A program made the position numbers and the translations under genes. Source: Methanobacteriota archaeon (lineage in GTDB: Archaea; JAADCQ01; Methanopyri; Methanopyrales; Methanopyraceae). From it: DNA of 64,000 nucleotides. Under the pieces are notes generated by a model, which saw only the letters and a program-made list of their open reading frames with translations, did not search any database and had not been told where the DNA came from. The DNA is taken from contig JAMOPO010000057.1 of the NCBI GenBank assembly GCA_027064425.1, positions 62,001 through 126,000 on the forward strand. The letters are read 5' to 3'. Shown here piece after piece: positions 1-64,000 of the stretch. Position 1 is the first letter of the stretch. Every line of letters starts with the position of its first letter.

Positions 1-968
1 GTTGTCCCGGCCGAGGCCAGCGCGGGTAGCGGGTAGAGCGGGGCCATCGCCGTCATCGTCACCCAGTCCAGCCTCCCCCTCCGACCCCGGAGGTAGAGCG
101 CGAGCATCGAGGCCATCGGGACCAGGAGGTACGTCAGGTCCCGGGGCGAGAGGTCCCACCGGGTGAAAACCAGTCCTATCGAGACCGGGAACGTGGCCTG
201 GAACACCATCGCCCCGGTCACGTTGCCCAGGGCGAGGCGGTCGCGCCCGCGGATGTACCAGATCACGCTGTTCACCTTCTCCGGCAGCTCCGTGGCCACC
301 GGGGTCAGCAGGGAGGAGACGACCAGCGAGCTCAGCCCCACGCTGAGGGAGATCTCCTCGACCCCGCGGGCAAAGCTCCGGGCGCCGAGGACCATCAGGA
401 GGACGGAGACGGCGAGCAGCAGGGTGGACAGCGCGGCCGCCAAGGCCGGGTGGGCCAGCTCCACGGGGAGGGAGGGGCGCTCGATCGGCTCGCCGATCCC
501 GGACAGCCGCTTCAGGTAGTACGCGTACAGTGCGATCAGGAGGGCCGCGACCGCGCACCGCAGGGGCCACGACTTGACGAGGGTGGCGAGGAGCGTGAGC
601 GCGTAGGCGGCCAGGAAGTGGCGGGCGTCGAATCGGAGCTGGTCGCAGCGCACCTCGGGGGAGCCCCTGTACCCGAGCGCGCTGGCGAGCGCGACCGCGA
701 TCCCGCCGACGCCCATGGCCAGGGTGGAGAGCATGAGCGGGGCGCCGAGGATGGCCCCCACCGCCACGCCTTCCTGCCGGCCCGTGGCGATGGCGACGAT
801 GGGCACGAGGGTCTCCGGCAGGGCGGTGGCCACGGCCGCCACGAAGCTGCCCACGAAGCCGGCGGGGAGCTTGAACCGGTAGCTGATCCACTCCACGACG
901 TTGGTAAATACCCAGGCCCCGAGCAGGACCTCCGCCATGCCCGAGACCAGGTCCACGACCGCGCTCAA
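1..968 (-). CDS. Na+/Ca2+ exchanger family (CaCA) membrane protein, C-terminus cut by window edge
   Basis: This is an antiporter-type integral membrane protein. Reading the minus strand from about 968, two homologous alpha repeats are visible. The first contains FVAAVATALPETLVPIVAIA and the second SSLLTPVATELPEKVNSVIW; the acidic P-E in each is the ion-coordinating signature of the CaCA superfamily. The repeats are joined by hydrophobic segments and a charged cytoplasmic loop. The reading frame is open to base 1, so the C-terminus lies outside the window. A TTG at 968 is taken as start; a TTG near 1006 or an internal ATG nearer the first helix are alternatives. The gene is divergent from the small zinc-ribbon gene starting at about 985. 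The transported ion cannot be told from sequence. Confidence 0.75.
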   Translation of the reverse strand, partial: MSAVVDLVSGMAEVLLGAWVFTNVVEWISYRFKLPAGFVGSFVAAVATALPETLVPIVAIATGRQEGVAVGAILGAPLMLSTLAMGVGGIAVALASALGYRGSPEVRCDQLRFDARHFLAAYALTLLATLVKSWPLRCAVAALLIALYAYYLKRLSGIGEPIERPSLPVELAHPALAAALSTLLLAVSVLLMVLGARSFARGVEEISLSVGLSSLVVSSLLTPVATELPEKVNSVIWYIRGRDRLALGNVTGAMVFQATFPVSIGLVFTRWDLSPRDLTYLLVPMASMLALYLRGRRGRLDWVTMTAMAPLYPLPALASAGT

Positions 969-984
969 GCGGGGGTCCCCTGGG

Positions 985-1278
985 TTGGTTAAGGGTACGA
1001 TCAAGCTGAGCCGGTGCGGGCTCAGGGCGCCCGAGTGCGAGCCGGTCCGGCGGTCCTACTTCGAGCGGCTGCGCCGCTTCCGGGACTATCAGGTACGGAA
1101 GCTGTACGAGGAGGGCGTGCGTATAAACGTATTGGCGAGGCTGTTCGACCTGTCCGAGGGCGAGGTTCGGGAGATTCTGCTTAAGCCGCCGAGGTGCGCC
1201 CGGTGCGGCAGGAAGCTCCGCCGGAACGTGCCGCTGTGTTCCGAGTGCGAGCGGGTGCTGAGGGAGTCCGAGGAATGA
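985..1278 (+). CDS. small helix-turn-helix / zinc-ribbon protein
   Basis: A protein of about 97 residues. The middle (LYEEGVRINVLARLFDLSEG) looks like a helix-turn-helix of the sigma-region-4 kind. The C-terminus carries two Cys pairs (CARCG and CSEC) that form a compact zinc ribbon. It is probably a nucleic-acid-binding regulator or an accessory RNA-binding protein; no specific family is recognised. The TTG at 985 is the only plausible in-frame start before the conserved part. The stop overlaps the ATG of the MobA-like gene (ATGA), so the two are translationally coupled. Confidence 0.6.
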   Translation: MVKGTIKLSRCGLRAPECEPVRRSYFERLRRFRDYQVRKLYEEGVRINVLARLFDLSEGEVREILLKPPRCARCGRKLRRNVPLCSECERVLRESEE

Positions 1279-1805
1279 TCGGGGCGGTGCTGATCGGTGG
1301 GCGCGGGCGGCGGATCGGTGGGGACAAGCCCTGGGTGGTCGTGGAGGGGAGGCCGCTGGTCGAGTGGGCGACGAGGCTTCTGAGGCGGGTCGGGTGCGAG
1401 CGGGTTTACGCGGTCGCCCCCGTCCGCGACGCGCGCTGGGACGGTCCAACGATCCGGGACAGCGGGGGAGGGCCCGCGGACGGTATTCGGGCCGTGCTGG
1501 AGGCGTTTCCGGGCGAGCTCGTCTGCGTGACCGCCTGCGACGTGGTGTTCGACCCGGAGGCCTTCTCCCGGTGCGACCCGGTGCCACGGCACGTCAAGGG
1601 AACGCTGTTCCCGATGCTCCTAAGGGCCGAGGAGGTCCCGCGGGCCGAGTCCGTGCGGGAGCTGCTGGACCGGCTGGGCTCGGTCGGCGTGGAGGTGCCG
1701 GCGGTGGACGCGGACCGGCCGGAGGACCTCCCTCGGTACCGGGCGCTGCTGCGTCGGGTCACCGGACGAAGTGCTCGCGGCGCTTCCGCTGGTACTCCTC
1801 GATGA
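1275..1805 (+). CDS. mobA: MobA-like molybdenum cofactor guanylyltransferase
   Basis: A nucleotidyltransferase of the MobA type, expected to transfer GMP from GTP to molybdopterin (or tungsten-pterin) to give the dinucleotide cofactor used by formylmethanofuran and formate dehydrogenases. The N-terminal signature GGRGRRIGGDKP matches the family's LxGGxSxRMGxDK nucleotide loop. CVTACDVVF, about 80 residues on, is the metal-binding D motif. The protein is about 176 residues, slightly short for the family. The ATG overlaps the upstream stop by 4 bp. Its 3' end overlaps the convergent DUF460 gene by 47 bp. A related sugar-nucleotide transferase role is possible. Confidence 0.75.
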   Translation: MIGAVLIGGRGRRIGGDKPWVVVEGRPLVEWATRLLRRVGCERVYAVAPVRDARWDGPTIRDSGGGPADGIRAVLEAFPGELVCVTACDVVFDPEAFSRCDPVPRHVKGTLFPMLLRAEEVPRAESVRELLDRLGSVGVEVPAVDADRPEDLPRYRALLRRVTGRSARGASAGTPR

Positions 1806-3756
1806 TGCGCACGATCTCCTCTCGCTGCTCCTCCCGCTCCTCCTCCTTCCACCGCTCTCGGACGCGCTCGATCGCGCGGCGCAGCTCGTCCGACTCGACG
1901 AGTGCCAGGGTGCCGGCGCGCTTGACGGTCACGTCCCGGCCCTCCTCCAGCAGCGGCAGCTTCAGCTCCCGGAACTTGGCCCGGGCCTGCTCGGGCACGG
2001 CGGACTCGTCGGGCACGATCACCGCCTCCGGGTCGAGGTCCTGGAGCTCCTCCACGTTGGACTCGCTCATCCCGCTGGGATCCTCCACGTAGAGCGCGAA
2101 CACCGGCGGGGTCCGCAGGTCCGAGAGCACCTCGTGCGAGGCCTTCTCCACCTCCACCACCGGGACGCCCTTGCCCGAGCGGAGGATGGCGTTGAGCCGC
2201 TCCGCCTTCCTCAGCCGGCGCTCGAGCTCCTGCCGCCGCGACTTCTCCCGGTTAAGCTCCCGCCGCAGGCGCTGGATCTCCCGCTCCTTCGCCTTCAGCC
2301 TCCTCTTCACGCGCTCCTCCACGAGCTCCTCGATCCGGTCCTGCAGCGACTCGAGCTTCTCCTTCAGCTCCCTGTTCTCCTGCTTGAGCTTGTCAACGAG
2401 CCGCTCCAGGTACTCCAGCTCGCGCTCGTACTCCCGGAGCTTGTTCTCCCGGGACTCCAGCTCGCGCTCCAGCGCCCGAATGCGGCGCCGGTAGCGGTCG
2501 ATTCGCGCCCGGTCCTTCCGGCGCTGGCGCTCGATCGTGCGCTCCTTGCTCACGATCTTAAGGGCGTCCGAGACGGGGAGTCCCTTGATCACGTAGCTGG
2601 CGGCCTTCAGCACGTCCCGACGCTTGGCGTCCTCCGGCGCCCGCCGCTCCACCTTCTTGATCGTGGGCTTGACCAGCGTGTGGTACGCCTTGATCGCGGC
2701 CGCGAGCGCGTCCCGCTGGTGGGTGTCCCGGGGCCGCACCCGCTCGCCGCGCTTGGCCAGGTGGCCCTTCACCAGCTCCCGCTTCTCATCGACCGAGAGG
2801 CTCCGCTTGGGCCGGTACAGCTTGGCACCCAGGGTCCGGGCCAGCCGCTCGACGGCGGTCGGAACCGGCGAGACGTCCGTGGCCACGACCGCCGGCCGGC
2901 CCAGGGACTCCACCCGCTCCACGATCTCGCTGATGGACACGTTCCGCGAGCTCTCCAGGTGGATGACCGCGCCGTCGGCGTTGAGCACGGCGACCGCGGT
3001 CGTGGCGCCCGGATCCACACCCACGGTGAGGAGCTCCCGCCGGTGCGACTCCCCGCGGAAGGTGATCTTGTCCTTCAGGACCGGCTCGACCTGGACCTTG
3101 ACCTCCGAGGTGTCGACGCTGTCCACGATGGGCTTGACCCGGTCGTAGCGCTCGTAGACCACGAACTCGGCCGAGGCGTATCCACCCTCCGCCTTCCTGA
3201 CGTGCAGATCGTAGTCGATGCCCTCCCGCTCCAGCGCCGCCTGAAGCTCCTTAACCGCGCGCTTGACCGCCGCGTGCAGGTTCCGAGCGTACCGGGACTG
3301 GCTGAACCCGCCCTGCCCCGGCCTGCGCGCCCGACCGATCCGGATCCGAGTCTCGTCCTCCAGGACGAAGACCTCGCTGCCCACGCCCATCCGGGCCAGA
3401 CGGGCGCAGGCCTCGGCCTCCTCCTCGGGATCCTTCGGGTCCGGCACGGGGATCCCGTGCTCCCGGGCCAGGCGCTGGAGGGATCGCTGCTCTCCGGGCT
3501 CCCCGGTCACCTGGACGACGCGCAGGGTCGGGTGCGCCTTGATCACCTCCATGAGCTCGGAGGTGCTGTCCAGGAGCTCGTACACGTTGTCCACGGCCAG
3601 AACGTCCGGCTCGGTGGCGAGAAGCAGGTCGAGCAGGTCGTCCCGGGACAGGCGCTTCCTGAGCACGACCTCGTCGTCCTCGAGGACGACGACCGCGTAC
3701 TCCGGAGGATCCTCCCGGACGACATCCACTCCGACCACGATCACGATCCCGCGCAC
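1759..3756 (-). CDS. DUF460 family protein: RNase H-fold domain plus long coiled coil
   Basis: A 665-residue protein typical of archaeal DUF460, predicted to contain an RNase H/RuvC-YqgF-like nuclease fold. Two acidic-start motifs are visible (VVGVDVVREDPPEYAVVV near the N-terminus and TVGVDPGATTAVAVLNADG around residue 250). A charged coiled coil follows at about residues 410-540, rich in ERELE and KLREYERE-type heptads, then a C-terminal segment ending in basic and Glu-rich helices. The substrate is unknown; a structured RNA or DNA role is inferred from the fold only. It lies 33 bp downstream of the DJ-1-like gene and is probably co-transcribed with it. Its 3' end overlaps the convergent mobA. 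Confidence 0.75.
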   Translation of the reverse strand: MRGIVIVVGVDVVREDPPEYAVVVLEDDEVVLRKRLSRDDLLDLLLATEPDVLAVDNVYELLDSTSELMEVIKAHPTLRVVQVTGEPGEQRSLQRLAREHGIPVPDPKDPEEEAEACARLARMGVGSEVFVLEDETRIRIGRARRPGQGGFSQSRYARNLHAAVKRAVKELQAALEREGIDYDLHVRKAEGGYASAEFVVYERYDRVKPIVDSVDTSEVKVQVEPVLKDKITFRGESHRRELLTVGVDPGATTAVAVLNADGAVIHLESSRNVSISEIVERVESLGRPAVVATDVSPVPTAVERLARTLGAKLYRPKRSLSVDEKRELVKGHLAKRGERVRPRDTHQRDALAAAIKAYHTLVKPTIKKVERRAPEDAKRRDVLKAASYVIKGLPVSDALKIVSKERTIERQRRKDRARIDRYRRRIRALERELESRENKLREYERELEYLERLVDKLKQENRELKEKLESLQDRIEELVEERVKRRLKAKEREIQRLRRELNREKSRRQELERRLRKAERLNAILRSGKGVPVVEVEKASHEVLSDLRTPPVFALYVEDPSGMSESNVEELQDLDPEAVIVPDESAVPEQARAKFRELKLPLLEEGRDVTVKRAGTLALVESDELRRAIERVRERWKEEEREEQREEIVRIIEEYQRKRREHFVR

Positions 3757-3789
3757 CCGCGCGGGGGGTTGTCACGAGCCGGCGAGCGT

Positions 3790-4326
3790 TCACTTAAGAA
3801 TAAGCTGTCGGGCGACCGCGTTCGCCATGTGATCGCCCGAGAGCTCCCGCACCACCTCCAGGCAGGCGTCGACCGCGAACGCGGGACCCCGGGTCGTGAT
3901 CACCCGGCCGTCCCGCACCATGCCGCGCTCCACCGGCTCCGCGCCTCGAGCCCTCAGCTCCGCCTCCAGGCCCGGGTAAGTCGTGGCCCGCCTGCCGTCG
4001 AGCACCCCGGCCTCGGCCAGGACCAGCGCGCCGGAGGAGAGACCCACGACCAGGCCGCGCTCGCTCACCGACCGCACGAGCTCCAGGCACCTTCGGTAGC
4101 CCGTGAGCGTGGTGGGGGAGGAGCCCCCGGGGATCACGACGGCCTCGTAACCCCCACCCTCCGCGTCCCAGATGGTGGCGTCAACGCTGAGCCGCAGCCC
4201 GTTCACGCCCTCCACCTCCTCCTCGACCCCGACCAGCTCCCAGTTCAGCCCGCCCCGCGAGAGCACGCTGATCGCCGCACCCAGCTCCAGCTCCTCGAAC
4301 CCCTCATCGATGAGGATCGCGATCAA
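3790..4326 (-). CDS. DJ-1/PfpI family protein lacking the usual nucleophilic cysteine
   Basis: A flavodoxin-like alpha/beta protein of the DJ-1/PfpI superfamily, about 178 residues. The N-terminus IAILIDEGFEELELGAAI has the conserved acidic residue (Glu in DEGFEE). The nucleophile-elbow position, normally A-x-C-H/G-G, reads VVGLSSGALVLAEAGVLDG, so Ser replaces the catalytic Cys. Protease, glyoxalase or deglycase activity as proposed for DJ-1 relatives is therefore doubtful, and it may be a sensor or chaperone-like form. The start is set at the TTG at 4326, which places the first beta strand at the N-terminus; upstream sequence in frame is low-quality. The DUF460 gene follows 33 bp downstream. 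Confidence 0.75.
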   Translation of the reverse strand: MIAILIDEGFEELELGAAISVLSRGGLNWELVGVEEEVEGVNGLRLSVDATIWDAEGGGYEAVVIPGGSSPTTLTGYRRCLELVRSVSERGLVVGLSSGALVLAEAGVLDGRRATTYPGLEAELRARGAEPVERGMVRDGRVITTRGPAFAVDACLEVVRELSGDHMANAVARQLILK

Positions 4327-4934
4327 GGGGAACGCCCCTCGCCGGTGGTGTCCCCGGGCCCGAAGAAACCATCCAAGCTCGTCGCCGCGCTGCACGCGCG
4401 CCGGCTGGAGGGGCGGAGCGCTGGTCCTGAGCACGCAGGCCGCCGATGGACGAGGTGCGGACGCACGGGGAATACCTCGAGGACCCGGTCTCGGAGGGGA
4501 CCCGCCGGACGCTCGCCGCCAACGGCGCCGGGCCGCGGTTCGCGGTCACGTAGCGGGCTCTCGGGCCTTGATCGAGCGCTCGCCGCGCCCGGGAGGGTGC
4601 GGTGAGTCGGGGAATCGCGCCCACGGGTGGAGGATAGAGCCGCCGCTGCCGGGGATCTGGGCGGGGTCTTGCCTGAAGGAGCGTGATCGTGACGACCCGC
4701 TGACCCGGACCCCCTCGGTGGGCGCGCCCGGTTCGTCGAGTCCGAGCTCGACTGGGCCGTCCTGGCGCGCCCGGAGGGAGTGATCCCGGGGTTCCGGGGT
4801 CATCGTCGGGTGGGGTGACAGGTACGGTAACGGGTGGCTCGTTCCGGCCTTGGCGAGGCCGTGCCGCGGGTCGTCGTGAGGTTAAGGGTGAGAAGGAGGA
4901 GCTGGGGTGGCTCCTGAAAAACGCGAGGGGGGCG
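4327..4934. other. 608 bp without an intact gene; possible decayed coding fragments
   Basis: No open frame here looks like a conserved protein. Short stretches with coding-like residue use occur in different plus-strand frames, for example one from an ATG at 4446 to a TAG at 4551 (MDEVRTHGEYLEDP...) and one around 4729-4816 (RFVESELDWAVLARPEGV...). These may be remnants of a degraded gene. The right edge contains the T-run that probably ends the ribosomal protein transcript. No tRNA or C/D-box pattern was seen. Confidence 0.35.
4912..4934 (-). terminator. T-run terminator after rpl2
   Basis: Immediately after the rpl2 stop codon, the minus-strand transcript runs through a GC-rich stretch into five consecutive U residues (plus-strand AAAAA at 4917-4921). 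A short inverted repeat follows (AGGAGC at 4897-4902 with GCTCCT at 4910-4915). Archaeal terminators are mainly T-runs, so this is a reasonable 3' end for the L3-L4-L23-L2 transcript. Confidence 0.45.
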
Positions 4935-5666
4935 TTAGCGGCGGCCGCCTCGGCCCGTCTTCCGGGCCGCGATGTGTCCGACCTTCTGCCCGGGTGGCGC
5001 CCCGCGGGCGACGGTCGTCGGCTTGCCGGGGCTCTGGTGGTTGCCACCACCGAACGGGTGGTCGACGGCGTTCATCGCCACGCCGCGCACCTTGGGCCAC
5101 TTGCCGCCCTTCGAGCGCATGTGGTGGTACTTCTTACCGGCCTTGACGAACGGCTTCTCGCGCTTGCCGCCGCCCGCCATCACGCCGATGGTCGCGCGGC
5201 ACCGCGGGTCGAAGGCGCGGATCTTGCCGGAAGGCAGCTGGACGTAGGTCTTGCCCACGTCGTGCGCGACGATGGTGGCGTAGCAGCCCGGGGCCCGGGC
5301 GAACTTGCCGCCGTCTCCCGGCCGTCCCTCGATGTTGAAGATCGGGACTCCCTCGGGGATCTCCGCCAGCGGCAGGGTGTTACCCGGCTTGATCTCGGCG
5401 GAGACGCCGCACTCGATGGTGTCGCCCACCTTGGTGCCCTCGGGCACCAGGACCAGCCGCTCCTCGCCGTCCTCGAAGCGCACGCGGGCCACCGGTGCGT
5501 TCCGGGCGGGGTCGTGGATGAGCTCGATGACCTTGCCGACTACCTTCCCCTTCTTCTCCTTCTCGTCGTAGGGTCGGTGCCCGGCGCGGCCACGGTACCG
5601 GTGCGAGGGTGCGCGGTACGTGGGCGAGCCGCGACCGAGGCGCTGCGGCCGGATGCGCTTGCCCAT
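4935..5666 (-). CDS. rpl2: large subunit ribosomal protein L2 (uL2)
   Basis: A 243-residue archaeal uL2, a core 23S rRNA-binding protein near the peptidyl-transferase centre. The N-terminus MGKRIRPQRLGRGSPTYRAP is the archaeal form. The C-terminal RGVAMNAVDHPFGGGNH is the universally conserved L2 loop containing the critical His. The length is normal for archaea. It is the last gene of the L3-L4-L23-L2 block, 15 bp after rpl23. Unlike the usual archaeal S10-type operon, rps19, rpl22 and rps3 do not follow. Confidence 0.97.
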   Translation of the reverse strand: MGKRIRPQRLGRGSPTYRAPSHRYRGRAGHRPYDEKEKKGKVVGKVIELIHDPARNAPVARVRFEDGEERLVLVPEGTKVGDTIECGVSAEIKPGNTLPLAEIPEGVPIFNIEGRPGDGGKFARAPGCYATIVAHDVGKTYVQLPSGKIRAFDPRCRATIGVMAGGGKREKPFVKAGKKYHHMRSKGGKWPKVRGVAMNAVDHPFGGGNHQSPGKPTTVARGAPPGQKVGHIAARKTGRGGRR

Positions 5667-5681
5667 GGGGATGCACCCCGC

Positions 5682-5969
5682 CTACAGGATGCCCAGCTCC
5701 ACGGCGATGTCCTCGGCCCGGTACTCGGGCTTTAGCTTGACGTAGGCCTTTTTCTCGCCCTTGGGCGTGATGAGCGTGTTCACTTTCTCGACCTCGACGT
5801 CGAAGAGCTCCTCGACGGCCTTCTTGATCATCGGCTTGGTCGCGTCGCGCCGGACGATGAACGTGAGCTTGTTCTCCGCCTCCAGCAGGCGCATGGCCTT
5901 CTCCGTCGCCAGCGGGTACAGGAGCACGTCGTGCGGGTCCTCAATGCGCGGACCGCGTCGCTTCGCCAT
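5682..5969 (-). CDS. rpl23: large subunit ribosomal protein L23 (uL23)
   Basis: A 95-residue uL23, which sits at the ribosomal exit tunnel and contacts SRP and secretion factors. The motif [20 protein letters not shown] and the later [20 protein letters not shown] are characteristic of the family. The ATG at 5969 gives a standard N-terminus. It lies between rpl4 (13 bp upstream) and rpl2 (15 bp downstream) in one transcript. Confidence 0.96.
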
Positions 5970-5982
5970 GGGGTTCGGCCCC

Positions 5983-6765
5983 CTACTCGCCCAGTCGCTC
6001 CTCCAGGACCTCGATCGCGGAGGGCGTGTACACGGTCAGCCGGCCCGGGTGAGCGCCGGGGGCGAGGTGCTCGACGTTGAGCTCCATCGCCTTGACCACG
6101 TCGACGCCCGGGTGGTTCCGGGCCCCGAGCTCGATGCCCTCGAACTCGTCCACCACGATCAGGACGCTCTTCGGCTTGACGTAGCGCCGGCCGCGCCGCT
6201 TGCCCTTACCCGCGCGGATGCGGCGCTTCTTCTTGGCCCGCTCCACGTCGTCCCACAGGCCCAGGTTCTTGAAGAACTCTCGCACCTCCCGGGCCTTCCG
6301 CAGCTCTCGCAGCTCGTCCACGACGACCAGGGGCAGCTCCGGAACCTCGTCGATGATGTGGCCTCGGTCCTCCACGAACTCCGGCTTGGCGGTGGCCGCC
6401 AGGGCGGAGCGGAGAGCGGCGCGCTTCTCCTTCCGGTTCACCTTCTGGCTCCAGTCCTTCTCCGGCTTCGGTGGGTGGGCCTTGCGCCCGCCGACGGCCT
6501 GGGCGACGCGGGCGGCGCGGCCGGCGGCCGGGTGCCGCTCGCCCTTGATCCGTGGCACCATCGCGACTCCGTAGCCCGCACCCCACGACTCGGCGCTCGT
6601 GCGCATACCCGCCCGCGGGTCCGTACCGTAGGGCTGCCGCCGGTTCGCCTGGAACGCCAGGACCACGCGCCGGATGAGGTCCTTCCGCACGGGCTCCTCG
6701 AAGAACTCCGGCAGCTCGATCTCGTCCACCTGCTCGCCCTCCAGGTCGAACACTGGGACCTTCAC
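5983..6765 (-). CDS. rpl4: large subunit ribosomal protein L4 (archaeal L4/L1e, uL4)
   Basis: A 260-residue archaeal uL4. The N-terminus gives [19 protein letters not shown]. The extended loop around residues 50-110 ([34 protein letters not shown]) inserts into 23S rRNA near the exit tunnel. The C-terminal [19 protein letters not shown] is typical of the archaeal/eukaryotic type. It is flanked by rpl3 upstream and rpl23 downstream with gaps of 12-13 bp. Confidence 0.97.
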
Positions 6766-6777
6766 GACGCGACCCCC

Positions 6778-7872
6778 CTACGCGCTGGCGGTGCCGCCCA
6801 GCTGCTCGAGGATGTCCTCCTCGGAGGCCTTCGGCCGCACGCCCTGCTGCGACGTCCGGCTGATGTACAGGATCTCGGGCGCACCCTTCGGCGCGTTCTT
6901 CGGCGGCCGGACCGCGGGCCGCAGCCGGATCAGGCGCTTCTTCGGCCCGGGCACGGTACCGTGGATCAGGATGTAGTCCCCGCGCACGACGCCGTAGTTC
7001 ACGAAGCCGCCCTTCGGCGTGACCTCCTCACCGTTCTCACCGATCTTGAGGATCCGCTTGTTGTGCTCGGTCCGCTGGTGGTACCCCACCTGACCGGCCA
7101 TCGGGACCGTCCAGCGCACGCGCGAGGGCGTGATCGGACCGATCGAACCCACGTGCCGACCCTTCTGCTTCCGCTGGGCCTTCCGGTCCTGGATCGTGAC
7201 GCCCCAGCGCTTGACCACGCCCTGGAAGCCCTTGCCCTTCGTGATGCCGGAGACGTCGACCATCTCACCCTCCTCGAACACGTCACTGGCCCGGATCTCC
7301 TGGCCCAGGATCTCGGCCGCGTACTCGAACCGCTCCCGCACGTCCTTGCCGCCGATCCGGTACTCCATCACGTCCGGCTTCTTCTTCGGCACGCCGGCCT
7401 TCTTGGGCTGGGTCGCCACGATCACCCGGACCTCGTCCACGACGCCCTCGTCCACCAGCTCCTCGATCTTGTCCAGGTCGCCCGCCTCACCCTCCTTGGG
7501 CACCGTGAAGACGCGATCCATCTCCAGCTCCTCCGGGATCTCCGCCCACGCCTCCGTCAGGCACTTGTACCCGTCCGGCGTCGCCGCGTACACCCGGACG
7601 GCCGCCACGTACATGGGCGGCGCGTCGAGCACGGTGACCGGGACCGCGATCTCCTCGCCCTCCGTCGGGCTGTTCGGCCAGTCGTCGATCATGATCACGT
7701 GCGTCATTCCGGCCTTGTAGCCCGCGAACCCCTGCACTCGCACCTTGTCCTCGTCCGGCCAGCTCCTTATCCTCGGGACGGGCCTCGACGCGCGCTTACG
7801 CGGGCTGAACGCCAGCGAGCCGCGCCTTGGACGACCCGGGTTCCTGCGCCCACCGCGACCCAACGCGCGCAC
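6778..7872 (-). CDS. rpl3: large subunit ribosomal protein L3 (uL3)
   Basis: A 364-residue archaeal uL3. Motifs include GFAGYKAGMTHVIMIDDWPN near residue 50, VSGITKGKGFQGVVKRWG near residue 215 and GSIGPITPSRVRWTVPMAGQ, all diagnostic of L3. The GTG at 7872 is chosen because it begins the Arg/Gly-rich tail (VRALGRGGRRNPGRPRRGS) found in archaeal L3 and follows a GGGG stretch. The frame is open further upstream but codes for nothing recognisable there. It is the first gene of the ribosomal block, divergent from gins51. Confidence 0.96.
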   Translation of the reverse strand: MRALGRGGRRNPGRPRRGSLAFSPRKRASRPVPRIRSWPDEDKVRVQGFAGYKAGMTHVIMIDDWPNSPTEGEEIAVPVTVLDAPPMYVAAVRVYAATPDGYKCLTEAWAEIPEELEMDRVFTVPKEGEAGDLDKIEELVDEGVVDEVRVIVATQPKKAGVPKKKPDVMEYRIGGKDVRERFEYAAEILGQEIRASDVFEEGEMVDVSGITKGKGFQGVVKRWGVTIQDRKAQRKQKGRHVGSIGPITPSRVRWTVPMAGQVGYHQRTEHNKRILKIGENGEEVTPKGGFVNYGVVRGDYILIHGTVPGPKKRLIRLRPAVRPPKNAPKGAPEILYISRTSQQGVRPKASEEDILEQLGGTASA

Positions 7873-7904
7873 CCCCAGTCTTGGGCACGGCCCGCCCGGA
7901 CGGG

Positions 7905-7913
7905 GGTATAAAG
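7905..7913. promoter_or_regulatory. TATA-like box between rpl3 and gins51, possibly bidirectional
   Basis: The only AT-rich element in the 66 bp between the two start codons is GTATAAAG (about 7906-7913). Read rightward it predicts transcription from about 7935, just ahead of the gins51 GTG. Read leftward (CTTTATAC) it predicts transcription from about 7884, a leader of roughly 12 nt for rpl3. No other AT-rich box is present. Confidence 0.5.
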
Positions 7914-7938
7914 ATTGACCGTACCGGAGGGCGAAGGG

Positions 7939-8745
7939 GTGCACCGCGAGCTCTTCGAGCGGAAGAGCCCGGAGGCGATCCTCGAGGACCTGCTGGACTT
8001 CGCCGAGCGCGTCCAGACCGCCTACAAGCGGGTGAACCCGCCCAAGCTCGGGGAGCGGCTGCGCGGGGTCAGCCTGCAGGACCTCATCCGGGAGTTCTTC
8101 GAGCAGCTGAGCCCGGACGTGCTCCGAGACGCCCTTGGGGTCGAGGACGGCGAGGTAAGGAGTTATCGGGACCTCGACGCGATCCTGCGCGCGCTCGAGG
8201 ACGAGCTGGAGGAGCGTCGGGAGGACCTGAGGAGGGTCCGGCACGCGCTGGGCAAGTACCTGTTCTCCCGCACCTACGTCCTGGGGTGGCTGGCCGTCCG
8301 GGTCACGGGGAAGGAGCGGAGGAGCGACTGGCTGATGGGGCTGGTCAGCCGGCTGGTGGAGACGGAGCTGCTGGCGGAGGAGGCCGCGCTCATCGCCTCC
8401 GTCGTCGACGCCGAGGACGTCCGGGAGTGGGCGGAGGAGTACCTCGGGGAGTTGGAGCTCGGCGCGATGTTGGAGGGGGCGGAGCCCGAGGAGGAGGCTG
8501 AGGCGCCGGAGGAGTCCGGGGAGGAGGAGCTAACCTTCGGCGAGGACCGGCTGGAGCCGGAGCCCAAGCTGGAGGTGTGCGTGGTGAGGGGGCGGCTGCC
8601 GCGGTTCGTGGACCCGGACACTGGGGCTGTGGTCCCGGACGCTCGGGCGGGAGATTTATTGGTGGTAGGGGGGACCGCGGCCAGGATACTCTCGGAGCGC
8701 GGAAGGCGGTGGGGTGGACCGTTCGCCAGGATGGTGCGCAGGTAG
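7939..8745 (+). CDS. GINS complex subunit Gins51-like DNA replication protein
   Basis: This is probably the archaeal Gins51 subunit, which joins MCM and the Cdc45/RecJ-like protein in the replicative CMG helicase. The N-terminal half is helical (A domain, from about residue 10). It is followed by a Glu-rich linker ([19 protein letters not shown]) and a C-terminal B domain ([20 protein letters not shown] ... [20 protein letters not shown]), the order expected for Gins51. The GTG at 7939 is chosen because the TATA-like box at 7906-7913 predicts transcription from about 7935; a TTG at 7915 would lie upstream of that. The following ribosomal and translation genes match the common archaeal gins/L44e neighbourhood. 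Confidence 0.7.
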
Positions 8746-8758
8746 GGGGTTTGGCGGC

Positions 8759-9040
8759 ATGGTCAAGCTGCCGAGGAAGATCCGGACGTACTGCCCGTAC
8801 TGTCGGAAGCACACGGTTCACGAGATCGAGAAGGCGGAGAAGAACCCGCCGCGGAAGATGTCCTGGGGTCAGCGGCAGTTCGAGCGGGTGCTGAAGGGTT
8901 ACGGTGGCTTCCCGCGCCCGAAGCCGTCCGGGGAGAAACCCACTAAGAAGGTCGACCTACGGTACCGATGCACGGAGTGCGGTAAGGCTCACACGCGGAA
9001 GGGCTGGCGGGCCGGCACGCTGGAGTTCGAGGAGGAGTAA
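8759..9040 (+). CDS. rpl44e: large subunit ribosomal protein L44e (eL42)
   Basis: A 93-residue zinc ribosomal protein of the large-subunit E-site region. Two Cys pairs are visible ([11 protein letters not shown] near the N-terminus and [12 protein letters not shown] near the C-terminus), with the conserved basic segment between them ([20 protein letters not shown]). The ATG at 8759 gives the standard [15 protein letters not shown] start. It lies 13 bp after gins51 and 17 bp before rps27e. Confidence 0.96.
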
Positions 9041-9057
9041 GCCGGGGGTGAGGCTCC

Positions 9058-9291
9058 TTGGCCGAGGAGCGTGAGGAGGAGCGCCTGCTGAGGCGGTTTA
9101 CGGAGTCGGATCTGGTTCCGCAGCCGCGGAGCCGGTTCCTGAGGGTGGAGTGCGTGGACTGTGGGAACGAGCAGGTGATCTTCGGAAACGCGAGCACGGT
9201 CGTTCGCTGCCACATCTGCGGCCGGGTGCTGGCGAAGCCGACGGGCGGTAAGGCGAAGGTGCTGACGAAGATTAAGGAGGTCCTCGAGTAA
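9058..9291 (+). CDS. rps27e: small subunit ribosomal protein S27e (eS27)
   Basis: A 77-residue zinc ribosomal protein. It has the eS27 zinc finger made of [11 protein letters not shown] and [19 protein letters not shown]. The N-terminus is Glu/Arg-rich. A TTG start follows GGGTGAGG. The TAA stop overlaps the ATG of the aIF2-alpha gene (TAATG), giving translational coupling. Confidence 0.95.
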
Positions 9292-10094
9292 TGCCTCGCA
9301 AGCTCTCGGAGCTGCCCGAGGAAGGCGAGGTTGTGATGGCCACGGTGGAGCGGGTGGAGGATCACGGCGCCTTTGTCACGCTGGACGAGTACCCGGAGGT
9401 CGAGGGCTACATCCACATCTCGGAGGTGGCGAGCGGCTGGGTCAAGAACATCCGGGACCACGTGAAGGAGGGACAGAAGGTCGTCGCCAAGGTGATCAAG
9501 GTTAACCCGAAGAAAAAGTACGTGAACCTGTCCCTGCGGCGGGTCACGGACCACCAGCGGAAGGAGAAGCTCAAGGAGTGGAAGCGGGAGCAGCGGGCGG
9601 AGAAGCTGCTGGAGATGGCGGCGGAGGAGCTCGGTAAGGACCTGGACGAGGCGTACGAGGAGGCCGGGTACAAGCTGATCGAGGAGTACGGCTCGCTGTA
9701 CGACGCGCTGGAGCGGGCGGCCTCGAACCAGAGCCCGGAGCCGCTGCTGGAGGCGGGCATCCCCAAGGAGTGGGCGGAGAAGCTGGCGGAGCTGGCGATC
9801 GAGAACATTGAGCCGGGTCGCGTGAAGATCGAGGCCTACGTGGACCTGAGCTGCCCGGCGCCGAACGGTGTGGAGATCATTAAGGAGGCGCTGCGGCGCA
9901 TCGAGGAGTACGACGAGGATGACGTGAAGATGGAGGTGCAGTACGTCGGCGCGCCGAGGTACCGGATCCGGGTGGACGCGCCGGACTACAAGACGGCGGA
10001 GAAGGCGGTCCGGAAGGCCGCGGAGGAGGCGATCGAGTACGTGGAGGAGCACGGTGGCGAGGGCGAGTTCCATCGAGAGCTGGAAGAGGGGTGA
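9291..10094 (+). CDS. translation initiation factor aIF2 alpha subunit
   Basis: The alpha subunit of the heterotrimeric aIF2, which delivers initiator Met-tRNA to the ribosome. An N-terminal S1/OB domain is clear (VVMATVERVEDHGAFVTLDE, GYIHISEVASGWVKNIRDHV). A helical domain follows at about residues 90-170, then the C-terminal alpha-beta domain that binds the gamma subunit (SCPAPNGVEIIKEALRRIEE). The 267-residue length is normal. It overlaps the rps27e stop, and GGAGGT in the end of rps27e is a good ribosome-binding site. Confidence 0.95.
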   Translation: MPRKLSELPEEGEVVMATVERVEDHGAFVTLDEYPEVEGYIHISEVASGWVKNIRDHVKEGQKVVAKVIKVNPKKKYVNLSLRRVTDHQRKEKLKEWKREQRAEKLLEMAAEELGKDLDEAYEEAGYKLIEEYGSLYDALERAASNQSPEPLLEAGIPKEWAEKLAELAIENIEPGRVKIEAYVDLSCPAPNGVEIIKEALRRIEEYDEDDVKMEVQYVGAPRYRIRVDAPDYKTAEKAVRKAAEEAIEYVEEHGGEGEFHRELEEG

Positions 10095-10098
10095 ACTC

Positions 10099-10302
10099 GT
10101 GCCTAAGCGCCTCCGCAGGTGCAAAGAGTGCGGGGAGTACACCCTACAGCGGGACAAGTGCCCGCACTGCGGCGGAGAGGTGGAGGTGCCTCATCCCCAC
10201 CGATTCTCGCCGGAGGATCCGTACGGCAAGTACCGGAGGAGATTAAAAAAGAAGATCTGGATCGAGAAGTTCGGGCCTCCCCCGGAGGGGGAGGGGGACT
10301 GA
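10099..10302 (+). CDS. nop10: H/ACA ribonucleoprotein Nop10
   Basis: A 67-residue zinc-binding core protein of the H/ACA pseudouridylation RNP, binding the Cbf5 pseudouridine synthase. It has two Cys pairs (CKECGEYTLQRDKCPHCGG) and the conserved VPHPHRFSPEDPYGKYRRRL stretch. The GTG at 10099, after GTGAACTC, gives a normal-length N-terminus (VPKRLRRC). It sits between aIF2-alpha and the PAC2 gene, an order common in Euryarchaeota. Confidence 0.95.
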   Translation: MPKRLRRCKECGEYTLQRDKCPHCGGEVEVPHPHRFSPEDPYGKYRRRLKKKIWIEKFGPPPEGEGD

Positions 10303-10304
10303 CG

Positions 10305-11129
10305 ATGGACCTCCTAAAGCTCGCTCGCGGGAGCACCGTCATTCGGCTCGAGTTCGAACCGGACGTGGAGAAACCCGTGTTCGTGGAGGGCCTGCCCGGC
10401 ATCGGTCACGTCGGCAAGCTCGCCGCCGAGGCCATGATCGAGGACCTCGGGGCGGAGAAGTTCGGCGAGCTCTACTCCCCCTACTTCCCGCCCCAGGTCT
10501 CCGTGAACAAGGACGGGATCGTGGAGGTGATGAAGAACGAGTTCTACGTGTACGAGTCGGACAGCTCGGACGAGCCGGACATCATCTTCCTCGTCGGCAA
10601 GGCGCAGGTGCAGGGCGAGCTCGGCCAGCACGAGGTGGCCATCAAGGTGCTCCAGACCGTTAAGGAGTTCGGAACAGAAACCATCTTCACGCTCGGCGGG
10701 CTGGGCACCGGCACCTTCCCGTCCGAGCCCAAGGTGGTCGGGGCGGCCACGCACAAGGAGATGATCGACCTCCTTAAGGAGCACGGGGTGGAGATCCGCA
10801 CCGGAGACAGCGGAGGGAACATCGTCGGCGCCTCGGGACTCCTTCTCGGCTTCGGCAAGGTCATGGGAATGCGCGGTGCCTGCCTGATGGGCGTGACGCC
10901 CGGTCACCTGATCGACCCGCGCGCGGCCATGGCGGTCGTGGAGAAGCTGTCCGAGATCCTGGGCGTTGAGGTCGAGGCGGAGTCCCTGAGGAAGCGCGCG
11001 GAGAAGTTCGAGCGCGAGGTCTCGCAGCAGCTCGAAGAGATGCCCTCGATGGAGGAGATGCAGCAGCAGGTCCAGCAGCAGGAGGTGGAGGAGGGCAAGC
11101 CGGAGGAGGACCTGCGGTACATCGGGTGA
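10305..11129 (+). CDS. PAC2 family protein, proteasome-assembly-chaperone-like
   Basis: A 274-residue PAC2-fold protein, the archaeal relative of eukaryotic proteasome assembly chaperone 2. The PAC2 hallmarks are FVEGLPGIGHVGKLAAEAMI, a Rossmann-like core (TIFTLGGLGTGTF), GGNIVGASGLLLGFGKVMG and MGVTPGHLIDPRAAMAVVE. The C-terminus ends in a Gln/Glu-rich tail (MEEMQQQVQQQEVEEG). The ATG lies 2 bp after the nop10 stop. The neighbourhood with nop10 and aIF2-alpha is conserved in archaea. The exact client is unknown. Confidence 0.85.
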   Translation: MDLLKLARGSTVIRLEFEPDVEKPVFVEGLPGIGHVGKLAAEAMIEDLGAEKFGELYSPYFPPQVSVNKDGIVEVMKNEFYVYESDSSDEPDIIFLVGKAQVQGELGQHEVAIKVLQTVKEFGTETIFTLGGLGTGTFPSEPKVVGAATHKEMIDLLKEHGVEIRTGDSGGNIVGASGLLLGFGKVMGMRGACLMGVTPGHLIDPRAAMAVVEKLSEILGVEVEAESLRKRAEKFEREVSQQLEEMPSMEEMQQQVQQQEVEEGKPEEDLRYIG

Positions 11130-12016
11130 GGTCATTGGCCCGCACGATCCACCGCGCTCTTTTTTCCGCGATCGCGCCCCTGCTCCTGTCCCTGCTGCCC
11201 TTCTTCTGGATCCCACACCTGGCCTTCCTCCTCGCCGCGCTGGGCATCTGCGCGGAACGGTACGGAGTCCCGGCCACGTCCATGGTCTCCGGCATCGTGG
11301 CGCTGGCGCTGATTTTCGGGCAGCCCTACCTGGCCGCCCTCGCCGCCGTCATCGGCGAGCTAACCATCGCGGAGGCGCTTAGACGCAAGCTCTCGGACGA
11401 CCCGGTGGCCTCGACCCTGCACTCCGCCGTCGGGGGCGCGGCGGCCGCGGTACTCGTCGGCCAGGCGATGGGTGGAACGCTCCACGCCATCATCTTCGGC
11501 CTCACGATCTTCGCGGCGTTCATCCGGCCCCCGCTGGCCCCGAAGCTCTACGAGCGTCGGGAGCGGTACGACCCCTGGAACTCGATCGTCCTGGCCGCCC
11601 TGATGCTGTTCGGGCTCGTTCCCCTGGTCGGGATCGGCAACGCCTGCCTGGCCTTCCTCGTCGCGAAGGGGGTCGACGGCTCCGGCGGTCTCGCTCAGTT
11701 CATCCCGCGCTCCGTGAACCCGGTGGTCTCGCTCGAGGGGCTCAAGGTCCGCCGGGTGGAGGAGGGCATCAGCCCGATCGGCACGCTCTTCGAGTTCCTG
11801 ACCGCGCTGGGCCTGGGCCTCCTCATCACGGGCTCCTGGAAGGGCGGTCTCGCGATGGGGGCGACGGTCACGATCGCCGACGTCGTGTCCAACGTAACCG
11901 GAGTTGAGAAGTACCACAAAGGGGACGACCTGCTCATGACCCTCGCCGCCGCCTGGACGATCCACACGTTCGGCACCCACGGGCTGCTCACGATCACCCG
12001 GCACCTGCAGGGGTGA
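11126..12016 (+). CDS. polytopic membrane protein upstream of archaeosortase, unknown function
   Basis: A 296-residue protein with about eight hydrophobic helices (for example LLLSLLPFFWIPHLAFLLAA at residues 19-38, and VLAALMLFGLVPLVGIGNAC). One larger hydrophilic loop (around QFIPRSVNPVVSLEGLKVRR) and a C-terminal polar patch (TGVEKYHKGDD) are present. No family is recognised. The GTG start overlaps the PAC2 stop (GTGA). The archaeosortase gene follows 6 bp downstream, so a role in the same membrane or cell-surface process is inferred. A transporter for a lipid or precursor is one possibility. Confidence 0.65.
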   Translation: MRSLARTIHRALFSAIAPLLLSLLPFFWIPHLAFLLAALGICAERYGVPATSMVSGIVALALIFGQPYLAALAAVIGELTIAEALRRKLSDDPVASTLHSAVGGAAAAVLVGQAMGGTLHAIIFGLTIFAAFIRPPLAPKLYERRERYDPWNSIVLAALMLFGLVPLVGIGNACLAFLVAKGVDGSGGLAQFIPRSVNPVVSLEGLKVRRVEEGISPIGTLFEFLTALGLGLLITGSWKGGLAMGATVTIADVVSNVTGVEKYHKGDDLLMTLAAAWTIHTFGTHGLLTITRHLQG

Positions 12017-12022
12017 GGCGGC

Positions 12023-12508
12023 GTGGGCTGGCGCTACCCGACCGCCGCCGTCGCCATCTCCCTCTTCATGTACTCCGGGGTCGACACGGAGCCGCTGCAG
12101 TACTGCACGGCCCAGTGGGTGGAGTCGCTCCTCCGCGCGCTGGGGGTCAACCTCCCCAAGACCGGGTACACCTTCCAGGTTGGCAAGGTCAACGCCGTGA
12201 TCGTTAAGGGCTGCGTGGTGTGGCCCGCGATCTCCATCTTCATCGGCCTGATCCTCGCCACCCCGGGCCCCTCGCTGGCCCGGAAGCTCCTGGCCGTGGC
12301 CGTCTCGACCGCGGTCATGACCGCCGGGAACGTCCTCCGGCTCGCCTTCATGTTCTACATGATGGAGGTCTGGGGCGTCGGGTTCACGCTCGCCCACGAC
12401 GTCGTCGGCCAGCTGATCGGCCTCCTGATCATCGTGCTCGCCGGCTGGGCCGCCTTCGAGATCGTCCCAGAAACTGAAGAGAAGCTGCGCGAGCTGATCC
12501 CCGTCTAG
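12023..12508 (+). CDS. archaeosortase/exosortase family protein
   Basis: A 161-residue integral membrane protein carrying the three invariant positions of the exosortase/archaeosortase superfamily. These are a Cys at the start of a helix (KGCVVWPAISIFIGLILATP), an Arg in AGNVLRLAFMFYMM, and a His in LAHDVVGQLIGLL. These transpeptidase-like enzymes remove C-terminal sorting tails from surface proteins and may attach a lipid. It is coupled to the upstream membrane protein. No PEF-CTERM or PGF-CTERM-type substrate is seen in this window, so its substrate must lie elsewhere. Confidence 0.75.
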   Translation: MGWRYPTAAVAISLFMYSGVDTEPLQYCTAQWVESLLRALGVNLPKTGYTFQVGKVNAVIVKGCVVWPAISIFIGLILATPGPSLARKLLAVAVSTAVMTAGNVLRLAFMFYMMEVWGVGFTLAHDVVGQLIGLLIIVLAGWAAFEIVPETEEKLRELIPV

Positions 12509-12518
12509 GGGGAGCAAG

Positions 12519-13769
12519 GTGCGGACTTACGATGCCGACTTCCACCTCCACTCCAAGTACTCCGGCGGCACCTCCCCGAAGATGGTCGTGAAGGAGATCG
12601 CCCGGGGAGCGGTGAGGAAGGGGCTGGACATCGTCGGGACCGGGGACATCCTGCACCCCCGGTGGCGCAAGCACGTGCGCCGCGAGCTGGAGGAGGACGA
12701 GCACGGCCTGCTCCGCGAGCCGCGCACCGGCGTCCTGTTCGTTCCCACGGTCGAGATCGAGGACCGGAACCGGGTTCACCACCTCGTGATCCTGCCCTCG
12801 CTGGACGAGGCCGAGGACCTGTACGAGGACCTCGAGCCTCACTCGCCGGACATCACCGAGGAGGGTAGGCCGCGGGTCGACCTGTCCGGGGCCGAGCTGA
12901 TCGACCTGCTGAAGGAGCGGGAGTGCCTGGTGGGGCCGGCGCACGCGTTCGTCCCCTGGACCAGCGTGTTCAAGGAGTACGACTCCCTCTCCGAGTGCTA
13001 CGGCGACGCCGTGGACAGGGTGGATTTCGTGGAGCTGGGCCTCTCCGCGGACTCCAGCTACGCGGACCGGATCTCGGAGCTGCACGACTACACGTTCCTC
13101 ACGTGCTCGGACGCACACTCACCCTACCCGCACCGGCTCGGGCGGGAGTTCGTCCGGCTGGAGCTGGAGGAGCCCTCCTACGACGCGATCAAGGCGGCGA
13201 TGCACCGGAAGCCGGGCGGCCGCGTGGTCCTGAACGTGGGCCTGGTCCCGGAGCTGGGCAAGTACAACCGGACGGCGTGCGCCCGGTGCAAGCGGCAGTT
13301 CGAGCTGGAGGAGGCCGAGCGGCTGAACTGGCGCTGCCCCGAGTGCGGCGGCCAGATCAAGAAGGGCGTCCGGGACCGGGTGCTGGAGCTGGCGGACCTG
13401 GAGGAGCCGGAGCACCCGGACCACCGGCCACCGTACCTGCGGATCGTCCCGCTGTCGGAGCTGATCGCCAAGGCGCTCGGGATCTCGACCGTCACGGCGA
13501 AGAAGGTGAACGCCGTGTGGAGCGCGCTCGTCCGGCGGTTCGGGAGCGAGATCGACGTCCTGGTTGAGGCGCCGCCGGAGGAGGTGGCGGAGGTGGACGA
13601 GCGGGTCGCGGAGCTGCTGAAGGCCTTCCGGGAGGGGTCCGTCAGCATCCGGCCCGGCGGAGGTGGGAGGTACGGCGAGATCGTCACGGGAGAGGAGGGT
13701 GAAGAGGAGGGCGAGTCGGAGGACGGCAGGGTGGTCCAGCGGACGCTGGATGACGTCCTCCGGGGGTAG
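12519..13769 (+). CDS. PHP-domain DNA repair endonuclease Q (EndoQ) family
   Basis: A 416-residue protein matching the archaeal EndoQ family, known from Thermococcales to cut 5' of deaminated bases and abasic sites. The N-terminal PHP metal-binding motifs are ADFHLHSKYSGGTSP, VGTGDILHP, AHAF and TCSDAHSPYPHRLG. A four-Cys zinc module follows (CARCKRQF and CPECGGQIKKG, about residues 255-285), then a helix-hairpin-helix-like segment (ALGISTVTAKKVNAVWSALV). The extreme C-terminus (VVQRTLDDVL) resembles a PCNA-binding PIP box. The GTG start is 8 bp after the archaeosortase stop. Confidence 0.75.
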   Translation: MRTYDADFHLHSKYSGGTSPKMVVKEIARGAVRKGLDIVGTGDILHPRWRKHVRRELEEDEHGLLREPRTGVLFVPTVEIEDRNRVHHLVILPSLDEAEDLYEDLEPHSPDITEEGRPRVDLSGAELIDLLKERECLVGPAHAFVPWTSVFKEYDSLSECYGDAVDRVDFVELGLSADSSYADRISELHDYTFLTCSDAHSPYPHRLGREFVRLELEEPSYDAIKAAMHRKPGGRVVLNVGLVPELGKYNRTACARCKRQFELEEAERLNWRCPECGGQIKKGVRDRVLELADLEEPEHPDHRPPYLRIVPLSELIAKALGISTVTAKKVNAVWSALVRRFGSEIDVLVEAPPEEVAEVDERVAELLKAFREGSVSIRPGGGGRYGEIVTGEEGEEEGESEDGRVVQRTLDDVLRG

Positions 13770-13773
13770 CCTC

Positions 13774-15252
13774 GTGCCCCTGATCCGCCGCAGGCGCCTC
13801 CGTCGGTTCTTGGAGCGGATCGAGGTGCGGGTCGGGATAGAGGAGGAGCTGTTCCTGATCAACCGCCGCGGCTCGCTCGCGCAGGCGGCCGACGACGTGA
13901 TGGTGGAGGCGGCCGACCTCCTGGAGTCGGACTCCTCCCTGCTCGACGCGTGCTGGGAGTACATCCTGGGTCTGGACCCGGAGCCCAACCGCGCCCAGAT
14001 CGAGTACATCACCCAGCCCGTCCCGCCCGACGAGGTCCGAGACGCCTGCGAGACCGGGCGGGAGCTCATCCGCAAGGCGGCGAGTAAGCTCGGCCTGCTC
14101 GTCATGCTGGAGAGCATGCACCCGGTCGAGAGCGACCCGCTCCCCATCAACGGGACGCACGTGAACGTGGCCATCCGGCTCAAGGACAAGCCGTACATGA
14201 CGCCCTCCCAGGTCTGCGCGGTCTACAACTACCTCTGGTACCACCTGCCCACGATCATCGCGGCCACGGCCAACTCGCCCTACTGCTGCGGTGGGAAGAA
14301 CCTCGCCGCCAGCTGCCGGCTGCTGAAGAGCCGCGTGCTCAAGCCCAACCGGCACGCGAAGCTGAAGCGTCCTCCCAAGAGGCCCACCCTGACTCAGACG
14401 CAGTACTACGGTCGGCTCCGGTACAAGCTCCGGCTCCGTAAGGACACGGAGTTCGAGGAGCGGGTGGTGGCGCACCCTAACGGCAAGCGGCTGGTGGACA
14501 TCACCCCGCGCGGCCCGGCCTCGAACGTGACGGGGGACGAGAACGAGAGTCCCGACCGGAACCGGGTGGAGGTGCGCGCGATCGATAACCAGAAGTCCCT
14601 GGACTACCTGCACGACGTGGTCCTGCTGATCGTGGGGCTGAGCATTCACGGGTTTTATCTCCACGAGAAGGAGGGTCGGACGGACTACCCGGACAAGAAC
14701 CACCGCAAGAACCGGGAGCTGGCGATACGGGCCGGAATCGAGGCCGAGTTCGTGCAGGACGGCCGCGTCGTCAAGGCCCGCGAGGCCCTGCTGGAGCTGG
14801 TGGGCCTCGTGGAGGACATCGTCGACGAGTTCGGGCTGTCCTTCCGGTCCCAGCTGCGCAACGGGAAGGCCGAGATCGAGAGTCGCCCGGCCCTGCGCGT
14901 GGAGCGACAGTTCGAGGAGCTGGCGAGGTACGAGGGGAAGGAGGTCGTCGTCCAGCTGGGCTCGGACCGCGTCATCGAGATCGGTGGGAAGCGGGTCCGA
15001 ATCCCCGAGGGCACGCGGCTGGTGGGGAAGCTGACCAGAGTCGCGGATTACGAGTACCGCCGGGATAAACTGGGCCTCGTCAAGCACATAGTGAAGGCGA
15101 AGATCACCGCCGGTGTCGACCGGCCGGTGGTCGTGGTCGAGCGGGAGGGCGTCGTGGGCCGGCTACCGCGGGGTGTTAGGGTGCCGCTCAAAGAGGGTGA
15201 CCGGATCGTCCAGCTCGAGTACGTGAGCCGGGGGATCCCGGGTCGGTGGTGA
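13774..15252 (+). CDS. GCS2-type carboxylate-amine ligase (glutamate-cysteine ligase-like)
   Basis: A 492-residue ATP-dependent ligase of the glutamate-cysteine ligase family 2. Family features are VRVGIEEELFLIN (the acidic Mg-binding EEE), EPNRAQIEYITQPV, PINGTHVNVAIRL and ATANSPYCCGGKN. A C-terminal extension of about 100 residues (from KEVVVQLGSDRVIEIGGK) is not part of the usual catalytic core. Methanogens lack glutathione as a rule, so the substrate could be a gamma-glutamyl compound other than glutathione; this is inference. The GTG at 13774 follows the EndoQ stop. The 3' end overlaps the next gene by 7 bp. Confidence 0.65.
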   Translation: MPLIRRRRLRRFLERIEVRVGIEEELFLINRRGSLAQAADDVMVEAADLLESDSSLLDACWEYILGLDPEPNRAQIEYITQPVPPDEVRDACETGRELIRKAASKLGLLVMLESMHPVESDPLPINGTHVNVAIRLKDKPYMTPSQVCAVYNYLWYHLPTIIAATANSPYCCGGKNLAASCRLLKSRVLKPNRHAKLKRPPKRPTLTQTQYYGRLRYKLRLRKDTEFEERVVAHPNGKRLVDITPRGPASNVTGDENESPDRNRVEVRAIDNQKSLDYLHDVVLLIVGLSIHGFYLHEKEGRTDYPDKNHRKNRELAIRAGIEAEFVQDGRVVKAREALLELVGLVEDIVDEFGLSFRSQLRNGKAEIESRPALRVERQFEELARYEGKEVVVQLGSDRVIEIGGKRVRIPEGTRLVGKLTRVADYEYRRDKLGLVKHIVKAKITAGVDRPVVVVEREGVVGRLPRGVRVPLKEGDRIVQLEYVSRGIPGRW

Positions 15253-15974
15253 TCGACGTTCACAACCACCTCGGGGAGGACGTGGACGGTACCGTCCAGA
15301 CCGTGGAGATGCTGCTCGCCAAGATACGGGTCAGCGGGATCGACCGGGCGGTCGTTTTCCCCTTCAACGACGTGGACCCGGGTGTGTGCTTCTCCAAGGC
15401 GAACGACCGGATCGCGCAGGCCTGCTCGGAGCACGAGGAGCTGATCGGGTTCTGCCGGGTGGACCCGAACTGCGAGGAGGTGGCGGTGGAGGAGGTCGAG
15501 CGGTGCGTGCGCGAGCTGGGGCTGAGGGGGGTCAAGCTGCACCCGCGCAGCCAGTCCTTCTACCCGGACGATCCCGAGGCAGTGAGAGTGGTGGAGAAGG
15601 CGGCCGACCTGGGCGTCCCGGTGATCATTCACACGGCTCGGGGGGAGCCCTTCTCGGACCCCGTCCGGGTGGGGCGGCTGGCGGAGGAGGTCCCGGACAC
15701 GCCCATCGTGATGGCGCACATGGGGAAGGAGCTGGGGTACGACGCGGCGATCAAGGTCGCGGAGGAGCACGAGAACGCGTACCTCGAGATCTCGCTGGTC
15801 AAGGACCCGAAGGTCATCGAGCGGGCGGCGGAGGTGGTGGGTGACGAGCGCATCCTCTTCGGCTCGGACTCGCCCTACGGCAGCCCCGCCGCGCAGCTGG
15901 AGGTGGTAAAGAAGGCCGACGTCGACCACGATAAGATCCTGGAGAAGAACGCGAAGAAGCTGCTGGGGCTCTAG
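15246..15974 (+). CDS. amidohydrolase-family metal-dependent hydrolase
   Basis: A 242-residue TIM-barrel amidohydrolase (amidohydrolase 2 type). Metal ligands are seen in VIDVHNHLGEDVD at the N-terminus, GVKLHPRSQSFYPDD, VIIHTARGEP, IVMAHMGKEL and LFGSDSPYGSP near the C-terminus. The substrate is not predictable; relatives include decarboxylases and TatD-like hydrolases. Two adjacent GTG codons (15246 and 15249) could be the start, both overlapping the upstream GCS2 stop. Confidence 0.75.
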   Translation: MVIDVHNHLGEDVDGTVQTVEMLLAKIRVSGIDRAVVFPFNDVDPGVCFSKANDRIAQACSEHEELIGFCRVDPNCEEVAVEEVERCVRELGLRGVKLHPRSQSFYPDDPEAVRVVEKAADLGVPVIIHTARGEPFSDPVRVGRLAEEVPDTPIVMAHMGKELGYDAAIKVAEEHENAYLEISLVKDPKVIERAAEVVGDERILFGSDSPYGSPAAQLEVVKKADVDHDKILEKNAKKLLGL

Positions 15975-15976
15975 GC

Positions 15977-16711
15977 TTGCCGCTGAGAAGCCGCGCCGTG
16001 GAGCTGATTCTCCGGGAGGGAATCTCGGACGTTCGGGAGCTCTCCGAGCGGCTCGATGTCCCGCCGGAGGAGCTCGAGCGCATCCTGGCGGGCGTCCCTG
16101 GCCTGTCGATTGGTGACGGTGAGGTGCGCCCGGAGGTGAGGCTGCGCGGCTACGTGGAGGTGCGAGGAACGCGCCCGATCCTCCTTACGGCCCCGCACGC
16201 GCAGGGACCCGGGGCGGACGTCTTCACCGGCGAGATCGCGTGGTGGGTGGCGCAGATCTCCGGATGCTACGCGCTCATAGGAACGGTCAGCCGGAAGTCG
16301 CGCCTGCCCGGGGAGGACCGCCCGGCGGACTACAACCGAGAGTGGGCCCGGGACACGCCCTTCCGGCGCCGGATCTCGGAGCTGATCGAGGAGCACGGGA
16401 TCCGCTTCATCGTGGACCTGCACGGGATGGAGTCCGACCCGGTCCGGCCGGAGATCGACGTCGGGGCACTGGGCGGGGAGGCCGCTCAGGGCGAGCTCGT
16501 CTCGAAGATCGTGGAGCGGCTGGAGGAGTGCGGGTTCGACGTGGGGTTCGAGCAGGAGTTCTGCGGCGGGGACATCCTGGAGTACCACTGCGACGGCGAG
16601 CGGGTGCAGGGGATTCAGCTGGAGCTGTCGGACGAGCTGCGGGAGTTAGACGAATATAGAGGGATCCTGGCCGTGCTGGTGGTCGTTAACACGTTACTGG
16701 GGGAGTTGTGA
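15977..16711 (+). CDS. N-formylglutamate amidohydrolase-like protein with N-terminal helical domain
   Basis: A 244-residue protein. Residues 1-50 form a small helical, HTH-like module (AVELILREGISDVRELSERL). The rest matches the zinc hydrolase fold of the N-formylglutamate amidohydrolase family: LLTAPHAQGPGADVFTGEIA, DYNREWARDTPF, FIVDLHGM and IQLELSDELRE. The physiological substrate is unknown; histidine degradation, the classical context of this family, is unlikely in a methanogen. The TTG start is 2 bp after the upstream stop. It is followed 3 bp later by the CfbA gene. Confidence 0.65.
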   Translation: MPLRSRAVELILREGISDVRELSERLDVPPEELERILAGVPGLSIGDGEVRPEVRLRGYVEVRGTRPILLTAPHAQGPGADVFTGEIAWWVAQISGCYALIGTVSRKSRLPGEDRPADYNREWARDTPFRRRISELIEEHGIRFIVDLHGMESDPVRPEIDVGALGGEAAQGELVSKIVERLEECGFDVGFEQEFCGGDILEYHCDGERVQGIQLELSDELRELDEYRGILAVLVVVNTLLGEL

Positions 16712-16714
16712 TAC

Positions 16715-17191
16715 ATGGTAGCCGTCGTGCTCGTCGGTCACGGTAGTCGGCTGCCTTACAACCGGGAGGTCGTGGAGAAAATCGCGGAGTACGTGGAGGA
16801 GATGGGCGACTTCGAGACCGTCGAGGTCGGGTTCATGGAGTTCTCGAAGCCGTCCATCCCGGAGGCCGTGAGGCGGGCGGCCGAGTCGGGCGCGGACAAG
16901 ATCGTCGTCGTCCCGGTGTTCCTGGCCCACGGGGTGCACACCAAGCGGGACATCCCGAGGATGCTGGGTCTAGAACCGGACTGGGAAGAGGATGAGGGAG
17001 GAGATGAAGGGCACCACCACGATCACGGTCACGACCACGACCATGATCACGATCACCATGGGCACGATCACCGCGACCACGAGCCCGTGGAGGTGGACGC
17101 GGAGATCATTTACACGGAGCCGATAGGCGCGGACCGACGCATCGCCGAGATCATCCTGGATCGGATCGAGGAAGCGCTGAAGGAGGAGTAG
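16715..17191 (+). CDS. cfbA: sirohydrochlorin nickel/cobalt chelatase CfbA (small CbiX) with His-rich loop
   Basis: A 158-residue small CbiX-type class II chelatase. In methanogens this enzyme (CfbA) puts Ni2+ into sirohydrochlorin, the first step to coenzyme F430 of methyl-coenzyme M reductase, and can also insert Co2+. The N-terminus AVVLVGHGSRLPYNREVV holds the catalytic His. KIVVVPVFLAHGVHTKRDIP holds the second metal-binding His pair. Between residues of about 95 and 125 a run of alternating His and Asp (HHHDHGHDHDH...) forms a metal-storage loop, known from other methanogen CbiX proteins. The length is otherwise that of the short homodimeric form. Confidence 0.9.
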   Translation: MVAVVLVGHGSRLPYNREVVEKIAEYVEEMGDFETVEVGFMEFSKPSIPEAVRRAAESGADKIVVVPVFLAHGVHTKRDIPRMLGLEPDWEEDEGGDEGHHHDHGHDHDHDHDHHGHDHRDHEPVEVDAEIIYTEPIGADRRIAEIILDRIEEALKEE

Positions 17192-17194
17192 GCC

Positions 17195-17860
17195 TTGTCT
17201 GGCCTCATCATAGCGACGCTGACGGGACGCACCGTCGAGGACATGGTCGAGCTGGCCATCGAGGCCGTGGAGCAGGGAGCCGACATGCTTGAGGTCCGGC
17301 TGGACTACTTGGATAACCTCGACCTGAGGACCGCGCTGAGGGCCGTACGGGAGTGCTCGATGTACGAGCGCGTGGTCGCCACGCTGCGCCGGAAGGAGGA
17401 GGGCGGCCTGTACGAGGGGGACGAGGAGCGTCGGCTGGAGATCCTGGAGCGGGTCTCTGAGGAGGCGGACTTCGTGGACGTGGAGCTGGACGTGGCGGAG
17501 GAGGACGTGATCGACCCCGCGTGCGACGTGATCGTGTCCCACCATGACTTCGAGGGGACGCCATCCAAGGAGGAGCTGTTCGAGCTGCGAGACCGGTGCG
17601 CGGAGCTGGGAGACGTGGCGAAGGTGGTGCCCACGGCCAGGAGTCACGCCGACGCGCTTCGGGTCCTCGAGATGGTCGCGACCGCCGACTCGCCCACGAT
17701 CGGGTTCGCGATGGGCGAGCTGGCCCGCTACACCCGCGTCGTGAGCCTGCTCATGGGCGGGTTCGCGACGTACGCCGCGGTCAGGGGCGCGGCCGCTCCG
17801 GGGCAGATGACGGTTGAGGAGGTGAGAAAGATGCTGGAGATCCTGAAGAAGGAGCGCTAG
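17195..17860 (+). CDS. aroD: 3-dehydroquinate dehydratase, type I
   Basis: A 221-residue type I AroD, the Schiff-base enzyme of the shikimate pathway. Visible motifs are ADMLEVRLDYLDN (substrate-binding EVR), DVIVSHHDFEGTPS (catalytic His pair), VAKVVPTARSHADALRV (the Schiff-base Lys is the K of AKVV) and the C-terminal GFATYAAVRGAAAPGQMTVEE. A TTG start follows 3 bp after cfbA. Its stop region overlaps that of the convergent thi4 by 4 bp. Confidence 0.93.
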   Translation: MSGLIIATLTGRTVEDMVELAIEAVEQGADMLEVRLDYLDNLDLRTALRAVRECSMYERVVATLRRKEEGGLYEGDEERRLEILERVSEEADFVDVELDVAEEDVIDPACDVIVSHHDFEGTPSKEELFELRDRCAELGDVAKVVPTARSHADALRVLEMVATADSPTIGFAMGELARYTRVVSLLMGGFATYAAVRGAAAPGQMTVEEVRKMLEILKKER

Positions 17861-18588
17861 AGGCGCTCGAGGATCTCCCTGGCCGCCTTCCGGCCCGAGC
17901 GCAGCATCCCGCCGAAGACTGGGCCCATCCGGTAGGCTCCTCGGACCGCCGACGCCGCCATCCCGACGACGAAGAGGCCCGGCTTAACCTCCCGAGTGTG
18001 CTTCTCCACGAGCTCCTCGCCCCGCTCCGCCCACATCGGCCCCTCTCCCTTCACCTCCACGCCCGCGTGCTTGCAGACCGCCGCCTCGTGACCCGTGGCA
18101 TCCACGGTGAACCTCGCCTCCATCGGCAGTGGGTCCACGTGAATCCCGGCCCGCTTGGCGGCCGTCCAGTTAACGACGACGCCCTCGATGCGACCCTGCC
18201 GCTCGATCACGTCCTCGACCTCCAGCCCCACGAGGATCGTGGCACCGGCCTCCACGGCCGCGTGGGCGAGCTTGATCGCCGCCTCCACGGGGTTGAACGC
18301 GAGGAGACCGTCCTCGGCGGGCTCCACCTCGACGCCGATCTCCTCCAGCAGCTCACCGTCCTCCTCCATGACGACGCCCGCAGGGAAGAACATGCCACCG
18401 CCGGTCATCCCGCCACCGACGTAGAGCTGCCGCTCGACGACGGTCACATCCACGTCGTTCTTGGCGAGCTCGTAGGCGCAGGTGAGGCCCGCCGGCCCCG
18501 CCCCGACGACGATCACGTCGCTCTCCGCGCAGTCGTTAAGCAACTCGTAACCTTTCCTGAGGATGGAGGAGGTGACGGCCCGCTCCAA
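17857..18588 (-). CDS. thi4: sulfide-dependent thiazole synthase Thi4
   Basis: A 243-residue Thi4-family enzyme making the ADP-thiazole precursor of thiamine from NAD and glycine. The FAD/NAD-binding GxGxxG is in DVIVVGAGPAGLTCAYELA. GGGMFFPAGVVMEE and TGHEAAVCKHAG are family motifs. At the position of the sacrificial Cys of yeast Thi4 the sequence has His (RAGIHVDPLP), the hallmark of the catalytic, sulfide-using methanogen enzyme rather than the suicide type. It is the last gene of a long minus-strand operon and lies 27 bp after the second coiled-coil gene. Confidence 0.9.
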   Translation of the reverse strand: MERAVTSSILRKGYELLNDCAESDVIVVGAGPAGLTCAYELAKNDVDVTVVERQLYVGGGMTGGGMFFPAGVVMEEDGELLEEIGVEVEPAEDGLLAFNPVEAAIKLAHAAVEAGATILVGLEVEDVIERQGRIEGVVVNWTAAKRAGIHVDPLPMEARFTVDATGHEAAVCKHAGVEVKGEGPMWAERGEELVEKHTREVKPGLFVVGMAASAVRGAYRMGPVFGGMLRSGRKAAREILERL

Positions 18589-18615
18589 GGTCGACCCCCG
18601 GGCGCGCCGCCGGCC

Positions 18616-18993
18616 TTACTCGGACTCGGCCAGCTCGCGGAGGCGGGCCTCCAGCCGCTCGATCTTCCGGCGGATGTCGTTCCGGAACTCATCGAACCGC
18701 TGCTCCAGCTCCCCCACCCGGCGGTCGAGCGCCTCCAGGCGCTGCTCCACCTTCTCAACGTCCTCGGTGGTGGCCAGACCCCAGCTGTCGATGAGCTCCT
18801 CCACCCGTCGCTCGATCATCTCGTCGACGCGCTTCGCGATGACGTCCGATCCCGGGGCCAGAGACAGCTTCCCGCCGAGCAAGGTGGAGGACTCCCCTGA
18901 CTCGGACTCGGCCCTGCCGCGGATGATCAGGGCCACGATGACGATCGCGGCCAGCGTAACCACACCGACCGCGATGAACTCGGCAATGGTCAT
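18616..18993 (-). CDS. small membrane-anchored coiled-coil protein
   Basis: A 125-residue protein with an N-terminal membrane helix (IAVGVVTLAAIVIVALIIRG, residues 7-26), a Ser/Gly-rich linker, and a C-terminal coiled coil from about residue 70 (VEKVEQRLEALDRRVGELEQ...). No family is recognised. It directly abuts the similarly built gene upstream (18994-19380), suggesting a hetero-oligomeric membrane assembly. Both sit between surE and thi4. Confidence 0.6.
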   Translation of the reverse strand: MTIAEFIAVGVVTLAAIVIVALIIRGRAESESGESSTLLGGKLSLAPGSDVIAKRVDEMIERRVEELIDSWGLATTEDVEKVEQRLEALDRRVGELEQRFDEFRNDIRRKIERLEARLRELAESE

Positions 18994-19380
18994 TCAGTCA
19001 CCACCTTCCTCCAGCTTCTCCAGATTCTGGGAGATCTCCTCCAGCTTCTTAAGCTCGTTCTCGAGCTCTAGCCGCGTCATGCGCGTTTCAACGTCAATAT
19101 ATTTTTCCGCGATGCTCATCAGGAGCGACCGGATCGTACTCACCCGGTTGAGCACCTTGGTGTCCTCGGGCAGATAAAAAAGCAGGTCGAGGAGCTTCCG
19201 GCGCTCGAGGTCGGCCCTAACCAGCTCCACCTTCTCGCGCTCGACCTTCAGCTCGAGCTCCCGGACGTGCAGCTTGCGGGCGTAAATTCGGGCCGCGATC
19301 GCGGTGACGATGATGAGCGTGACGCACCCGATCAGGGCGGTGAGGACCAGCGGCTGCGTCAGCGCCTGCAGGAGGTTCAC
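18994..19380 (-). CDS. small membrane-anchored coiled-coil protein, partner of 18616-18993
   Basis: A 128-residue protein with one N-terminal membrane helix (LTALIGCVTLIIVTAIAARI) followed by a basic juxtamembrane segment. Most of the rest is a long charged helix (LHVRELELKVEREKVELVRA, and RLELENELKKLEEISQNLEK at the end). A GTG start lies 4 bp from the surE stop. No homologue family is recognised. Its stop is immediately adjacent to the start of the next coiled-coil gene. Confidence 0.6.
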   Translation of the reverse strand: MNLLQALTQPLVLTALIGCVTLIIVTAIAARIYARKLHVRELELKVEREKVELVRADLERRKLLDLLFYLPEDTKVLNRVSTIRSLLMSIAEKYIDVETRMTRLELENELKKLEEISQNLEKLEEGGD

Positions 19381-19384
19381 CCGA

Positions 19385-20176
19385 CTATCCCCGCAGCTCG
19401 CGGTCCAGCGCCTTGATAATGTTTTCCGCCGACTCCATGTCCCCGGTGATGTCGACGGTCAGCGGCGTGATCACGATCGAGCCCCGCCTCAGCTCGTAGA
19501 GGTCTGAGCCCTTCGGGGGATCCTCCAGCACCTCCCCGTCGATCCAGAAGTACCGGCGACCGCGCGGGTCGTACCGCTCCTCGATCTTGGGTCTGTACAT
19601 GGTGAAGGCCAGTGGGGCGGCGGTCACGCGCCCGTTCCAGCGCTCCGGGCTCGGCACGTTCACGTTCAGCACACCCTTCCAGTCGGTGTCGGAGAGTACC
19701 TTCAGCAGGCACCGCAGCACCCTGGAGGCGAGGGTGAAGTCCACGTCCTCGTCGTCCGGGTTGTTGTCCATCCGGGCTCGAACGCTCCGGACCTCCTGGG
19801 AGATCGCGATCGCCGGGATGCCGTTCCCGTACGCCTCCAGCGCCGCGCCGACCGTTCCGGACGTGGTGATGTCGGCGCTGAGGTTTTCACCCAGGTTGAT
19901 CCCGGAGACCACCAGGTCGGGCGGCTCGTCCATGACCGAGAAGGCGCCGATCAGCACGGCGTCCGCCGGCGTCCCGGAGATGGCCAGCGCCTCAACGCCC
20001 TCGATCTCCATCTCCTCCGCTCGGACGGGCTCCAGCAGGGAAATGCTGCGTCCTACCCCGCTCTGCTGGGTGGCGGGCGCCACCACCGTCACCTCGCCGA
20101 ACTCCTTGCAGACGCGGACGGCCTCCCGGAGCCCGGGCGAGGCGATCCCGTCATCGTTGGTGATCAGAATTCTCAC
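19385..20176 (-). CDS. surE: 5'/3'-nucleotidase SurE
   Basis: A 263-residue SurE phosphatase acting on nucleoside monophosphates and possibly polyphosphate. The N-terminal metal site MRILITNDDGIASPGL is diagnostic. PATQQSGVGRSISL, VSGINLGENLSADITTSGTV and the C-terminal ITPLTVDITG are also typical. The length is normal. It starts inside the dapF 3' end (26 bp overlap), consistent with coupled translation. Confidence 0.93.
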   Translation of the reverse strand: MRILITNDDGIASPGLREAVRVCKEFGEVTVVAPATQQSGVGRSISLLEPVRAEEMEIEGVEALAISGTPADAVLIGAFSVMDEPPDLVVSGINLGENLSADITTSGTVGAALEAYGNGIPAIAISQEVRSVRARMDNNPDDEDVDFTLASRVLRCLLKVLSDTDWKGVLNVNVPSPERWNGRVTAAPLAFTMYRPKIEERYDPRGRRYFWIDGEVLEDPPKGSDLYELRRGSIVITPLTVDITGDMESAENIIKALDRELRG

Positions 20177-20918
20177 GCCAGGGCGTCCCCCTTAGCCTTC
20201 CCGCGTACACGACCTCCGCGGGCCCCTCTAGGAACGGTCCGTCGAGCAGGACTCGCAACCTGCCGCCGGCGGTGCTGACCTCCACGGCGTGCTCCGCGCC
20301 GAAGACCTCGGCGTAGACGATCGAGGCCGCGACCACGCCGGAGCCGCACGCGGGGGTCCAGCCGACGCCGCGCTCGTAGGTGCGCACCCGCAGGGCGTCC
20401 CCGGCCGGGGCGGCGAAGGTCACGTTCACGCCGCCGCGCTCCGCGTACTCGCGCTGGATCTTGCGGGCCTCGGAGGTGAGCCCGCGGGCCCCGCGGACGG
20501 GGTCGCGCTCGGTCAGGCGGACGAGGTGAGGGACGCCGGCGTCGACCTCGAACCCCAGCTCCGTCACCTCCTCCACCCGGGCTCCGGGAACCTCCACCCG
20601 GACCTCGTCCCCTCGGACCTCCACGGAGTGCCGACCGGCCAACGTTCTCAGGACCTTAACGTTCTCGCCGCGCACGTCCACCGCGTACCGGACCGCGCAG
20701 CGGGCCGCGTTCCCGCAGAACTCGGCCTCGGAGCCGTCCCGGTTGAAGATGCGCATCTCCACCTCGGGCGGGTCAACCCGGACGAAAACCACGCCGTCGG
20801 CGCCCACGCCCGCCCGCCGGTCGCAGGCCCACCGGGCGAAGTCGGCCTTCTCGCCCTCCGGCACCTTCACCCCCTCCGTCTCGTCCACGAGGATGAAGTC
20901 GTTGCGGGCCCCGTGCAC
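20151..20918 (-). CDS. dapF: diaminopimelate epimerase
   Basis: A 255-residue DapF converting LL- to meso-diaminopimelate for lysine synthesis. Both catalytic Cys are visible: FCGNAARCAVRYA (first half) and PACGSGVVAAS (second half). The N-terminus HGARNDFILVDE corresponds to the family's HGxGNDF, with Ala-Arg in place of the usual residues. The GTG at 20918 is the first start codon after an in-frame TAG, which is also the dapH stop, so the start is well constrained. It lies between dapH and surE. Confidence 0.93.
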   Translation of the reverse strand: MHGARNDFILVDETEGVKVPEGEKADFARWACDRRAGVGADGVVFVRVDPPEVEMRIFNRDGSEAEFCGNAARCAVRYAVDVRGENVKVLRTLAGRHSVEVRGDEVRVEVPGARVEEVTELGFEVDAGVPHLVRLTERDPVRGARGLTSEARKIQREYAERGGVNVTFAAPAGDALRVRTYERGVGWTPACGSGVVAASIVYAEVFGAEHAVEVSTAGGRLRVLLDGPFLEGPAEVVYAGRLRGTPWRENSDHQR

Positions 20919-20948
20919 CTTCCAGAACCGCGAGGAGACCTCCCCCCG

Positions 20949-21686
20949 CTAGAGCCGGCGGAGCGCGTCCACGATCTGCGTCTTCGCCTCCGTCTTCTCG
21001 TCCACGTCCTTGACCACCTTCGCCGGCACGCCCGCCACCACCTTACCGGGCGGCACGTCCTCGGTCACCACGGCCCCGGCCGCCACGACCGCCCCCTCGC
21101 CCACGGTCACGCCCTCCAGGATGACCGCGTTCGCGCCCACCACGACGTTGTCCTCGATCACGACGGGCTTGGCGCTCGGCGGCTCCAGGACGCCCGCGAT
21201 GACCGCGCCCGCCCCGATGTGCACGTTCTTTCCAATCTCCGCGCGGGACCCGATGACCGCGTTCATGTCGATCATCGTGTTGTCACCGATCTTCGCGCCG
21301 ATGTTGATCACCGCCCCCATCATCACGACGACGCCCTTGCCCAGCTCCACCTTCTCCCGGATGATCGCCCCCGGCTCGATTCGCGCGTCCTTGAACCTGG
21401 AGTAGTCCGCGAGTGGGACCGCCCGGTTCCGGTGGTCCAGCTCCTTATGGTAGTACTCCACCGAGTCGTCGTCCTCGATCACCTCGAGGATCTCGTCGTG
21501 CTCACCGACCGCGACCACGTGGTCCAGGCCCGTGAACACCTTCACGTCCTTCACGCGCTCCTCGAGGCGCTCCGCGAGCCCCTCGGGGTCGTCCGTCTTG
21601 ATGTAGAACCGGGCGATGGTCCGCTTGGGGCTCTCGGAGATGTACCGGATGAGCTCCTCAGGGTCCATGTCCGCCACGCGCCTCAC
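20949..21686 (-). CDS. dapH: tetrahydrodipicolinate N-acetyltransferase (DapH)
   Basis: A 245-residue left-handed beta-helix acyltransferase. The N-terminal DapH domain (about residues 1-90) is followed by hexapeptide repeats (GAIIREKVELGKGVVVMMGA, NTMIDMNAVIGSRAEIGKNV). The C-terminal GVPAKVVKDVDEKT ends the fold. DapH belongs to the acetyl branch of the lysine pathway, consistent with dapF directly downstream and lysA elsewhere in this window. The GTG at 21686 overlaps the trpG stop by 4 bp; an ATG six codons later is an alternative. Confidence 0.88.
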   Translation of the reverse strand: MRRVADMDPEELIRYISESPKRTIARFYIKTDDPEGLAERLEERVKDVKVFTGLDHVVAVGEHDEILEVIEDDDSVEYYHKELDHRNRAVPLADYSRFKDARIEPGAIIREKVELGKGVVVMMGAVINIGAKIGDNTMIDMNAVIGSRAEIGKNVHIGAGAVIAGVLEPPSAKPVVIEDNVVVGANAVILEGVTVGEGAVVAAGAVVTEDVPPGKVVAGVPAKVVKDVDEKTEAKTQIVDALRRL

Positions 21687-22273
21687 CCCACCAGCTCCAG
21701 AAAGTTTCTGGCGATGACGTCCCCGCCTTCCGTCATGAAGCTTTCAGGATGGAACTGCAGGCCGTACACGTCGTGATCGGTGTGCCGGATAGCCATCAGC
21801 TCCCCGTCGTCCTTGGCCCACGCGCAGGCCTTGAGCTCGTCCGGTAGGCTGGACTCCTCGACGACCAGCGAGTGGTACCGCATGGCCTCGAACGGGTTCT
21901 CCAGGCCGGAGAGGACGCCCTCACCCGTGTGCTCGATCGGCGAGGTCTTCCCGTGCATGATGCGCTCGGCGCGCCGGATCCGGGCCCCGTACGCGACCCC
22001 GATGCACTGGTGGCCCAGGCAGACCCCGAGGATCGGGATCTCGCCGGCGAAGCGGCGGATCGCCGGGATCGACACGCCGGCGTCGCGCTCCGGGTGCCCC
22101 GGACCGGGGCTGATGATGAGCCCGTCCGGGTCCAGCCGCTCGATCCGGGAGAGCGGGACCCGGTTGGAAACTACCTTCAGCTCCACGCCCTCGAAGGTGG
22201 AGAACAGGTGGTAGAGGTTGTACGCGAAGCTGTCCCTGTTGTTAATCAGCACCAGTCGCCTCAAGGATGGCAC
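21683..22273 (-). CDS. trpG: anthranilate synthase component II (glutamine amidotransferase)
   Basis: A class I glutamine amidotransferase of about 190 residues, supplying ammonia to TrpE. The catalytic triad is visible: Cys in ILGVCLGHQCIGVAYG, and His and Glu in YGLQFHPESFMTEGG. The oxyanion region is ISPGPGHPERD. The exact start is uncertain; GTG 22273, TTG 22264 and a GTG near 22252 are in frame, all near or inside the 3' end of trpE. It overlaps dapH by 4 bp downstream. Confidence 0.9.
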   Translation of the reverse strand: MPSLRRLVLINNRDSFAYNLYHLFSTFEGVELKVVSNRVPLSRIERLDPDGLIISPGPGHPERDAGVSIPAIRRFAGEIPILGVCLGHQCIGVAYGARIRRAERIMHGKTSPIEHTGEGVLSGLENPFEAMRYHSLVVEESSLPDELKACAWAKDDGELMAIRHTDHDVYGLQFHPESFMTEGGDVIARNFLELVG

Positions 22274-23642
22274 CCACCATCGCCTTCATCTTGTTCTCCG
22301 TCTCCTCCCACTCCCGCTCGGGGACCGAGTCGTACACGATCCCCGCCCCGGCCTGCGTGAACCAGCGCCGACCCGTGGAGAAGATCGTGCGGATCGAGAT
22401 GGCGAAGTCCATGTCGCCCGTCCAGCTGACGTACCCGACGCCGCCCGCGTACGGGCCCCGCTTGTACACCTCGAGCTCGTCGATGATCTCCATCGCTCTC
22501 ACCTTCGGCGCGCCCGAGACCGTGCCCGCCGGGAAGGTGGCCCGGAGCACGTCCCACGGGGTGACCCCGGGGCGCCGCTCCCCCTCCACCTCGGACACGA
22601 TGTGCTGCACGTGGCTGTACTTCTCCACCTCCATGAGCCGGGTCACGCGGACCGAGCCCGGGCGCGAGACCTTGCCCACGTCGTTCCGGGCCAGGTCCAC
22701 GAGCATGGCATGCTCGGCCCGCTCCTTCTCGTCCTCGAGCATCTCCCGGGCCAGCTCCTCGTCCTCCTCCGGCGTCTCGCCCCGGGGCCGGGTCCCCGCG
22801 ATGGGCTTCGTGACGATCCGGTCACCCTCCAGCTTGACCAGCGTCTCGGGGCTGGACCCGACGATACGGTGCTCGCCGAACTCCAGGCAGTACATGTAAG
22901 GGGACGGGTTGATCTCTCGCAGCCGGCGGTACACCTCGAGCGGGTCGGCCGCGGCCCGTACCTCCACGCGCCGGGAGAGCACGACCTGGAAGATGTCGCC
23001 CGAGATGATGTAGTCCCGGGCGCGCTCGACCATCTCCTCGAACTCCTCCTTCCCCACGTCCCGGCGCACGGAGCCGGCCCGATACACCTTCGGCACCGTC
23101 GCCTCCGGCAGGTCCTCGGCGCACTCCTCGATCACCTCGGCCTTCCACTCGACCTCGTACTCGTCCGGGTGCACGGAGACCAGCTCCACGCGGTCCTCAA
23201 GGTGGTCGTACCGGATCACCGAGTCGTACAGGCACAGCTCGAACTCGGGCCACTTCGGGTCCGGCGTCGTCGTCGGCCGTACGTCCAGCCAGTCCTCGAC
23301 CACGTCGTACGAGATGTAGCCCACCAGCCCGCCGACGAACCCGGAGCCCTCCACCTCCGGCAGCTCGGAGAACAGCCGGCGCATCAGCTGAAAGTAGTCC
23401 TCGTCCCCCCGCTTCTCCGCCCGGTCGACCAGGTCGTACTCCGGGTCCCAGACGTCCACGCTCACCTTTCCGTCCGAGCACTCCACCTTCAGCGCCGGGG
23501 CGAAGCCGACGAAGGAGTACCGACCGCTCGCGCCGATCTCGGCCGACTCGAAGAGGAACGTGTGCGAGGACAGCTGCCTCAGGGCGGCGTACAGCTCGTC
23601 GGGCGTGGCGTCCACGTCCAGCTCCTTCACCGTAAGGCGCAT
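22242..23642 (-). CDS. trpE: anthranilate synthase component I
   Basis: A 466-residue chorismate-binding enzyme that makes anthranilate with TrpG. The regulatory FLFESAEIGASGRYSFVGFA near the N-terminus corresponds to the LLES tryptophan-inhibition motif of TrpE. Catalytic motifs include IFQVVLSRR, GSSPETLVKLEGDRIVTKPI, AGTRPRGET, LVDLARNDVGKVS and TFPAGTVSGAPKVRAMEII. The ATG at 23642 gives the standard N-terminus and overlaps the SpoIIM-like gene by 16 bp. The remaining trp genes are not in the window. Confidence 0.93.
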   Translation of the reverse strand: MRLTVKELDVDATPDELYAALRQLSSHTFLFESAEIGASGRYSFVGFAPALKVECSDGKVSVDVWDPEYDLVDRAEKRGDEDYFQLMRRLFSELPEVEGSGFVGGLVGYISYDVVEDWLDVRPTTTPDPKWPEFELCLYDSVIRYDHLEDRVELVSVHPDEYEVEWKAEVIEECAEDLPEATVPKVYRAGSVRRDVGKEEFEEMVERARDYIISGDIFQVVLSRRVEVRAAADPLEVYRRLREINPSPYMYCLEFGEHRIVGSSPETLVKLEGDRIVTKPIAGTRPRGETPEEDEELAREMLEDEKERAEHAMLVDLARNDVGKVSRPGSVRVTRLMEVEKYSHVQHIVSEVEGERRPGVTPWDVLRATFPAGTVSGAPKVRAMEIIDELEVYKRGPYAGGVGYVSWTGDMDFAISIRTIFSTGRRWFTQAGAGIVYDSVPEREWEETENKMKAMVGAILEATGAD

Positions 23643-24385
23643 TGGACCGCGCTCCCCATCAGCTTCGGCGATACGTGCACCTCCAGGTACGCGGCCACGG
23701 CCAGCGCGAAGATGCAGTAGGAGGTGCCGCGCACGACCCAGCTCGGGGGCCTGAGGCTCGCGTCGGGCCACCGCCGATGCACCTGGTCGTGGTGGATGAG
23801 GTAATCCGCCACGTAAAGCCCAAGCGCCGTGGCCATGATCACCGTGGGGAACTCGATCAGCCCGTGCGGCAGCAGGAGCAGCTTAATCAGCCGGTACGCG
23901 CCGAACTTGTCCGCGACCGACGCGAAGAAGGAGCCCGCCGCCAGCCCGTTGATGAACGGGACCACGAGCGGGCCCAGCTTCAGGGTGAGTATCACGTCGG
24001 CCTCCCGGTACCCGCTCACCTCGTACCCCATCAGCCTGGCCGCGCGGATCAGGACGCGTGAGTATGGAGGATCCTCCATCGCCCGGCGCAAACGGTCGGG
24101 CGCCACCGTCAAAACCAGGCGGTCGAGCAGCAGCGCCGCGATGCCACCGAACACGCACAGCAGCACCACTACCGCGTTCCAGAGCAGGATCGCGACGGTG
24201 ATCCGCTCCCGAGGCAGCGGTAGCAAGGCTGCCAGCTTCTCCACCCGGTGCTTCACGGCGGCGACGATCAGCTGCGGCATTTTGGGGAAGAGCAGGTAGA
24301 GGGCCACTCCCAGGATCGAGGAGGCGCCGAACAGCTCCGCCGCGATCCTGACGTACACCCGGAACGGTTTTACGCCCGGCCCCAT
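23627..24385 (-). CDS. SpoIIM/DUF95-like integral membrane protein
   Basis: A 252-residue membrane protein with about five hydrophobic helices. It carries the family signature in the second half: VVPFINGLAAGSFFASV followed by LLLLPHGLIEFPTVIMATAL, matching the HGxxE motif of SpoIIM/DUF95 proteins. In bacteria the family takes part in sporulation engulfment; its archaeal role is unknown. It heads the trpE-trpG-dapH-dapF-surE operon and overlaps the trpE start by 16 bp. No clear TATA box was found just upstream. Confidence 0.7.
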   Translation of the reverse strand: MGPGVKPFRVYVRIAAELFGASSILGVALYLLFPKMPQLIVAAVKHRVEKLAALLPLPRERITVAILLWNAVVVLLCVFGGIAALLLDRLVLTVAPDRLRRAMEDPPYSRVLIRAARLMGYEVSGYREADVILTLKLGPLVVPFINGLAAGSFFASVADKFGAYRLIKLLLLPHGLIEFPTVIMATALGLYVADYLIHHDQVHRRWPDASLRPPSWVVRGTSYCIFALAVAAYLEVHVSPKLMGSAVQCALR

Positions 24386-24459
24386 AGGCGCCCGCCCTCA
24401 GCGGCGGGCCGGTGTGGTGGCGTCCGAGCGGTCGACCCGGGCCGCGACCGAGCTCGAAG

Positions 24460-24522
24460 GTAATGAGGAATGCGGTGGCCCTCCTCCTCGAGGGATGACG
24501 AGTACGGCGGATTGCCGAGCCG
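24460..24522 (+). ncRNA. weak C/D-box sRNA candidate between sepS and the SpoIIM-like gene
   Basis: Plus-strand AUGAGGA (24463-24469), AUGACGA (24495-24501) and CCGA (24515-24518) occur with C-to-C' and C'-to-D spacing like the two better candidates in this window. The C/D pair would give the same G-C substitution in the kink-turn. Against it, there is no clean D' box at the right distance, only a short terminal stem, and no TATA box upstream. Confidence 0.25.
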
Positions 24523-24547
24523 CGGGGGGCGATGGGGACGGACCCAG

Positions 24548-26182
24548 TCACCTGACCTCCGCCTCCAAGGTCACGAACACCGGTCCCTTCACCTCGATCC
24601 TCTTCCCCTTGTCCGTGATGTACCGCAGCAGCCGGTCGGAGAGCTTGATGTTCACCTGCGACGGGCGCGAGACCTTCCGCGCGCGGACCGTCGTCTCGCC
24701 GCCCCCCGACGCCAGCAGCTCCTCCACCTCGTAGGCCAGCCGCGCCGCGAGACCCTCGTCGAAGGAGACGCCCGAGTCCACGCCTTCTTCCCGGATCTCC
24801 CGCCCGAACTCACCCTCCGGCGGGACCGCGTACACGCTCCCGTCCCGCACGTACACCCGGTTGAACGCCGCCGGTCCCGCCAGCGGCTCACCCTCCTCCC
24901 GCTCCACCGCCCGCACGACCACCTCCATCCCCTCGAACTCGCCCTCGAACAGCGTCACCTCCACCGGCCCCTCCTCGTCCGCGTGCTCCCGGAGCCCGCG
25001 CACGACCTCCCGCACCAGCCGCTCCCCGAACGACGTCGCCGGCTTAACCTCGTAGTCGATCATCCGCGCCAGCTCCAGGTCCGACGGCTCCCACGGCTCG
25101 TGCTCCACGTACGCCAGCGCCCGCACGTCCTCGATCCCGTACAGCACCATGCAGAGCCGCTCCACGCCGATTCCCAGGTTCAGCACCGGGTACTCGATCC
25201 CGTACTCCGCCAGCGCGACCGGCGAGTACAGCCCGAACGTGGCGATCTCCACCCAGCCCGGGCCCAGCTCCTCGTCCTCCACCGAGTCCTCCAGGTCCGG
25301 GTGGTACGCGTACACCTCCGTCTGCGTGCCCGGCACGTAGTACTTCGACATCTTCTCGTCCGGCACGAACTCGAAGTCCTCGAACCCGAACTGCCGCAGG
25401 ATCGCCTCCGCCACCGCCTTGCCCGTGTCCACCGTCACGTCGTCACCCACCACCACGCACGAGGCGGAGAAGTAGGAGTACAGGTGGCTCTCATCCTCTC
25501 GCTGCTCCCGCCGGAAGCACCGATCGATCGAGAACAGCTTCAGCGGCGGCTCCTCCCGCTTCAGGATCTCCGAGAGCGTGATGAACCAGCCCGCCGTCAT
25601 GTGCGACCGCAGCGTCAGCGGCGGGTCCAACGGCTCCGGCCGCAGCCTCCGGAACTCCGGGAACACCTCCTCCAGCACCCGCACCGCCGTCCCATCGTCC
25701 GTGTTCAGCGCCTCCGCGATCGCGTGCGTTAGCTCGTCACCGTCCAGCTTGCCCTTCTTGTACTCGTGCAGCGTCTCCCGCAGCCGCTCCACCTCCTCCT
25801 CCGACGGCTCTCGACCCAGCACCTCCGCCAGCTTCTCCACCTTGTCCTCACCCAGCCCCACGTCCGGGCGCGGGAGACCCGCCAGGTAGAAGCACCGGTC
25901 CAACACCGCCGCCGCCTCCGGCCCGAACTGCTTGTACACGTCCTCCTCCGGGATGATCACCGGGTTCACGACCTCCTTGAACCCCGCCCGCAGGTACGCC
26001 TCCCGCAGCCGCTGGATCGTTTCAAAGAGCGGGTGAGGCTCGCCCGCCTCCACCTTGAGCCGCGGGTAACGGTCCTCCAGCCCCGGCTCCCGAACCAGCT
26101 TCGCGCCCTCCTTCCACGCCCGATCGAAGTCCTCCCGAGCCAGCGACCGGAGCTCCTCCAGCCGCTCCTTGTCGAAAGGCAT
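24548..26182 (-). CDS. sepS: O-phosphoserine--tRNA(Cys) ligase (SepRS)
   Basis: A 544-residue class II aminoacyl-tRNA synthetase that charges tRNA-Cys with phosphoserine, which SepCysS then converts to cysteine; this route is a methanogen hallmark. Motif 2 is visible as LFSIDRCFRREQREDESHLY followed by SYFSASCVVV. Motif 3 lies in YPVLNLGIGVERLCMVLYG. The phosphoserine-binding region includes LTLRSHMTAGWF. The C-terminal domain (from about residue 400) matches the SepRS-specific extension. The ATG at 26182 is preceded by a GGGGGAG ribosome-binding site and an AT-rich box about 40 bp upstream. Confidence 0.95.
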   Translation of the reverse strand: MPFDKERLEELRSLAREDFDRAWKEGAKLVREPGLEDRYPRLKVEAGEPHPLFETIQRLREAYLRAGFKEVVNPVIIPEEDVYKQFGPEAAAVLDRCFYLAGLPRPDVGLGEDKVEKLAEVLGREPSEEEVERLRETLHEYKKGKLDGDELTHAIAEALNTDDGTAVRVLEEVFPEFRRLRPEPLDPPLTLRSHMTAGWFITLSEILKREEPPLKLFSIDRCFRREQREDESHLYSYFSASCVVVGDDVTVDTGKAVAEAILRQFGFEDFEFVPDEKMSKYYVPGTQTEVYAYHPDLEDSVEDEELGPGWVEIATFGLYSPVALAEYGIEYPVLNLGIGVERLCMVLYGIEDVRALAYVEHEPWEPSDLELARMIDYEVKPATSFGERLVREVVRGLREHADEEGPVEVTLFEGEFEGMEVVVRAVEREEGEPLAGPAAFNRVYVRDGSVYAVPPEGEFGREIREEGVDSGVSFDEGLAARLAYEVEELLASGGGETTVRARKVSRPSQVNIKLSDRLLRYITDKGKRIEVKGPVFVTLEAEVR

Positions 26183-26215
26183 CCAGGCTCCCCCGGGGGA
26201 TGAGCCCCGACGGTG

Positions 26216-26227
26216 AACTTATGATAG
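26216..26227. promoter_or_regulatory. AT-rich box, possible shared promoter of sepS (left) and an sRNA (right)
   Basis: AACTTATGATAG is the only AT-rich stretch in the 201 bp between sepS and the next plus-strand gene. Leftward, a start about 26 bp away would fall near 26196, leaving a leader of about 14 nt before the sepS ATG. Rightward, it would fall near 26248, directly at the foot of the C/D-box RNA candidate. Confidence 0.45.
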
Positions 26228-26238
26228 CGTCCCCGACC

Positions 26239-26313
26239 GGGCCGCGCGGGATGAGGAGGTCCCCCAGAGCCGAGCCGGATGAGGAGTGGACTCGGGACCG
26301 ACCCACCCGGCCC
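26239..26313 (+). ncRNA. candidate C/D-box guide sRNA
   Basis: The plus strand carries box C AUGAGGA (26251-26257), a 12-nt spacer, D' CCGA (26270-26273), 5 nt, C' AUGAGGA (26279-26285), a 12-nt spacer, and D CCGA (26298-26301). Spacer lengths fit archaeal double-guide RNAs. Both C-type boxes differ from the consensus UGAUGA at the same base, and both D-type boxes differ from CUGA at the partner base, so the usual U-U pair of the kink-turn becomes G-C. Flanks can form a terminal stem (GGGCC 26239-26243 with GGCCC 26309-26313; GGG/CCC closer in). An AT-rich box lies about 26 bp upstream. Targets were not determined. Confidence 0.5.
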
Positions 26314-26383
26314 CGCTTTCACCGACGACGAGTGCGGACACAACCGATCGCAGGCCCTCGCCGCTCCCTGGGGGACACCCATC

Positions 26384-27175
26384 ATGCGGTGGATGCGGTG
26401 GAGAGCCTGGCGGCCCCCGTTAGACCGCTTGATACCCTGGAGAGTTACCATCGCCCTGATTCTGCTCGTCTTCGTCCTTGTCTGCGCCGCCGGCGCCCTC
26501 GCGCTGGTGGCGGCCAAGGGAGTGACGCGCATGAGCGCGAGGACGTACGTCGAGAACTTTAGCGGCGACGCGCCGAACCGCCTGAGCGTCAGCGTCACCG
26601 TCACGGGAGACGGCGACACGCTCGCGAGCTGGAGCGTCGACGGCATGAAGAGCAAGTCGGTGTCTAGGAGCTGGTTCGGGATGGTGGGTAGCGTCACGGT
26701 GACCCTCGACGCCAACTACCGCGCCACTTGGCTGAGCGTGGGGGCGAGTAAGACCGTAGCGATACGCTTCGACCGTGACGAGAACGGTCGCGTGCGCGTA
26801 CGAGTGAGTGGCGATTCCTCCGCGGTGGCGACCAGCACCGAGGACGGCAGACCGATGCTCGCGTGGCTGGTGTGCGAGAGGGGCGAGGGCGGGCAGGCCT
26901 GCGTGCTGATCATGAGGGTCGAGCCGGTCGACGGTCACGGGTGGAAGGTGGAGCACGACGGGGACCGCCCCGTCGTATGCTGGGAAGCCGAGAAGGAGGC
27001 CCGTATCAGGCTCAAGGTGATCGGGGTGGGGACGGAGGGAACGGTCACGCGAGTCATCGACATCACGTGGTCTCACAGCCGGTGGCCCTGGCGCGAGTCC
27101 GGGAGCACCGCCGAAGAGCGGGCCAGCCTCATCGACCTAGTCGTTCCCTGGCCCTTTCTTGCCCTGCCGGAGTGA
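26384..27175 (+). CDS. membrane-anchored extracytoplasmic protein, unknown
   Basis: A 263-residue protein. A basic, Trp/Arg-rich N-terminus (MRWMRWRAWRPPLDRLIPWR) is followed by a membrane helix (VTIALILLVFVLVCAAGALA, about residues 21-40). The remaining 220 residues are beta-strand-rich (LSVSVTVTGDGDTLASWSVD, GSVTVTLDANYRATWLSVGA) and probably lie outside the cell. No family is recognised. The ATG at 26384 is preferred because it starts just before the charged segment and anchor; sequence further upstream belongs to the sRNA candidate region. Confidence 0.55.
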   Translation: MRWMRWRAWRPPLDRLIPWRVTIALILLVFVLVCAAGALALVAAKGVTRMSARTYVENFSGDAPNRLSVSVTVTGDGDTLASWSVDGMKSKSVSRSWFGMVGSVTVTLDANYRATWLSVGASKTVAIRFDRDENGRVRVRVSGDSSAVATSTEDGRPMLAWLVCERGEGGQACVLIMRVEPVDGHGWKVEHDGDRPVVCWEAEKEARIRLKVIGVGTEGTVTRVIDITWSHSRWPWRESGSTAEERASLIDLVVPWPFLALPE

Positions 27176-27381
27176 GGTTTGGAGCCGCCACGAGCGACCG
27201 GGATCGGCCGGGCGTTGAGGGCTCATGGGCCATCAGGTCGGAGCCGGTGTGCAGCTCGTGCGGTCAGCGGGCGGCCCGTCAGAGCCGGTTAAGAGTACCG
27301 CCGGGACCCGGTAGGAGGCAAGGGTGGCGGGGTCGTCGAGCGCCTCAGCGCGCTGGTGGCGGCGCTGGCTGGCCGGCGCAG

Positions 27382-28005
27382 TCACTCCTTCTCCAGGGTC
27401 CTGCGGAGCTCCTCGGTCTTGCCGGCGATGGTGACCTCACTGCGGGTCTTCTCGAGCAGCGAGCGGGCGACGTCCTGCTTCCGCTTGAGGTTGGGCACGA
27501 CGGCGCGCGGGTAGTCGAAGGTCATGGTGAGGGAGTAGATTTCCTCCATGATGCTGAGGAACTCCTCGGCGCGGTCGAGCTCTCCCTCGCGGAGGGCGTC
27601 GACGACGATGCGTCGGAGCTCGCCCACGACGTCGAGGAGACCGAGGAGGTAGGCGCGCGGGCTCACGTTGATCTCGTCCGGGGTGGGCACGCGGCGCTCT
27701 TTGACGATGCGGTACAGGATCTCCGCCTCGGCGTACTCCTGAAGGTGGTTCTCGGCGAAGCCGGTGCGGAGGAGCTCTGGGAAGTCGCCGAGCAGGTCGT
27801 GGAGCTTGGAGACCAGCTCGGCCGCCTTGTCGAGCTTGTCGCGGGCGGCCTCGAGGTCGCCGCGGTGGATCTCGTACACGGCCTCGGAGCTGAGCTTGTG
27901 GAGGTCTCGGAGGATGACCTGAGCCTCGTCCCGGGCCTCGTCGAGGGCGTCGAGCTCTCCGCGGATCTCCTCGACCACGTCGCGGAGCCGGTCAACCTCG
28001 GCCAT
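27382..28005 (-). CDS. translin-family protein
   Basis: A 207-residue all-helical protein resembling archaeal translins, relatives of the translin-TRAX (C3PO) RNA-binding and nuclease complex. Matching features are the N-terminal heptads (LRDVVEEIRGELDALDEARD), a central NHLQEYAEAEILYRIVKERR, then PTPDEINVSPRAYLLGLLDV and GELRRIVVDALREGELDRAE, the usual translin segment order. RNA processing is inferred from the family. It is divergent from the unknown gene at 28082, with the two starts about 76 bp apart. Confidence 0.65.
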   Translation of the reverse strand: MAEVDRLRDVVEEIRGELDALDEARDEAQVILRDLHKLSSEAVYEIHRGDLEAARDKLDKAAELVSKLHDLLGDFPELLRTGFAENHLQEYAEAEILYRIVKERRVPTPDEINVSPRAYLLGLLDVVGELRRIVVDALREGELDRAEEFLSIMEEIYSLTMTFDYPRAVVPNLKRKQDVARSLLEKTRSEVTIAGKTEELRRTLEKE

Positions 28006-28081
28006 GGGGGGCGGTTCCCCCCGTAACGGAGTTTAACCTCGGTACGTTGACCAGGCGTAGAGTCGCCCGGGGGCCCACGAG

Positions 28082-29158
28082 GTGGTCGACTGGCGGGAAA
28101 TACCGGTGAGGCCGACGCCGGTCGCGGTAAAGAAGCTGAAGGAGGCGTGTCCGACGGTTGAGTCGCTGCCGTTCGACCCGATCCCTAAGCGGCTGGAGGA
28201 CGGGGTGAACCCGAGCCCGGTGTGCGGGTTCAGCCGGGCGCACCCCATGTTCTTCGGGGACGGGCCGAAGGAGTCGCACTGGCGGGAGGGGCTGTGGTCG
28301 GAGCTGGAGGTGTTCCTGAGGGTTCGCCCGCGGAAGCTCCACTGGGATGAGGTGATCCTCGGGTTTCTCGACCTGGTGGGGGCCGTCTGCCGCCGGGCTA
28401 GTGAGTTCTTTCTGGAGCCCTCGATGGGGGAGGCGCTGCGCGTTTGCACGGCGCTCAGGATGCTCGGGAGGCTGTGCCAGGAGGGTGAGTCGAAGGGCGT
28501 CTCGAGCGGCACCCTGAGCGAGGCTCTCGAGGTCATCTCTGGGGTGCTGGAGGTCGAGCTGGACTTCCTAACCTCGAGCCAGTCCCTGCTGCTGTCGACC
28601 GGGCTGCTGGACGCGTTCAAGCGGTGTCTGCCGCTGCGTCCCTCGTGCTGGGTTGAGTTCGCCCTGCAGTGTCACGCCTGCGCGCACCGCGGCGTGAAGG
28701 CCGAGGACGTGCTCGAGGACGTGGAGGAGCTGGGGGTGGAGGATGCCGAGGAGTGCCGCGGCCGCGTTGAGCGCGCCGTCGACCTGGCGGTGAGGGGGCT
28801 CGAGGACCGGATCGGCGAGCTGGTGGGCCGGTACCGCCTGAGCGAGCTGATGAGCATGGACGTGGAGGAGTTCGCGGAGCGAGTCTCCGAGACCCTGGCC
28901 GACGCGCTGGCGCTGCACGCTAAGCCGGTGGTCGCGCTGGTGGAGGAGCCCGAGGGAATAGTGGAACGATGGTTGTCCGTGCCGGAGGATATTGAGGTCG
29001 ACGACGTTAAGGTGCCGCCCGGCGAGTACGATCCGATGTGGAGGGACGCGGAGCGCACCGAGCGGGCCTTCGCCAGGGTTGACGTGAAGGAGCTGGTGAA
29101 GCGGAGGTTCCGGAAGTTAATCGAGGAGATCCGGGAGGCGCTCGGGTCCGGCCGATGA
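28082..29158 (+). CDS. unrecognised 358-residue protein, probably lineage-specific
   Basis: A mostly helical, Cys-containing soluble protein (PSPVCGFSRAHPMFFGDGPK near residue 50; LVGAVCRRASEFF; QCHACAHRGVKAEDV). The C-terminal third is strongly charged (VERAVDLAVRGLEDRIGELV, ELVKRRFRKLIEEIREALGS). No catalytic motif or family was recognised, and there is no signal peptide or membrane helix. The frame is long, uninterrupted and has codon use like its neighbours, so it is accepted as real. The GTG at 28082 is the assumed start. Confidence 0.6.
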   Translation: MVDWREIPVRPTPVAVKKLKEACPTVESLPFDPIPKRLEDGVNPSPVCGFSRAHPMFFGDGPKESHWREGLWSELEVFLRVRPRKLHWDEVILGFLDLVGAVCRRASEFFLEPSMGEALRVCTALRMLGRLCQEGESKGVSSGTLSEALEVISGVLEVELDFLTSSQSLLLSTGLLDAFKRCLPLRPSCWVEFALQCHACAHRGVKAEDVLEDVEELGVEDAEECRGRVERAVDLAVRGLEDRIGELVGRYRLSELMSMDVEEFAERVSETLADALALHAKPVVALVEEPEGIVERWLSVPEDIEVDDVKVPPGEYDPMWRDAERTERAFARVDVKELVKRRFRKLIEEIREALGSGR

Positions 29159-29204
29159 GGAGCCCACCCCGGTGCCGACGGGAGATGGGGAGGGGCTAGG
29201 GTAC

Positions 29205-29276
29205 CGAGGCGCCTCGGCCCCCGTCCAACTCGTCATCGGGCCCCTCAGACTCGGGGTAGGATCCTCATCGGCCTCA
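29205..29276 (-). ncRNA. candidate C/D-box guide sRNA starting at the stop codon of the RNA methylase gene
   Basis: Read on the minus strand: box C AUGAGGA (29268-29262), a 13-nt spacer, D' CUGA (29248-29245), 8 nt, C' AUGACGA (29236-29230), a 12-nt spacer, D CCGA (29217-29214). GAGGC before box C can pair with GCCTC after box D as a terminal stem. C and D again carry the paired G/C variant of the kink-turn; C'/D' is less regular. A TATA-like TCTTTACC (29302-29295) inside the gene upstream predicts transcription from about 29274. The complement of the D' spacer contains GGGGUAGGA, which from memory resembles the conserved 690 loop of archaeal 16S rRNA. Confidence 0.45.
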
Positions 29277-30611
29277 CGAGCGCACCAGGCGGGCGGTAAA
29301 GAAGCCCTCGGTCCGGTGCCGGTGGGGCCACAGGCGCCTGACGCGGTCGTGCCACGGGTAGCGCTGACCGCGCCACCGCTCGACGCCGGGCGATCCGAGG
29401 TCGAACGGCTCCTCGGGCTCGAACCCATCCTCTTCCCGGAGGAACCGGCGGACGACCTCCTCGTTCTCGACGACCGTGACGGAGCACGTGGAGTACACGA
29501 GCGAGTGCTCGGCCAGCGGGGCGACGCCCCGGAGAATGGCCAGCTGCCCGCGAGCGTACCGGTTGACGTGCCGCCAGCGGACGGTCCACCGGGTTTCGGG
29601 CGACCGGGCGTACGCGCCGGAGCTCGAGCAGGGTGGATCGACGAGCACGTGGTCGAACCGCTCCGAGTCGAGCTCCCGCTCCAGCTCGGTGGCGTCCGCG
29701 CGGCGGATCCGCGCCTCGACGCCCCACCGCCGGAAGTTCCGGCGCATCTCGCGGAGCCGGCGCGGGTTCACGTCCACGCACGTGAGCTCGATCTCGCCCT
29801 CCGCCAGGGCGTAGAGGTAGGCGGACTTGTTCCCCGGGGCCGCGCACGCGTCCAGGACCGAGTCGCCCGGGTCGGGCCGCAGGGCGTACGCCGCGGCGGC
29901 CGAGGCCTTGTCCTGGTACGCGACCCAGCCCCGGCGGTACGGCTCCGTGCGGACGGGCGGAACGTCGTGTTCCACCACCCGGAGGATCAAGGGGACGTCT
30001 GGGTCCTCCTCGACCACCACCCCCTCCTTCTCCAGCTCGAGCACGACCTTGTCCGGGTCGATCAGGTGCGCGTGGACGCGGAGGTAACGCTCCGGCTCCC
30101 GATTGTTCGCCTCCATCAGCCGCTCCAGCTCCTCCCGGCCCAGGGTGTCCAGGAGGTGGCGGACGAACCACTCCGGGTGGGAGTACTCGATCGCGAGACG
30201 CTCGATCTCGTCCCGGGCGCGGTCCAGGACGTCGTCCATGGACAGCTCCTCGACGTCGTAGAGGACGGCGTTCACGAACCGAGCCGGGCCCTCACCCAGC
30301 TCGTCGAGCACGATCTTGACGGCCTCGTTGGTGGCGATCGCGGGCTTGACGTCGTTGAACTTCATCTCGAACGTGGCCACGCGGAGCGCGTTGCGCACCC
30401 AGGGGTCCAGGTCCCGAACGCTCGAGTTCCGTACGGCCGCCTCCAGGAACGCGTCGATGGTCCTCAGCCGCTTCATCAGCTCCATGCAGTACGCGTGGAT
30501 GGTTCCCCAGACCTTATGATCCTCGACGCCCTCACTCAGCAGCACGCGCTTAACGCAGGAGCGCAGGGACCTGCGCGTGCGCTCCCACCGCACGAGCACG
30601 CGGACGGTCAA
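29274..30611 (-). CDS. NSUN/RsmB-type RNA cytosine-C5 methyltransferase with NusB-like N-terminal domain
   Basis: A SAM-dependent RNA m5C methylase of the NOL1/NOP2/Sun family, about 445 residues. Residues of roughly 15-130 form a NusB-like helical domain (VRNALRVATFEMKFNDVKPA, ATNEAVKIVLDELGEGPARF). The catalytic domain shows VLDACAAPGNKSAYLYALAE (SAM binding), VLVDPPCSSSGAYARSPETR (motif IV Cys) and SLVYSTCSVTVVENE (the motif VI nucleophile Cys). The target could be rRNA or tRNA. The start is uncertain: TTG at 30611 or 30632, or GTG codons a few residues later. It is divergent from the DUF1152 gene. Confidence 0.85.
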   Translation of the reverse strand: MTVRVLVRWERTRRSLRSCVKRVLLSEGVEDHKVWGTIHAYCMELMKRLRTIDAFLEAAVRNSSVRDLDPWVRNALRVATFEMKFNDVKPAIATNEAVKIVLDELGEGPARFVNAVLYDVEELSMDDVLDRARDEIERLAIEYSHPEWFVRHLLDTLGREELERLMEANNREPERYLRVHAHLIDPDKVVLELEKEGVVVEEDPDVPLILRVVEHDVPPVRTEPYRRGWVAYQDKASAAAAYALRPDPGDSVLDACAAPGNKSAYLYALAEGEIELTCVDVNPRRLREMRRNFRRWGVEARIRRADATELERELDSERFDHVLVDPPCSSSGAYARSPETRWTVRWRHVNRYARGQLAILRGVAPLAEHSLVYSTCSVTVVENEEVVRRFLREEDGFEPEEPFDLGSPGVERWRGQRYPWHDRVRRLWPHRHRTEGFFTARLVRS

Positions 30612-30657
30612 CTCCTGCCGGCTGAGCCCCAACCCTCCTCCCCCCGGGGGAAGCCCC

Positions 30658-31614
30658 GTGTACCTGGCCGAGGTGATCGGGGACGAGGCGCGGCGGATCG
30701 GGGTGCTCGGGATCGGCGGCGGTGGGGACATCGTCGGCGCGGCCCACACCTACCGGCGGGCCCGGGTGGACCTGGACCCCGAGCTGCTGGTGCTCGGCGG
30801 TCTCACCTGGGAGCGGGCCGTCGTGGACCCCGAGCCGGGACCGCGCTCGCGGGACGAGATCCTGGGCGACGTGGAGTGGATCCACGACCGGGTGGGGGTG
30901 CTCCGGGGCGAGGCCCGGCCCCGGCGGGGCTCCGAGTTCGCGGAGTCCCGGGTGAGGAGGGTTCTCCGGGAGCTCGGCCACTCGGACGTCCAAGTGGTCC
31001 TGATCGACGTGGGCGGTGGCGTCGAGGGGACCGTCGATGGGCTCCGGGCGCTGATGGATCACTTCGACCTGGACGTGCTCATCGGCGTGGACGTGGGCGG
31101 GGACGCGCTCGCCCGCGGGGACGAGCCGGGCGTGGAGAGCCCGCTCGCGGACTCCATCATGACGTGCTCGCTCGCCAAGCTGGAGGACACGGTGCTCGGC
31201 GTGTTCGGGTGGGGCTCGGACGGAGAGCTGACCCGGGAGGAGCTGCGGCAGCGCTTCTCCGAGATCGCGGCCGAGGGAGGGTACCTCGGGGCCGTCGGCC
31301 TCACTCGGAAGGACGTGGAGTTCCTCAAGTTACTGGTGGAGGAAGTCGAGACCGAGGCCAGCAGGATCCCCCTGCGCGCGGCGGAGGCGGGGGATCTGGG
31401 CCCGATCGAGATCCGGGGTGGGTATCGAACGGTCGAGCTCGGCCCAGCGTCCGTGTGCACCTTCTACTTCGACCCGACCGCGGTGGCGCGCGGGAGCATC
31501 CTGTGCGAGCTGGTCGACGGGACGTGCAGCGTGGAGGAGGCACACGAGCGCGTGCGCAGCGAGCTCGGGATTAAGACGGAGCTGGACTGGGAGCGGGAGC
31601 GAGCGGAGCGGTAG
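30658..31614 (+). CDS. DUF1152 family protein
   Basis: A 318-residue protein of the DUF1152 family. The N-terminus GVLGIGGGGDIVGAAHTYRR resembles a nucleotide-binding Gly-rich loop. VLGGLTWERAVVDPEPGPRS is the family signature, and VVLIDVGGGVEGT and LIGVDVGGDALARGDEPG add Asp/Gly-rich loops. The function is unknown; an NAD- or sugar-metabolism role has been suggested from fold only. The GTG at 30658 begins the conserved sequence. nadC follows 11 bp downstream, so a link to NAD synthesis is possible. Confidence 0.75.
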   Translation: MYLAEVIGDEARRIGVLGIGGGGDIVGAAHTYRRARVDLDPELLVLGGLTWERAVVDPEPGPRSRDEILGDVEWIHDRVGVLRGEARPRRGSEFAESRVRRVLRELGHSDVQVVLIDVGGGVEGTVDGLRALMDHFDLDVLIGVDVGGDALARGDEPGVESPLADSIMTCSLAKLEDTVLGVFGWGSDGELTREELRQRFSEIAAEGGYLGAVGLTRKDVEFLKLLVEEVETEASRIPLRAAEAGDLGPIEIRGGYRTVELGPASVCTFYFDPTAVARGSILCELVDGTCSVEEAHERVRSELGIKTELDWERERAER

Positions 31615-31625
31615 GGGGTCAACCC

Positions 31626-32468
31626 TTGATCCCGAACCGCGTCCGGGTCGAGCGCGTGGTGCGGTGGGCCCTGGAGGAGGACGTCGGCCGCGCCGACGTG
31701 ACCTCTTCAGTAGTTCGGGACGAGGAGGCCGGGGCCGTGATCGTGGCTAAAGAGGCGGGGGTCGTGTCGGGCACGCTGCCCGCGAGGACCGCCTTCGAGC
31801 TGCTGGACTGCGACGTGGAGGTGCTGGTTCGAGACGGGGAAGAGGTCGAGGAGGGGGAGGAGGTGCTCCGAATCGAGGGCCGGGCCGTCGACGTGCTCGC
31901 GGCCGAACGGGTGGCGCTCAACTTCCTCATGCACCTGTCCGGGATCGCGACGGCGACCCGGGAGGTCGTGGAGAGGGTCCGCCGGGTGAACCCGGACGTG
32001 ACGGTGGCCGCGACGAGGAAGGTGCACCCGATCACGGGCTTCCTGGAGAAGAAGGCCGTGGCGGACGGGGGCGGCGATCCGCACCGGCTGGGCCTGGACG
32101 ACGCCGTGCTCATCAAGGACAACCATCTGGCCCTGGTCGGGTCGGTGGAGGAGGCCGTGCGCCGGGCCCGGGAGGAGGTAGGGTTCACCAAGCTCGTGGG
32201 AGTGGAGGTCGAGTCGCCGGAGGAGGCCGAGGAGGCGGCCCGCGCGGGCGCGGACCACGTGCTGCTCGATAACATGCCGCCAGAGCGCGTGCGAGAGGCG
32301 GTCAAGCGGGTGAGGAGGATCGACGACGAGATCATCCTCGAGGCCTCGGGCGGAATCACCCCGGAAAACGCGCCCGAGTACGCCCGTACCGGGGTGGACG
32401 TGATCTCCCTGGGCTGGCTGACGCACTCTGCGCCCGCCCTCGATATGAGCATGCGCGTGGTCACCTGA
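31626..32468 (+). CDS. nadC: nicotinate-nucleotide pyrophosphorylase (quinolinate phosphoribosyltransferase)
   Basis: A 280-residue NadC, which makes nicotinate mononucleotide from quinolinate and PRPP in de novo NAD synthesis. Motifs include LEEDVGRADVTSSVV at the N-terminus, AERVALNFLMHLSGIATATR, AATRKVHPITGFLEKKAVAD (conserved TRK), GGGDPHRLGLDDAVLIKDNH, HVLLDNMPPE and LEASGGITPENAPEYARTGV. A TTG start follows 11 bp after DUF1152. The 3' end overlaps the convergent TPP-enzyme-like gene by 8 bp. Confidence 0.95.
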   Translation: MIPNRVRVERVVRWALEEDVGRADVTSSVVRDEEAGAVIVAKEAGVVSGTLPARTAFELLDCDVEVLVRDGEEVEEGEEVLRIEGRAVDVLAAERVALNFLMHLSGIATATREVVERVRRVNPDVTVAATRKVHPITGFLEKKAVADGGGDPHRLGLDDAVLIKDNHLALVGSVEEAVRRAREEVGFTKLVGVEVESPEEAEEAARAGADHVLLDNMPPERVREAVKRVRRIDDEIILEASGGITPENAPEYARTGVDVISLGWLTHSAPALDMSMRVVT

Positions 32469-33426
32469 GCCGCTCCCGGAGCTCGCGGACGAAGTCCGAG
32501 AGCGTCATGACGAACCGGGCGTCCGCGATCCGGTGCGCGTACGCGTCCGGGTCGGGGTTCACCGACACCACGAAGTCCGACTCGAACCGGACCGCGAACG
32601 CGTCGAAGGAGGCGCCCACGAGGAACAGCACGTCCTCCCGCACGGTGTTGCCCGTGTTGACGCCCGTCGGCGGAATCCCGGGGAGGAACTTGGACGCGTG
32701 CTTGGTGCAGTACACCCGGACCTTGAGCCCCGCCTCCTTCAGCGTCTCCTTCAGTCGATTCACCTCCTTCCACTCGTTCCCGAGGGAGGACGTCACCGCC
32801 GGCAGATCACCCGAGACGTCGCCCAACACCCCCTTCCCGACCACGAGGGCCACGCTGTCGTAGAACTCGAGCGCGCGCAGCAGCTCCTCCCAGCCCGCCT
32901 CTCCCGTCGGTTCAACCTGGGCCTCCCCCGACGGTGGCCGGCTCGACAGGAGCAAGTCCTCCGTCAGGATCACGCACGCGAGCCTGTGCTCCTTCCGGGA
33001 CGTCTTGGCGGCGCGGACTATCGCGTCCTCGACCTCCTCCTGGGTCCCAGGCACTTCTACCCGGAGCTTCCACTCCCTCACCACGTCGGGGAGCTCCACG
33101 GAGCACGTGTACGAGCCGCGCCCGTCGGCGTCCAGCCCGACGATTAAGAGCCCCGGCCAGTCGCCCTCCTCCGCGAGGAGCTGCGCCGCCACGTACACTC
33201 CCTTGTCCTTCAACACCGCCGCGCCGAACCCACCGGACTGGGCCAGACCGACCACCAGCCCGACCGCATCGAACTCCGAGGCCACCGGGATGACCTCGAA
33301 CGGCTGGTCCCCCTCCTCCAGCTTCCGAACGACCTCGTTCAGCGGGAACCCCGGCAGGTAGGCGACCGCGTCCGGCTTTAGCCTCCTCAGCGCCCTCAGT
33401 ACCGCCTCCGACCCGAGCCCGGTCAC
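32461..33426 (-). CDS. thiamine-diphosphate-enzyme-like protein (PYR-type domain plus C-terminal domain)
   Basis: A 321-residue protein that resembles the PYR domain of TPP decarboxylases such as ComD (sulfopyruvate decarboxylase alpha). AVAYLPGFPLNEVVRKLEEG is like the ComD start. VIPVASEFDAVGLVVGLAQS has a Glu where PYR domains have the catalytic Glu followed by a Gly-rich turn. The second half (from about residue 190: ALEFYDSVALVVGKGVLGDV, LFLVGASFDAFAVRFESDFV) looks like a central nucleotide-binding-type TPP-enzyme domain. A PP (thiamine-diphosphate pyrophosphate) domain is missing here but encoded at 34686-35177. The assignment is inference from motifs. Confidence 0.5.
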   Translation of the reverse strand: MTGLGSEAVLRALRRLKPDAVAYLPGFPLNEVVRKLEEGDQPFEVIPVASEFDAVGLVVGLAQSGGFGAAVLKDKGVYVAAQLLAEEGDWPGLLIVGLDADGRGSYTCSVELPDVVREWKLRVEVPGTQEEVEDAIVRAAKTSRKEHRLACVILTEDLLLSSRPPSGEAQVEPTGEAGWEELLRALEFYDSVALVVGKGVLGDVSGDLPAVTSSLGNEWKEVNRLKETLKEAGLKVRVYCTKHASKFLPGIPPTGVNTGNTVREDVLFLVGASFDAFAVRFESDFVVSVNPDPDAYAHRIADARFVMTLSDFVRELRERLR

Positions 33427-33438
33427 CCCAGACCCCCC

Positions 33439-33918
33439 ATGGGGACCGCCACGATGATCCTGCGCTTCGTACTCCTGCTCTCGCTACCGGTCCCGGTCGA
33501 AGGGGCGGAGATCCAGTGGGTGAAGCTGGCTCCCGGAACCGAGTTTCTGGCACCGGGTCCGCTGATTAGGACCATCCGGTTACCCACCGAGGTGCGCTTC
33601 CTGCTGCCGGATCCGGACTTCGGACAGGTCGAGTTCGACTCCGACATTAACGGGGACGGGAGAGTCGACCACGCCTGGTGCGGTGAGGTCGCAGCCCTCA
33701 CGGTGTACAACGTGGCGGTGGCGGAGGGGCTGTGGAGACCCGCCCGCGGGTTCCCGCTGACCCCGGCGGAGCTCGAGAGAATCGAGACCACGTTCGAGAA
33801 GAGCACCGGAATTCCGGTGGAGGACGACCGGTCTAACGCGCCCACAGTCACCTTCATGGCCCCGTACTACCCGGCGCTCGCCGCGATCGCCGGCGGCCCC
33901 ATCGGGGCCCTCGTCTGA
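33439..33918 (+). CDS. small secreted protein with a calcium-binding-type loop
   Basis: A 159-residue protein with an N-terminal signal peptide (ATMILRFVLLLSLPVPVEGA, cleavage probably after EGA). An aspartate-rich loop, FDSDINGDGRVDHAWCGE near residue 72, fits the DxNxDGxxD pattern of dockerin and EF-hand calcium sites. No family is recognised. The ATG at 33439 is 12 bp from the divergent gene's start; a second ATG at 33454 lies just before the hydrophobic core and could be used. Confidence 0.55.
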   Translation: MGTATMILRFVLLLSLPVPVEGAEIQWVKLAPGTEFLAPGPLIRTIRLPTEVRFLLPDPDFGQVEFDSDINGDGRVDHAWCGEVAALTVYNVAVAEGLWRPARGFPLTPAELERIETTFEKSTGIPVEDDRSNAPTVTFMAPYYPALAAIAGGPIGALV

Positions 33919-33936
33919 GCGGGAGCGCGGTCTGGG

Positions 33937-34362
33937 GTGACGGTTCCGACGCACGCGGTCGTGATCCTGGGGACCTCGCCTTCCGGCAGCGTCCTGGTGG
34001 CCAAGGACTGCACGGAGCTTCAGACGTCCTCGTACGACTGGCGCCGGGACTACTTCCTGATGACGCTGGACACCCTGAAGGCGCTGCTGGAGTCGGTGGC
34101 GGTGCAGGGCTGGGCCTTGGCGTTCTTCCCGCTCCCGGAGGACCCCAAGGAGCTGCCGGAGCCGGCCCTGGAGGCGCTCTCGGGGCTGCCCGTCCGCGTT
34201 CAGGAGTTCAAATGGTCGGAGGAGTCCACCGTCAGGCGAGTCAGGATCGATCTCTACCACGTGAGTTCCGTCGACCGGGTGTGCCGGGTCGTCGCCTGGC
34301 TGAAGCGGGCATCCCGACGATCTGCCTGGTCCCGACGACCGTCCACCTGGTCGCGGGGCTGA
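33937..34362 (+). CDS. unrecognised protein, 3' end probably frameshifted
   Basis: The frame from GTG 33937 gives a well-behaved protein up to about 34312 (THAVVILGTSPSGSVLVAKD ... VDRVCRVVAWLKRA), then a low-quality Ser/Arg/Trp tail to 34362. In the minus-one frame from the same point the sequence continues sensibly (AGIPTICLVPTTVHLVAGLS SVALAWEGGG). A G-rich run then leads, again after minus one, into the coiled-coil frame at 34379. One or two deletions, or slippage, would explain this. Without repair the product is 141 residues. No family is recognised. Confidence 0.45.
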   Translation: MTVPTHAVVILGTSPSGSVLVAKDCTELQTSSYDWRRDYFLMTLDTLKALLESVAVQGWALAFFPLPEDPKELPEPALEALSGLPVRVQEFKWSEESTVRRVRIDLYHVSSVDRVCRVVAWLKRASRRSAWSRRPSTWSRG

Positions 34363-34378
34363 GCTCGGTGGCGCTGGC

Positions 34379-34753
34379 GTGGGAGGGAGGGGGTCAGGAG
34401 GGCTGGAGCGTCTCGAGGAGGAGGTTGGAAGGCTGGCCCAAGAGCTGGCGGAGCTGCGCCGGCGGTTGCTCGAGGAGGAGGCGAGGCTGGCGGACCTGGA
34501 GCGGAGGGTCGCCGAGCTGGAGCGGCGGATGGCGGACGTGGAGGGGAAGGTGTCCGAGCTCGACTCCAGGCTGCGCGGGCTGGGGGAAGAGCTTGAGAGG
34601 CTCGAAGGTGGCGTCGCACGGCTGGAGGAGCGCGTTTCGAACGTGGAGCGGAGGTCCCGGGGCGTGCCCCTGCCACCCTGGATCCTCATAGGTACGTTAT
34701 TCGGTCGCAGCGGAGCTCGGCCAGGGAGGGGCCGGCCCTGGAGCACCTCTTGA
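34379..34753 (+). CDS. coiled-coil protein, possibly the C-terminal part of the preceding gene
   Basis: The first 90 residues are almost pure heptad repeats (LERLEEEVGRLAQELAELRR, DLERRVAELERRMADVEGKV, LDSRLRGLGEELERLEGGVA), so a parallel coiled coil is certain if the frame is translated. The C-terminus ends with PLPPWILIGTLF and a short basic tail that overlaps the convergent ComE-like gene by 68 bp. A GTG at 34379 could start it, but a G-rich run (GGGAGGGAGGGGG) just before suggests it may once have been fused to the gene at 33937. Confidence 0.5.
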   Translation: MGGRGSGGLERLEEEVGRLAQELAELRRRLLEEEARLADLERRVAELERRMADVEGKVSELDSRLRGLGEELERLEGGVARLEERVSNVERRSRGVPLPPWILIGTLFGRSGARPGRGRPWSTS

Positions 34754-35177
34754 GCAGCCGCTCCGCCTCCTCCGGCTCCTCCGCGACCCCGGTCGGGTCG
34801 AAGCCCAGGGACCCTGCTACCTCGGAGGGAGAGGCCTCCGAGGCGGGGTTCTCCTGACCGCCCGTCATCCCCCAGGAGGCGTCGGTTAGGACCACCACGG
34901 TCAGGTTCTCGAACCGCTCGCGGTTCTGGGCCACCGTGGCCAGAGTGTGGAGGTGCATGAAGAAGCCGCCGTCGCCGATGACGCAGTAGACTCGGCCCTC
35001 AGCCCTCAGGCAGTGACCCAGCGCGACGGCCATCGCGCCGCCCAGCGCGCCGGTGCCCCCGTCGGGGTCGAGACCCGCCTTGGCCGCGGCGATCGTGTTG
35101 TCCCCGAGGTCTACCACGACCCTATCCTCGCCCTTGACGACCTTGGACAGGGCGAGGAGCGCCTCCTCCGGTCGCAA
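34686..35177 (-). CDS. ComE-like thiamine diphosphate-binding (PP-domain) protein
   Basis: A 163-residue protein with the thiamine diphosphate motif GDGGFFMHLHTLATVAQN (GDG ... N). The preceding GALGGAMAVALGHCLRAEGR and following VVVLTDASWGMTGGQENPAS align with ComE (sulfopyruvate decarboxylase beta), which uses GSMGLA, GDGS and STGNQPT. ComDE makes sulfoacetaldehyde for coenzyme M. Here the two loops differ from ComE, so another 2-oxoacid could be the substrate. The candidate PYR-type partner is at 32461-33426. The start is 3 bp from the stop of the swivel-domain gene. Confidence 0.6.
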   Translation of the reverse strand: MRPEEALLALSKVVKGEDRVVVDLGDNTIAAAKAGLDPDGGTGALGGAMAVALGHCLRAEGRVYCVIGDGGFFMHLHTLATVAQNRERFENLTVVVLTDASWGMTGGQENPASEASPSEVAGSLGFDPTGVAEEPEEAERLLKRCSRAGPSLAELRCDRITYL

Positions 35178-35180
35178 CGT

Positions 35181-35585
35181 TCACTCCTCCTCTAGCAGGT
35201 AGACCTCGCCGTCGTCCAGGTTCACTCGCACGCGGCTACCCTCCGGCGGCATGAGGTGCTTGTGCTCCTCGCCGTGGTGGGGGGCATCCTCCGGGATCTC
35301 GGGCTTCACGAGCAGGTCTTTGACCTCCTCACTGACCGGCTGAGCGTCCCTGATGACCGGGATCTCCCCGTCGTCGGACAGCGTTCTGACCTCTCCCGTG
35401 CAGACGATGGCGACGGCCCCCATCACCTCCGGGTACGTATCGTAGGCGCCGCCCAGGTCCTGCGTGAAGACGACCTGTCCCTCCTGAATATCCACGATCT
35501 GGTCCGGGTGCGTCACGTGGATGACCTCGCCCTCCACCTCACCGCTGCCCCGCACGGTTTCGCCTCGCATGATCAGTCGGGCCAA
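35181..35585 (-). CDS. PEP-utilising-enzyme mobile (swivel) domain-like protein
   Basis: A 134-residue stand-alone domain resembling the phosphohistidine swivel domain of PEP synthase/PPDK: VEGEVIHVTHPDQIVDIQEG, GQVVFTQDLGGAYDTYPEVM, GAVAIVCTGEVRTLSDDGEI. In active swivel domains the corresponding stretch is GGxTSHxAIxAR; here Ser-Asp occupies the place of the phospho-accepting His, so phosphotransfer is doubtful. A His-rich linker (APHHGEEHKH) and a beta-rich tail follow. It starts at TTG 35585 (or ATG 35570) and is directly coupled to the ComE-like gene. Confidence 0.5.
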   Translation of the reverse strand: MARLIMRGETVRGSGEVEGEVIHVTHPDQIVDIQEGQVVFTQDLGGAYDTYPEVMGAVAIVCTGEVRTLSDDGEIPVIRDAQPVSEEVKDLLVKPEIPEDAPHHGEEHKHLMPPEGSRVRVNLDDGEVYLLEEE

Positions 35586-35617
35586 CTGAACACCCCCGGT
35601 GCGGGAGCGACCGGCAG

Positions 35618-35628
35618 CCTTATTTTGT
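35618..35628 (-). promoter_or_regulatory. TATA-like box for the swivel/ComE-like genes
   Basis: On the minus strand CAAAATAAGG (plus-strand CCTTATTTTG, about 35618-35627) is the only AT-rich box upstream. It predicts transcription from about 35597, giving a short leader before the TTG at 35585. Confidence 0.45.
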
Positions 35629-35660
35629 CAGCAGTCCACTCTCCTGCGGGTCAAAGACCC

Positions 35661-35676
35661 ACCTCCTCGAGGAGGT
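35661..35676. repeat. perfect 16-bp palindrome upstream of the MBF1 gene
   Basis: ACCTCCTCGAGGAGGT is its own reverse complement. It lies 13 bp before the TTG of the HTH protein MBF1 and contains that gene's best ribosome-binding sequence (GAGGAGGT). It could be an operator for a dimeric regulator or an RNA hairpin that hides the ribosome-binding site. Confidence 0.55.
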
Positions 35677-35689
35677 AGGGGACTAGACC

Positions 35690-36202
35690 TTGGCGGAGCG
35701 CAGGTGCGAGATCTGCGGCCGCCCGATCCAGGGCCAGCCTAAGATCGTGAAGGTGGAGGGGTCAGAGCTTAGGGTCTGCGAGGAGTGCGCGCAGTTCGGC
35801 AGGGAGGTGGCCCGCCCGCGCGCGGGGTCCGAGCGTAGGGCGCGCGGCCGGGCCCCGGCCCCGCGGCGCGCACCCCGGCCCCGCCGTAGTCGTCCCCGGG
35901 GCGTCGATCCGTTCAGCGAGGGGTACGAGGTGGTTCCGGACTACGCGGAGCGGGTTCGCGAGGCCAGGGAGGAGAAGGGTTGGAGTCAGGAGGAGCTGGC
36001 TGAGAAGCTCGGAGAGAAGGTCTCCGTGATCCGGAGAATAGAGGCCGGGAAGATGGAGCCTGACGTGGATCTGGCCAGGAAGCTGGAGAAGGTCCTGGAG
36101 GTTAAGCTCTTGGAACCGCTGGAGTCGACGGGAAGCGAGGCGTCCAGCTCCGGGGATGAGGGACTCACGCTAGGGGATGTGGTGGAGATTCGCAGGAAGT
36201 AG
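35690..36202 (+). CDS. archaeal multiprotein bridging factor 1 (MBF1)-type transcription factor
   Basis: A 170-residue protein with the archaeal MBF1 layout. An N-terminal zinc ribbon (CEICGRPIQGQPKIVKVEGS and VCEECAQFG) is followed by a basic Arg/Pro linker (residues of about 45-75). A cro-type helix-turn-helix follows (VREAREEKGWSQEELAEKLG, SVIRRIEAGKMEPDVDLARK). MBF1 is a conserved co-activator/regulator linking TBP and gene-specific factors. A palindrome lies directly before the start. The 3' end overlaps the convergent gene by 33 bp. Confidence 0.9.
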   Translation: MAERRCEICGRPIQGQPKIVKVEGSELRVCEECAQFGREVARPRAGSERRARGRAPAPRRAPRPRRSRPRGVDPFSEGYEVVPDYAERVREAREEKGWSQEELAEKLGEKVSVIRRIEAGKMEPDVDLARKLEKVLEVKLLEPLESTGSEASSSGDEGLTLGDVVEIRRK

Positions 36203-36805
36203 GCCGGACGACAGCAGTAGGCCCAGGCAGACCAGGACGGATGCGGCCGTCGTCACGAGGGCGATGCGCCTGAGGTTCGGCTCCCGGCCCCTCCGCTCCG
36301 CCACCTTTCTCGCGATCTCCATGCTGAGCTCGCGCAGCTTGTCGCTGTCCCGGCGCGCGTAGAGCTTGACCCTACCCTCCTTCCGGTCGACGACCAGGTA
36401 CGCGTCCGCCGTCACGTGGCGCTCGTAGCGGCAGACCCTGTCGAAGCGCCTACGCACCTCCTTGAGGATCTCCTCGATCGTCTCCTCGTCGGCCCGCACG
36501 TCCAGCAGTAGCTTTCCCTCCAGCGGCACGGACTCCTCGAGCACGGCCACGTCGCAGTGGCGGACCGGGGGCGACTGCTCGACGGTCTCCAGCCGCTCGT
36601 CGATCGAGAACTTGTCGACGTACTCCTCACCGAAGAGGACCATCTTATCGAGGGACCGGCAGACGGACGACAGCACGTCCCGGTTGAACGGGTCTATCTC
36701 GCCCACCACCACGACGACGTCGTTCTTCGCCCTCTTAATTAGGCTGACTACTTCCGGTATCGTCCAGCCACTCCTCAGCACCACCAGCGTGGCCTTCCGC
36801 TTCAC
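36170..36805 (-). CDS. C-terminally membrane-anchored protein in the FtsA-like operon
   Basis: A protein of about 211 residues. An alpha/beta N-terminal part (ATLVVLRSGWTIPEVVSLIK, DVVVVVGEIDPFNRDVLSSV) is followed by a charged middle (EETIEEILKEVRRRFDRVCR), and a single C-terminal membrane helix (IALVTTAASVLVCLGLLLSS) with a very short tail, typical of a tail-anchored protein. No family is recognised. A GTG at 36805 follows GGGGGAAGAAG and is preferred; an ATG at 36835 is possible. Either start overlaps the 3' end of the actin-fold gene, suggesting coupled translation. Confidence 0.55.
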   Translation of the reverse strand: MKRKATLVVLRSGWTIPEVVSLIKRAKNDVVVVVGEIDPFNRDVLSSVCRSLDKMVLFGEEYVDKFSIDERLETVEQSPPVRHCDVAVLEESVPLEGKLLLDVRADEETIEEILKEVRRRFDRVCRYERHVTADAYLVVDRKEGRVKLYARRDSDKLRELSMEIARKVAERRGREPNLRRIALVTTAASVLVCLGLLLSSGLLPANLHHIP

Positions 36806-38372
36806 CTTCTTCCCCCGCTTCACCGGAGATCTCATCCACCGGGACGAGTATTGGACCCATTTCCTTCACCTGGACGACGATGTACTCGTAGGGGAGCCGG
36901 CGCACCTCGTCCGCTGACTCGGCGGGCAGCGTCCTGACCCGGACGCCCTCCACATCCTCGACTTTGTCGGAGTCCAGCCCGTCGAACTTGATCGAGACGG
37001 TGCCGGCGTAGGCTCGGCCCGAGAGCTTGGCGACGAGCGGGGAGGGTTCCATGAGGATGACCTCTTTGATGAAGCTGATGATGGCCTGCTTCAGGCCCGT
37101 CTTGCGCGGGATCTTCACGGTGTCCTCCAGCCTGCCGCTGACCTCCAGCGAGTAGCGGCCCTCGGGCGCCCTCATCTCGTCCACCTCGACCTCCACCCGG
37201 GCCCCGGCGTGGGCCTGGCACAGCACGGTGTCCCGGAGCACGGACAGCGCGACGACCCGCATGGGACCCTGCAGGCGGCGGCCGGTGTGCGGGACCACGC
37301 GCGAGGCGTCGAGGACCTGGATGCGCGGTACCGTGCCGAGGTAGTCCCGGTAGGCGATCATGACGGCCTCCTTGATCGCGTCCTCCGCCTGGTCCAGCAG
37401 TATTCCGCCGCCGAAGAGCCCCACGCGGTCGGGCGGGTGGAGGTCGGCGGCCCGGATCATACGCTTAACGGCGGACACGATGGTGTCTCGGACGTACTCG
37501 GCTACCTCCTCGATGGGCTCGAGGGCCTGGCTGCGGGAGATACCGTACTTGGACAGCTCCGACTCGGCGACGGGGGAGTTCAGCTTCTTCTTCAGGCTCT
37601 CCGCCTCCTCGTAGGTCAGGCCGAACTCGTTGGCCAGGGCGAGGGTGAAGTCGCGCCCACCGACCTTGATCGACTTGCACATCTCCAGGCTCGAGTCCCG
37701 GATCATGGAAACGTCGGTGGTGCCGCCGCCGGAGTCTATGAGCAGGTAGTCCGTGGCGCGATGCTCCGCCATCAGGGACTTGGCCACGGCGATGGGCTCG
37801 ACGGAGATCGTAATCAGCTTAAGGTTGAGGATGTTCGAGATCCGCTCCAGGTTGTCGACGAGGGTGGGGTTCGCGCTGGAGACGATGGCCCTGAACTTCA
37901 CCTCCGACGCCTTGGTACCGATGATCCCCTCCGGGTGCTCCGAGCTGAGCTCTCGGGGATCAACCTCCGCGCCGTTGACCTTCAGCTCCACGATGTCCAC
38001 GGAAACCGGTCGGCTGCGGCTCGAGAACTCCAGCTGTTCCACGATCGAGTACCCGATATCCTCCCACCGAATGCTTCCGCCAGGGCTCACCTCGATCGTC
38101 TTCTCCTGAATCTCGAACTTGTCCCCGGTCATTGAGAGGCCCACGCCTTCCACCTCGGACCTGGAGATGCCCGCGCTGTGGAGGGCCTCCTCCACGGTCC
38201 GCTCCACGATCTCGCTGACACCTTTGACGTACCGGACGTTGCCGCGCTCCATGACGGTGGGGTCCATGATGTACCGCTCGCTGTACCCCTTAACGATCAG
38301 GTTGTCACCGCGGAGCTTGCCCACGGCGGCCGCTATCACCTCCGTTCCCAGGTCGACGGCCACCACGTGCAA
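36735..38372 (-). CDS. FtsA/PilM-like actin-fold ATPase
   Basis: A 545-residue protein of the actin/Hsp70/FtsA superfamily. Phosphate-1 loop: VVAVDLGTEVIAAAVGKLRG at the N-terminus. Phosphate-2 loop: YLLIDSGGGTTDVSMIRDSS around residue 210. The adenosine motif follows in RVGLFGGGILLDQAEDAI. The insert after phosphate 1 (VEEALHSAGISRSEVEGVGL) resembles the SHS2-like 1C domain of FtsA/PilM. The C-terminal 200 residues are unusual for FtsA and end in an acidic Gly-rich tail. A cytoskeletal or membrane-machine role is inferred, supported by the tail-anchored protein downstream. Confidence 0.65.
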   Translation of the reverse strand: MHVVAVDLGTEVIAAAVGKLRGDNLIVKGYSERYIMDPTVMERGNVRYVKGVSEIVERTVEEALHSAGISRSEVEGVGLSMTGDKFEIQEKTIEVSPGGSIRWEDIGYSIVEQLEFSSRSRPVSVDIVELKVNGAEVDPRELSSEHPEGIIGTKASEVKFRAIVSSANPTLVDNLERISNILNLKLITISVEPIAVAKSLMAEHRATDYLLIDSGGGTTDVSMIRDSSLEMCKSIKVGGRDFTLALANEFGLTYEEAESLKKKLNSPVAESELSKYGISRSQALEPIEEVAEYVRDTIVSAVKRMIRAADLHPPDRVGLFGGGILLDQAEDAIKEAVMIAYRDYLGTVPRIQVLDASRVVPHTGRRLQGPMRVVALSVLRDTVLCQAHAGARVEVEVDEMRAPEGRYSLEVSGRLEDTVKIPRKTGLKQAIISFIKEVILMEPSPLVAKLSGRAYAGTVSIKFDGLDSDKVEDVEGVRVRTLPAESADEVRRLPYEYIVVQVKEMGPILVPVDEISGEAGEEGEAEGHAGGAEEWLDDTGSSQPN

Positions 38373-38375
38373 GAG

Positions 38376-38690
38376 CTAGCCCTCCAGCTGGCCGAGGTCG
38401 CGCTGCTTGCGGGTTTGGAGCCTCCTGACGTCCTCCAGGTCGATGCCGTGGGCGGTCATGAACGCCTCTACCTCGATCAACAAGTCTCCCAGCTCCTCGA
38501 TCACCTTGTCACGATCACCGCGGCGGACGGCGTCCCGGACCTCGAGCGCCTCCTCCACCAATCGGGCCCCTGTCGCCACCTCTACGGCCCGATCCTTGCG
38601 AGGCGTAAGGCCGGTGATATTAAGGATTTGAGAGTCTAGCCGGCGGCGGGACCGGAACCGGTCGATCGCCGACTTCAGCAGGTCGTTCAA
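38376..38690 (-). CDS. MazG-like all-alpha NTP pyrophosphohydrolase
   Basis: A 104-residue helical protein with the metal-binding pattern of MazG/all-alpha NTP-PPases: ARLVEEALEVRDAVRRGDRD (EExxE) followed by VIEELGDLLIEVEAFMTAHG (ExxD). A house-cleaning nucleotide pyrophosphatase activity is expected from the family. It ends 4 bp before the FtsA-like gene and follows the methyltransferase gene by 13 bp. Confidence 0.7.
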   Translation of the reverse strand: MNDLLKSAIDRFRSRRRLDSQILNITGLTPRKDRAVEVATGARLVEEALEVRDAVRRGDRDKVIEELGDLLIEVEAFMTAHGIDLEDVRRLQTRKQRDLGQLEG

Positions 38691-38703
38691 GTTCAGCTTC
38701 CCC

Positions 38704-39261
38704 TCACCGCTCGTACACGTACGCGCGTCGACGCTCGTCCAGCTTCAGCACCTTGGGCGGCCCAAGGGAGTCTATCGGAAACGTGTAGCTGACGATCGTG
38801 GCGTCGCACGCGGCAAGGTCGTCGGAGAGCTCGCGCAGGAGCGAGGGGAGCAGGTACACGAACACGATGTCGGGGCGTAAGCCGCGGAGGTCCACCTCCC
38901 GGACGTCGGCCCGTATAAATACCGTTTTATCCTCTACGCCCAGTGTTTCGCACTTGCGTCTCGCAACCTGAAGTACATCCTCACGCACGTCGACACCGAT
39001 GCCGCGGCACCCGTACAGGTAGGCGGCGGCCGCCACGAACCGGCCGTCTCCGCACCCTAGGTCGACCACCCTGGTGCCCGGCTCCGGGTCCAGGTGCTCC
39101 AGGATCCGGATCACGGCGTCGATCGGGGTGGGGACGAAGCACAGTCGGGTCGGGCACGTGACCACGAAGTCGTCGTCCCGGTGGTACTCCACCTCGTCCG
39201 GGAACAGGCGCCGGAGGCGCTCAACCCTCCTGCTCTTCCTCCTCCTTCTCTTTGTCCTCAT
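38704..39261 (-). CDS. class I SAM-dependent methyltransferase
   Basis: A 185-residue Rossmann-fold methyltransferase. The basic N-terminus MRTKRRRRKSRRVERLRRLF suggests nucleic-acid or ribosome contact. Motif I is TRVVDLGCGDGRFVAAAAYL, the acidic motif II is GIGVDVREDVLQVARRKCET, and DIVFVYLLPSLLRELSDDL follows. The substrate is unknown; similar proteins modify RNA or protein lysines. The ATG lies 41 bp inside the upstream DUF356 gene. Confidence 0.75.
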   Translation of the reverse strand: MRTKRRRRKSRRVERLRRLFPDEVEYHRDDDFVVTCPTRLCFVPTPIDAVIRILEHLDPEPGTRVVDLGCGDGRFVAAAAYLYGCRGIGVDVREDVLQVARRKCETLGVEDKTVFIRADVREVDLRGLRPDIVFVYLLPSLLRELSDDLAACDATIVSYTFPIDSLGPPKVLKLDERRRAYVYER

Positions 39262-39610
39262 CCACCCCGATCCTCCGCTTAGGTGAGTGGTACCCTCGCA
39301 GCTCCTCGAACTTGGCGAACCGGCGGAGGAGGCCTCGGTAAATGTCCCCGTGGCGCGGGGTGACGACGATCACGTGCCCGGGCGGGTGGATCTTCGAGAT
39401 CTTCTCGATGATCTCCGCCGGCTCTCCCTCGACCTGTGCGATGGCGGCCACCGGGTACGGTCGCTTGACCTCTCCGAGCAGTTCCCGGACGATGGTGTTG
39501 GCCACGGAGGCGCTGAGGATACGAGGTTTGCCCAAGATTTTAATACCCGCGTACCTCTCTATGTCCGACAGGCTGGTGAGTATCTTCTCATAGGAGTCGG
39601 AGCGCACCAC
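39221..39610 (-). CDS. methanogen-conserved protein, DUF356-like
   Basis: A 129-residue protein similar to the DUF356 family of methanogens: LTSLSDIERYAGIKILGKPR at the N-terminus, IEKISKIHPPGHVIVVTPRH in the middle, and an acidic C-terminal tail (DEDKEKEEEEQEG). The function is unknown. A GTG start at 39610 abuts the TATA box of the divergent gene. It is the first gene of the methyltransferase/MazG/FtsA-like operon. Confidence 0.65.
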   Translation of the reverse strand: MVRSDSYEKILTSLSDIERYAGIKILGKPRILSASVANTIVRELLGEVKRPYPVAAIAQVEGEPAEIIEKISKIHPPGHVIVVTPRHGDIYRGLLRRFAKFEELRGYHSPKRRIGVDEDKEKEEEEQEG

Positions 39611-39618
39611 TATAAATA
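39611..39618 (+). promoter_or_regulatory. TATA box for the DUF2209-like gene and hflX
   Basis: TATAAATA is a near-consensus archaeal box A. It predicts transcription from about 39637-39640, leaving a leader of about 30 nt that contains GGAG before the GTG at 39668. It directly abuts the start of the divergent DUF356-like gene. Confidence 0.65.
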
Positions 39619-39667
39619 CCGGCAGCGTGGCTCACCCCGCGGGGGGTCGACTCTGGAGCGCACAAAC

Positions 39668-40084
39668 GTGGTCGGGGTCGACATCTCCGGGCGTCACGCC
39701 GAGGAGGACGGCCGGTATAATAGGATCACGGCGTGCGTTTCGGCCGAGGTTGACGGGTTCAACGTGTTCTCGGTCCGCGACGTGAACGTGTTCGTCGTGA
39801 GCACCCCGGAGCCTCCCAACCTGCGGACGCTCGTGGAGGAGGTTTCCAAGGCGCTCAACGGGCTGGACAAGGCGGAGGAGTTCACGGTCGTGGCCGAGCC
39901 GGGCGAGTTCTTCGGGGAGCCCGAGTGGCGCGTTTCCGCCCTGCTGGGCGTCCCGTTCAAGTACGCGGAGACGGTGGCGGAGCGTGAGGTCGTGCAGATG
40001 GCCCACAAGCTGGCCTACGGCGTTTACAAGGGTGTTAAGATGGGGTTGAAGGTTGCCAGATCGTCCCAAGGCAGTCCTGGTTGA
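39668..40084 (+). CDS. DUF2209-like archaeal protein
   Basis: A protein of 138 residues starting VVGVDISGRHAEEDGRYNRI. The Asp-rich start and beta-strand pattern (NVFVVSTPEP, EFTVVAEPGEFFGEPEWRVS) suggest a small RNase H-like or nucleotide-binding fold. It resembles the archaeal DUF2209 family of unknown function. The GTG at 39668 is chosen because GGAG lies 9 nt upstream and a TATA box lies about 50 bp upstream. It overlaps hflX by 32 bp. Confidence 0.55.
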   Translation: MVGVDISGRHAEEDGRYNRITACVSAEVDGFNVFSVRDVNVFVVSTPEPPNLRTLVEEVSKALNGLDKAEEFTVVAEPGEFFGEPEWRVSALLGVPFKYAETVAEREVVQMAHKLAYGVYKGVKMGLKVARSSQGSPG

Positions 40085-41324
40085 GCGCCTGGAGTGGGGT
40101 CAGGAGAGCCGGCTGGACGAGCTGGAGCAGCTGGCGGAGTCCGCCGGTTACGAGGTCGTTGGCAGGTTCAAGCAGCTCCGGCACGAGGACCCGAAGTACA
40201 ACATCGGTCGAGGCAAGGTGAAGGAGATCGCCGAGTTCGTCCGGGAGCACGACGCGGACAAGGTCATCTTCGAGAACGAGCTCAAGCCGGTGCAGGCGTT
40301 CAACCTGGCGGGCGAGTTCGGGGTCGAGGTCATCGACCGGTTCCAGCTGATCCTGGAGATCTTCGCGCAGCGGGCCCGGACCAAGGAGGCGAAGCTGCAG
40401 GTCAAGCTCGCCCGGCTCAAGTACGAGCTGCCTCGGGCCCGGGAGATGGTGAACCTGGCGAAGAAGGAGGAGCGGCCGGGCTTCCGCGGCCTGGGTAAGT
40501 ACGAGGCGGACAAGTACGAGGAGATGATCCGGCGGAAGATCGCGAAAATCGAGAAGAAGCTGCGGCAGATCGAGCGGGACCGCAAGCTGAAGAGGAAGCA
40601 CCGGAGGCGGCTCGGCTTCGAGCTCGTGACGCTCGCCGGCTACACCTGCGCGGGTAAGAGCACGCTGATGCGGCGGCTCACGGACGAGAAGGTTCACGTG
40701 GATGAGAAGATGTTCTCCACGCTGGACACGACCACGCGCGTGCTGAACCTGGACGGGCACAAGGTCCTGCTCACGGACACGGTCGGGTTCGTGGACAACC
40801 TGCCGCACTGGCTGGTGGAGTCGTTCAAGTCGACGCTGGAGGAGACGGCCCAGGCCGATCTGGTCCTGCTGGTCGTGGACGTGAGCGAGGAGCTGAGCGA
40901 GATAAAGCGAAAGCTACGCGTGTGCCACCGGGTGCTGGACGAGATCGGGGTCCGCTCCCCGGTCGTCACGGCGCTCAACAAGGTGGACCTCATCGGCTGG
41001 GAGGAGGCGGAGCGGAAGCTCGAGGCGCTCCAGGGGATGGTCTCGCACCCGGTCATCATCTCCGCCAAGACGGGCGAGGGCATCGACGAGCTGAAGGAGC
41101 GCCTCCGGGCCGTGTTGTCCCGGTACTGGAGGAACGTCCGCGTGCGGCTCCCCGCGGACCCGCGCAGTATGAGCGTGGTTTCCCGGCTGCACGACATGGG
41201 CAAGGTCCTGGACGAGCGGTGGTCCGAGGACGGCGTGGAGCTGTACGTGGAGGTCAGCGAGAAGGTGGTCGGGCGGATCAAGGGAATGATCGAGGACATG
41301 GGTGAGGTGGAGGTGCTCGACTGA
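40053..41324 (+). CDS. hflX: ribosome-associated GTPase HflX
   Basis: A 423-residue HflX-family GTPase. The N-terminal domain (RHEDPKYNIGRGKVKEIAEF, FENELKPVQAFNLAGEFGVE, VIDRFQLILEIFAQRARTKE) and basic coiled linker (KIEKKLRQIERDRKLKRKHR) precede the G domain. G1 is LAGYTCAGKSTLM, G3 is LLTDTVGFVDNLPHWL, G4 is TALNKVDLIG, and G5 is IISAKTGEG. HflX binds the large subunit and can split stalled ribosomes. The TTG start lies within the end of the upstream gene. In G1 a Cys replaces the Asn usual in bacterial HflX. Confidence 0.93.
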   Translation: MPDRPKAVLVERLEWGQESRLDELEQLAESAGYEVVGRFKQLRHEDPKYNIGRGKVKEIAEFVREHDADKVIFENELKPVQAFNLAGEFGVEVIDRFQLILEIFAQRARTKEAKLQVKLARLKYELPRAREMVNLAKKEERPGFRGLGKYEADKYEEMIRRKIAKIEKKLRQIERDRKLKRKHRRRLGFELVTLAGYTCAGKSTLMRRLTDEKVHVDEKMFSTLDTTTRVLNLDGHKVLLTDTVGFVDNLPHWLVESFKSTLEETAQADLVLLVVDVSEELSEIKRKLRVCHRVLDEIGVRSPVVTALNKVDLIGWEEAERKLEALQGMVSHPVIISAKTGEGIDELKERLRAVLSRYWRNVRVRLPADPRSMSVVSRLHDMGKVLDERWSEDGVELYVEVSEKVVGRIKGMIEDMGEVEVLD

Positions 41325-41332
41325 CGGGTCGA

Positions 41333-41779
41333 TCAGTCCTCGGACCGGGACTCCACGCTCTTCCGGTACCACTCCGGCACCTGGACCAGCGCGTACCCAC
41401 CGTCCGGGCCCGGCTTGCCGTCGATCTTGAAGCCCATCTTACGCAGGTCCTTGACCCGGTTGTGCACGGCCACCCGGCTCTCCCGGTTGATGAACTCCTT
41501 CAGCAGCTCCCCGCTGACGTAGTTGCCCGAGCGCGTGTATATACCGGCCTCCTTGAGGATCTGCTTCGCCTTCTTCTCGCCGACGGTCTTGGAGAGCTGG
41601 TCGAGGAGCCGGTTGGCCTCCTCCAGCACGGAGAGGATGATCAGGTGACCCGCGTCCACCTTAACCCCCTTCTCGTAGGCCCGCTTGAGGAACTCCCACA
41701 GGTCCCCGCGCGGGCGACTCTTGGCGACCCGCTCCAGCCTGAGCTGGGTCAGGGCGGCGATCTCATCGTCCCGCGCCAT
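41333..41779 (-). CDS. winged-helix DNA-binding protein
   Basis: A 148-residue protein. The N-terminal half is helical (ALTQLRLERVAKSRPRGDLW, LEEANRLLDQLSKTVGEKKA). The C-terminal half looks like a winged helix (YVSGELLKEFINRESRVAVH NRVKDLRKMGFKI, then a Gly-rich wing GKPGPDGGYALVQV). It is probably a transcription regulator. A TATA box lies 42-47 bp before the ATG, with an inverted repeat between them, consistent with autoregulation. It converges with hflX. Confidence 0.6.
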   Translation of the reverse strand: MARDDEIAALTQLRLERVAKSRPRGDLWEFLKRAYEKGVKVDAGHLIILSVLEEANRLLDQLSKTVGEKKAKQILKEAGIYTRSGNYVSGELLKEFINRESRVAVHNRVKDLRKMGFKIDGKPGPDGGYALVQVPEWYRKSVESRSED

Positions 41780-41800
41780 AGCGATTCCCCCACGTTCCGA

Positions 41801-41826
41801 CCCGTGTAACGTTTCACGGGATATAA
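41801..41826 (-). promoter_or_regulatory. TATA box and 6-bp inverted repeat at the predicted start site of the winged-helix gene
   Basis: The minus strand has TTATAT (plus-strand ATATAA, 41821-41826). Immediately downstream in transcription direction is the inverted repeat CCCGTG (41801-41806) / CACGGG (41815-41820) with an 8-nt loop containing AACGTT. The repeat would cover the transcription start region, a typical operator position for a repressor. Confidence 0.5.
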
Positions 41827-41858
41827 CTTTGGCGCGGTGAGGGGGCGTCGGGAGGGCG

Positions 41859-42500
41859 TCAGGACCGCCTCAGCTCCTGCCGCTTCTTGGCCACTCGGCG
41901 GGCCACCACCGCCTCGCCCAGCTTGAACAGGTACACGAACAGCCGCTCGATCCCGCCCATGAGCCACAGCACGTACCCGAACGTCCGATCGCTGATCTTA
42001 CGCTCGAACTCCTCCGGGGACAGGTCCCGGTCCAGCTCCCGATTAAACACCATCGTCGCCGCCTCCACGAACTCCCGCCACGAGATCCCGGGCGCGTGCT
42101 CGTGCACCTCGCGCAGCAGCTTCTCCACCGGCGTGTCGTACAGCCTGGACATCAGCTCCACCACCGACCGCAGCGTGACCACACCAACCACGCTCATGTC
42201 GTCCTCCACCAGCGGGACCAGCGTAAGGTCGGACTCCATCATCACCTCCACGGCCTCGGTGATCGGGTCCGAGGGAGCGATGGACTCCGGCCGCCTCGAG
42301 ACCTCCTCCACCCGGCCGGCACCGGCCACGAGGCCCCGGCACACGTCGTTCGAGGTCACGAGGCCCGCCAGACGGTCGGAGTCGTCCACCACGACCGCCG
42401 TGTACTCCGAGTACCGGGCGAGCTCGCGAGCGGCCTGCTCGAGGTCATCGTCCACGCGAACTTTCGGGTACTCCCGCGTTGCCCACCGCTCCGCCCTCAA
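41859..42500 (-). CDS. CBS-domain protein at the end of the eha operon
   Basis: A 213-residue protein with a CBS pair at residues of about 1-125 (YTAVVVDDSDRLAGLVTSND, LTLVPLVEDDMSVVGVVTLR), which usually bind adenosyl ligands. A C-terminal domain of unknown type with a hydrophobic segment follows (TFGYVLWLMGGIERLFVYLF). It overlaps the last polyferredoxin gene by 4 bp, so it may regulate the hydrogenase or couple it to cellular energy state; this is inference. Confidence 0.7.
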   Translation of the reverse strand: MRAERWATREYPKVRVDDDLEQAARELARYSEYTAVVVDDSDRLAGLVTSNDVCRGLVAGAGRVEEVSRRPESIAPSDPITEAVEVMMESDLTLVPLVEDDMSVVGVVTLRSVVELMSRLYDTPVEKLLREVHEHAPGISWREFVEAATMVFNRELDRDLSPEEFERKISDRTFGYVLWLMGGIERLFVYLFKLGEAVVARRVAKKRQELRRS

Positions 42501-43255
42501 CCCTCATCACCCTCCCGGACCTCGATCGCGTCCGCCGGGCAGTTGCGCGCGCACTCCGCGCACCGAATGCACCGATCGTAGTCGATCTCCGCCACGTCCC
42601 CGCGCACTTCCACGGCGTCGACCGGGCAGACCTCCACGCACACCCCGCAGCCGATGCAGGCGCTCTCGTCCAGCCTCACCTCCCGCTCGAACTCGGGAGG
42701 CTCCAGCCGCCTGCGGACTCGGATCGCGTCCACCGGGCAGGCGTGCTCACACGCCCGGCAGCCCACGCACCGGTCCAGGTCGATCTCCAGCGCCTCGAGG
42801 TCGGGCGCATCCACCGGGCAGATTTGAAGGCAGAGACCGCACTTAACGCACCTGGACTCGTCCAGTCGCGCCTCCCTGACCTCGATCTTACGGCGCACCA
42901 CCTCGACCCGCTCCAGCTCGATCTCGACCCTATCGTCCTCTACCCTCGCCTCACCGCGGACCACGCTGAGAGCGTTGACGGGGCAGGACTTCGCGCACAG
43001 GCGGCAGATCACGCAGCTCTCGTGGTCGATCTCCGGCGGCGTGGAGTGGTCGGGCTCCGAGATCGCGTCCACCGGGCACTCCTCGTAGCAGATCTTGCAG
43101 CCCACGCACCGGTCCTCGTCCACGATCACGAACTCCCGCTGCACGGGCCCGACCTCGGAGATGACGCGGCTGACCAGCTCCTCGTCCGCGTCCTCAACCC
43201 GCTCCAGCACCCTTTCAACGAGCTCCTCCACCGGGACGCTCTCACGGACGCTCAC
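42497..43255 (-). CDS. polyferredoxin with six [4Fe-4S] motifs
   Basis: A 252-residue protein. Six CxxCxxCxxxCP motifs are visible ([72 protein letters not shown]) after an acidic helical N-terminus of about 45 residues. It is probably an electron conduit to or from the Eha hydrogenase. It overlaps its neighbours by 4 bp on both sides. Confidence 0.88.
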
Positions 43256-43686
43256 CCGGCTCCCCCCACGGGCTCAATGGCTCGGGCCGGGCACGTCCTC
43301 ACGCACTCCAGGCACCCCACGCACCGGTCCTCGTTCAGCTCGGGCGCAGCCCCCTTCTCCCCGCGGAGCGCCCCGAAGGGGCAGGAGGAGGAGCAGGCCT
43401 GGCACCCCACGCACCGCTCCTCGACCACCCGAACCCTGACCCGCGGCGCCTCCTCGAGCACCTCGACCCGGATCTCCCCGTCCCGCTCGTACGCGCGACC
43501 GAGGAGCAGGGCGCTGAAGGGGCAGGCCTCCGCGCACAGGCCGCACTTCACGCACCGGTCCTCGTCGATCCGGGCCGCACCCTCCTCCACGGTGATCGCG
43601 TCCACCGGGCACTCCCGCTCGCAGAGCCCGCAGCCCCGGCACAGCTCGGGGATCACCACCACCCGCCTAACCTCGACGCCGGTCAT
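43252..43686 (-). CDS. polyferredoxin with four [4Fe-4S] motifs
   Basis: A 144-residue protein with [36 protein letters not shown] and [12 protein letters not shown], that is, two tandem bacterial-type 2[4Fe-4S] ferredoxin units. A charged insert lies between the units ([20 protein letters not shown]). Its start lies 20 bp inside the preceding polyferredoxin gene and its stop overlaps the next gene by 4 bp. Confidence 0.87.
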
Positions 43687-44806
43687 CTCCGACCCCCACC
43701 TCCAGGATGAGCTCGCGGAGCGCCTCCTCAGCGGCCTTCCTCACCACCCGCCGCGCGACCTCACGCCTCAGCTTCCGGTCCAGCTCGCGCTCCAGCCTGC
43801 GCTTGAGGCGGCGCTCCCGCTCCGTCACCGCGCCGAACTCGCGCTCCGCCCGCGCCAGGAGGCACTCCCGGAGCGTCTGCAGGAAGGCGTTGCTCACCAG
43901 GACGCGCCTCACCTCACGCTCCGCGCGATCCGTGGGCACCGTCTCGATGGCGGAGGTGGGACAGGCCTCGGCGCAGAGCCCGCACCGGACGCAGTCCGTG
44001 GGCGAGATGACCGGCATTCGGGTCGCCTCCTCGAGCTCGACGGCCCCGACCGGGCAGGCCTCGTAGCAGATCCTGCAGCCGATGCACAGGTCGGGCCGGA
44101 TGAAGTAGACCTCCTCCACCCGCCTGGGGCGCGGTCGGTGATCCGGGCGCTTGAGGGCCTCGGTGGGGCAGTAGGCCGCGCAGATGTAGCAGCCGATGCA
44201 GGACTCCGGGTCCGGTTCGTCCCCGGGCACCGGCTCCGCGGCACCGGTGGGGCAGACCTCGCGGCACTTACCGCACTCGACGCACATGTCGCGGTTCAGC
44301 TCGGGCGGGTCCCTGGTCTCGAGCTCCGGCACGTCCAGCTCGACGGTCACCGCGTCGTGCGGGCACGCCTTGACGCACTCGAGGCAGCCCCGGCACGCGT
44401 CGAGGTCGATCACGTGCTCCTCGATGACCCGGCGCATGACGTCGGTTGGGCAAGCGTCCAGGCACGGTCTCTCCTCGCAGTCCTCGCAGGCGTGCAGGTC
44501 CACGCGGATGGAGCGCACCTCGGGCTCGGCGCGAGGGACGCGGACGGGCCGGACGCGGGGCTCGGTGCCGTTGAACTCGAGCTCGTAGTAACGCAGCACG
44601 CGGCGGGGGCAGGCCTGGACGCACAGGGAGCAGCCCACGCACCGGTCCTCGTCGAGCTCCACCCGCTCCCGGACCTCGATGGCATCCACCGGGCAGACCT
44701 CGGCGCACAGCCCGCAGGCGACGCACTCCTCCGACCGCTCGGGACGCGCGAAGTTGATTCGGACGTTCGCGAGCCGGTCCTCAAAGCGGAAGTGAGCCTC
44801 GGCCAC
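43667..44806 (-). CDS. polyferredoxin with eight [4Fe-4S] motifs (EhaQ-like)
   Basis: A 379-residue protein. Eight cluster motifs are seen: [38 protein letters not shown] (spaced like HycB-type sites), [48 protein letters not shown] and [12 protein letters not shown]. The C-terminal 110 residues are a long basic and acidic helix ([20 protein letters not shown]). Its position after ehaO and EhaP matches EhaQ of Methanothermobacter, which by memory has ten clusters. An electron-transfer role is likely. Confidence 0.85.
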
Positions 44807-44810
44807 GGGA

Positions 44811-45398
44811 TCACCCCTTGGCCTCGCGGAGGGCCTCCTTCAGGCGCTCGGCCCAGCGCTCGGAGAGCTCCTCCACGTCCATCGGGATGATCTTGATCGC
44901 GCCGGCGACCGGACACGCCTCGATGCACCGCTCGCAGAGCACGCACCGGTCCGGGTCGACCCGAGCGGTGTCATCGACCTCGATCGCGTCCGAGGGGCAG
45001 ACGTCGCGGCATCGGCCGCACCCCACGCACAGGTCCTCATCGACGACCACCCGGGCGGGCTTGGGCGGGGTGATCCGCTCCTCCACCTCCCGGGTCAGCG
45101 CGCCGACCTCGATCGCCCCTACGGGGCAGACCTCGGCGCACAGCCCGCACCGGATGCACCGCTCGCGGTGGACGACGGGCCCCCGGTCCGTGATCTCGAG
45201 GGCGGGGGGCTGGTCGTCGGACTCGCCGACCGGGCAGGCGTCCGCGCAGGCCCCGCAGTTGACGCACCGGTCGAGGTCGATGATGGGGAAGTCCCGGAAG
45301 CGGCGCGGGCGGTCCCTAATCTTGCGGGGGGAGTGGGCGTCGAGCAGCCGCTTGCCGCCCTTCCGGGTCAGGATGTTGCTCAGGTAGTCCGGGAGCAC
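44811..45398 (-). CDS. ehaP: Eha-associated polyferredoxin with four [4Fe-4S] motifs (EhaP-like)
   Basis: A 195-residue protein directly after the hydrogenase large subunit. Motifs are [36 protein letters not shown] and CVLCERCIEACP. The N-terminus (LPDYLSNILTRKGGKRLLDA) resembles the NuoI/EchF-type membrane-proximal helix that docks onto the hydrogenase module. The GTG at 45398 is chosen because conserved sequence begins there; it overlaps ehaO by 19 bp. Confidence 0.82.
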   Translation of the reverse strand: MLPDYLSNILTRKGGKRLLDAHSPRKIRDRPRRFRDFPIIDLDRCVNCGACADACPVGESDDQPPALEITDRGPVVHRERCIRCGLCAEVCPVGAIEVGALTREVEERITPPKPARVVVDEDLCVGCGRCRDVCPSDAIEVDDTARVDPDRCVLCERCIEACPVAGAIKIIPMDVEELSERWAERLKEALREAKG

Positions 45399-46606
45399 GC
45401 CCGGATCACCTCCCGCGCGCGTCCCTCGTAGAGAACTTTGCCGCGCCTCTCGTCGACGACCACGAACCGCTCGTTGCAGGCGACGCACGGGTCCAGGCTC
45501 GCGTAGGTGGCGACGGCGTCGGCGATGCTGGGGCACCCTGGGGCGATCGCCTCCAGGACCCGGATGTTGGGGACGGAAGGCGTGCGGATGGTGACGCGCC
45601 GGACGACCCCTCCCGGGGAGATCTCCATGTCGTAGACGAGCTCACCCCGGGGAGCCTCGACCCGGTTGTCCACGTGACCGCCGCGGATCTCCAGCTCGCG
45701 GCGGTGCTCCCCCTCCGGCAGCTCGTCCACGATCCGCTCGATGAGGTCGATGGATTGGAGGCACTCATCGTACCGGAGGAGGATTCGAGCCAGGTTGTCG
45801 CCCCGCCTGCGGGACACGGGCTTGAACCCGAGCTCGGGGTACACGGGTTCCTGGAGCCGCATGTCGGACTCTGGGACGCCGGAGGCGCGGGCCTGGGGCC
45901 CGACGACGCGGTACCTCCGGACGTGCTCCCTCGTGATCACGCCCACGCCGCGCGAGCGGAGCTTGATGAGGGGGTCCGTCTGGGCGATCCGGCGGTACGT
46001 TTTCACGTCCTCCCTCACCTCTTCGAGGGTCTCGAGTACGCGCTCCAGCTGCTCCTCCGTGACGTCGACCCGTACCCCGCCCACGACGTTCCAGCCGGTG
46101 AGGATGCGGTTGCCCGTGATCTCCTCGATGCAGTCGAGGACCCGCTCCCGCGTGTTCATGTTCCACACGAACATCGTCTCGTGCTCGATGGAGTAGAAGT
46201 ACGCCGCGTTGGCGATCAGGTGGGACTGGATGCGGTCCAGCTCCTGCACGAGCACGCGCAGGAACAGGCCCCTAGGGGCGGGCTCGCCCTCCGCCACGCG
46301 CTCGACGCCGCCGACGAAGCACATGTTGTGGGCGTGCGAGCAGATCCCGCAGACGCGCTCCGCCAGGAACGCGGCCTTCTGCCACGGCATCCCCTCCATG
46401 ATCTTCTCGATCCCGCGGTGGCAGTACCCCATCTCCACCTTGCAGTCGACGACCTCCTCCCCGCGCACGGCCAGCTTGATGCGCAGCGGCTCCTTGAGGA
46501 TGGGGTGGTTGGGCCCGATGGGCACCTTGTGCGAGATGGGAACCTCCTCGCCCGTCTCCACGTCCACCACGCGCACGTTGCCCTCGCCCTTACGCCTCCG
46601 CTCCAT
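45380..46606 (-). CDS. ehaO: energy-converting [NiFe] hydrogenase A large subunit EhaO
   Basis: The catalytic subunit of a group 4 membrane-bound [NiFe] hydrogenase that uses the ion gradient to reduce ferredoxin with H2 for the first step of methanogenesis. Ni ligands are visible as RVCGICSHAHNMC near residue 85 and DPCVACNER near the C-terminus. About 30 residues follow the last Cys pair and may be removed by a maturation protease. The ATG at 46606 follows GGGGTGAG; a GTG at 46615 is an alternative. It overlaps ehaN by 17 bp. Confidence 0.93.
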   Translation of the reverse strand: MERRRKGEGNVRVVDVETGEEVPISHKVPIGPNHPILKEPLRIKLAVRGEEVVDCKVEMGYCHRGIEKIMEGMPWQKAAFLAERVCGICSHAHNMCFVGGVERVAEGEPAPRGLFLRVLVQELDRIQSHLIANAAYFYSIEHETMFVWNMNTRERVLDCIEEITGNRILTGWNVVGGVRVDVTEEQLERVLETLEEVREDVKTYRRIAQTDPLIKLRSRGVGVITREHVRRYRVVGPQARASGVPESDMRLQEPVYPELGFKPVSRRRGDNLARILLRYDECLQSIDLIERIVDELPEGEHRRELEIRGGHVDNRVEAPRGELVYDMEISPGGVVRRVTIRTPSVPNIRVLEAIAPGCPSIADAVATYASLDPCVACNERFVVVDERRGKVLYEGRAREVIRACSRTT

Positions 46607-47069
46607 CCGCCTCACCCCGGCGGGACTCCCACGAGCGGAAGAGGCGCGGGACGACCTCCACGATGGCGGAGACGATCTCCTCCGGGCGCGGAGGACAGCC
46701 GGGCACCTCCGCGTCCACGGGGATCACCTCCCGGACCGGCCCGCAGACGCGCCCGCCGTTCTGGTTGAAGATCCCGCCGGAGCAGGCGCACGCGCCCACG
46801 GCCACCACGGCCTTGGGCTCGGGCACCTTCCGGTACAGGCGCTTCAGCTTCTCCCTCCACTGATACGTGACGGGCCCCGTGACGATCAGCACGTCGCTTT
46901 TCCTCGGATTGTTGTGGTAGTAAATCCCATACTGCTCCAGGTCGTACCGGTACGTGTAGCAGGCCAGGATCTCGATGTCGCAGCCGTTGCACCCGCCGGT
47001 GTTCACCACCGTGACGTGGATCGAGCGGGAGCGCACGAACCCCTTCAACCGCTCCAGCAGGGACCGCAA
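46590..47069 (-). CDS. ehaN: energy-converting hydrogenase A small subunit EhaN
   Basis: A 159-residue NuoB-like hydrogenase small subunit holding the proximal [4Fe-4S] cluster. Ligands are in NTGGCNGCDIEILACYTYRY, AVVAVGACACSGGIFNQNGG and VPGCPPRPEEIVSAIVEV. SDVLIVTGPVTYQWREKLKR is the conserved family stretch. A TTG start is immediately adjacent to the ehaM stop. Confidence 0.93.
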   Translation of the reverse strand: MRSLLERLKGFVRSRSIHVTVVNTGGCNGCDIEILACYTYRYDLEQYGIYYHNNPRKSDVLIVTGPVTYQWREKLKRLYRKVPEPKAVVAVGACACSGGIFNQNGGRVCGPVREVIPVDAEVPGCPPRPEEIVSAIVEVVPRLFRSWESRRGEADGAEA

Positions 47070-47507
47070 CTACACGATCCCCCGGTCCCGCAGGGAGAGG
47101 AACGCGCTCAGCAGCTTCTCCCGGTCGAGCTCCACGGGCTCCTTGCCCTCGTGGATCCGCAGCAGCTCCCGCCTCAGCTCCTCCCGGAGCTCGCCCTCGC
47201 TCACGGCATCGATCAGGAGCAGGAGCGTGGCCTCCTCGTCCAGGTTCTCCGCCAGCCGCTCCACCTGCTCCAGCTCGCAGTGCAGGCCGTAGAGGCCCGA
47301 GCAGGACCGGGCCCGGGTGAGAACGGATCGGACCTGATCCTCCTCCACGTCCAGCGCCTCGGCGAGGCGCTTGACGACGTCCCGATCGTAGGCGTAGCTC
47401 TTCAGGATCCACCGCTTCACGCGCAGCACGACCTCCTCGTCCTCGGCGTAGAGCTCCTCCAAATCCCCCTCCGTCAGCCCCTTGCGACGGGTGAGGAGCC
47501 TCAGCAT
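47070..47507 (-). CDS. ehaM: EhaM-like soluble helical subunit (DUF1959 type)
   Basis: A 145-residue soluble helical protein (LRVKRWILKSYAYDRDVVKR, CSGLYGLHCELEQVERLAEN, ELREELRRELLRIHEGKEPV) in the position of EhaM between the small membrane subunits and ehaN. Its likely membership of DUF1959 is from memory of the Methanothermobacter operon. The role in the complex is unknown. The ATG at 47507 overlaps the ehaL stop by 7 bp. Confidence 0.65.
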   Translation of the reverse strand: MLRLLTRRKGLTEGDLEELYAEDEEVVLRVKRWILKSYAYDRDVVKRLAEALDVEEDQVRSVLTRARSCSGLYGLHCELEQVERLAENLDEEATLLLLIDAVSEGELREELRRELLRIHEGKEPVELDREKLLSAFLSLRDRGIV

Positions 47508-47833
47508 CCGATCACCTCCGCGCCCCGGTGGGCGAGGAGTATCGAGCAGAAGAGGATCAGGCCCAGCGCGGTCTCGATCCTCCCGTAACCGGGGCGCATG
47601 TTCAGCACGTAGCCCGCCAGGAACGCGCCCGCGCACAGGCCCAGCGGTCTCCACTTCAGCCAGGACACGGCGAGGGTCGCCCAGCCGAGCAGGGCGAGCG
47701 GGAGGGCGATGGGGTCGAGGCGGCGCTCTCGGAAGATCTCCCGGTAGACCCGGTAACTGTACTCGAGGCCGACCAGGGAGCCGGCAATGAAGGCGGCCAC
47801 CGCGCCCAGGATGGCGAGCTCCTCCGGGTTCAT
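47501..47833 (-). CDS. ehaL: EhaL-like membrane subunit
   Basis: A 110-residue membrane protein with three to four helices (LAILGAVAAFIAGSLVGLEY, DPIALPLALLGWATLAVSWL, LGLCAGAFLAGYVLNM, LGLILFCSILLAHRGAEVI). It is assigned by position in the operon and size. It overlaps ehaK by 4 bp and ehaM by 7 bp. Confidence 0.65.
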   Translation of the reverse strand: MNPEELAILGAVAAFIAGSLVGLEYSYRVYREIFRERRLDPIALPLALLGWATLAVSWLKWRPLGLCAGAFLAGYVLNMRPGYGRIETALGLILFCSILLAHRGAEVIGC

Positions 47834-48069
47834 AGGTGCCCCACCCGCAGCACGTGGAGGCAGGCTAGGAAGATCGCCACCACGGCCAGGACCACGGCGA
47901 CCTCCTCGGCGCGGTGCACCAGCTCGTACGTTCGACCGCAGGTGGCGAGGAGCAGGGTGATCGCGAGGAGGATCAGGGCGCCGACCCGGGCCTGCGCCGA
48001 GTGCTCCGCGGCCGCTATACCGACCATCGCGAGCATCGAGGCGGTGATCGCGAGCAGGTGCGGTCGCAC
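47830..48069 (-). CDS. ehaK: EhaK-like small membrane subunit
   Basis: A 79-residue protein with three hydrophobic helices (LLAITASMLAMVGIAAA, VGALILLAITLLLATCGRTY, VAVVLAVVAIFLACLHVL). The GTG at 48069 is preceded by GGGGGGAGG, an excellent ribosome-binding site, which decides the start over the longer upstream frame. It is assigned by position after ehaJ. Confidence 0.65.
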   Translation of the reverse strand: MRPHLLAITASMLAMVGIAAAEHSAQARVGALILLAITLLLATCGRTYELVHRAEEVAVVLAVVAIFLACLHVLRVGHL

Positions 48070-48080
48070 GGTCCTCCCCC

Positions 48081-48929
48081 CTACCGGATCAGCGCGTCCA
48101 GGAACATCAGCGACGCGACGAGCACGTGGATCCCCACGGCCTGGTACGGGGTTAGGATGGGGGTGACCGCGCACAGGACGGCCAGGAGGATCGTGAGCGC
48201 TCCCATGGCGAGCAGGTGGACGGCGGGGTCCGAGATGCCGAGGAAGACCGCCTGGAACACCCAGAGCTCGCAGTAGAACTTCAGGGCCTCGGCCGTGTAC
48301 ATGAGGGAGCGGAGAAAGCCGGGGTACTCCGTTAGGTAGCCCTCCACGATGTCGTAGCCCTTGGAGGGGTCGAGCGGGGAGTAGGGGGAGTCCACCCAGA
48401 CGAGCGTGAAGAACGCCAGGGCGGAGAAGGGCGCGTGCTCGATCAGCGGGCCGTGCGCCCGCTCCCAGGCGAGGATGCCGGCCACGTCGGCGTGCCCGGT
48501 GATGAAGTACGCGGAGATCAGTGAGCAGGCCAGGGCGAGCTCGCCCGCCGGCATGATGGCGTGCCGGACGCCGCCGATCTTCGTGTACGTGGAGCCCGCG
48601 GACACGCCGGCTCCGTGGGACAGGACCTTGTAGGCCGCGTAAAGGGCGAAGAAGGGGAGGAGGTTGCCCCGGAAGACGGCCGAGATCGTGACGGCGGAGG
48701 ACCAGATGATCACGTTGAACACGGGCACGAGCCAGTACAGGAAGCCGGCGGAGGTGATCGGAGCGTACGCCTCTTTCATGAGGAACTTGAGCGTGTGCAG
48801 GAACTCCTGGATGATGGGCGGACCCGGTCGCCGCTGGATGCGGGCGATCACCTTCCGGTGCAGCCCGAGGTACACGCTGCCGACCAGGAACGCCTCCGTG
48901 ACTCCCAGCAGGGTGTCCGCGACGACCAT
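48081..48929 (-). CDS. ehaJ: EhaJ, NuoH-like ion-translocating membrane subunit
   Basis: A 282-residue membrane protein homologous to NuoH/HycD, the subunit that couples the hydrogenase module to the membrane arm. Characteristic stretches are ARIQRRPGPPIIQEFLHTLK, KEAYAPITSAGFLYWLVPVF, LVWVDSPYSPLDPSKGYDIV and EGYLTEYPGFLRSLMYTAEA. The ATG at 48929 is 2 bp after the ehaI stop. Confidence 0.88.
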   Translation of the reverse strand: MVVADTLLGVTEAFLVGSVYLGLHRKVIARIQRRPGPPIIQEFLHTLKFLMKEAYAPITSAGFLYWLVPVFNVIIWSSAVTISAVFRGNLLPFFALYAAYKVLSHGAGVSAGSTYTKIGGVRHAIMPAGELALACSLISAYFITGHADVAGILAWERAHGPLIEHAPFSALAFFTLVWVDSPYSPLDPSKGYDIVEGYLTEYPGFLRSLMYTAEALKFYCELWVFQAVFLGISDPAVHLLAMGALTILLAVLCAVTPILTPYQAVGIHVLVASLMFLDALIR

Positions 48930-48931
48930 CG

Positions 48932-49138
48932 TCAGTACCCCAGGAACGGTGCTCGGTCCGGTTCTCCGCGGGGCGATAGGGCCCAGCCTAGGGCGAGCAG
49001 CATGAGGGCGAGGACGAGGATCGTGAGCGCCGCGAAGGTCCCCTGATGCTCCCTCACCAGTCCGGGATGCCGCCACTCGATCCAGAGGAGGGCGACGTCC
49101 GCGGCGACGGTGGCCAGGAAGGGCAGCCAGCGGCGCAC
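48932..49138 (-). CDS. ehaI: EhaI-like small membrane subunit
   Basis: A 68-residue protein with two helices (WLPFLATVAADVALLWIEW and GTFAALTILVLALMLLALGW). It is assigned by size and by position between ehaH and ehaJ. It is separated from ehaH by 16 bp and from ehaJ by 2 bp. Confidence 0.65.
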   Translation of the reverse strand: MRRWLPFLATVAADVALLWIEWRHPGLVREHQGTFAALTILVLALMLLALGWALSPRGEPDRAPFLGY

Positions 49139-49154
49139 TCCCTGCTCGCCCCCG

Positions 49155-49826
49155 CTAGGGCAGGGCGCTGAGGATCTCCAGGTAGCGGGAGAAGGTCAGG
49201 AGCGTGGTCAGGTGTATGACGAAGGCGTAGCGGCCCCAGATCCTGCGAAACGAGTCCACCTTTACCGCGTAGAACGGGCCGACGCCCGCCTCCCCGAGGA
49301 CGCCGGTCGTGAGTAGGATCTTGGCGTACGTTATCGTCCACCCGCCGGCTCCCCTGGGCAGCTTCATCAGCTCGTGCAGGCTGAGCGTGCCGGTGGCCGC
49401 GAGGATCAGGGCGGCACCACCGAAGAGGGGCAGGCTCGCGATCAGGCACATCAGGCCGTAGTTGAAGGCGCACTCGAGGGCGAAGTCGTCCTCGACGGTC
49501 GTCCCGATCAGCCCCATGTTGGACATGCCGAGCAGGGACAGGAACAGGGTGAAGTTGAACACGTCGCCGGTCGTGACGACGCCCACGGCCGCGAGCGTGG
49601 AGACGAGGGCGAGGGCGGCCTTGATGCGGTCCTCTCGGGGCGCGACGATCTTGGCCTCGATCTTCGGCCGCTTGTGGTCGACCTCCACGTAAACGTCCGT
49701 CTTGCTGAGGATCGGGAGGAGCAGGACGGCGACCAAGGTCGCGAGGATGATCGCGTTCACCGTGCTGAGGTATGGCACGATGTCCCCCAGCGGGACGATC
49801 GCGAACACCTTACCGCTCGGGTACAT
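49155..49826 (-). CDS. ehaH: EhaH, NuoL/M-like antiporter-type membrane subunit
   Basis: A 223-residue protein related to the N-terminal part of Mrp/NuoL/M antiporter subunits: LALVSTLAAVGVVTTGDVFN, FTLFLSLLGMSNMGLIGTTV, FALECAFNYGLMCLIASLPL and TGVLGEAGVGPFYAVKVD. It is much shorter than NuoL, as expected for EhaH. It overlaps ehaG by 17 bp. Confidence 0.78.
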   Translation of the reverse strand: MYPSGKVFAIVPLGDIVPYLSTVNAIILATLVAVLLLPILSKTDVYVEVDHKRPKIEAKIVAPREDRIKAALALVSTLAAVGVVTTGDVFNFTLFLSLLGMSNMGLIGTTVEDDFALECAFNYGLMCLIASLPLFGGAALILAATGTLSLHELMKLPRGAGGWTITYAKILLTTGVLGEAGVGPFYAVKVDSFRRIWGRYAFVIHLTTLLTFSRYLEILSALP

Positions 49827-50487
49827 GCCCCGACCCCGCCCGCACGTCGTAGCCCATCACGTAGCCGAACAGGGACAGCTTCGGCCCCACCTTCACCAGG
49901 ATGCCGCCGGTGCCGGCGAGCAGCAGCGCCAGCAGCCACTCCTTGGGGTACAGGAAGAACAGGCTGAAGCCGAGCACCCACAGGGCCCAGCCGAGCCCGG
50001 AGATGGACTCCATGCCCCGCCACTCCTCGTACCGCGGCCTGTTAACCCTTGAGAAAATGTAGAAGGCCGCCCCGGTACCCGCCACGGCCCCGCCGGTGAA
50101 CCCGGTGAGGAGCACGCCGTACAGCACCAGCCCGATCATGATCGCCTTCGGGGCCGTCCGAAGGATCTCCATGTCCAGCGGGTCGAACCGTGGCAGGGTG
50201 CGCCAGTCCGAGTGGCGGGCGATCAGGACCTCCGCCGTGGCCATGAGCTCCGCCAGCCCGACGACCAGCCCCGGCAGGATGAGGCACTCCGCCAGGTCCG
50301 TGCCCACCGAGGCGAGGAGCGTGAGGGCCCCGATCTCGATGGCGTCCGTCATCGCGAGCCGGTTGAGCGGGTTGCGGTCCGCGAGGATGTCCACGGCGGC
50401 GATCAGGCCCACGGCGATGCCCGCGGCCACGGCCACGTGGTACAGCTTCACCGTGAGCTGCGGGACCGTGGCGGGGACGAGGTGCAA
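49810..50487 (-). CDS. ehaG: EhaG-like membrane subunit (DUF2105 type)
   Basis: A 225-residue polytopic protein with about six helices (KLYHVAVAAGIAVGLIAAVD, EIGALTLLASVGTDLAECLI, AIMIGLVLYGVLLTGFTGGA, LGWALWVLGFSLFFLYPKEW). The DUF2105 name is from memory of the Methanothermobacter eha operon; position and size agree. The start is 1 bp from the ehaF stop. Confidence 0.72.
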   Translation of the reverse strand: MHLVPATVPQLTVKLYHVAVAAGIAVGLIAAVDILADRNPLNRLAMTDAIEIGALTLLASVGTDLAECLILPGLVVGLAELMATAEVLIARHSDWRTLPRFDPLDMEILRTAPKAIMIGLVLYGVLLTGFTGGAVAGTGAAFYIFSRVNRPRYEEWRGMESISGLGWALWVLGFSLFFLYPKEWLLALLLAGTGGILVKVGPKLSLFGYVMGYDVRAGSGHVPER

Positions 50488-50488
50488 G

Positions 50489-50992
50489 TTACTCCCTCCG
50501 CCCCATCTCCCGCTCGGTGACCGTCTTCATTCGAACGACCCACGAGAAGATCACGAACCCGACGAACATGATGGAGGACTCCAGGACCGTGTCCAGACCC
50601 CGCGTGTAGTAGAGGATCTCGTCGAGGATCCCGCCCGGGTGCGAGACGATCGTCGTGCCGCAGTGGCGGGAGTGCCGGGCCAGCCACCGGGTGAACGGGG
50701 TCAGGTACGAGGTCACCCATCCCCGCTTGGGCTCGAACTGCGGGTACTGCGACACCGTGATCCCGGGGCGCTTGAGCGGGACGCCGCCACGGTCGTACGG
50801 CGCCAGCGGGTCCCGCTCCTTCATCTGGACCTGCGGCGCGGGCCGCGGGTAGAGTTGCTTCCTGTGGTAATGGTACCCGTGCGTGAGCCCGTAGACGGCG
50901 ATGCCGGCGAGCAGCAGGCAGTAGGCGGAGACCATGGCCGTCGGCTTGCGTACGGACAGGAGGAGCCGCGAGAATGCCTCACTCGCGCTCAC
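50489..50992 (-). CDS. ehaF: EhaF-like membrane subunit (DUF2106 type)
   Basis: A 167-residue protein with an N-terminal helix (AMVSAYCLLLAGIAVYGLTH), a long polar loop rich in Pro, Arg and Tyr (residues of about 40-125), and a C-terminal helix (ILYYTRGLDTVLESSIMFVGFVIFSWVV region) resembling MbhE/MrpB-type subunits. It is assigned by position. It overlaps ehaE by 14 bp. Confidence 0.7.
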   Translation of the reverse strand: MSASEAFSRLLLSVRKPTAMVSAYCLLLAGIAVYGLTHGYHYHRKQLYPRPAPQVQMKERDPLAPYDRGGVPLKRPGITVSQYPQFEPKRGWVTSYLTPFTRWLARHSRHCGTTIVSHPGGILDEILYYTRGLDTVLESSIMFVGFVIFSWVVRMKTVTEREMGRRE

Positions 50993-51239
50993 CGGCCTCC
51001 ACCCTCAGGATGGCTCTCATGAGGATTGGCGTGGCGAAGGCTCCCACGGCGATGTACGTGAGGAGGGCCAGCAGGTGGTTGAACGCCAGGAAAATGAGGC
51101 AGATCCCGACGGCGGCCACGTCAAGGTTCAGGGCCTTGACGACGGGGTCCGAGCGGGCGGGGCCGATCGCGGCGCCCGCGGTGCCGGCGAGTACCATGAA
51201 CGCGCCCGCGTACAGGAGGGCCTCCGGGTCACTCACCAT
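50979..51239 (-). CDS. ehaE: EhaE-like membrane subunit (DUF2107 type)
   Basis: An 86-residue protein with three helices (ALLYAGAFMVLAGTAGAAIG, LDVAAVGICLIFLAFNHLLA, LTYIAVGAFATPILMRAIL). It overlaps ehaD by 11 bp and ehaF by 14 bp. It is assigned by order and size. Confidence 0.7.
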   Translation of the reverse strand: MVSDPEALLYAGAFMVLAGTAGAAIGPARSDPVVKALNLDVAAVGICLIFLAFNHLLALLTYIAVGAFATPILMRAILRVEAGERE

Positions 51240-51474
51240 GGCTCCTCACCTCCTCGATCCTGATCAGGTAGACGCAGAACATGATCGTGCCGACGGCCTC
51301 CATGGCCGCGCCCGCGGCGGCGACGTCGAGGTAGCCCTCCGCGGCCACCGCGCCGATCATCCCGGACTTGGCCAGGGCGATCCCGGGGAGCTTCTGGATG
51401 GGATCCCGCCTGAGGACGGCGGACACGGTCCCGACCACGCAGGCCGCCAGGGACGCGAGGAGGAGGGCGTTCAA
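51229..51474 (-). CDS. ehaD: EhaD-like membrane subunit (DUF2108 type)
   Basis: An 81-residue protein with a conserved small-subunit pattern: LLLASLAACVVGTVSAVLRR, DPIQKLPGIALAKSGMIGAV, and AAMEAVGTIMFCVYLIRIEE. The first part resembles MnhC/NuoK-like helices. It overlaps ehaC by 4 bp. Confidence 0.7.
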   Translation of the reverse strand: MNALLLASLAACVVGTVSAVLRRDPIQKLPGIALAKSGMIGAVAAEGYLDVAAAGAAMEAVGTIMFCVYLIRIEEVRSHGE

Positions 51475-51737
51475 CCGCCGCGCCCGCCCTCCCGTCTGAT
51501 CTCCTCGACTCTCCTGATCGTGTAGGCCATGGCGTTGGACTCGAGGGTGGAGAAGATGAACGCGCAGAGCGCCGCCAGGAGGCCCATGTCCGTGCGCCAG
51601 GTGGCGGCGATCAGGCCGGCGAGGGCGAACCCGACCACGTTGAGGTAGATCAGCTGCGCGTACACGTCCCGGGCCGCGAGCAGGCGGAGCGACGCCCAGA
51701 CCAGAACGGCCAGCATGACGAGCTCGGCGAGCCTCAC
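51471..51737 (-). CDS. ehaC: EhaC-like membrane subunit (DUF2109 type)
   Basis: An 88-residue protein with about three helices ([60 protein letters not shown]) and a short charged C-terminus. It overlaps both neighbours by 4 bp. It is assigned by order and size. Confidence 0.7.
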
Positions 51738-52252
51738 TCCCGGGGCCCCCTACCCAGGCGGCGGGCTATGTCGCCGATGATCCGCGAGGCGGTCGGGTGG
51801 TCGATCCCGTGGATCGTCGTGATGGCCAGGACCATCCCGGCCACGAAGTTGATCGGGTCGAATCCAAGCACGCGGTGGTACACGGTCACGAGGGCCGTGG
51901 CGGCGAGCGCCCCGATCGTGCCGGCGTACCCCGGGTCGGCGCACAGCCGGTTTCCCACGTACACGGTCAGGGCCGCGAGCAGCCCGCCCTGCGGACCCCC
52001 CAGGCACCAGTAGCCGGCGGCGGCCAGCAGCGTGCCGGCGGAGGCGTCCGGAGAGCAGACGATGTTCCCCATGAAGTAGCCGCCGGCGATGTCCCCTCCC
52101 CGGCGCTCGACGGAGCGTCCGATGGCCTCAGCGCCCTTAACTCCGGGAGCCTCGGGCAGTCCCATAAGTATATCTACGACGACGAAGTTCAACCAAGCCA
52201 GCACGGCCCCGGTCGCGATCTCCAGCGCCTGCTCCCAGGTCAGCGTGATCAC
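51734..52252 (-). CDS. ehaB: EhaB-like membrane subunit
   Basis: A 172-residue protein with about five hydrophobic helices and a conserved-looking [20 protein letters not shown] loop; other stretches are [20 protein letters not shown] and [20 protein letters not shown]. It is assigned by position after ehaA. It overlaps ehaA and ehaC by 4 bp each. Confidence 0.7.
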
Positions 52253-52539
52253 CCCGCCTCGGGCCGGGGGAACACCCGCTCGATGTTCGCCACGAGCGCT
52301 GCGGAGGCCACTCCCACCACGGCTCCAACGAGCGCCGCGAGCTTAGGCTCCTGCCATCCGAGCGCTCGGCACACCGCCACGGTCCCGCCGGCCCCGATCA
52401 CCGGGGTCGGGAACGCGGCCGAGACCTCCCACGACCTTCTTCTCGGCTTCTCCCGCTGGACCGGCGGCAGCCCGACCGCGAGCGCCACGATGAAGGACAC
52501 GACCGCACCGACCGCGGCCCCGAGCAGCTCTCCCATCAT
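52249..52539 (-). CDS. ehaA: EhaA-like membrane subunit, first gene of the eha operon
   Basis: A 96-residue protein with three hydrophobic segments ([60 protein letters not shown]). The size matches EhaA. Two adjacent ATG codons (52539 and 52536) could be the start. No clear TATA box for this direction is seen in the 54 bp before moxR, so the promoter may lie within the moxR coding region. Confidence 0.68.
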
Positions 52540-52564
52540 TTTAAGGTTTCCCCTAACCCCGTTT

Positions 52565-52592
52565 GGGAGATTCCCGAACCGGGGGTTCTCCC
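52565..52592. repeat. imperfect inverted repeat between ehaA and moxR
   Basis: GGGAGA (52565-52570) and TCTCCC (52587-52592) are inverted and enclose a partly self-complementary CCCG/CGGG core. The element ends directly at the moxR GTG and lies in the only spacer between the two divergent operons, so it could be an operator or an RNA hairpin over the moxR ribosome-binding site. Confidence 0.35.
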
Positions 52593-52593
52593 C

Positions 52594-53634
52594 GTGAGCA
52601 AGGTGATCATGAAGCCTAAGGTCACCGTGGAGGACGACTGGATCGTGTTCGAGGGCGAGGAGGACCACGTCAAGCTTCCCAAGGACCCGTACCGCGTCAT
52701 CAAGGACTTCGAGGAGCGCGGGTACTTCTTCGACGACGAGCACAAGCGCGACTTCGCGGCCATGTACGTGACGCTGATAATCGAGCAGACCCCCGTCCTC
52801 CTCGTCGGGCCGCCCGGCACGGGCAAGACCAAGCTCGTCCGGATGATGGGCGAGCTGTACGACGTGCCCGTCGTGGTCATGCGAGGCCACCAGGAGGCCC
52901 GGGAGCAGGAGTTCATCGGCGGCGTGGACGTGGCCGCGCTCCCCGTCGCGGACAAAATCGCGGAGGAGTACGCGGAGGAGGACGTGGAGTACGAGGAGGC
53001 GATCGAGGCCCTGAAGGAGTTCATATACGTGGGTGGCTACCTCAAGGACGTGGTGAACGACGCTCGACGCTACGGAGCGTGCCTCTTCTTCATCGACGAG
53101 GTGAACCGGTTCCCGGGCTACATGATCCCCACGCTCATTCACATCTTCGAGAAGGACACCGAGGTGATCTACATCCCGCACTCCCCGATCGACTTCGGTG
53201 AGACGGGCGCGATCATGAGGATCGGCGCGCTGAACCCGGAGGGTAAGGGCACCACGAACTTCGACGAGGCCCTGCTGCGGCGCGTCGAGCTCGTCCCGTG
53301 GGGCGAGTACGACGTCGAGATCTACAAGAAGGTGGCCAAGGAGGCCGCGCGGCAGGTGATCGAGACGACGAAGGTCGTGGAGGAGGTGCTCGAGGACCTC
53401 GCCTCGATGATCAAGGACATGGGCAAGGGAGTGGACGTCGCGAAGGACGTGGCCCAGGCCGTGGCCATCGGCGTGAAGATGGGGTACGATCTGGAGACCG
53501 TCGCGCGCAACGTGGTTAATAAGATCCTAGGCGATATGCTATTAGACCCGGAAAAATCCGAGGAGTTCGAGGCCCGACGGAAGGCGCTCGAGCGGAAGGT
53601 CCGGGAGAAGCTCAAGCCCATCTTCGAGACCTAG
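52594..53634 (+). CDS. MoxR-type AAA+ ATPase
   Basis: A 346-residue MoxR-family ATPase. Walker A is [20 protein letters not shown] near residue 70, Walker B is GACLFFIDEVNRFPGYMIPT, and sensor and Arg-finger regions follow (GALNPEGKGTTNFDEALLRR). MoxR proteins act with VWA proteins as metal-complex or enzyme-maturation chaperones. A VWA gene follows 26 bp downstream and the eha operon is divergent, so work on hydrogenase or another metalloenzyme is plausible but unproven. Rightward TTTTAAGG near 52538-52545 may be its TATA box. Confidence 0.85.
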   Translation: MSKVIMKPKVTVEDDWIVFEGEEDHVKLPKDPYRVIKDFEERGYFFDDEHKRDFAAMYVTLIIEQTPVLLVGPPGTGKTKLVRMMGELYDVPVVVMRGHQEAREQEFIGGVDVAALPVADKIAEEYAEEDVEYEEAIEALKEFIYVGGYLKDVVNDARRYGACLFFIDEVNRFPGYMIPTLIHIFEKDTEVIYIPHSPIDFGETGAIMRIGALNPEGKGTTNFDEALLRRVELVPWGEYDVEIYKKVAKEAARQVIETTKVVEEVLEDLASMIKDMGKGVDVAKDVAQAVAIGVKMGYDLETVARNVVNKILGDMLLDPEKSEEFEARRKALERKVREKLKPIFET

Positions 53635-53660
53635 TGACCGTGGCTGGGTGATCGCTCGCC

Positions 53661-56006
53661 TTGACCGGCCCCGAGATTCGGCTTGAGGAGGCTACCGAGA
53701 TCGTTAGCGAGCTGATGGCCCGACTGCGGGAGCGCGGTGACATCCACGCTCCGCCCGACCTCCCTGAGGGCTTCTTCCGGAAGCTGACCGTACTGGCGGA
53801 CGGCGACAAGATCGACCTGCAGACCTTCGTGGACCTGGCCATCCGCCACTTCGCCCGGCACGGGTACAAGAAGCCCCTCGACCTGTACGAGAAGGTGATG
53901 GTCGCCCGGGCGATCGTCGCCGAGGAGCTCGCGAAGATCCTGTCCAAGGAGACCGTGGACGAGGAGGCGGTCGAGTCCCTCAAGAAGTTCGCCGCGCACG
54001 CTAACGAGGACGTGAAGGAGGAGCTCGAGTCCCTGCTGGAGGACGAGGAGCTGGAGGACGCGGAGCCGACCGAGCCGCCGGACCGCGAGGACGTGGAGAA
54101 GGTCCTCGAGGCGTTCGGCTCCCAGCTCTCCGACGACGCCATCATGGACATGCTCAAGACGGCCATCTTCGGGCCCGAGAAGAAGCGGATGCTCGAGAAC
54201 ATCACGGACGAGCAGATGATCGGCAGCCTCCTGCAGCAGCATGTGCCTCGCAGCATCATGGACAAGCTCTCCGAGCAGGGTCGGCTGGACGTGCTCAACA
54301 AGCTGAACTCGCCGCTCAAGAACAAGATCGAGGCGATGACGTCGCCCCACGCCTCGCACTCGCACTCCGTCGACCAGGAGGAGCTGGAGAAGGTCTTCTC
54401 CGACGACTCGTTCAACAAGCAGGCCCGGAGGATGCTCTCCGAGCTCGCGCACCGGCTCAACCAGCTGGCGGAGCAGGTCGGCGTTGAGGAGGCGCTGGAG
54501 CGCGCCCGCAAGATCGCGAAGGCGATCGCCTCGGCCAACGACCGGTGGGAGCGCGCCGCTAAGACGTTCGAGCGCGCTCTCGAGCGCCAGCTGCGGGAGC
54601 GCGGCCCGAGCTCGAACCCGTTCGAGGCCTACCGGCGCGGTGCCCCGATGGATCCGAACCACGTGGAGGAGAAGGCGGGGGAGGACCCGTCCGACTACAC
54701 CTGCACGCTCGAGCAGGCCCAGTTCGTCATCGAGGGCGTGGAGCGCCGGAGCAAGTTCCGGAACCCGCTGCTGGGCGTGATCCAGGCCAACGAGATGGTG
54801 AAGAACCTGCCCCAGGCCGACGAGGACCGGCTGAAGCGGCAGATCGAGAACCTGCTCAGGCCCACGATGGAGGAGCTGGAGGACTGGGCTGAGAAGGTGG
54901 GGCGAGAGGTCGTCAAGCGGAACCTGGAGGAGCTGGAGCGGGCCAAGGAGCAGGGTTACTACGTCCCGAAGGAGCTGGAGGAGAGGCTCCGAGAGCTCGC
55001 CGAGAAGGCCCCGGAGCGCGAGGAGGGAGAGGAAAGCGAGAGCGAGGCCGGTGAGGGCGTCGAGAGTCCGGCCGGGCTGACCTCCGAGGCGCCCGCCGCG
55101 GCGAGCGAGTCAGAGGAGGGGGAGGAGGCCGGCGGGGAGGGTGAGGCCGCGCCCGCCCCGGCTGGAGGCGTCTCGGGCGTGGGCAAGGGAGCGGACCCGG
55201 CGTTCACCGTGGACAAGTCGTTCCCGGAGCGCAAGAAGTTCCTCAAGATCCTGCAGAGCGACTCGCTGAAGATCCTGGACGAGGGGCACGAGATCTCGCG
55301 GGAGTTCGAGGAGCTGGAGGACGGTGAGGCTAAGGCTCACTTCGGCTGGCTGCACGGCTTCGACAAGGCGGACTTCCTGTCGGACATCGACTGGGAGCGC
55401 AGCCTCGAGGAGGGTTACTTCAAGAACGTCCCGCTGGTCCTTTACAAGCGCAAGTTCCGGAACAAGGACGAGCCGAAGGTGGCGATCCTGCTGGACTCGA
55501 GCGGCTCGATGAGCGGTGACAAGATGGAGGTTGCGGCCACCCTCGCCGCCGCCCTGTTCGAGACCGTCGGCATGGAGAACATCGGACTCTGGGCCTTCCG
55601 GTCGGAGGTTCACCAGCTCAAGGACTTCGAGGAGGTCGTCAACCGGCGGGAGCTGGTCGAGAAGATCCTGGGCATCCCGGCCGGCGGCGGTACGGACCCG
55701 GTCAAGCCGCTGGCGAAGGTGCTGGACTCGCTTGAGAACATTGAGTACGACAAGTGCAAGATCATCTACATCACGGACGCGATCTTCATGCACGAGGACT
55801 TCATCAAGATCCGCAGCATGCTGAGCGACCGGGACGACATCGAGCTGTACGCGCTGCTGATCAAGGACGAGTTCGAGCACACGGGCCCGACGATCTTCAA
55901 GAAGATCACCGAGGAGTTCGGCGGTGGAATGGTGCAGGTGAACCCGCGGGACAAGGAGAAGGTGCGCGAGAAGCTGAAGGAGTTCGTGGAAATCATCTCG
56001 GACTGA
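53661..56006 (+). CDS. VWA-domain protein paired with MoxR
   Basis: A 781-residue protein. Residues of about 1-440 are helical and charged, then a low-complexity Glu/Ser/Ala/Gly stretch (about 450-510). A C-terminal von Willebrand A domain carries the MIDAS metal site: ILLDSSGSMSGDKMEVAATL (DxSxS), GIPAGGGTDPVKPL (Thr) and IIYITDAIFMHEDF (Asp). Such MoxR-VWA pairs remodel or metallate large complexes in bacteria. The first 440 residues are not recognised. The TTG start is 26 bp after moxR. Confidence 0.82.
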   Translation: MTGPEIRLEEATEIVSELMARLRERGDIHAPPDLPEGFFRKLTVLADGDKIDLQTFVDLAIRHFARHGYKKPLDLYEKVMVARAIVAEELAKILSKETVDEEAVESLKKFAAHANEDVKEELESLLEDEELEDAEPTEPPDREDVEKVLEAFGSQLSDDAIMDMLKTAIFGPEKKRMLENITDEQMIGSLLQQHVPRSIMDKLSEQGRLDVLNKLNSPLKNKIEAMTSPHASHSHSVDQEELEKVFSDDSFNKQARRMLSELAHRLNQLAEQVGVEEALERARKIAKAIASANDRWERAAKTFERALERQLRERGPSSNPFEAYRRGAPMDPNHVEEKAGEDPSDYTCTLEQAQFVIEGVERRSKFRNPLLGVIQANEMVKNLPQADEDRLKRQIENLLRPTMEELEDWAEKVGREVVKRNLEELERAKEQGYYVPKELEERLRELAEKAPEREEGEESESEAGEGVESPAGLTSEAPAAASESEEGEEAGGEGEAAPAPAGGVSGVGKGADPAFTVDKSFPERKKFLKILQSDSLKILDEGHEISREFEELEDGEAKAHFGWLHGFDKADFLSDIDWERSLEEGYFKNVPLVLYKRKFRNKDEPKVAILLDSSGSMSGDKMEVAATLAAALFETVGMENIGLWAFRSEVHQLKDFEEVVNRRELVEKILGIPAGGGTDPVKPLAKVLDSLENIEYDKCKIIYITDAIFMHEDFIKIRSMLSDRDDIELYALLIKDEFEHTGPTIFKKITEEFGGGMVQVNPRDKEKVREKLKEFVEIISD

Positions 56007-56080
56007 ACGCGCGGGGCCAACCGACGCCCGGGCCCACGCTTTTCCGCGCGCCCCACCGCGTTTCGGGCTCTCGCTCCCTC

Positions 56081-56135
56081 GTTCACCTTTTACACTTCTT
56101 ACTTACGCTCCCTGCTTCGCCTCTTACCCCGCCGT
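56081..56135 (+). terminator. pyrimidine-rich terminator region after the VWA gene
   Basis: About 55 bases of almost pure C/T, with TTTT and TTCTTACTTAC-type runs, lie between the VWA stop and the convergent gene's stop. T-rich tracts are the archaeal termination signal on the plus strand. On the minus strand the region is purine-rich and shows no signal. Confidence 0.45.
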
Positions 56136-56138
56136 CTT

Positions 56139-57077
56139 TCACTCCGTCAGCGCCCGGCCCATGGCGTCCATCGCCTCCATCGCGTTCTCACGGATGTCCT
56201 CGTACCAGACCGAGCACTCGCGCCGGCTCGTCTTCACGACCATCCGGTCTCGGTGCAGCGTCACGTTGATTGTGCCGCGCACGTCCATGCTCAGGCCCTT
56301 GAGGAAGTTGTGCGCGAGGATGATCTCGTCCACGTACTCCGTGGTCAGCTCGCCCAGGGGCGACCGGTACGAGATCCCCGCCCGCTCCCAGCTGCGACGG
56401 AACTTGTTGTGGAACTCGCGGAACAGGTACTTCGAGTAGCTGTGCTCGAGCAGCACGACCTCGGTCACGCCCGCGTGGATAAGCTGCGAGGCGGCCTCCA
56501 CGCTGTGCCAGTTCTCCAGGATCGACTCCACGCTCTTCGGGAAGAAGGCGTTGCAGCCCAGGCTGTTCACCCAGCCCACGGCGCAGTTGACGTCGAGCTC
56601 CTCCAGGCGCTCCATGTACTCCTTGTAAATGTCGCAGTGACGGTCGTCGACGAAGCTGATCACGGCCATGTTGTCGCTCATGCGCCGGGTCATGAACGTC
56701 TTGTGAGTGACGCGGAACTTCCGGATGCCCTGCCGGAGCAGGTGCCCGATGAACTTGGCCGGGACCGTGGTCTCGGCGATCATCTTGATCTCCACGACGC
56801 CCGAGGCACCCATGAAGGTGATATCGATGCTGTTGTCGTCCCGCTCCACGACCTCGAACTTCTCCAGCCCGGAGAGCTCCTCGTCCACGGCCCGGGCGAG
56901 GGTGGCCAGCGACTTCAGGAACGGGGACATGAACGGCCGCTTCATGCACACCTCGATCACTTCGTCCGGGAGCGAGACGCGGATCACGCTCTTATCCTCG
57001 GCGACGGGGATGACCTCGAACTCCGCGTCGAACTCACGCGACAGGGACGACAGGAGGGGTTCGATGCTCGCGTACAT
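56139..57077 (-). CDS. unrecognised 312-residue protein
   Basis: A soluble alpha/beta protein. Stretches that may be conserved are IRKFRVTHKTFMTRRMSDNM, AVISFVDDRHCDIYKEYMER, NCAVGWVNSLGCNAFFPKSV and YVDEIILAHNFLKGLSMDVR. No catalytic motif is recognised. The ATG at 57077 overlaps the ATG of the divergent P-loop gene. A TATA-like TTTATC (plus-strand GATAAA, 57127-57132) about 50 bp upstream and a GGGCGGGGAG leader support this start. Confidence 0.6.
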   Translation of the reverse strand: MYASIEPLLSSLSREFDAEFEVIPVAEDKSVIRVSLPDEVIEVCMKRPFMSPFLKSLATLARAVDEELSGLEKFEVVERDDNSIDITFMGASGVVEIKMIAETTVPAKFIGHLLRQGIRKFRVTHKTFMTRRMSDNMAVISFVDDRHCDIYKEYMERLEELDVNCAVGWVNSLGCNAFFPKSVESILENWHSVEAASQLIHAGVTEVVLLEHSYSKYLFREFHNKFRRSWERAGISYRSPLGELTTEYVDEIILAHNFLKGLSMDVRGTINVTLHRDRMVVKTSRRECSVWYEDIRENAMEAMDAMGRALTE

Positions 57078-57753
57078 GAAGGAACTCCCCGCCCTCTTGA
57101 ATGCCGTCGTGGAGGAGGTTAACTCCGATAAAGACCATTCGGAAACGTTCCGAGTTGAGGTATGGGAGGGGCCGCCCGAGCGCGTCGTCGAGACCGAGCA
57201 CATCCGGCGGGTTCGGGAGCTGGTAAGGAGGGGGCGCGACGTGCTCCTGGTCGGGGAACCGGGCTCCGGGAAGTCCACCACCGCGGTCGCCGCGTGCGAG
57301 CGACCCTACCCGATCGTGTTGACCTTCGGTGGAAACCTGCCGGCGTCGATACTTAAAACATTCGTCAACACCCTCCGCCGGGCGGGACCGCGCGAGCTCC
57401 TCCGGGCGGACGCCATCGTCGTCGGGGACGCGCGCATCGAGGGTCCGGTCACGCGGCTCCCGGTGATCGACGAGCTCTGCGTCCTCCTGGCGCTGGGATT
57501 GCTCCTAGCGGTCGCGCGCCTGCTCGGGAAGCCCATCGTGGCCATGCTGGCGTCGGACAAGTCGTACTACCGCCGGGCCCGGCGGCTCCTGGAGGAGTCG
57601 GGGTTCGAGGTCGTGGAGATCGAGCATACGCGGGAGTCCGTGAGAAAGATCCTGCGAGCCTACGGGGTCCGTGGGCGCCCCTCGAGCCGGAACCCGAGGC
57701 GAGAGCTCAGCCGCCACGCTCGTAGACCCACCGACCACCCCGCCGAGAGATGA
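57076..57753 (+). CDS. P-loop ATPase-like protein
   Basis: A 225-residue protein with a Walker A motif (VLLVGEPGSGKSTTAVAACE, about residues 55-74). A possible Walker B/sensor strand is RADAIVVGDARIE. A hydrophobic helix follows (ELCVLLALGLLLAVARLLGK), then a Rossmann-like strand (PIVAMLASDKSYYRRARRLL). No specific family is recognised. The ATG at 57076 shares two bases with the divergent gene's ATG; TTG 57097 or GTG 57109 are alternatives. The 3' end overlaps the convergent radical SAM gene by 47 bp. Confidence 0.55.
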   Translation: MKELPALLNAVVEEVNSDKDHSETFRVEVWEGPPERVVETEHIRRVRELVRRGRDVLLVGEPGSGKSTTAVAACERPYPIVLTFGGNLPASILKTFVNTLRRAGPRELLRADAIVVGDARIEGPVTRLPVIDELCVLLALGLLLAVARLLGKPIVAMLASDKSYYRRARRLLEESGFEVVEIEHTRESVRKILRAYGVRGRPSSRNPRRELSRHARRPTDHPAER

Positions 57754-58960
57754 GCCCGCGCTCCTCCATGGACTTTAGCCGGCGGTGAAGCCGCTCCTCG
57801 GAGACCCGGAGCCGGTCGGCGAGCTCCCGGGTGTCCATGGGGCCCCGCTCGTAGAGCTCGTTCAGGATCCGTTGCTCGAGGATGCGACCGGTGAACGGGC
57901 ACCCGTCGTACTCCTCGCACTCGAGCCCGAGCATGCACACGACCTTGTCCAGGTGCTCCCGGACCTCGTACAGGGGTCGCCAGGAGGCGGGTGACACGCA
58001 GCAGCTCTTGATGATCACGTCGTCGGGCGCGCCGTCCCGCACCAGCTCGTAGATCCGGGGCAGCTTCTCTGGGCGCAGCGGGCCTCGGGCGGGATCCTGC
58101 ACCGGGTTGAACTGGAGGACGGTCTTGTTCGGGTTAAGCCGCAGGATGGAGAGCACCCGCTCCGCGTCGGCCTCCTCCGGGACGCCCGGGAGCCCAACCA
58201 CCCCGCCCACGAACGTGACCTCCAGCCCGTGCCGGTGGCACCAGGCCACGACCTCCCAGAACTCGTCGAACCCGCGGGAGCGGCCGGTGATGGCCCTCCA
58301 CTCCTCCCGGGTGCGGCCGGAGAAGCTGAGCTTGAGGTAGTCCAGGCCCGCCTCCCGCAGGTCCTCGAGCAGGTCCGTCGGGATGAGCGGGCCGGTGCCC
58401 ACGCCGACGGTGACGTTGAGCTCGGACTTGATCAGCTTGACCGCCTCGACCAGGTCCGAGCCCAGCGTGTGCGGGGACGCGCCCTGGATCACGACCTCCT
58501 TGTTGCCCGCCTCCACGCGCCGTCGGGCCTCCTCTAGGATCTCCTCCGGCGTGAGGTCGACGTGGTCTCGCACGAGGTTGTAGTAGCAGAACTTGCACCG
58601 CATGTCGCATCGCGTGGTGGCCACGATGCTGCCCGTCCGGGACTTTGACTCCCCGCGAATGACCCGGAGGAAGGCCTCGACCTCGGGCCCGCCGCGTGAG
58701 AGGCGGACGGGCTTGTTCTTGTAATCGTACTCCCGGGACGGTCGGACGAGCTCGCGCCACCCCTCTTCCGTCAGCGCGAAGCCTCGGTCGGTCGGCTCGA
58801 GGAGGCCCTCGTCCCGGAGCTCGTTGATCTCCCGGCTGATCAGCCCGCGGTTGCCCGGGATCTCGTCCATCAGCTCCCGCCGGGAGCAGGGTCCGCGCTC
58901 GGCCAGCGTTAGGAGGATCCGCTGGCGGAGCTCACTCCCAGAGGTTGCGGAAGGCGTCAT
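57707..58960 (-). CDS. radical SAM protein with winged-helix domains at both ends
   Basis: A 417-residue protein. Residues of about 10-70 form a winged helix (RQRILLTLAERGPCSRRELM). The radical SAM core starts near residue 115 with ATTRCDMRCKFCYYNLVRDH (CxxxCxxC). EVVIQGASPHTLGSDLVEAV and VGLPGVPEEADAERVLSILR follow. A second Cys set (KSCCVSPAS, CMLGLECEEYDGCPF) near residues 325-365 could bind another cluster. The C-terminus is a second winged helix (QRILNELYERGPMDTRELAD). A DNA-binding radical SAM enzyme is unusual; the substrate is unknown. It overlaps lysA by 29 bp. Confidence 0.75.
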   Translation of the reverse strand: MTPSATSGSELRQRILLTLAERGPCSRRELMDEIPGNRGLISREINELRDEGLLEPTDRGFALTEEGWRELVRPSREYDYKNKPVRLSRGGPEVEAFLRVIRGESKSRTGSIVATTRCDMRCKFCYYNLVRDHVDLTPEEILEEARRRVEAGNKEVVIQGASPHTLGSDLVEAVKLIKSELNVTVGVGTGPLIPTDLLEDLREAGLDYLKLSFSGRTREEWRAITGRSRGFDEFWEVVAWCHRHGLEVTFVGGVVGLPGVPEEADAERVLSILRLNPNKTVLQFNPVQDPARGPLRPEKLPRIYELVRDGAPDDVIIKSCCVSPASWRPLYEVREHLDKVVCMLGLECEEYDGCPFTGRILEQRILNELYERGPMDTRELADRLRVSEERLHRRLKSMEERGLISRRGGRWVYERGG

Positions 58961-60164
58961 AGCTCTGCACCTCCCGGATGCCGGCCAGCTCCCCGTCTCG
59001 CACGACCACGGCGCCGGGGATGGGCTGGCAGTTGTAGCTGGAGGCCATGGACTCGCAGTAGGCGCCGGCCGTCAGGAACACGACCAGGTCGCCCTCGGAG
59101 ACGTTGACGGGCACCTCCCGATCCTCGGCCAGTACGTCCCCCATCTCGCACAGTGGCCCGGCGATGGAGGCCTTCTCGGTCTCGAGGTAGTCCCCGCCGT
59201 GGACCACGACCTCGTGGTACGCGTCGTACAGGGCGGGTCGGATGAGCGCGTTCATGCCGGCGTCGACGAAGATCCACTTCCGACCGCCCTCCTCCTTGAT
59301 CTGCCGGACTCGGGTGACCAGCACGCCGGCCTCCCCAACGATGCTCCGGCCGGGCTCCAGGTACAGGTCGAAGCCGGGCGACTCGGAGTGGAGGTCTCGG
59401 AGGTCGTCCCGGAGCGCTTCGGCCAGGTCCTTGGGCCTTGGAACCTCCTCATCCGGGCGGTAGGGGACGCCGAGTCCACCCCCGACGTTCAGGTACCGGA
59501 GTTCCTCTACGAGGCCGGTCTCCTCCAGGAAGCGGCGGACGGACCTGAGGGCCTCGATGAACGGCTCGAGCTCGGTGATCTGCGAGCCGATATGGTAGTG
59601 CACGCCCAGGAACTCGACGTGCTCGGACTCGATCATGGCCCGACAGACGCGCTCCGCGTCGCGCAGGTTGACGCCGAATTTAGACTCCTCAACGGCCGTC
59701 GCGATGTGCGGGTGAGTGTCCGGGTCGATCTCGGGGTTGACTCGGAGGGCGACCCGAGCCCGCTCGCCCTCGCGGCGGGCGATGCGCTCCACCCGGCGGA
59801 GCTCTTCCATGGAATCGACGTTGATGATCCAGGAGTTCAGGATGGCCGCCCGGAGCTCGTCATCGGACTTCGCGTTGCCGTTCACCACCAGCTCCTTCGC
59901 GCCGGCCTCCACCGCGATCTTCATCTCCCAGAGTGAGACGACGTCCGCCGCGCGGGTCTCGCTGAGGATGTGTTCGACGAGGTGCGGGTTGAAGTTGGCC
60001 TTCATCGCGTAGCAGACGTGCACGTCGCCCGGGAACCAGGAGAAGGCCTCGAGGTACTCCCGGGCCCGCTTGACGGCCAGGTCCGCGTCGTACACGTAAA
60101 CCGGGGTGCCGACGCCCGCCTCCTCCAGCACGTCGTCCAGCTCGCGCCCGGATACCTCAATCAC
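58932..60164 (-). CDS. lysA: diaminopimelate decarboxylase
   Basis: A PLP enzyme of about 410 residues, catalysing the last step of lysine synthesis. The PLP Lys is in VCYAMKANFNPHLVEH near residue 55. Other motifs are FLGVHYHIGSQI, LNVGGGLGVPYR, DLYLEPGRSIVGEAGVLVTR, AGPLCEMGDVLAED (active-site Cys) and GAYCESMASSYNCQPIPGA. The GTG at 60164 follows GGTGAGGCAGAGGG and overlaps the upstream stop by 8 bp; GTG 60179 or TTG 60194 are alternatives. Confidence 0.93.
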   Translation of the reverse strand: MIEVSGRELDDVLEEAGVGTPVYVYDADLAVKRAREYLEAFSWFPGDVHVCYAMKANFNPHLVEHILSETRAADVVSLWEMKIAVEAGAKELVVNGNAKSDDELRAAILNSWIINVDSMEELRRVERIARREGERARVALRVNPEIDPDTHPHIATAVEESKFGVNLRDAERVCRAMIESEHVEFLGVHYHIGSQITELEPFIEALRSVRRFLEETGLVEELRYLNVGGGLGVPYRPDEEVPRPKDLAEALRDDLRDLHSESPGFDLYLEPGRSIVGEAGVLVTRVRQIKEEGGRKWIFVDAGMNALIRPALYDAYHEVVVHGGDYLETEKASIAGPLCEMGDVLAEDREVPVNVSEGDLVVFLTAGAYCESMASSYNCQPIPGAVVVRDGELAGIREVQSYDAFRNLWE

Positions 60165-60729
60165 CGCCCTCTGCCTCACCCTCAACCCGCTCAACCCCTT
60201 TCAGGTTCGCGACCACCAGCTCGACCGATTTGGGCCCGACCCCGCTCCGGTCCGCCCACGCCGCCAGGAACACGCCCAGGTCCTCGGGGGAGCGGCCGAA
60301 CACGTAGCCGACGGCGCACCCCATGGCCTCGAGGTCCCGCCGCACGCGCTCGAACCCGAGCGGGTCGATGATGATCTCGCCTCGGGCGGCGGCGTCCACC
60401 ATCTGTCCGGGCTCCTCGATGGGCCGGACGGGCACCGGCTCCTCCTCGGAGTACTGGGCCTGGATCCGCTCGGCCACAACCTGGCCCATGGTCTCGATGA
60501 ACCGTCGCCCCTCCTCGGACTCCGGATCCAGCACCTCCACCCCGCACTTCTCCAGGACCTGCTCGAGGTAGCCCGTCAGGTCCTCCAGGTCCCAGTCCTC
60601 GCTGCGGCTGACGCCCCGGACGATCAGCACGTCCACGTCGTCGAGCAGGGGCTTCGAGCCCTCGAACGCGTCCAGCTCCGTCATTATCTGCCTGGCCAGC
60701 CGGTGGATGTGGACGGGGGTGCCCGGCAC
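60157..60729 (-). CDS. unrecognised protein between mptA and lysA
   Basis: A 190-residue soluble protein. The N-terminus PGTPVHIHRLARQIMTELDA and the strand DVDVLIVRGVSRSEDW are followed by helices (YLEQVLEKCGVEVLDPESEE) and a C-terminal alpha/beta part (MGCAVGYVFGRSPEDLGVFL). It is probably a methanogen-conserved family, but none can be named with confidence. It is translationally close to mptA (3 bp) and lysA (overlap). Confidence 0.55.
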   Translation of the reverse strand: MPGTPVHIHRLARQIMTELDAFEGSKPLLDDVDVLIVRGVSRSEDWDLEDLTGYLEQVLEKCGVEVLDPESEEGRRFIETMGQVVAERIQAQYSEEEPVPVRPIEEPGQMVDAAARGEIIIDPLGFERVRRDLEAMGCAVGYVFGRSPEDLGVFLAAWADRSGVGPKSVELVVANLKGVERVEGEAEGGD

Positions 60730-60732
60730 GGT

Positions 60733-61710
60733 TCAGCTCCCCAGCTCCTTCCTGAGCTCGCCCATGGTGGTGATCCGCTCGGCGAACGCGTTGTGCTTGT
60801 GGATTGACTCGTAGTTCACCTGCCGGATGATCACGAGGGAGTCGTCCGGGAGGTTGTCGAACTCGTCCACGATCCGCCGGATCATCTCCCGGACGCAGTC
60901 CTCGACGAACTTCGGGTTGCGGCAGGCGTGCTTCGTGACCTCAAGCTCGTCCGGGCGCTTCAGCAGCTCGTAGGTGGGGGCGCTCATCGACTCCTCTATG
61001 ATGCGGATAATGTCCTTGATGTTGACGCTGTAAGCCTCTGGAACCTCGATCATGACCGTCCCCACGCCGCGCTGGTTGTGGGTCATTGGAAACACATCCT
61101 TTTTCATGATCTTCCGCGCGAGCTCCTCGGCCTCCTCCTCGTCCAGGTCCAGCTCCTTCATGAGTCGCCGCTTGACCCGGTCCTGGCTGTACTCGCGCAT
61201 CATCTCCAGCGCGCAGGGGCAGGCGGTGATGCCGACCACCTCCGCCCCGACCATCTTCCGGGTCTCGATGCCGTCGTCGGTCCGGCGGGAGACGGCCCGG
61301 CCGATGATCTTGTACGGCTCCTGGGTGGGCAGCTCCGTGACGGGGGTCTTCCTGGACAGGATCAACTCACCGGTCATGTGCACCTCGGATCGCGTCGCGT
61401 AGTCGTGCTTCTCGAGCAGCTTCCGCGAGATGCGGGAGCAGAGGTCCTCGATCATCGTGTCCGACTTCTCGACGGACTTCTCGAGCTCCTCGAGGACCTC
61501 CTGCAGCACCTCGTGGCTGCGCGACATGTGGATGCCCTTCTGATGGGCGGGAAGGTCGACGAAGAGGTTGAAGGTTGACACGAGAATTATCGGCCGACCG
61601 CTGCGCCGGGGGATCCTCACGAGCTTCTTAATCCCGCTGATGCCCACCCGGGTCAGGTGCGCGGGGATCTGAGGATCGGCGCTCTGGACGTCGGGGAAGC
61701 AGGTTTTCAA
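60733..61710 (-). CDS. mptA: GTP cyclohydrolase MptA (methanopterin biosynthesis)
   Basis: A 325-residue FolE2-type GTP cyclohydrolase, the Fe2+-dependent first enzyme of tetrahydromethanopterin synthesis in methanogens. Motifs are [13 protein letters not shown] at the N-terminus, [20 protein letters not shown] (T-fold QKGxHMSR), [20 protein letters not shown] and [18 protein letters not shown], with the metal-binding Cys and His residues. A TTG at 61710 with GGTGGAG upstream is the start. It shares an AT-rich promoter region with the divergent cdc48. Confidence 0.92.
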
Positions 61711-61731
61711 ACTCCACCTCCCCGTCCGCCG

Positions 61732-61748
61732 AGATAATCCATAAATTC
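61732..61748. promoter_or_regulatory. AT-rich divergent promoter region of mptA and cdc48
   Basis: GATAATCC and ATAAATTC (about 61732-61748) are the only AT-rich boxes between the two genes. Rightward, CATAAATTC predicts transcription from about 61768, a leader of roughly 18 nt before the cdc48 TTG. Leftward, GAATTTATGG predicts transcription from about 61718, a leader of about 8 nt for mptA. Confidence 0.5.
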
Positions 61749-61785
61749 AGGAAAGAGGGCCAACCGGGCCGGCGGGGTGGCGCCC

Positions 61786-64000
61786 TTGGCGATAGAGCTC
61801 CGCGTTGAAAAAGCCTACCCCGAGGACGTCGGCAAGCGCGTGGTTCGAATCGACAAGCGCTCCCGCGAGCGGATCGGCGTGGAGCCGGGCGATCTGGTCC
61901 GGGTCACCGGGTCCAAGTCCACCGTCGTGCGCGTTCGACCCGCCAAGCGTGAGGACGTGGGTAAGGGCATCATCCGAATGGACAAGTACGAGCGCCAGAA
62001 CGCGGGCGCGACCGTGGGAGAGCCCGTCGAGGTCGAGCGCGCGGAGGAGCGCGTGGCCAAGCGCGTGGAGCTGATGCCCACGGAGAAGGTCGTCGTGCCC
62101 GTTCAGGCGGGTCTGAAGGAGGAGGTCGAGAAGGAGCTCACGAAGGAGCACGAGCGGGACGTGCTGAACAAGATCAAGGACTACATCCGCACCCAGGCCG
62201 AGCGCGAGCCCATTCCCGCCACCCCGCGCGACGTGATCCCGCTCGAGATTCAGGGCAAGACGATCGCCGGCCACGTCCTCGTCAAGCTCCCCGACAGCGT
62301 GCTCGTCGTGGGTGTCGAGCCCGAGGACGCCACGGTCATCGGGCCCAAGACCGAGGTTATCGTGAAGCCGTACTCCGAGGACCTGGCCAAGGCGGCCGAG
62401 ATCCCGGACGTTACGTACGACGACATCGGCGGCCTCGACCGCGAGATCGAGCAGATCCGCGAGTACGTCGAGCTCCCGCTCAAGCGCCCGGAGCTGCTCA
62501 AGGAGCTGGGCATCAAGCCCCCGAAGGGCGTGCTCCTGTACGGCCCGCCGGGCACGGGTAAGACCCTGCTGGCCAAGGCCGTCGCGAACGAGTGCGGGGC
62601 CAAGTTCTACACGATCAACGGCCCGGAGATCATGAGCAAGTACTACGGTGAGAGCGAGGCCCGCATCCGCGAGATCTTCGAGGAGGCGCGGAAGAACGCG
62701 CCCGCGATCATCTACATCGACGAGATCGACGCGATCGCGCCCAAGCGGGGCGAGACGGGAGAGGTCGAGCGCCGGGTCGTCGCGCAGCTCCTCACCCTGA
62801 TGGACGGCCTCTCCGAGGACGAGCGCGTCGTCGTCCTCGCCTCGACCAACCGACCGGACGACATCGATCCCGCCCTGCGCCGGCCCGGCCGCTTCGACCG
62901 GGAGATCGAGATCGGCGTCCCGGACAAGGAGGGGCGCAAGGAGATCCTTCAGATCCACACGCGGGACATGCCGCTCGCCGACGACGTGGACCTGGACAAG
63001 CTCGCCGAGCTCACGCACGGCTTCACGGGCGCCGACCTGGAGGCCCTGTGCAAGACCGCCGGCCTGAAGGCGCTGAGGCGGGCGATCCGCCGGCTGGGCG
63101 CTAAGCTCGCGGAGAAGGAGGAGAAGGAGGAGGCGGAGGAGGTCTCGGAGAAGGTCTCCGAGCTGTCCGACGAGGAGCTGATGGAGGTGCTGGAGAAGGG
63201 GCTGGACCGGGCCGAGATCCCGGAGGACAAGAAGCGGGCGCTGCGGCGCGTCCTCGAGGAGGCGGAGGAGGTCGAGGAGAAGGAGGAGATCGAGTACTCC
63301 GAGGCCCTGGACAAGGTGCTCGAGGCGGAGGAGGTCGAGATCAAGGAGGAGCTCAAGGTCACGATGGACGACTTCATGGAGGCGCTGAAGGAGATCGAGC
63401 CCTCGGCCCTGCGCGAGGTCATCGTCGAGGTGCCGGACGTGTCCTGGGACGACGTGGGCGGCCTCGAGGACGTCAAGCAGGAGCTGAAGGAGGCCGTGGA
63501 GTACCCGCTGAAGTACCCCGAGGTCTACGAGCGGCTCGGCACGCGCCCACCGCGCGGGATCCTGCTGTACGGCCCGCCGGGCACGGGTAAGACCCTCCTG
63601 GCCAAGGCCGTCGCGAACGAGTCCGACGCCAACTTCATCGCGGTTCGCGGTCCGGAAGTCCTCAGTAAGTGGGTGGGTGAGTCGATCCCTGGCGACGAGG
63701 TTGTTTGGGCGAAAGTTGACGGAGAGGCCAGGCTGGTGCCCATCGAGGAGCTCTACGAGCGGTGGAAGGAGGGCCAGGACATCAAGGTCGCCGCGTTGAC
63801 GGATGAAGGCATCGTCTGGTCACCGGTGGAACGGGTCGCCCGACACCGCCGCCGGACCGGTCTCGTGAAGATCGTCACACGCACAGGCCGGGAGGTCATC
63901 GTTACTGAGGATCACTCCGTATTCACGGTCCGAGACGGCAAGATCGTGGACGTACCGACCTCGGAGCTGTCCGAGGGAGACTGGATCGTCCTACCGGCGA
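61786..64000 (+). CDS. cdc48: CDC48/VAT AAA+ ATPase, intein-containing, cut by window edge
   Basis: The first 738 codons of an archaeal p97/VCP homologue that unfolds proteins. The N-domain ([20 protein letters not shown]) spans about residues 1-190. D1 has Walker A GPPGTGKT at 253-260, Walker B YIDEID at 310-315 and [17 protein letters not shown]2 has Walker A at 596-603. Between D1 and D2, residues of about 440-520 are an acidic, coiled insertion not normally present. At residue 633 (KWVGE/S) the extein is interrupted by an intein. A TTG start at 61786 fits the promoter. Confidence 0.93.
63682..64000 (+). mobile_element. intein in the D2 domain of CDC48, N-terminal part only
   Basis: The frame leaves the CDC48 family after [11 protein letters not shown] and enters [15 protein letters not shown]. 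This is a typical intein block A: Ser1 nucleophile, then IPGD. About 60 residues later [19 protein letters not shown] is block B (TxxH). [16 protein letters not shown] follows. Splicing would restore the extein at the conserved KWVGES site. The DNA here looks less GC-extreme than the extein. The homing endonuclease part and C-terminal His-Asn are beyond the window. Confidence 0.9.

What the first reader, a model, noticed from the sequence alone, without database searches (positions are those of the whole stretch)
26239..26313. Candidate C/D-box RNA whose kink-turns carry matched U-to-G / U-to-C changes
Seen: AUGAGGA-12 nt-CCGA-5 nt-AUGAGGA-12 nt-CCGA with a complementary foot (GGGCC/GGCCC). 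Known: box C is RUGAUGA and box D is CUGA, and base 5 of C faces base 2 of D as U-U in the kink-turn. Here that pair is G-C in both motifs. Two independent matched changes are unlikely by chance and may be a GC-rich or thermal adaptation of the L7Ae-binding motif.
Basis: partly seen in the sequence, partly recalled or inferred. Interest (0 to 1): 0.75.

Follow-up and report, generated by a model that had tools for sequence, protein, structure and literature searches.

The report
Methanopyrus C/D-box methylation guide RNA
This is a gene for a small guide RNA that probably directs two methyl marks onto ribosomal RNA in a heat-loving archaeon; it is an ordinary member of a known class, but its altered boxes exposed a genus-wide pattern in which one base pair of the protein-binding motif changes freely as long as both sides change together.

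Summary
Window 26251-26301 reads AUGAGGA-12-CCGA-5-AUGAGGA-12-CCGA and is almost certainly an archaeal C/D-box sRNA. Its nearest Rfam matches are all archaeal C/D snoRNAs. Both guides have their best rRNA targets only 34 nt apart in 23S rRNA, each with the N+5 geometry.

The matched U.U to G-C change at k-turn position 3b.3n is real, but it is neither special to this locus nor demonstrably thermal. Among 57 non-overlapping candidates in this genome and 47 in M. kandleri AV19, box C base 5 and box D base 2 covary strongly within each k-turn (MI about 0.6 bit, p about 5e-5). Boxes that do not pair show no such link, or only a weak one.

G-C is the commonest class, alongside U.U, C.C and A.G. Orthologous sRNAs with near-identical guides switch class on both sides. 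AV19 sRNAs already shown to be expressed and circular (Su 2013) include a CCGA/AUGAGGA k-turn. All-G-C sRNAs also occur in Thermodiscus, Acidilobaceae and other archaea.

The RNA is therefore a new member of a known kind. The genus-wide 3b.3n covariation, which I did not find described in the papers searched, is the interesting part. Expression of this RNA and L7Ae binding are untested.

The parts
26218..26226 (+). AT-rich TATA-like box (CTTATGATA), about 25-27 nt upstream of the expected RNA start; could equally serve the divergent SepS gene
   Evidence: Sequence; the lowest-GC 20-base window of the interval, 45% GC at 26210-26229. Promoter role is inference.
26239..26243 (+). 5' half of distal foot GGGCC, complementary to 26309-26313
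   Evidence: Sequence; MFE fold of 26236-26316 closes with this region, -40.6 kcal/mol, z -1.9
26251..26257 (+). box C, AUGAGGA (3b = G)
   Evidence: aligned to box C of Rfam sR60
26258..26269 (+). D' guide GGUCCCCCAGAG; best target 23S rRNA G490 (AV19 numbering, about E. coli 406), 10 contiguous Watson-Crick pairs
26270..26273 (+). box D', CCGA (3n = C)
26274..26278 (+). 5-nt spacer GCCGG between D' and C' (k-loop)
   Evidence: candidates cluster at 3-9 nt spacers
26279..26285 (+). box C', AUGAGGA (3b = G)
26286..26297 (+). D guide GUGGACUCGGGA; best target 23S rRNA G524 (AV19 numbering, about E. coli 439), 11 pairs with 1 G-U
26298..26301 (+). box D, CCGA (3n = C)
26309..26313 (+). 3' half of distal foot, GGCCC

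Best explanation
It is the gene of a double-guide archaeal C/D-box sRNA of about 55-60 nt. L7Ae binds the C/D k-turn and the C'/D' k-loop; Nop5 and fibrillarin then assemble; the two guides direct 2'-O-methylation of two nearby 23S rRNA nucleotides (AV19 G490 and G524). Its k-turns carry G-C at 3b.3n, one of at least four covarying 3b.3n classes (G-C, U.U, C.C, A.G) that Methanopyrus C/D sRNAs interchange. The constraint acts on the pair rather than on each base. By the rules of McPhee 2014 and Ashraf 2017, G-C at 3b.3n with G:C at -1b:-1n and 4b:4n should not fold in Mg2+ alone, so it should need L7Ae. Shown: sequence, covariation, target complementarity, L7Ae gene. Inferred: transcription, protein binding, methylation.
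For: The double motif is far above control. The four best Rfam hits are all archaeal C/D snoRNAs; the best, sR60, matches full length at 26247-26303 with E 6e-4. Guide 1 pairs 10 bp (186 of 4000 shuffles as good) and guide 2 pairs 11 bp (63 of 4000) at sites 34 nt apart in 23S; both at 9 or better within 50 nt occurs in 4 of 4000 shuffles. In the two genomes together, 57 of 114 candidates put both best targets within 100 nt, against 7 for shuffled guides. 3b.3n covariation: MI 0.64 and 0.59 bit in paired boxes against a null of 0.05. Orthologues with similar guides changed both sides in 28 of 82 k-turns and one side in 20. AV19 C/D_11, C/D_17 and C/D_27, verified circular by inverse RT-PCR, map to candidates with G-C, A.C, C.U and A.G pairs. 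L7Ae is present.
Against: No RNA data for this organism. The Rfam scores are below gathering cut-offs and no family reaches its cut-off. This assembly holds no rRNA genes, so targets were scored on AV19 rRNA. No orthologue of this sRNA was found in the other held Methanopyrus genomes; the closest genome's contig ends 6 nt before it. The proximal stem is only 2 bp.
Confidence: 0.88

Rival explanations
1. The element is a cis-acting L7Ae-binding k-turn in the 5' leader of the downstream + strand ORF (signal-peptide-like protein, start near 26385), regulating its translation, rather than a trans-acting guide RNA.
For: It lies upstream of a same-strand ORF, and L7Ae control through leader k-turns is known (PMC6298567 and PMC5539422 abstracts).
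Against: A regulatory k-turn needs one C/D pair and no guides. Here two k-turn units with 12-nt guides and N+5-positioned 23S complementarity are present. AV19 has a similar-looking ORF beside SepS without this element.
Confidence: 0.05
2. A chance or decayed arrangement of C/D-like boxes in a GC-rich intergenic region, not expressed.
For: No conserved orthologue is visible in the held genomes, and no Rfam hit reaches its cut-off.
Against: Four exact boxes with canonical spacing, control rates near zero, full-length sR60 alignment and two nearby 23S targets.
Confidence: 0.05
3. The G-C pair is a selected thermal stabilisation of the L7Ae motif rather than one neutral or GC-driven state of a covarying pair.
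For: G-C is the commonest class in this genome (36 of 114) and all-G-C sRNAs recur in thermophile-lineage archaea. G-C far exceeds C-G (36:1 here, 21:8 in AV19).
Against: C.C, A.G and U.U together (53) exceed G-C (36) in the same genome. AV19 has 21 G-C, 20 C.C, 18 U.U and 13 A.G of 94. Orthologues switch out of G-C to C.C and other classes.
Confidence: 0.2

Closest known systems
Methanopyrus kandleri AV19 C/D-box sRNAs (Su, Tripp and Randau 2013, PMC3695527; 126 sRNAs)
   Same: Same genus, architecture and guide length. C/D_11 has the identical D'/C' pair CCGA/AUGAGGA and was verified as a circular RNA.
   Different: No AV19 sRNA with these two guides was found. The passages read from the paper do not discuss 3b.3n pairing; its supplementary table could not be read here.
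Rfam RF01309 sR60 (archaeal C/D snoRNA)
   Same: Full-length alignment, including a box C that is also AUGAGGA.
   Different: 25 bits against a gathering score of 50; sR60 box D is CUGA; guides differ.
U4 snRNA 5' stem-loop k-turn bound by 15.5K/Snu13 (McPhee 2014, PMC4382518)
   Same: Natural 3b.3n = G-C, non-folding in Mg2+ and folded by an L7Ae-family protein.
   Different: Spliceosomal RNA, one k-turn, no methylation guides.
Archaeal box C/D k-turn of A. fulgidus (Ashraf 2017, PMC5689011)
   Same: 4b:4n = G:C and -1b:-1n = G:C, needing L7Ae to fold.
   Different: 3b:3n = U:U there, reported as the strong archaeal preference; here G:C.

Membership tests
Archaeal C/D-box sRNA | Four boxes C, D', C', D with tandem sheared G.A pairs (UGA of C with GA of D) | tested here: met
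   the invariant UGA and GA are kept in all four boxes
Archaeal C/D-box sRNA | Strict consensus RUGAUGA / CUGA including U.U at 3b.3n | tested here: not met
   AUGAGGA / CCGA in all four boxes. The U.U pair is not defining in this genus: 20 of 114 and 18 of 94 k-turns keep it, and expressed AV19 sRNAs lack it.
Archaeal C/D-box sRNA | Guides of 10-12 nt next to D and D', complementary to rRNA or tRNA with a paired N+5 nucleotide | tested here: met
   23S G490 (10 bp) and G524 (11 bp), scored on AV19 rRNA
Archaeal C/D-box sRNA | Host encodes L7Ae | tested here: met
   PF01248 hit at 102 bits; full-length phmmer match to archaeal L7Ae chains including 4by9
Archaeal C/D-box sRNA | Host encodes Nop5 and fibrillarin | not tested
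Archaeal C/D-box sRNA | Expressed as a 50-70 nt linear or circular RNA and guides 2'-O-methylation | not testable with these tools
   No RNA data for this strain; AV19 sRNAs of the class are expressed
Rfam C/D snoRNA families | Score above the gathering threshold of a family | tested here: not met
   Best sR60, 25 against 50 bits
L7Ae leader-regulatory k-turn | Single k-turn overlapping the ribosome-binding region of its mRNA | tested here: not met
   Two k-turn units with guides, about 80 nt upstream of the likely start codon

The most novel reading that the evidence does not exclude
In Methanopyrus the 3b.3n pair of C/D-box k-turns is not fixed as U.U. It drifts among a restricted, covarying set (G-C, A.G, C.C, U.U, some C.U and C-G; 3n is almost never A), so the selected property is the geometry of the pair. 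By published rules many of these (A.G, C.C) lie in classes that favour ion-induced folding, contrary to the view that box C/D k-turns evolved to stay unfolded without L7Ae. G-C is merely the commonest state, reached repeatedly in several archaeal lineages, and gene finders that require a U at this pair would miss such sRNAs.
Probability: 0.6. Interest if true: 0.55.

Novelty: new member of a known kind. Interest (0 to 1): 0.42.

Why it matters
The locus itself adds one guide RNA and two predicted rRNA methylation sites. The wider pattern matters more. A base pair treated as a near-invariant U.U hallmark of box C/D, and used as a filter in snoRNA finders (SnoReport 2.0 requires at least one U there, PMC7994747), is freely replaceable in a whole genus provided both sides change together. 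That gives a natural covariation data set of about 200 k-turns for testing the 3b.3n folding rules with L7Ae at high temperature. It may help explain why 45 of 126 expressed AV19 sRNAs escaped computational prediction; that link is inference.

Tried and rejected
Whole-window Rfam at gathering thresholds found nothing. The best DNA match to the sRNA in another genome (G003:C46) was rejected as an orthologue: it is the orthologue of a different sRNA on contig C27 of this genome. 16S and 23S of this genome could not be used because they are absent from the assembly. The thermal-stabilisation reading was rejected as a full explanation because C.C, A.G and U.U together outnumber G-C. Dependence of the 3b.3n class on -1b:-1n was looked for; no pattern is evident at these numbers. 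Of the all-G-C pattern hits in bacteria, the actinobacterial one read in full is a 32-nt tandem repeat between two ORFs, and the Mycolicibacterium hit has nearly the same sequence. Four comparison genomes were scanned for the general pattern; three had almost no hits, so only G009 was informative. Several paper searches for an earlier report of this covariation found none.

Full report
WHAT IS THERE. Box C is 26251-26257, D' 26270-26273, C' 26279-26285 and D 26298-26301, with 12-nt guides and a 5-nt D'-C' spacer. The element lies on the + strand in the roughly 200-nt stretch between the SepS-like gene (24548-26182, minus strand; the name rests on my own knowledge) and a + strand ORF whose likely start is near 26385. 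A TATA-like stretch at 26218-26226 sits 25-27 nt upstream of the expected 5' end; its role is inference.

CHANCE. The double motif RTGANGA-N8-16-CNGA-N2-30-RTGANGA, with both variable bases left free, occurs 89 times in this genome against 1 for the backwards control. In G002 it occurs 88 times against 3. G002 is M. kandleri AV19 by its length of 1,694,969 bp. Most of these are therefore likely to be real C/D sRNAs. Rfam at permissive threshold gives four hits in the 351-nt interval, all archaeal C/D snoRNAs; the best, sR60, aligns full length at 26247-26303 with 25 bits and E 6e-4, below its cut-off of 50.

TARGETS. This assembly has no rRNA genes, so AV19 16S and 23S were used. With the N+5 nucleotide required to be Watson-Crick paired, guide 1 (GGUCCCCCAGAG) pairs best with 23S around G490 (10 contiguous Watson-Crick pairs) and guide 2 (GUGGACUCGGGA) with 23S around G524 (11 pairs, one G-U). 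Shuffled guides do as well in 186 and 63 of 4000 trials; both at 9 or better within 50 nt of each other in 4 of 4000. Double guides aiming at neighbouring sites are normal here: 57 of 114 strict candidates from the two genomes have both best targets within 100 nt, against 7 after shuffling. The equivalent E. coli positions are about 406 and 439; the second is uncertain because the alignment is loose there.

THE MATCHED CHANGES. In k-turn nomenclature box C base 5 is 3b and box D base 2 is 3n. Strict candidates were made non-overlapping: 57 in this genome and 47 in AV19. Within each k-turn (C with D, C' with D') 3b and 3n are strongly dependent: MI 0.64 and 0.59 bit, permutation mean 0.05, p 5e-5, the limit of the test. 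For boxes that do not pair (C with D', C' with D), MI equals the null in this genome (p 0.44) and is weakly raised in AV19 (0.13 against 0.05, p 0.014). Observed pairs here: G-C 36, U.U 20, C.C 17, A.G 16, C.U 8, A-U 5, C-G 1 of 114. In AV19: G-C 21, U.U 18, C.C 20, A.G 13, C-G 8, C.U 5, A-U 1 of 94. No G.G or G.A pair occurs in either genome. Of k-turns, 73 of 114 and 64 of 94 have no U at the pair at all.

BETWEEN SPECIES. Pairing sRNAs of the two genomes by guide similarity gave 41 pairs. Of 82 k-turn comparisons 34 are unchanged, 20 differ on one side and 28 on both. An example is the guide ATCACTCCCCTG / GTCACTCCCCTG, whose k-turns read U.U and U.U here and A.G and C.C in AV19. These are orthologues by guide, not by tree, and a few pairings with one dissimilar guide may be wrong. 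A strongly hit archaeal genome of another family (G009) shows mainly U.U (19) with G-C second (7); 3n = C goes with 3b = G (Fisher p 0.0016). A scan of about 85,000 prokaryote genomes for the all-G-C double unit found 11 stretches, 8 of them archaeal: Thermodiscus, two Acidilobaceae, another Desulfurococcales, a Thermoproteota, one Methanopyri and two from one Euryarchaeota bin. So the G-C state occurs in several lineages.

ALREADY SEEN EXPERIMENTALLY. Su 2013 (PMC3695527) found 126 C/D sRNAs in AV19, most circular, and ran inverse RT-PCR on five. The printed primers for C/D_11, C/D_17 and C/D_27 map onto candidates of my list. C/D_11 has a CCGA/AUGAGGA (G-C) internal k-turn, C/D_27 an A.G internal k-turn, C/D_17 an A.C terminal and C.U internal pair. 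The C/D_5 primer contains the complement of AUGAGGA, but its locus is not among those held. So box variants like those in the finding are already known to be in stable RNAs. I found no paper in the held library that states the covariation, and the supplementary table of Su 2013 was not readable here.

MECHANISM. Most likely L7Ae binds both k-turns, Nop5 and fibrillarin join, and 23S G490 and G524 are methylated. L7Ae is encoded in this genome; Nop5 and fibrillarin were not searched for. McPhee 2014 showed that Watson-Crick 3b.3n prevents folding in Mg2+ alone, and Ashraf 2017 that G:C at -1b:-1n and at 4b:4n add to this. The window's terminal k-turn has all three, so it should be strictly L7Ae-dependent, like the U4 snRNA k-turn, which is naturally G-C. 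The C.C and A.G classes fall under rules that favour ion folding (3b = C or 3n = G), although 4b:4n stays G:C by the search pattern. Kuhn 2002, as cited in PMC6461891, found that U.U to A-U leaves L7 binding intact while C-U reduces it, which fits a constraint on the pair.

WHY NOT SIMPLY THERMAL. If thermal strength were the driver, G-C should dominate. Instead three non-Watson-Crick classes together outnumber it, and C-G is rare (1 and 8). A simpler reading is drift in a GC-rich genome within a set of tolerated pair geometries, with G-C reached through G.U. This is inference; a mixed cause is not excluded.

LIMITS. Expression, protein binding and methylation are untested for this RNA. No orthologue is visible in the other held Methanopyrus genomes: AV19, G001 and G004 differ at the locus, and the nearest relative's contig ends 6 nt short of it. 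The candidate sets require RTGANGA and CNGA in all four boxes, so sRNAs with degenerate C' or D' are missed.

Noticed in passing
window 24495-24556 (+): Another C/D sRNA candidate at the 3' end of the SepS-like gene: ATGACGA-13-CCGA, degenerate C' ATGGGGA, D CTGA. The same first guide is found beside SepS in AV19 (G002:C1:409879), G003 and G004 with different 3b.3n pairs.
   Followed up: partly
window 29268-29214 (-) and 29155-29205 (+): Two C/D sRNA candidates facing each other: the minus-strand one has ATGAGGA/CTGA and ATGACGA/CCGA boxes, the plus-strand one ATGAGGA/CCGA with a degenerate C' (ATGGGGA).
   Followed up: partly
L224 / G000:C15:147375-147850; AV19 G002:C1:1607244-1607719: A C/D sRNA candidate lies on the opposite strand just upstream of the L7Ae gene in both genomes.
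   Followed up: no
G000:C27:102247-102450 (L122) and AV19 205343-205442 (L077): Runs of C/D units in tandem (sRNAs 16 and 17 of Su 2013 lie side by side in AV19), so a box of one sRNA can be misread as belonging to its neighbour.
   Followed up: partly
L233 3931-4062 (actinobacterial MAG); also L231: A 32-bp tandem repeat containing ATGAGGA and CCGA between two ORFs that look like thymidylate synthase and dihydrofolate reductase (names from my own reading); an unrelated look-alike of the C/D pattern.
   Followed up: partly
G000 genome: No 16S or 23S rRNA gene was found in this 57-contig assembly although it is rated 99% complete.
   Followed up: no
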